From the NCBI GenBank assembly GCA_946886725.1, contig CAMPJF010000021.1, positions 1 to 11,465 of the forward strand: 11,465 nt of DNA, read 5' to 3'. Shown here one piece after another: positions 1-11,465 of the stretch; within the stretch, counting starts at the first letter, position 1; the number at the start of each line of letters is the position of its first letter. The position numbers and the translations under genes are program-made. The notes below the pieces were generated by a model. It had not been told where the DNA came from and did not search any database. It saw only the letters and a list, made by a program, of their open reading frames with translations. Source of the DNA: an uncultured Candidatus Saccharibacteria bacterium (GTDB lineage: Bacteria > Patescibacteria > Saccharimonadia > Saccharimonadales > UBA6022).

Positions 1-4
1 TTAT

Positions 5-33
5 AGTATAGTGCTTGCGTTTCGCTGTTACAA
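5..33 (-). promoter_or_regulatory. Candidate promoter for a gene left of the window
   Basis: On the minus strand TTGTAA (28-33) and TATACT (5-10) are separated by 17 bases, a good sigma70-type arrangement, firing out of the window. On the plus strand the same stretch also holds TTGCGT (15-20), 16 bases, TATAAT (37-42), so the site may be bidirectional. The product of either transcript is not visible here. Confidence 0.4.
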
Positions 34-62
34 CGCTATAATGCATCTTTTTTCCATTAAAT

Positions 63-84
63 TACCCGCCATTGCTGACGGGTA
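63..84 (-). terminator. Hairpin downstream of typA, possible weak terminator
   Basis: An 8-bp stem (one G·U on the minus-strand RNA) with a six-base loop lies about 20 bases after the typA stop codon. No run of U follows it on either strand, so it may end or protect the typA message without being a textbook intrinsic terminator. Confidence 0.35.
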
Positions 85-103
85 GTTCTAGGCAGTTGAA
101 TGC

Positions 104-1927
104 TTATTTTTTTGAATTTCGCTTGCGCATATTTGGGTCAAGGAAACGCTTGCGTAGGCGAAGTGACTTTGGCGTTACTTCTAGTAGCTCGTCGTCTTCG
201 ATGAAATCGATAGATTGTTCAAGACTAAGATCAGTGAACGGCGTCAACTGAATCGTGCCGTCACTTGATGACGTACGCATGTTCGTTAACTGCTTGCCGC
301 GGCAAACGTTAACATCTAGATCACCTTGGCGATTATAGACACCGACAATCATACCTTGGTAAACAGTTGTACCCGGCCCAACATACAGTTCACCGCGAGC
401 CGCTGCCGCATCTAAAGCGTATGCCGTTGTCGAGCCCGCTTCGGTAGCGATCAAGGCACCGTTACGTGTTTGTTGCAACTTTGGACCAAGCGGCTGGTAG
501 CCATGTGGCAGGCTATTCATAATAATCGTACCCTTGGTTGCCGTAAGAAGTAAGTTACGCAGACCGATCATTGCGCGAGTTGGCAATATATATGTCGAAC
601 GTGACGTGCCACTACTCGTCTGCTCTTGCTTGACCATTGCTGCGCGGCGAGTACCAAGCTCTTGGCTGACGGCACCGAGGAATTCAGGGCCGACTTCAAC
701 GAGTAATTCTTCGACTGGCTCTTTGACGACGCCATCTTCTTCAATCGTTACAACTTGCGGACGACCGACTTCAAATTCAAAACCTTCGCGACGAAGTGTT
801 TCAATGAGAACTGAAAGGTGCAGTTCGCCACGGCCAGACACGACAAACCCGATACCCTCTTCGGCAACGCGAAGCGAGACGTTTGTTTCAAGTTCTTTTT
901 TCAGGCGATCACCAATTTGACGGCTTGTGTTAAATTCAGCCTCTTTACCCTTCATCGGGCTAGTGTTTGGGCCAAGGTACATGCTAAGTGTTGGCGCCTC
1001 GACATCGATAACTGGAAGTGCATCAGGATTTTCTTTGTCTGCAATCGTTTCGCCAATGTGCGCATCTGCGACACCAGTAATTGCAACGATATCTCCAGCA
1101 AATGCTTCGTCAATTTCTTCGCGGTTCAAGCCACGGTAACCAAAAATCTTATCAGTTTTGCCGTTAATAATTGCGCCGTCGCGTTTAATTAATGCGATTT
1201 GCTGCGCTTTCTTGACGCTACCGCGAGTAATACGGCCAATTGCGTATTTACCAAGGAAGTTATCATATTGCAACGAAGTAACTAGCATTTGGAATGGCTT
1301 GTCAGATTCGACAGTCGGCGCAGGAATATCATTGATAATAGCGTCAAAAACTGGCGTCAGATCAGCATGCTCTGCCGTATTCTCTGGCAGGTGCGTCCAC
1401 GCTTTGCCATCACGACCAATTGCGTAATACACAGGGTAATGTAGCTGGCTGTCGTCGATTGCAAGCTCCAGGAAAAGATCAGATACTTCGTCAATCACTT
1501 CGTCGATGCGACGTGAAGGCTTGTCGATTTTGTTAACAATAACGACTGGCTTAAGGCCAAGCTCAAGTGCCTTTGAAAGCACGAATTTTGTCTGAGGCAT
1601 TGGACCTTCCTGGGCATCAACCACAAGAAGCACGCCGTCAGCCATGTTAAGCGTTCGCTCAACTTCACCACTAAAGTCGGCGTGACCCGGAGTGTCGATA
1701 ATGTTGATTTTGTAGTCGCCGTGATAAATAGACGTCTGCTTGGCGGTAATCGTGATGCCGCGTTCGTGCTCTTGGTCACCGCTATCCATAATCAAGTCCT
1801 GGCTCATTTCAGCCTGATTGTCACGGAAAGTGTTACTTTGCTTTAATAGCCCATCAACCATGGTCGTTTTGCCGTGGTCAACGTGCGCGATAATCGCAAT
1901 ATTGCGAATGAATTTTGGGTCTTTCAT
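104..1927 (-). CDS. typA: Ribosome-associated GTPase TypA/BipA
   Basis: Translational GTPase of the EF-G/LepA superfamily that binds the 70S ribosome and helps large-subunit assembly and stress or cold adaptation. Visible G motifs: AHVDHGKT (14-21), GITI (57-60), DTPGH (78-82) and NKID (132-135); the rest has the beta-barrel, two alpha/beta domains and BipA-specific C-terminal domain expected. At 607 residues it is the normal length. I chose the ATG at 1927 because the protein then begins MKDPKFIRNIAIIAH as in the family, and because the promoter at 1968-1996 predicts transcription from about 1961. An in-frame ATG at 2017 would lie upstream of that and would add 30 unrelated residues. The Shine-Dalgarno is weak (GGG about 10 bases upstream, in a small hairpin). 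Stop codon TAA. Single-gene unit. Confidence 0.96.
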   Translation of the reverse strand: MKDPKFIRNIAIIAHVDHGKTTMVDGLLKQSNTFRDNQAEMSQDLIMDSGDQEHERGITITAKQTSIYHGDYKINIIDTPGHADFSGEVERTLNMADGVLLVVDAQEGPMPQTKFVLSKALELGLKPVVIVNKIDKPSRRIDEVIDEVSDLFLELAIDDSQLHYPVYYAIGRDGKAWTHLPENTAEHADLTPVFDAIINDIPAPTVESDKPFQMLVTSLQYDNFLGKYAIGRITRGSVKKAQQIALIKRDGAIINGKTDKIFGYRGLNREEIDEAFAGDIVAITGVADAHIGETIADKENPDALPVIDVEAPTLSMYLGPNTSPMKGKEAEFNTSRQIGDRLKKELETNVSLRVAEEGIGFVVSGRGELHLSVLIETLRREGFEFEVGRPQVVTIEEDGVVKEPVEELLVEVGPEFLGAVSQELGTRRAAMVKQEQTSSGTSRSTYILPTRAMIGLRNLLLTATKGTIIMNSLPHGYQPLGPKLQQTRNGALIATEAGSTTAYALDAAAARGELYVGPGTTVYQGMIVGVYNRQGDLDVNVCRGKQLTNMRTSSSDGTIQLTPFTDLSLEQSIDFIEDDELLEVTPKSLRLRKRFLDPNMRKRNSKK

Positions 1928-1967
1928 AAAAATATACCCATTTATTGATGGGCTTCCTCTATCTGTA

Positions 1968-1996
1968 AATATAGCATACTCCGGCACTTTTCGCAA
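1968..1996 (-). promoter_or_regulatory. typA promoter
   Basis: Minus strand: TTGCGA (-35, 1991-1996), 17-base spacer, TATATT (-10, 1968-1973), with an extended TG one base before the -10. The predicted start is near 1961, leaving a leader of about 34 bases that contains a 5-bp hairpin (1937-1952) covering the only GGG near the start codon. It lies in the 100-base gap between tRNA-Ala and typA. Confidence 0.75.
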
Positions 1997-2027
1997 GTCC
2001 CGGAGCAGCATAAACATAAATTCTATC

Positions 2028-2104
2028 TGGTGGAGCTACAGGGACTCGAACCCTGGACCTCTTCCATGCCATGGAAGCACTCTAGCCAACTGAGCTACAG
2101 CCCC
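2028..2104 (-). tRNA. tRNA-Ala (anticodon GGC)
   Basis: A complete cloverleaf of 77 bases with encoded CCA. The anticodon stem CTTCC/GGAAG closes the loop ATGGCAT, giving anticodon GGC (reads GCC). The T arm is CAGGG-TTCGAGT-CCCTG and the D stem GCTC/GAGT. The acceptor stem has a G3:U70 wobble, the main identity element for alanyl-tRNA synthetase, which independently confirms the assignment. Confidence 0.97.
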
Positions 2105-2114
2105 GTACCGATTC

Positions 2115-2143
2115 ATTCTAGCAAATATTAAACACCATTGAAA
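2115..2143 (-). promoter_or_regulatory. tRNA-Ala promoter
   Basis: Minus strand: TTTCAA (2138-2143), 17 bases, TAGAAT (2115-2120) with an extended TGC just upstream. The predicted start falls about 4 bases before the mature tRNA 5' end, a very short 5' leader for RNase P to remove. The -35 is weak, the extended -10 strong. Confidence 0.6.
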
Positions 2144-2165
2144 TACACCTCTAGTCGCTATATTT

Positions 2166-2200
2166 AAAAGCCCCGTGCTCTAGCGAACTAGAGCACGGGG
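2166..2200 (-). terminator. Intrinsic terminator of the small RHH-like gene
   Basis: Perfect 13-bp GC-rich stem (2171-2183 with 2188-2200), CGAA tetraloop, followed on the minus strand by CTTTTAAA. It lies 15 bases after the stop codon of the upstream gene and insulates the tRNA. Confidence 0.9.
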
Positions 2201-2214
2201 AGGTCGCCGGTCGG

Positions 2215-2493
2215 TTAGTCCGATACTTTTTGTACCGTGATACGAAAACTGGCGCCGCTAGGTTCGGTGAGAACGCCTGACATTCTGTCATAGCGGTCAA
2301 GGTGACTGATCAACGTTTGGACGCAGCCATACACCTGCACTGCTCGATTGACGATATCCGTAGCACTTAAACTTTCTGCAGCGATACACTCCTCGAGAGC
2401 CTTTTGCGACGCAGAGTTAAACATGATCGGAATGCTCTGATGCTCACCTTTCGAATGGTTACGGATAGGAAACTGGATGATGTTGTCATTCAC
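2215..2493 (-). CDS. Small ribbon-helix-helix-like protein, possible autorepressor
   Basis: A 92-residue soluble protein. Residues about 21-60 have the layout of MetJ/Arc-type ribbon-helix-helix proteins: a short strand (SIPIMFN), a helix ending in EECIAAESL, a serine turn (SATDIVNRA) and a second helix. The C-terminal part (RITVQKVSD) resembles a dimer strand. I see no catalytic motif or membrane segment. The start is GTG at 2493, supported by AGGAG six bases upstream; an ATG three bases later is out of frame. It is a single-gene unit with its own promoter (2541-2571) and terminator (2166-2200), and a perfect palindrome at the predicted transcription start suggests negative self-regulation. 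Related small proteins in actinobacteria and CPR are often annotated only as hypothetical. The fold assignment is inference; that the gene is real is well supported. Confidence 0.7.
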   Translation of the reverse strand: MNDNIIQFPIRNHSKGEHQSIPIMFNSASQKALEECIAAESLSATDIVNRAVQVYGCVQTLISHLDRYDRMSGVLTEPSGASFRITVQKVSD

Positions 2494-2512
2494 TTATTAC
2501 TCCTAGGGCCTT

Positions 2513-2533
2513 AACGATTTCGAATAAATCGTT
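2513..2533 (-). promoter_or_regulatory. Palindrome at the RHH gene's transcription start, candidate operator
   Basis: AACGATTT and AAATCGTT form a perfect 8-bp inverted repeat around a five-base centre (2521-2525). The -10 at 2541-2546 predicts initiation near 2534, so the repeat covers about +1 to +21, where a bound repressor would block initiation or escape. It could instead act as a small hairpin in the mRNA leader. Confidence 0.5.
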
Positions 2534-2540
2534 GCCAAAG

Positions 2541-2571
2541 ATTATAATATACTATTTTTATAATTACACAA
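2541..2571 (-). promoter_or_regulatory. Promoter of the RHH-like gene
   Basis: Minus strand: consensus TATAAT (2541-2546) preceded, after a long 19-base AT-rich spacer, by TTGTGT (2566-2571). The -10 is perfect; the -35 spacing is not optimal. Confidence 0.55.
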
Positions 2572-2607
2572 TCAGCCCCCCCTCCTTTGACGCAAAGACT
2601 CAGACGC

Positions 2608-2636
2608 AAAAACTCGCCTCTTTTGACGGAGACGAG
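2608..2636 (-). terminator. Intrinsic terminator of the candidate small RNA
   Basis: On the minus strand CUCGUCUC (2629-2636) pairs with GAGGCGAG (2613-2620), 8 bp including one U·G, followed by UUUUU. Read on the plus strand the same hairpin has a C·A mismatch and no T run, so it is oriented for a minus-strand transcript, although no annotated minus-strand gene lies upstream. Confidence 0.7.
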
Positions 2637-2732
2637 CCTTCTAAGCTGTTACGCGCCCACCCGGGGCGCTATGTTTGTTTTGACATTTTTTGTTTTAACG
2701 CTCAATGGCACCCCATTGGCGTACCAGCTTAT
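2608..2732 (-). ncRNA. Candidate structured small RNA, about 125 nt
   Basis: Minus strand, 5' to 3'. A closing stem UAAGCUG (2725-2731) pairs with CAGCUUA (2642-2648), 7 perfect base pairs that begin exactly at the predicted transcription start. Inside it are a hairpin ACGC-CAAUGG with a GGUG loop pairing CCAUUG-(A)-GCGU (about 2699-2722), an A-rich single-stranded stretch with almost no pairing, and a hairpin GCGCCC/GGGCGC with a CGGGU loop (about 2653-2669). After the closing stem come five bases and an intrinsic terminator. No open reading frame of note lies in it. It matches neither 4.5S RNA, tmRNA, RNase P nor a riboswitch that I know. Its closest neighbours are the RRM gene (opposite strand) and the RHH gene downstream, so it could be a leader element of the latter, but that gene has its own promoter. 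Not experimentally shown. Confidence 0.5.
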
Positions 2733-2737
2733 GCTTT

Positions 2738-2766
2738 ATTATCCCCCTTTTATGACAAATCTGCAA
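2738..2766 (-). promoter_or_regulatory. Promoter of the candidate small RNA
   Basis: Minus strand: TTGCAG (2761-2766), 17 bases, GATAAT (2738-2743). Counting from the -10 puts +1 at 2731-2732, the first base of the RNA's closing stem. The -10 matches consensus at five of six positions, the -35 only at TTG. Confidence 0.5.
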
Positions 2767-2961
2767 GCATTTCGTGCTCACGCTAGTATTCTCGACGATA
2801 TTATGATTAAATAGCTATGTTCAGAAGCACACGCGTATTAAAGCAAAAGGCGGGCGCTTACCTCTAGTATGGTAAACTCTCTTCTTCGCACACATCGCAT
2901 AAGCGGTCGATCGGACGATAAATTAGGAACAGGTAAGAAGAAGAAAAGAGTACCAAGTATT

Positions 2962-3306
2962 ATGGCACAACAAAATCTATTCATCGGTAGCCTTGCATAT
3001 GCAACTACTGACGACACACTAAAAGCACATTTCGAACAAATCGGTGAAGTAGCTAGCGCTCGCGTTATCACTGACCGCGACAGCGGCCGCTCAAAAGGTT
3101 TCGGTTTCGTAGAATACGTTAACGAAGAAGACAACCAAAAAGCTGTTGATCAGCTTGACGGTAAAGAACTTGACGGACGCACAATCAGCGTTGGTCTTGC
3201 ACGACCAAAAGAAGACCGACCTCGTCGTGACTTCAACGGTGGTGGCGACCGCGGTGGTGACCGTGGCGGCAACGGCGGCGGTTCATTCCGTCAGCGTAGC
3301 TGGTAA
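2962..3306 (+). CDS. Glycine-tailed RRM RNA-binding protein
   Basis: A 114-residue protein made of one RNA recognition motif and a disordered tail. RNP2 is LFIGSL (6-11) and RNP1 is KGFGFVEY (45-52) with the aromatic residues that stack on RNA bases. After residue 83 comes a basic stretch (RPRRD) and a Gly/Asp/Arg-rich tail ending in FRQRSW. This is the layout of bacterial Rbp-type cold-responsive RNA chaperones (cyanobacteria, CPR) and plant glycine-rich RRM proteins; it probably binds single-stranded mRNA. I chose ATG 2962 because the RRM starts there (MAQQNLFIGS); an ATG at 2869 would add 31 unconserved residues. The ribosome binding site is only a loose purine-rich stretch, and I found no convincing sigma70 promoter just upstream, so a long leader is possible. 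Terminated at 3329-3364. Confidence 0.93.
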   Translation: MAQQNLFIGSLAYATTDDTLKAHFEQIGEVASARVITDRDSGRSKGFGFVEYVNEEDNQKAVDQLDGKELDGRTISVGLARPKEDRPRRDFNGGGDRGGDRGGNGGGSFRQRSW

Positions 3307-3328
3307 TTTATTACCTAAGCACACCTAA

Positions 3329-3364
3329 AAAAAATACCTCGCCTTAATCAGCGAGGTATTTTTT
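3329..3364 (+). terminator. Intrinsic terminator after the RRM gene
   Basis: AATACCTCGC (3333-3342) pairs perfectly with GCGAGGTATT (3351-3360), extended by A/T pairs, with an eight-base loop and a run of six T. The flanking A run makes it potentially bidirectional, though only the RRM gene reads into it. Confidence 0.9.
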
Positions 3365-3380
3365 ATACGCAACAACTACT

Positions 3381-3410
3381 CTGGCACATCTCGCCGCTCA
3401 ATGCTATACT
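3381..3410 (+). promoter_or_regulatory. nrtR promoter giving a leaderless mRNA
   Basis: CTGGCA (3381-3386), 18 bases, TATACT (3405-3410) with an extended TGC upstream. The -10 ends six bases before the start codon, so transcription should begin at or next to the A of ATG (3417). No Shine-Dalgarno is possible on such a transcript. Confidence 0.7.
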
Positions 3411-3416
3411 TAATGT

Positions 3417-4091
3417 ATGAAATACACCACACCGTACGTTGCTCCAACCCTAACGGTAGATGCAGTCATCTTCAAGCTGATAGATGGCACACTAAATACG
3501 CTCCTCTTGAAGCGACCGAACGAACCATTTAAAGGTTCATGGGCACTGCCTGGTGGGTACAACCCCGAAGGCGAGACGACACTTGACGCGCTTGATCGTA
3601 TCATGAAAGAAAAGACGGGCATCTCTATCCATGCCGATTTGCGATATGTCGAACAGCTATACACGTTTGATACCGTTGCGCGTGATCCGCGCGGACATGC
3701 AGTGTCGGTCACCTACACCGGCTATGGTCGCGACATCAATCCGACCGAAAGTGAAACGATAACATTCTTCCCCGTCGACCAACTTCCGGAACTGGCATAT
3801 GATCACGCCGACATCATTAAATACGCACATGAGCGGCTGATTTCAAAGCTTTCGTACACAAATGCCGTCTACGCCTTTTTACCGCCAACATTTACTCTGG
3901 CTGAACTGCAAACCGCATACGAAGCAATCTTCGGTCACGAACTTGATAAGCGTAACTTCCGCAAAAAGTTCCTGAGCCTTAATCTCATTCATGAAACCGA
4001 CCAAATGAAACGCGAAGGTGCTCATCGTCCCGCCCGCTTGTATGCCTTTAATGCGCAGACGCTCGAATCACTACCGCGCAGCTTCGACTGA
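3417..4091 (+). CDS. nrtR: NrtR-type Nudix-related transcriptional regulator of NAD metabolism
   Basis: A 224-residue protein with a Nudix fold (about 10-140) and a C-terminal winged helix (about 148-215), whose signature stretch DKRNFRKKFLSLNLIHET and GAHRPARLYAF is typical of NrtR. NrtR proteins bind ADP-ribose in the Nudix pocket and release operators upstream of NAD biosynthesis or salvage genes. The Nudix box is degenerate: G47, E53, R61, E65 and G68 are kept, but the REUxEE core reads RIMKEK, losing the first catalytic Glu, so hydrolysis is unlikely and sensing likely. It begins at ATG 3417 on a predicted leaderless transcript. It is convergent with the PurA-like gene and stands 4 kb from pnuC-nadR, its expected target. 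ADP-ribose as effector is known for characterised relatives and inferred here. Confidence 0.88.
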   Translation: MKYTTPYVAPTLTVDAVIFKLIDGTLNTLLLKRPNEPFKGSWALPGGYNPEGETTLDALDRIMKEKTGISIHADLRYVEQLYTFDTVARDPRGHAVSVTYTGYGRDINPTESETITFFPVDQLPELAYDHADIIKYAHERLISKLSYTNAVYAFLPPTFTLAELQTAYEAIFGHELDKRNFRKKFLSLNLIHETDQMKREGAHRPARLYAFNAQTLESLPRSFD

Positions 4092-4111
4092 CCACTCTAT
4101 CACTAAGCATG

Positions 4112-4162
4112 AAAAACCCCTCGCTTCTCGTAGCTTACAAAATAAAGCTAGAAACGAGGGGT
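4112..4162 (-). terminator. Terminator of the PurA-like operon
   Basis: ACCCCTCG (4116-4123) pairs with CGAGGGGT (4155-4162); an inner TAGCTT/AAGCTA stem (about 4131-4148) extends the structure. On the minus strand it is followed by TTTTTC, seven bases after the stop codon of the PurA-like gene. It also separates it from the convergent nrtR, which has no clear T-tailed terminator of its own. Confidence 0.8.
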
Positions 4163-4168
4163 GGTTCC

Positions 4169-5509
4169 TCAATGCGCGACAAGAGCGCGTTTTTCAGTCG
4201 CTGATGGACCGTATGAGGTAAGACCGACAGGAACGCCAAGCGTTTCTTCGATCACGGATAGTAACCGTTCACTCCCAACAGTATGTGAAGGGGAGTAAAT
4301 GGGGCGACAACGAGACAGATACTCGGTGAGGCGACCTTGGTACGTAAGATCAGCAAAGGGCCCGACCTTAATCGCACTTGCACCTCCATTCGTGTCAAAA
4401 TCGAAATACACACCACGATCATGACCGTCCGGCACTTGGTACCGCTGACAGTAAAGCCATGAATCCTTGCGGTCCATACCCGTCACTACCAATTGATCGA
4501 TACCGCCAGAAACTGCGATAGCATATTGATGCGCCAACAGGTCAAGATGACCGTAGCGAAACGCACCTTGCCACTGCCCGGTGCCGTTATGATACTCGGG
4601 GAGCTCGTGCGCTAAATCAGTATCTTCGGTGACAAGCGGACCAGGACCATGCCGAGTGGTATAGGCTCGGAGGATTCCTAGCCGTCGAACATCGTCTGCG
4701 TACTGGATGTCATCGAGTAACTGCAATGCATTCGCAGGCGTTGTCGTACTCCACGTCGTATACGGATGAAACCCGTACCATTCATCAAGCAGAACACCCT
4801 GTGCGCCTTCGAAAAGCAGCTGCTCGGTTTGATCGGCTAGGATACTAAGATAATTCATCCCCACTACTTTGACAAGTCGCACCCAATTGCGGTACGCAGC
4901 TGTCAGTAATGCGACGAATGAATCGTCATTCAGCAGCCCCCAGTCGGCAGTGCCGTTTTTAATCACGCCAATTTCTTGACGCACCTGTTCTCGTTTATAT
5001 AGACGAAGTGCATCGAGCTTTTGCGGCAGATCTCTCTCGATGTCCTTCACTCGGATGACGAGATCAGGCCTGTCGATAGAGTCCGCCATCGTTTCACCGA
5101 TACCTTGACCGCAGCTGCCGTGCCGACCGTTACCTCGCGCCAATTCACGCAGCCGGTTCGCTGCTTGTTGCCACGGGGTAATAATTAACGCTTCACGGTC
5201 GACTGTTGTGCGCTGCCAAATGTCACGAACCCCCAATTGCTGCAGATGCTCGGCCTCGGGAAACATCGCCAGAGGATTAATCAGCATAAACCGCGAAAGG
5301 TGCGTCGATGTACCGTCAATAAAACTGCCGCTACCAAACTGCGCAAAGGTATGATGCCGTCCATCAGGAGTGATCACATTATGCGCTGCCTGCGGTCCGC
5401 CATTGTAGCGAACCACAACCGATGGCGCCTGGCGGGCCAAATAGTCTACGGTCGTCCCCTTGCCTGCATCACCAAATCCTAGATCGGTAACGATTACTGC
5501 ATGTGCCAT
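4169..5509 (-). CDS. Divergent adenylosuccinate-synthetase-like enzyme
   Basis: 446 residues, aligned end to end with PurA, which joins IMP and aspartate using GTP. Recognisable: GFGDAGKGT (11-19; usual GDEGKGK, base Asp14 and Lys17 kept, Glu to Ala), a GG..AAHN block with His43 in place of GHT, FEGAQGVLLDEW (233-244), TRHGPGPLVTE (285-295, usual TRVGxGPFPTE) and GVPVGLTSYGPSATE (425-439). The guanine-specifying TKxD is TGMD (343-346), so Lys is lost; the usual aspartate-loop TTGRxR is not evident. I therefore think it is a paralogue with altered nucleotide or acceptor rather than the housekeeping purA. Keeping the Asp argues against phage PurZ, reported to carry Ser there. ATG 5509 is preferred to 5512 because AAGGA then sits six bases upstream. 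It is the last gene of a three-gene operon after the J-pseudokinase and vWA genes. Confidence 0.82.
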   Translation of the reverse strand: MAHAVIVTDLGFGDAGKGTTVDYLARQAPSVVVRYNGGPQAAHNVITPDGRHHTFAQFGSGSFIDGTSTHLSRFMLINPLAMFPEAEHLQQLGVRDIWQRTTVDREALIITPWQQAANRLRELARGNGRHGSCGQGIGETMADSIDRPDLVIRVKDIERDLPQKLDALRLYKREQVRQEIGVIKNGTADWGLLNDDSFVALLTAAYRNWVRLVKVVGMNYLSILADQTEQLLFEGAQGVLLDEWYGFHPYTTWSTTTPANALQLLDDIQYADDVRRLGILRAYTTRHGPGPLVTEDTDLAHELPEYHNGTGQWQGAFRYGHLDLLAHQYAIAVSGGIDQLVVTGMDRKDSWLYCQRYQVPDGHDRGVYFDFDTNGGASAIKVGPFADLTYQGRLTEYLSRCRPIYSPSHTVGSERLLSVIEETLGVPVGLTSYGPSATEKRALVAH

Positions 5510-5535
5510 CATTTATCCTTAAGGTAATAGGGGGT

Positions 5536-5567
5536 GGCCAGAGCGAGTGTTTGATCTCACTCTGGCC
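5536..5567 (-). other. Intercistronic hairpin between the vWA and PurA-like genes
   Basis: GGCCAGAG (5536-5543) pairs perfectly with CTCTGGCC (5560-5567), with three more inner pairs after a mismatch. No T run follows on the minus strand, so it is more likely an mRNA stability or processing element, or a partial attenuator, than a terminator. It fills most of the roughly 70-base gap between the two genes. Confidence 0.5.
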
Positions 5568-5579
5568 GCCTCATCGTAT

Positions 5580-6632
5580 TTACAGGCGCGTTACGTCAGT
5601 ACTTCCACTAACGTCCAGCGTCGTATCTGATGTCGCAACCGTGCCGCCACTCGCACCGCCATTGACTGTTGCCAACGCGCGGCCAGCGGACCTGATCGCC
5701 TTGAGATCAGCGCCGACTTCCTGAAGATCTTCGAGACCTTCGCTCAGCGACACCGTTCCCTCCATCAGCCCAAGCGTCAATGCGATCGTTTCACACACCG
5801 CCGAGGCATCATCGAGGATCAGGGCGTTTTGACCAAGCAAATCTCGCCAGTAGCAGACGTTGTTGTCGCCGTCACTGTAATACGACGTCCGATGACTGCC
5901 CTTGTACAGAACACCCTCGGCTTCGTATGACGCCTGCGACGCAAACAAGAAGAACACTTCGAACTTCTTTTTGAGCTCTTCGAACACCTGAACGGTTGTC
6001 AGGTCTTCCTGGAGCTTGTCGCCGATGAGCTTTTCAACCTGACGGCGATCAATGCGCGAATACACGCGCTCGTCGCCAATCAGGAATAGATAGCCTTTGC
6101 GTCCCTGCTTGTTTGCATCAAGTACTGCATGCCGCGCCAAATAGTAAGCGGCGAGCTGATATGACTCATGGTTGCCGCCACCGCCGCCACCCTCGAGTAC
6201 GATGTTGCCGAGCGTGTCATCCATACGGTTGTCACTCTCGAACTGTCCGATTTGCAGCGGCATCGTATCCGAGTACGCATCGCCGACTGCGCCGAACAGG
6301 ATTTGCGGATCCTCGACGTAGCCTTTTCGCTGCAATAGCCCATGCAGCTGCGGCAACTTCTTTTGCAACACCAATGGAATGCCACCCATCGAACCTGTCA
6401 CGTCAAAAATGACGGCAATCGGCGTCGCATTGGGATGTTCCGAAGAGTTGAGCGCCTCGCGGACATTCAAGCCCGCTGCGTTCAACTTGATCGGATCAAG
6501 CCCCTCATGAACCTTGCGCGCAGCCCGCCCCGAACGCACTCTGTCCGAATAATCGAACGTTGAACGTCCCGCGGCAGCAGCCTTTGCGGCATTGTCCGTG
6601 TACGTAAAACTACTCCACGATCCTCCACCCAT
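5580..6632 (-). CDS. vWA-domain (MIDAS) protein
   Basis: 350 residues; von Willebrand factor A fold, a metal-dependent protein-binding module. The first MIDAS motif is DVTGS (77-81, Asp-x-Thr-x-Ser); a further acidic motif FGAVGD (112-117), a six-glycine run followed by NHESY (to about 157) and FLIGDE (182-187) supply the remaining metal-site loops. There is no signal peptide or membrane segment, so it is cytosolic. The N-terminal 70 residues are Ala/Gly-rich; the C-terminal tail (about 320-350) is Gly/Thr/Ser-rich and probably disordered. I prefer ATG 6632 (MGGGSWSS) over GTG 6641, because AAGGA lies about ten bases before the ATG but only one before the GTG. It follows the J-pseudokinase gene by 20 bases and precedes the PurA-like gene, suggesting a scaffold or partner role. 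Substrate unknown. Confidence 0.85.
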   Translation of the reverse strand: MGGGSWSSFTYTDNAAKAAAAGRSTFDYSDRVRSGRAARKVHEGLDPIKLNAAGLNVREALNSSEHPNATPIAVIFDVTGSMGGIPLVLQKKLPQLHGLLQRKGYVEDPQILFGAVGDAYSDTMPLQIGQFESDNRMDDTLGNIVLEGGGGGGNHESYQLAAYYLARHAVLDANKQGRKGYLFLIGDERVYSRIDRRQVEKLIGDKLQEDLTTVQVFEELKKKFEVFFLFASQASYEAEGVLYKGSHRTSYYSDGDNNVCYWRDLLGQNALILDDASAVCETIALTLGLMEGTVSLSEGLEDLQEVGADLKAIRSAGRALATVNGGASGGTVATSDTTLDVSGSTDVTRL

Positions 6633-6652
6633 TTTGGGCACTTCCTTTCTTG

Positions 6653-7786
6653 TTATGTATCACCCTTTGGCAACACAAGTGGCAAAAAGCGTCGCGGAAA
6701 ATACGGCGCTCCCATTGTCTCAAGCAATTCATCAAATTCCCTGAGTAGCAGCCATGCGTTCTGTGGACGCATTGACTGGTGTTTTTGTATACACCCACGC
6801 AGAAATGCGCGAATGGGCATTGGCACCGCATGCGGTAAAGTACCTGACATAGGGTCACCGCCCAAAAGCAAGATAATGCTGCGCGCCGCCATCACAATAT
6901 CCGTTGCCGGACTTGGAGAACGCTTCGCAAACACCTCTTCAGGGTACCAATCCTTATAGGTCGTAACGACCACTTTGACCGGCGGAAATGCTTGACCCGC
7001 CTCAGCAAGGCTGGCGTAGCACCAATCTACCAGTACAACGCCATGCTGCTCTGGCAATACCATCACGTGGCGCGGCAATACCGCACCATGGATAACGTTA
7101 TTATCATGAGCAAAGCCCAATGCCGCCAGCAGACGACGAAATATCCACACAGCATGACGCGAATCAATGCCGCCAGGAAATATCCGTCGCAACTGATCAA
7201 GGGAATAAAATCCCTTTAGCAGCGGCGTCACATTCGCCTGTTGTCGTGCGCCTGAGCTTGCAGTATATAAAAAAGAGTCAAGAAGCTTCGGCACATAGCA
7301 TTGCCACTTCTCTTCGGTGTTCTTACTATGCAAGCGCTTTAGCGCCAGCGCTTCGGTCAGCAACAGATCGGAATCAGAAGGATTTTTTGCAATTTTTACA
7401 AACATATCCTTCGTTCCAGTACCGTCATTTGACGACGACGCGTAGGTTGCGCATATATCACCGTCGCCCAATGCGTACTGCAGCCGATGCGTCGCCCGCT
7501 TCGAAGTTATTGTCGCCAGATATACTGGCTGACCATACCGCCCAGACCGAACCGCTTCATCGGCTTGCTGTCGCAACACGCCGAGCTTTACGAACGCTTC
7601 TGATGCAGTGGCTTTGCTGCACCAATCGCTATAACGATCCGGATGCAGAACACGAGCCAAAGCACGAAATGTCTTTTTGATCGACGCATCAGCGTCACTA
7701 TCCATATCTACGGAATCAAAAATATCCATATAGCTAGCTGCTGATGCGATACGCTCTGCTGTCGCTAACAAGATCGTATCTGTCAT
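6653..7786 (-). CDS. J-domain/protein-pseudokinase fusion
   Basis: 377 residues, two domains. Residues about 18-85 are a J-like domain with the diagnostic HPD (48-50), which in DnaJ stimulates Hsp70 ATPase. Residues about 95-360 have a protein kinase fold: FVKIA (Lys131), helix-C Glu145, catalytic-loop equivalent VIHGAVLPRHVMV (232-244), VLVDWC (Asp254, DFG equivalent), YPEE (281-284, APE equivalent), Asp296 and Arg340. In the HRDLKPxN motif the catalytic Asp is Ala235, the Lys is Leu and the Asn is His, so phosphotransfer is doubtful although nucleotide binding could persist. ATG 7786 is set by AGGAGG eight bases upstream; the frame stays open to 7951 by chance. First gene of the operon with the vWA and PurA-like genes. 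Likely a scaffold that recruits Hsp70 or senses nucleotide; the partner is unknown. Confidence 0.83.
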   Translation of the reverse strand: MTDTILLATAERIASAASYMDIFDSVDMDSDADASIKKTFRALARVLHPDRYSDWCSKATASEAFVKLGVLRQQADEAVRSGRYGQPVYLATITSKRATHRLQYALGDGDICATYASSSNDGTGTKDMFVKIAKNPSDSDLLLTEALALKRLHSKNTEEKWQCYVPKLLDSFLYTASSGARQQANVTPLLKGFYSLDQLRRIFPGGIDSRHAVWIFRRLLAALGFAHDNNVIHGAVLPRHVMVLPEQHGVVLVDWCYASLAEAGQAFPPVKVVVTTYKDWYPEEVFAKRSPSPATDIVMAARSIILLLGGDPMSGTLPHAVPMPIRAFLRGCIQKHQSMRPQNAWLLLREFDELLETMGAPYFPRRFLPLVLPKGDT

Positions 7787-7813
7787 TATTGTCACCTCCT
7801 TGTTAATGAGCAG

Positions 7814-7886
7814 ACGACGTTTTCGTGTCGTCATGTGCACGTGCCTCGACCAACGTATTTCGTCAGAAGGCATCAGGAAAGATGCC
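7814..7886 (-). other. Structured leader of the J-pseudokinase operon
   Basis: The predicted start near 7922 gives a leader of about 135 bases with two perfect 6-bp hairpins: GGCATC/GATGCC (7869-7886) and GACGAC/GTCGTC (7814-7833). The first hairpin's loop (UUUCCU plus one stem base) is complementary to CAGGAA at the leader's 5' end (7915-7920), allowing an alternative or pseudoknot pairing. No terminator T run was seen. Confidence 0.35.
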
Positions 7887-7919
7887 GCCAACAGATGTTG
7901 TCGTTCTTCTTTTCTTCCT

Positions 7920-7942
7920 GATAGTGTCAGAATAACACTATC
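7920..7942. promoter_or_regulatory. Palindrome over the operon's -10, candidate operator
   Basis: GATAGTGT (7920-7927) and ACACTATC (7935-7942) are perfect inverted repeats with a seven-base centre that contains the -10 hexamer of the leftward promoter. Arm length and spacing suit a dimeric repressor. It differs in sequence from the TGTAAA-type palindromes nearer pnuC, so two different regulators may act in this region. Confidence 0.55.
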
Positions 7943-7958
7943 AAAAAACAAATGTCTA
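7929..7958 (-). promoter_or_regulatory. Promoter of the J-pseudokinase/vWA/PurA-like operon
   Basis: Minus strand: TAGACA (7953-7958, five of six consensus), 18 bases, TATTCT (7929-7934) with an extended TGT upstream. The -10 sits exactly inside the centre of a 23-bp palindrome (7920-7942), so a regulator bound there would exclude polymerase. Confidence 0.6.
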
Positions 7959-7965
7959 TAGTTTG

Positions 7966-7978
7966 TGTAAATTTTACA
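7966..7978. promoter_or_regulatory. TGTAAA-T-TTTACA palindrome, candidate operator (copy 1)
   Basis: A perfect inverted repeat with a single central base. It lies 22 bases before a TATACT (7990-7995) and upstream of the better pnuC promoter at 8001-8029. A relaxed copy occurs exactly 33 bp further on. NrtR or NadR-linked control of pnuC-nadR is the natural guess, not demonstrated. Confidence 0.45.
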
Positions 7979-7998
7979 ATATCATTAGCTATACTTAG

Positions 7999-8011
7999 TG
8001 TTTACATTACA
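7999..8011. promoter_or_regulatory. Related motif over the pnuC -35, candidate operator (copy 2)
   Basis: TGTTTACATTACA shares nine of 13 positions with copy 1 and contains the -35 hexamer TTTACA (8001-8006). The 33-bp offset is about three helical turns, placing both sites on the same DNA face. Confidence 0.35.
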
Positions 8012-8029
8012 TTATCTATGCTCTATAGT
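8001..8029 (+). promoter_or_regulatory. pnuC-nadR promoter
   Basis: TTTACA (8001-8006), 17 bases, TATAGT (8024-8029); each hexamer matches consensus at five of six positions. Start predicted near 8036, leader about 47 bases. An alternative -10, TATACT at 7990-7995, lacks a good -35. Confidence 0.7.
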
Positions 8030-8082
8030 CAGCATCAGTAGAAGATCTACTACATAACATAACCGCACATTTGGAGGTCATC

Positions 8083-8748
8083 ATGAATGCACTACTAACC
8101 TTTTTCGACGTCAATAATACGTTTTTCACCCTACTAAGCTACCCGATTAGCTACCTCGAGTTTACCGGCACGCTATTTAATCTTGCATCCGTATGGTTAA
8201 TCGCAAAACGAAATATATGGACATGGCCTATCGCGACGATTGGCGTGATATTATTTTGCGACCTTTATTATCAGATTAAGCACTATGCATATTTCTTTTA
8301 ACAGATCAAATACTACATAACTTGCCTTTGGGGCTGGTATCTATGGCAGACGAGCCGACAAAAGACCGAGGACAACAAAGTGTCGATTGCAACCAACACA
8401 TATAAAGCCAACCTGTACTGGGTCGGAGGCATCGCTATAGCTAGCATTATTACGACATGGCTATTAATCCACTTAAATATTTGGATGCCGCGACTTTTTC
8501 CAGAACCAGCATCACTACCCGGCATTGACGCCACGACAACCGTCATGAGTTTTGCCGCAACAATCCTAATGATCCGTCGTCGTGTTGAGTCATGGATTTT
8601 GTGGATACTAGTGGATATCGTCGCCGTCTGGCTGTACTACTACAAGGAAGTTCCCTTCATTGCACTTTTGTATCTCGTATTCCTCGGCATCGCTATCAGT
8701 GGGTATATCACATGGCGCCGTGCAAGTAAGCAGATCCTAGTATCATGA
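8083..8748 (+). pseudogene. pnuC: PnuC nicotinamide riboside transporter split by an in-frame TAA
   Basis: Membrane transporter importing nicotinamide riboside by facilitated diffusion, trapped by NadR kinase. Translating past the TAA at 8299-8301 gives a complete 222-codon PnuC in one frame. Before the stop: YLEFTGTLFNLASVWLIAKR and NIWTWP, with the first helices; after it QIKYYITCLWGWYLW, the conserved Q..Y...GWY.W segment, then four more helices with RRRVESWILWILVDIVAVW near the end. The stop replaces one residue just before the conserved Gln, where relatives usually have Leu; TTA to TAA needs one change. ATG 8083 is set by GGAGG five bases upstream. A GTG at 8380 preceded by GAGG (eight-base gap) could restart the second half. 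The gene ends in an ATGA overlap with nadR. Broken gene, readthrough, or sequence error cannot be separated here. Confidence 0.85.
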
Positions 8749-9791
8749 AAGGACTCGTCATCGGTAAATTCTACCCACCACACCTTGGGCATTCGTACCT
8801 CATAGACTACGCGCTCGCACATAGCGACACTGTCGACGTCTTAATATGCGACAGTTCAAAGTACGTCATTCCCGCTAGGCAACGGCAACTGTGGCTACAG
8901 GCGATTCACCCAACCGCAAACGTCAGAATCATTCCCGACCTAGACGATGATGATAACTCGCAGGCATGGGCGGACCATACACGGGCATTTCTTGGCTACA
9001 GCCCCGATATCGTATTTAGCTCAGAGAATTACGGCGCACCGTATGCGACATTTATGAACGCCGACCACCATATGGTTGACCTTGCCCGATTGCATATACC
9101 CATCAGTGCGACACGCGTTCGAGAAAATATCATACGAGAGTGGCAATATCTTCATCCTATCGTCAAGGCTGATCTTGCCATCCGCGTAGTTGTCATTGGC
9201 GCCGAATCAACAGGTACGACAACGCTTGCCCGCGATATTGCTAAAAAATTACGCGCACCGTGGGTTCCCGAGTACGGTCGACTGTACAGCGAAGGTCTGC
9301 AATCTGCTAACCATAAGTGGAATAATGAAGATTTTGTACATATTGCCGCCACTCAGCAACGTATCGAAAAAAGAATTGCCAGCCAATCGAATGGAATAAT
9401 CGTATGTGATACCAATGCATCAGCAACCCAGCTATGGCAAAAACGCTACCTGCACACAACATCAAAACGTGTTCACGAAATTGCCATGCATGACAAGGTA
9501 AACTTTTACGTTATTACTGGCGATGAAATCCCCTTCGTCCAAGACGGCACACGAGACGGTGAACACATCCGACACGCCATGCACCAGGACTTCATTACAC
9601 ACGTCAAAAAAAGTGGAGTCCCCTACCTCATCGTAGCTGGTAGCAAAGTTAGCCGCTTGAAGCAGGCCATGTCAGCGATCAACCGTCTCCTTAACCATGC
9701 CGCTATCATCAAAGACCCGAAAACGGCAACTATTGTTGGTCCAGTAGTCGTTCGGCGATCTCGACCTGAGCCAATAGCTCTTGTCCGCTAA
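8745..9791 (+). CDS. nadR: NadR: NMN adenylyltransferase and nicotinamide riboside kinase
   Basis: Bifunctional enzyme that phosphorylates nicotinamide riboside to NMN and adenylates NMN to NAD. At 348 residues it has no N-terminal DNA-binding domain, unlike enteric NadR. N-terminal nucleotidyltransferase: GKFYPPHLGH (7-16, GxFxPxHxGH) and ISATRVR (120-126). C-terminal kinase: P-loop GAESTGTTT (152-160), EYGRLYSE (176-183), CDTN (221-224, usually CDTD) and QDGTRD (266-271). The P-loop lysine is Thr158, which would weaken kinase activity unless this is a lineage variant. Its start overlaps pnuC by four bases (ATGA), with only a weak Shine-Dalgarno, implying translational coupling. The last 20 or so residues look unstructured and overlap the convergent phosphatase gene by 62 bp. 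With PnuC it forms a complete NR-to-NAD route. Confidence 0.93.
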   Translation: MKGLVIGKFYPPHLGHSYLIDYALAHSDTVDVLICDSSKYVIPARQRQLWLQAIHPTANVRIIPDLDDDDNSQAWADHTRAFLGYSPDIVFSSENYGAPYATFMNADHHMVDLARLHIPISATRVRENIIREWQYLHPIVKADLAIRVVVIGAESTGTTTLARDIAKKLRAPWVPEYGRLYSEGLQSANHKWNNEDFVHIAATQQRIEKRIASQSNGIIVCDTNASATQLWQKRYLHTTSKRVHEIAMHDKVNFYVITGDEIPFVQDGTRDGEHIRHAMHQDFITHVKKSGVPYLIVAGSKVSRLKQAMSAINRLLNHAAIIKDPKTATIVGPVVVRRSRPEPIALVR

Positions 9792-10554
9792 ATCGCTGTC
9801 GACCAGGTAGTTCAACCCACTCCCCGCCGTCCGGTGATTGATCAATCTTATCTGGATAGATCATGCGACGCCAGTGAAGTTTATCGCGAATATCCGTCGG
9901 ATCATTTGGATTAACGCGAGAGTAATGCGTAACGCTACAGTTGCGTATTGTATACGAAGGGTCGCGATCAAGTGCCTCCCACTGCTCTGGTAACATACGC
10001 TCGACGCCGTATCGCGCCACGTTAATAAAGTCACCATGCGACACGACAATAACACGACTACCCGATTGCTCACGGTGCAATGTTCCTTGGAAATCACGGA
10101 AACGACCATACACATCTGGCATACTTTCTCCACCGTCGAATCGAACATACCATGGAGTTGATCGATGTAATTTGTTTGTCAACGGAAATTGCTTGCGCTG
10201 TTCGGCACGTGCAACTGTTCCATACACACCCCAGCTTCGCTCTACTACACGATCATCGACTGTCCATTCGCCACAATCTTCACCACCAATATACGCTGCG
10301 GTTTCGCGCGTACGAAGAAAAGGTGAGAGGTAGCGGCCGTCGAAAGATTGCACACCCCCAAGCTCGCGATCGATCCATACTTTTGCCATCTTAGCTTGTT
10401 GTATACCCAATTGAGATAGGCGCTGCTGCCAATCAGGCCGATCATTAACAGACTGAATAACATCAAGTGAAGGTTGCGGTGCGATTTCTTTTTGAATAAT
10501 ATTAGCTTCGGATTGGCCGTGACGGACAAAAACAAGATCGTTGGGCATTGGCAT
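9730..10554 (-). CDS. Histidine phosphatase superfamily protein (phosphoglycerate-mutase-like)
   Basis: 274 residues, soluble. The phosphohistidine motif is VRHGQSEAN (His12 in RHG, 11-13); SPFLRTRETA (77-86) supplies the second phosphate-binding Arg, Glu106 in VVERSWG is the likely acid, and VVSHGDF (170-176) carries the second catalytic His. Insertions after the first motif and in the last 80 residues make it longer than simple SixA or CobC relatives, so the substrate cannot be named. Members act on phosphosugars, nucleotides, phosphoproteins or cobalamin intermediates. ATG 10554 has AGGA nine bases upstream; ATG 10548 fits worse. It has its own promoter directly after the ADP-ribosylglycohydrolase stop. 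Stop codon TAG. Context suggests a role with phosphorylated NAD or ADP-ribose products, which is inference. Confidence 0.85.
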   Translation of the reverse strand: MPMPNDLVFVRHGQSEANIIQKEIAPQPSLDVIQSVNDRPDWQQRLSQLGIQQAKMAKVWIDRELGGVQSFDGRYLSPFLRTRETAAYIGGEDCGEWTVDDRVVERSWGVYGTVARAEQRKQFPLTNKLHRSTPWYVRFDGGESMPDVYGRFRDFQGTLHREQSGSRVIVVSHGDFINVARYGVERMLPEQWEALDRDPSYTIRNCSVTHYSRVNPNDPTDIRDKLHWRRMIYPDKIDQSPDGGEWVELPGRQRFSGQELLAQVEIAERLLDQQ

Positions 10555-10580
10555 TGTAGTTTTTCCTATTTACTGACTAC

Positions 10581-10609
10581 AGTATGACAACCTAGCGCAA
10601 TTTCCGCAA
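10581..10609 (-). promoter_or_regulatory. Promoter of the histidine phosphatase gene
   Basis: Minus strand: TTGCGG (10604-10609), 17 bases, CATACT (10581-10586) with an extended TGT. A small inverted repeat TACTG/CAGTA (10571-10584) overlaps the -10. The -35 abuts the stop codon of the upstream gene, so the phosphatase can be transcribed alone or by readthrough. Confidence 0.55.
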
Positions 10610-11465
10610 CTAACTATGTCGCAGCGCAACCGCTGCTAGCTGCATAGAAACCCCACTCAGATATTCATAGTTGGCCGTCACAGCAAAATCATGTGGTTTT
10701 TCATATCTTCCGTGACTGACAAAATTCACCATCGAAGCGACAATCGACGATGTGCTGTCACTGTCGCCACCGATATTCGCCGCCATATAGACACTTTCAT
10801 GAAAGTTGGGCGCCTTCGATAGAAATGCAGCATACGCTATCATCAAAGTTTCTGGTGCATAAAAGCCATATTTAAAACCACTAGTCGTATTCTCGAACTG
10901 CGTTAAAATATCATCAGATGACAAATCTTGTCCTGTCCCTAGAAACTGCAGCGACTCACTGGTGGCCATAGTCATTCCGAGTCGCTGTTCGTGGTCCCTC
11001 GCGGATGCGACTATATATTGCGCAAAATCATCTCGATTAAAATCTTGGCCAGTGTTCATTAGGTATATTAACGTGTCGCCGTGGAGGCGCGTACATAAAC
11101 GCGCGACATCACTATCATGTGTCATCGTCGTTAGCTGGTCGTACTGCTCATACCTTTTATCATCAGACACGCCTTGCCCCGCCTGCCACAACACCAAAGG
11201 AGACATCTTCATTAACACACCGTTACCTGCCCCGTTCACTTCGCCGGACAGCGTAGGTGACGCGCCGTCAATAAGGCGCTCTATGCTATGAGTCGTCGAC
11301 CCACCCCAGCCTCTTCGTCGCACTTTACCATTCCGGTCTGTTACTTCGGGCGTTTCATAATATGCCGCTACGTGTGTTTGTATTTGTGATTCTATTGTAA
11401 AGTTTTGAGCACGAATAATTGCGTTCGCAACAGCCAACGTCAACTGCGTGTCATCACTCCACGTT
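10610..11465 (-). CDS. ADP-ribosylglycohydrolase (ARH/DraG family), 5' end outside the window
   Basis: At least 284 residues; the frame stays open to the right edge, so the N-terminus is missing. The family hydrolyses ADP-ribose from protein residues, nucleic acid or small molecules using two Mg ions. First metal motif: WSDDTQLT at the very start of the visible part (SDDT, usual [ST]DDT). Middle motif: GAGNGVLMKMSPL, matching GNGxxMR.xP. Last metal motif: NIGGDSDSTSSIVASM, matching GGDxDTxAxIxGA. TTG 11443 is not the true start, because the SDDT motif lies upstream of it. The known family is about 300 residues, so only a short N-terminal piece is missing. Stop codon TAG at 10610. Next to NadR and with nrtR in the same window, it points to NAD-derived ADP-ribose turnover. 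The target is unknown. Confidence 0.88.
   Translation of the reverse strand, partial: TWSDDTQLTLAVANAIIRAQNFTIESQIQTHVAAYYETPEVTDRNGKVRRRGWGGSTTHSIERLIDGASPTLSGEVNGAGNGVLMKMSPLVLWQAGQGVSDDKRYEQYDQLTTMTHDSDVARLCTRLHGDTLIYLMNTGQDFNRDDFAQYIVASARDHEQRLGMTMATSESLQFLGTGQDLSSDDILTQFENTTSGFKYGFYAPETLMIAYAAFLSKAPNFHESVYMAANIGGDSDSTSSIVASMVNFVSHGRYEKPHDFAVTANYEYLSGVSMQLAAVALRHS

What the first reader, a model, noticed from the sequence alone, without database searches (positions are those of the whole stretch)
4169..7942. Three-gene operon: J-domain pseudokinase, vWA protein and divergent PurA-like enzyme
These genes run in one direction with gaps of about 20 and 70 bases, one promoter and one terminator. 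They combine an Hsp70-recruiting J domain fused to a kinase-like domain lacking the catalytic Asp, a MIDAS protein and a ligase-like nucleotide enzyme. I know no named pathway with this set. Inference: a regulated nucleotide-synthesis or signalling system in which the vWA and pseudokinase proteins control or chaperone the enzyme, possibly using or sparing NAD/ADP-ribose, given the shared control region with pnuC-nadR.
Basis: partly seen in the sequence, partly recalled or inferred. Interest (0 to 1): 0.8.

Follow-up and report, generated by a model that had tools for sequence, protein, structure and literature searches.

The report
Unnamed four-gene PurA-like ligase cassette
A set of genes (a purine-ligase look-alike, a metal-binding protein, a dead kinase carrying a chaperone-recruiting arm, and often an NAD-type regulator) travels together through bacteria and phages as one unnamed system, so an overlooked nucleotide pathway can now be tested.

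Summary
JK (J-domain pseudokinase), vWA and PurA-like genes form an operon; the convergent NrtR-like gene beside it belongs to the set. In 75 of 80 actinobacterial loci all three genes lie on one strand in the order JK-vWA-PurA; 74 loci have an NrtR-like gene. In 121 genomes of one family, vWA and cassette-type PurA occur in the same 62. The set also sits on plasmids, in mycobacteriophages and viral contigs. Thirteen of 13 genomes tested carry an ordinary PurA besides. The canonical aspartate loop is absent from 275 of 275 cassette-type PurAs. The kinase lacks its catalytic Asp in 260 of 261; the J-domain HPD stays in 240. Actinobacterial operons carry their own dyad, TTCTC-N5-GAGAA, in 58 of 64 loci against 1 of 640 control windows. 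NAD links recur (NrtR, NadV, PnuC-NadR) but are not universal. Most likely: an NAD/ADP-ribose-responsive nucleotide-ligase module with Hsp70- and metal-dependent helpers; substrate unknown. Nine open-access paper searches found no description.

The parts
6653..7786 (-). JK: J domain plus pseudokinase, 377 aa, ATG at 7786
   Evidence: HPD present, HRD Asp replaced by Ala
5580..6632 (-). vWA-fold protein with MIDAS-type DVTGSM, 350 aa
4169..5512 (-). PurA2: divergent adenylosuccinate-synthetase-fold protein, 447 aa
3417..4091 (+). NrtR-like NUDIX plus winged-helix regulator, 224 aa; Nudix box looks degenerate (read from the sequence against the recalled consensus)
   Evidence: Pfam NrtR_WHD 88.9 bits, NUDIX 53.1 bits; a relative in 74 of 80 actinobacterial loci
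7920..7942 (.). perfect palindrome GATAGTGT-N7-ACACTATC, candidate operator, overlaps the predicted -10 of the JK promoter
7961..7983 (.). degenerate copy of the palindrome (3 mismatches)
7994..8016 (.). degenerate copy (3 mismatches), overlaps the predicted -35 of the pnuC-side promoter
7929..7958 (-). promoter-like match TAGACA-18-TATTCT for the operon
   Evidence: not above chance on its own
4116..4162 (-). terminator-like hairpin after PurA2, between it and nrtR
   Evidence: -29.3 kcal/mol for 4104-4168, z -6.0
8083..9791 (+). context: divergent pnuC (interrupted by an in-frame TAA) and nadR, sharing the control region

Best explanation
The genes are the core of a discrete, mobile, NAD/ADP-ribose-responsive nucleotide-ligase module. 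PurA2 keeps the PurA phosphoryl-activation residues (P-loop aspartate and the catalytic histidine) but not the canonical aspartate-binding loop or the usual IMP contacts, so it probably joins a different amine and/or a different purine nucleotide than PurA does. The vWA protein (metal-ion-dependent) is its closest partner. JK recruits the cell's Hsp70 through its J domain, using the dead kinase as a scaffold, to assemble, activate or recycle that pair. In cells an NrtR-like repressor switches the operon on when ADP-ribose or a related ligand rises; phages mostly carry the genes without the regulator. Shown: linkage, co-occurrence, residue losses, folds, the actinobacterial dyad. Inferred: that the proteins act together, the ligand of the regulator, the chemistry of PurA2.
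For: Order JK-vWA-PurA on one strand in 75 of 80 actinobacterial loci, with median gaps of 10.5 and 5 bases by my choice of starts, and nrtR overlapping JK by 4 bases in 40 of the 71 loci that have both. vWA and cassette-type PurA (best E under 1e-40) in the same 62 of 121 genomes with no discordance; JK at 1e-20 in 52, all among the 62. Separate from housekeeping PurA (branch 1.94, support 100); 13 of 13 genomes have both. Canonical Asp loop absent in 275 of 275. HPD kept in 240 of 261 and in 38 of 39 members that lost Lys, Glu and Asp of the kinase site. TTCTC-N5-GAGAA upstream of nrtR in 58 of 64 loci against 1 of 640 windows; the 31 exact sites in the 80 loci all lie 92-303 bases before the nrtR match (compared by hand). 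Viral operons with NrtR, NadV, vWA, PurA, JK and an NMN-adenylyltransferase-like gene in L108/L109; NadV also near in L139 and L101.
Against: Apart from NrtR no NAD gene was seen beside the actinobacterial cassettes (one search shows 25 of 92 families). NadV is absent from 4 of 4 isolate phage records and from 6 of 12 viral contigs searched whole; the other 6 had been chosen because NadV was near. NrtR relatives can sense other ligands (AraR_C also matches). Vibrio and Rhizobium phages (3 records) have vWA and PurA but no JK match in the whole record; 14 of 80 viral loci have no JK match and 4 no PurA match, two of them (L099, L121) not at a contig end. The actinobacterial dyad does not occur in the window. 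No interaction or activity was tested.
Confidence: 0.45

Rival explanations
1. A conflict (anti-phage or anti-toxin) system: cells use the module to sense and repair, or exploit, NAD/ADP-ribose damage during infection; phages carry it to counter host defence or exclude rivals.
For: Patchy distribution (2 of 296 Actinomycetota genomes, one of them the seed), presence on plasmids and in several phage groups, a NADAR-like gene near it in two Vibrio phages, and NrtR-like Nudix repressors and vWA chaperones in predicted ADP-ribose conflict systems (PMC9503650, section 3.8 read in full).
Against: No excess of PADLOC matches near (82 ORFs) versus far (89 ORFs) from 18 actinobacterial cassettes (near list shows 25 of 30 families); no PADLOC model for vWA or PurA2; the 20 near-flank ORFs looked at singly are mostly ordinary metabolic or unassigned genes.
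Confidence: 0.3
2. PurA2 makes a modified purine building block (for DNA, RNA or a small molecule), as phage PurZ does for 2-aminoadenine.
For: PurA fold with altered loops; carried by large phages; one phage record names it '2-aminooxy adenylosuccinate synthetase' (annotator's label).
Against: PurZ model score 49.5 against a cut-off of 300; no recurrent base-modification gene among 93 viral neighbour ORFs (one MT-A70; 25 of 34 families shown).
Confidence: 0.15
3. A second, regulated adenylosuccinate synthetase that simply supplies AMP.
For: PurA match over almost the whole length; annotated so in records.
Against: Canonical aspartate loop absent in 275 of 275; N38 is Q wherever the motif was found; K331 mostly G or H (residue roles recalled); far below the equivalog cut-offs; ordinary PurA already present in 13 of 13 genomes.
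Confidence: 0.07

Closest known systems
Housekeeping adenylosuccinate synthetase (PurA, PF00709)
   Same: Fold, P-loop Asp and catalytic His, length
   Different: Canonical TTGRxRR aspartate loop absent, N38 to Q, R131 and K331 mostly replaced, E14 to A in most bacterial but not most viral members; separate in the tree
Phage PurZ (2-aminoadenine pathway)
   Same: PurA relative found in phages
   Different: Score 49.5 against cut-off 300; other gene neighbours
NrtR-regulated NAD salvage operons
   Same: NrtR-like NUDIX-wHTH gene; in some viral loci NadV and an NMN-adenylyltransferase-like gene; in the window PnuC and NadR
   Different: PurA2, vWA and JK are not part of any such operon that I found described
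ADP-ribosylglycohydrolase-centred predicted conflict systems (PMC9503650, section 3.8)
   Same: Nudix repressor plus a vWA chaperone; the window also has an ADP-ribosylglycohydrolase gene at 10610-11464
   Different: The words PurA, adenylosuccinate and J-domain do not occur in that paper's main text; the glycohydrolase is not a conserved neighbour of this cassette
Bixzunavirus (mycobacteriophage cluster C) genes, e.g. Turret 251 'serine/threonine kinase', 252 and 253 hypothetical, 254 'PurA-like adenylosuccinate synthetase'
   Same: Homologous genes in the same order
   Different: Annotated gene by gene, not as a system, in what I saw
MAD6/PglW-type defence kinases
   Same: Distant kinase-fold similarity
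   Different: MAD6 36.8 bits against 460 cut-off; JK is short, J-fused and lacks the catalytic Asp

Membership tests
Adenylosuccinate synthetase (PurA equivalog) | Score above NCBIfam equivalog cut-off | tested here: not met
   TIGR00184 140.6 of 395.55; NF002223 157.2 of 402
Adenylosuccinate synthetase (PurA equivalog) | Pfam PF00709 match | tested here: met
   203.2 bits, cut-off 27
Adenylosuccinate synthetase (PurA equivalog) | Canonical aspartate loop TTGRxRRxGW | tested here: not met
   0 of 275 cassette-type members, 11 of 13 housekeeping PurAs
Adenylosuccinate synthetase (PurA equivalog) | Makes adenylosuccinate from IMP, Asp, GTP | not testable with these tools
   biochemistry needed
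PurZ | Score above NF038379 cut-off | tested here: not met
   49.5 of 300
NrtR regulator | NUDIX domain plus NrtR winged helix (Pfam) | tested here: met
   53.1 and 88.9 bits, above both cut-offs
NrtR regulator | NCBIfam NF050029 cut-off | tested here: not met
   150.1 of 400
NrtR regulator | Binds ADP-ribose | not testable with these tools
   ligand assay needed
vWA domain | vWA fold | tested here: met
vWA domain | MIDAS-type motif DxTxSM | tested here: met
   74 of 76 rows of A3
J-domain protein | HPD motif | tested here: met
   window yes; 240 of 261
Protein kinase (active) | Catalytic Asp of HRD | tested here: not met
   Ala in the window; Asp in 1 of 261
ARG-centred conflict system (PMC9503650) | ADP-ribosylglycohydrolase as conserved core | tested here: not met
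   such a gene lies at 10610-11464 in the window, but the window protein found no relative in the fetched loci at 1e-4 and PF03747 matched 2 of 82 near-flank ORFs of 18 actinobacterial cassettes
Known defence system (PADLOC) | Model match for the core proteins | tested here: not met
   none at 0.01 for PurA2 or vWA; partial kinase-domain matches for JK (best 1e-9) and one NUDIX match for NrtR

The most novel reading that the evidence does not exclude
PurA2 is a new ligase that modifies the purine end of NAD- or ADP-ribose-derived nucleotides (joining an amine other than aspartate), built and gated by an Hsp70-linked J-pseudokinase and a metal-dependent vWA partner, and used by cells under an NrtR switch and by phages without it to hold or divert the NAD pool during conflict.
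Probability: 0.2. Interest if true: 0.88.

Novelty: categorically new. Interest (0 to 1): 0.72.

Why it matters
A gene set kept together in Saccharibacteria-like bacteria, Actinomycetota, Alphaproteobacteria (plasmids) and several phage groups must do something specific, yet its proteins are filed as 'adenylosuccinate synthetase', 'serine/threonine kinase' or 'hypothetical'. It gives a substrate-unknown ligase, a pseudokinase whose J domain outlives its kinase site, and a clean candidate operator, all testable in easy laboratory hosts (a cluster C mycobacteriophage in M. smegmatis mc2 155; Micromonospora or Streptomyces strains).

Tried and rejected
Rejected: chance adjacency; housekeeping PurA; PurZ; BREX/MADS kinase; defence-island location. 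An ADP-ribosylglycohydrolase core was considered because the window has such a gene; it is not conserved. Two of 82 near-flank ORFs matched PF03747; I tried to find which and did not.

Listing the best palindromes upstream of nrtR gave no motif by itself; counting dyads did. My gene caller made many shadow ORFs in high-GC DNA, so its neighbour clusters are only a rough negative. Paper searches found no description of the set; they cover open-licence PMC papers only.

Limits: the JK search in 121 genomes scored at most 16 candidates each, so 52 of 62 is a lower bound. In the phylum draw 287 of 296 genomes matched the JK profile at 1e-3, nearly all with kinase- or J-domain-sized weak matches; the only two strong ones (under 1e-60) are the two genomes with vWA. 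Of the 275 PurAs, 119 are database proteins whose neighbours I did not see; one had been dropped for length, and locus proteins under 330 aa were dropped too. That tree is a quick one with a midpoint root; four long viral rows fall on the housekeeping side of the midpoint (support 92). Viral members of JK are only 21-26% identical in many loci, so column calls there are approximate. Viral contigs may include misassigned bacterial DNA. PurA residue roles are recalled from the E. coli enzyme literature. The palindrome test used a pattern taken from its first site. The NadV argument rests on few loci, partly chosen for it.

Full report
1. What is in the window. Searches give three minus-strand genes: JK (best start ATG 7786, stop at 6653, behind a clear ribosome site), vWA (ATG 6632 to 5580) and PurA2 (5512 to 4169), with gaps of 20 and 67 bases. 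A strong hairpin followed by T's lies after PurA2. Convergent with PurA2 is an NrtR-like NUDIX plus winged-helix gene (3417-4091). Upstream, transcribed away, are pnuC and nadR. The window probably comes from a Saccharibacteria-type genome: all homologues that bear an organism name and rank high in all three searches are Saccharimonadales, Saccharimonadaceae or Saccharibacteria records; further down the JK list two are Chloroflexota. This is inference; no genome is held.

2. The proteins. PurA2 belongs to PF00709 (203 bits) but is far under the PurA equivalog cut-offs. Compared with E. coli PurA and 13 housekeeping PurAs fetched from actinobacterial genomes, the P-loop Asp and the catalytic His are kept. 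In 275 of 275 cassette-type members the canonical aspartate loop is missing (11 of 13 housekeeping ones match it); N38 is Q wherever the motif was found; R131 is mostly replaced; K331 is mostly G or H. E14 is A in most bacterial members but stays E in 57 of the 69 viral ones that match, so that change is not general. The 13 housekeeping PurAs form one side of a branch of length 1.94 with support 100 (quick method, midpoint root, four long viral rows on that side of the midpoint). The roles of these residues are recalled.

The vWA protein has no Pfam match but a confident vWA/integrin beta-I model and the MIDAS-type motif in 74 of 76. Its N-terminal MGxG-W tail is nearly invariant. JK has a kinase fold behind a helical N-terminus with the J-domain HPD. 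Over 261 members the catalytic Asp column holds Asp once, HPD is intact in 240, and of 39 members that also lost the ATP-site Lys, Glu and Asp, 38 keep HPD. So the J domain, not the kinase site, is what selection holds on to.

3. One system. A scan of the collection of 84,980 species genomes with vWA patterns confirmed 388 relatives; the best 80 are all Actinomycetota by title. In these, JK is found in 76, PurA2 in 79, all three in 75, always on one strand in the order JK-vWA-PurA2; an NrtR-like gene is in 74 of the loci, in 65 within 600 bases before JK, in some genera after PurA2. In 121 genomes drawn from the family of genome G001 (Actinoplanes, the genome of L002), vWA and cassette-type PurA (best E under 1e-40; the housekeeping one scores 1e-24 to 1e-33) occur in the same 62 genomes without exception. 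JK at 1e-20 was found in 52, all among the 62 (a lower bound). Across the phylum the set is rare: 2 of 296, one being the seed. Thirteen of 13 genomes have exactly two PF00709 matches, one of about 600 bits and one of 177-208. The set also lies on plasmids of Rhodococcus, Agrobacterium and Acetobacter (21 of 72,556 plasmid records have a vWA relative).

4. Phages. vWA relatives are in 208 of 50,697 phage records, 189 of them named Mycobacterium phages; in phage Turret the order is kinase, vWA, small ORF, PurA-like. Two Vibrio phages and one Rhizobium phage examined have vWA and PurA without a JK match anywhere in the record. Of 80 viral contigs, 76 have PurA, 66 JK, 63 all three on one strand (60 in the order JK-vWA-PurA), and 3 an NrtR in the stretch held. 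Exceptions: L099 and L121 have vWA without PurA though the contig goes on. So vWA-PurA2 looks like the minimal pair, JK the usual third member, NrtR the cellular switch.

5. Regulation and the NAD link. Upstream of nrtR in actinobacteria the dyad TTCTC-N5-GAGAA (up to one mismatch) occurs in 58 of 64 loci, 30 with two or more sites, against 1 of 640 control windows from the same loci. The exact form occurs 31 times in 1.53 Mb of the 80 loci, and by hand comparison all 31 lie 92-303 bases before an nrtR match. The window lacks this dyad; it has a perfect palindrome at 7920-7942 with two weaker copies towards pnuC, lying over predicted promoters. In viral loci L108 and L109 the cassette is inside a run of same-strand genes: NrtR, nicotinamide/nicotinate phosphoribosyltransferase (NadV), vWA, PurA2, JK, and a nucleotidyltransferase that resembles NMN adenylyltransferases below their cut-offs; L108 has a small ORF before vWA. 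NadV is also near in L139 and (a fragment) L101, and within 7 kb in L102 and L153. Against a general NAD rule: no NadV in the four isolate phages or in six other viral contigs searched whole.

6. Reading. I think PurA2 is a neofunctionalised ligase, vWA its metal-dependent partner, JK an Hsp70 recruiter on a dead-kinase scaffold, and NrtR an ADP-ribose-type switch. A conflict role is the main rival and not exclusive; the lack of defence genes around actinobacterial copies speaks mildly against it. PMC9503650 (section 3.8 read in full, the rest by term passages) predicts ADP-ribose conflict systems with NrtR-like repressors and vWA chaperones; PurA, adenylosuccinate and J-domain do not occur in its main text. 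PMC7824862 and PMC7159879 were seen by term passages only: no adenylosuccinate. PMC9476963 (one passage) lists the kinase and PurA-like genes as conserved in subcluster C1, nothing more. Nine answered paper searches brought no description of the set.

Noticed in passing
window 8083-8748 (+): pnuC is split by an in-frame TAA near 8299-8301, the frame continuing to 8748: a broken gene, a sequencing error or an unusual read-through.
   Followed up: partly
window 9730-11464 (-): A histidine-phosphatase gene and a 5'-cut ADP-ribosylglycohydrolase gene lie beyond nadR, a second ADP-ribose link in the window; not seen conserved next to the cassette elsewhere.
   Followed up: partly
L191 9802-10515, L192 7216-7935, L193 6657-7448: Vibrio and Rhizobium phages that lack JK share a methionine-rich ORF of unknown function upstream of vWA.
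   Followed up: no
L108 9699-9941: An 81-aa ORF upstream of vWA starts MGGGFW, like the vWA N-terminus, and repeats TRFDRIL twice; the MGGG-W tail may be a binding tag.
   Followed up: no
L191 15151-16659 and L192 12353-13861: A TROVE-type RNA-binding gene lies about 4.5 kb downstream of the Vibrio phage vWA gene, with a NADAR-like gene upstream.
   Followed up: no
window 2215-2493 (-): A 92-aa ORF with no Pfam match precedes a strong terminator-like hairpin (2171-2200).
   Followed up: no
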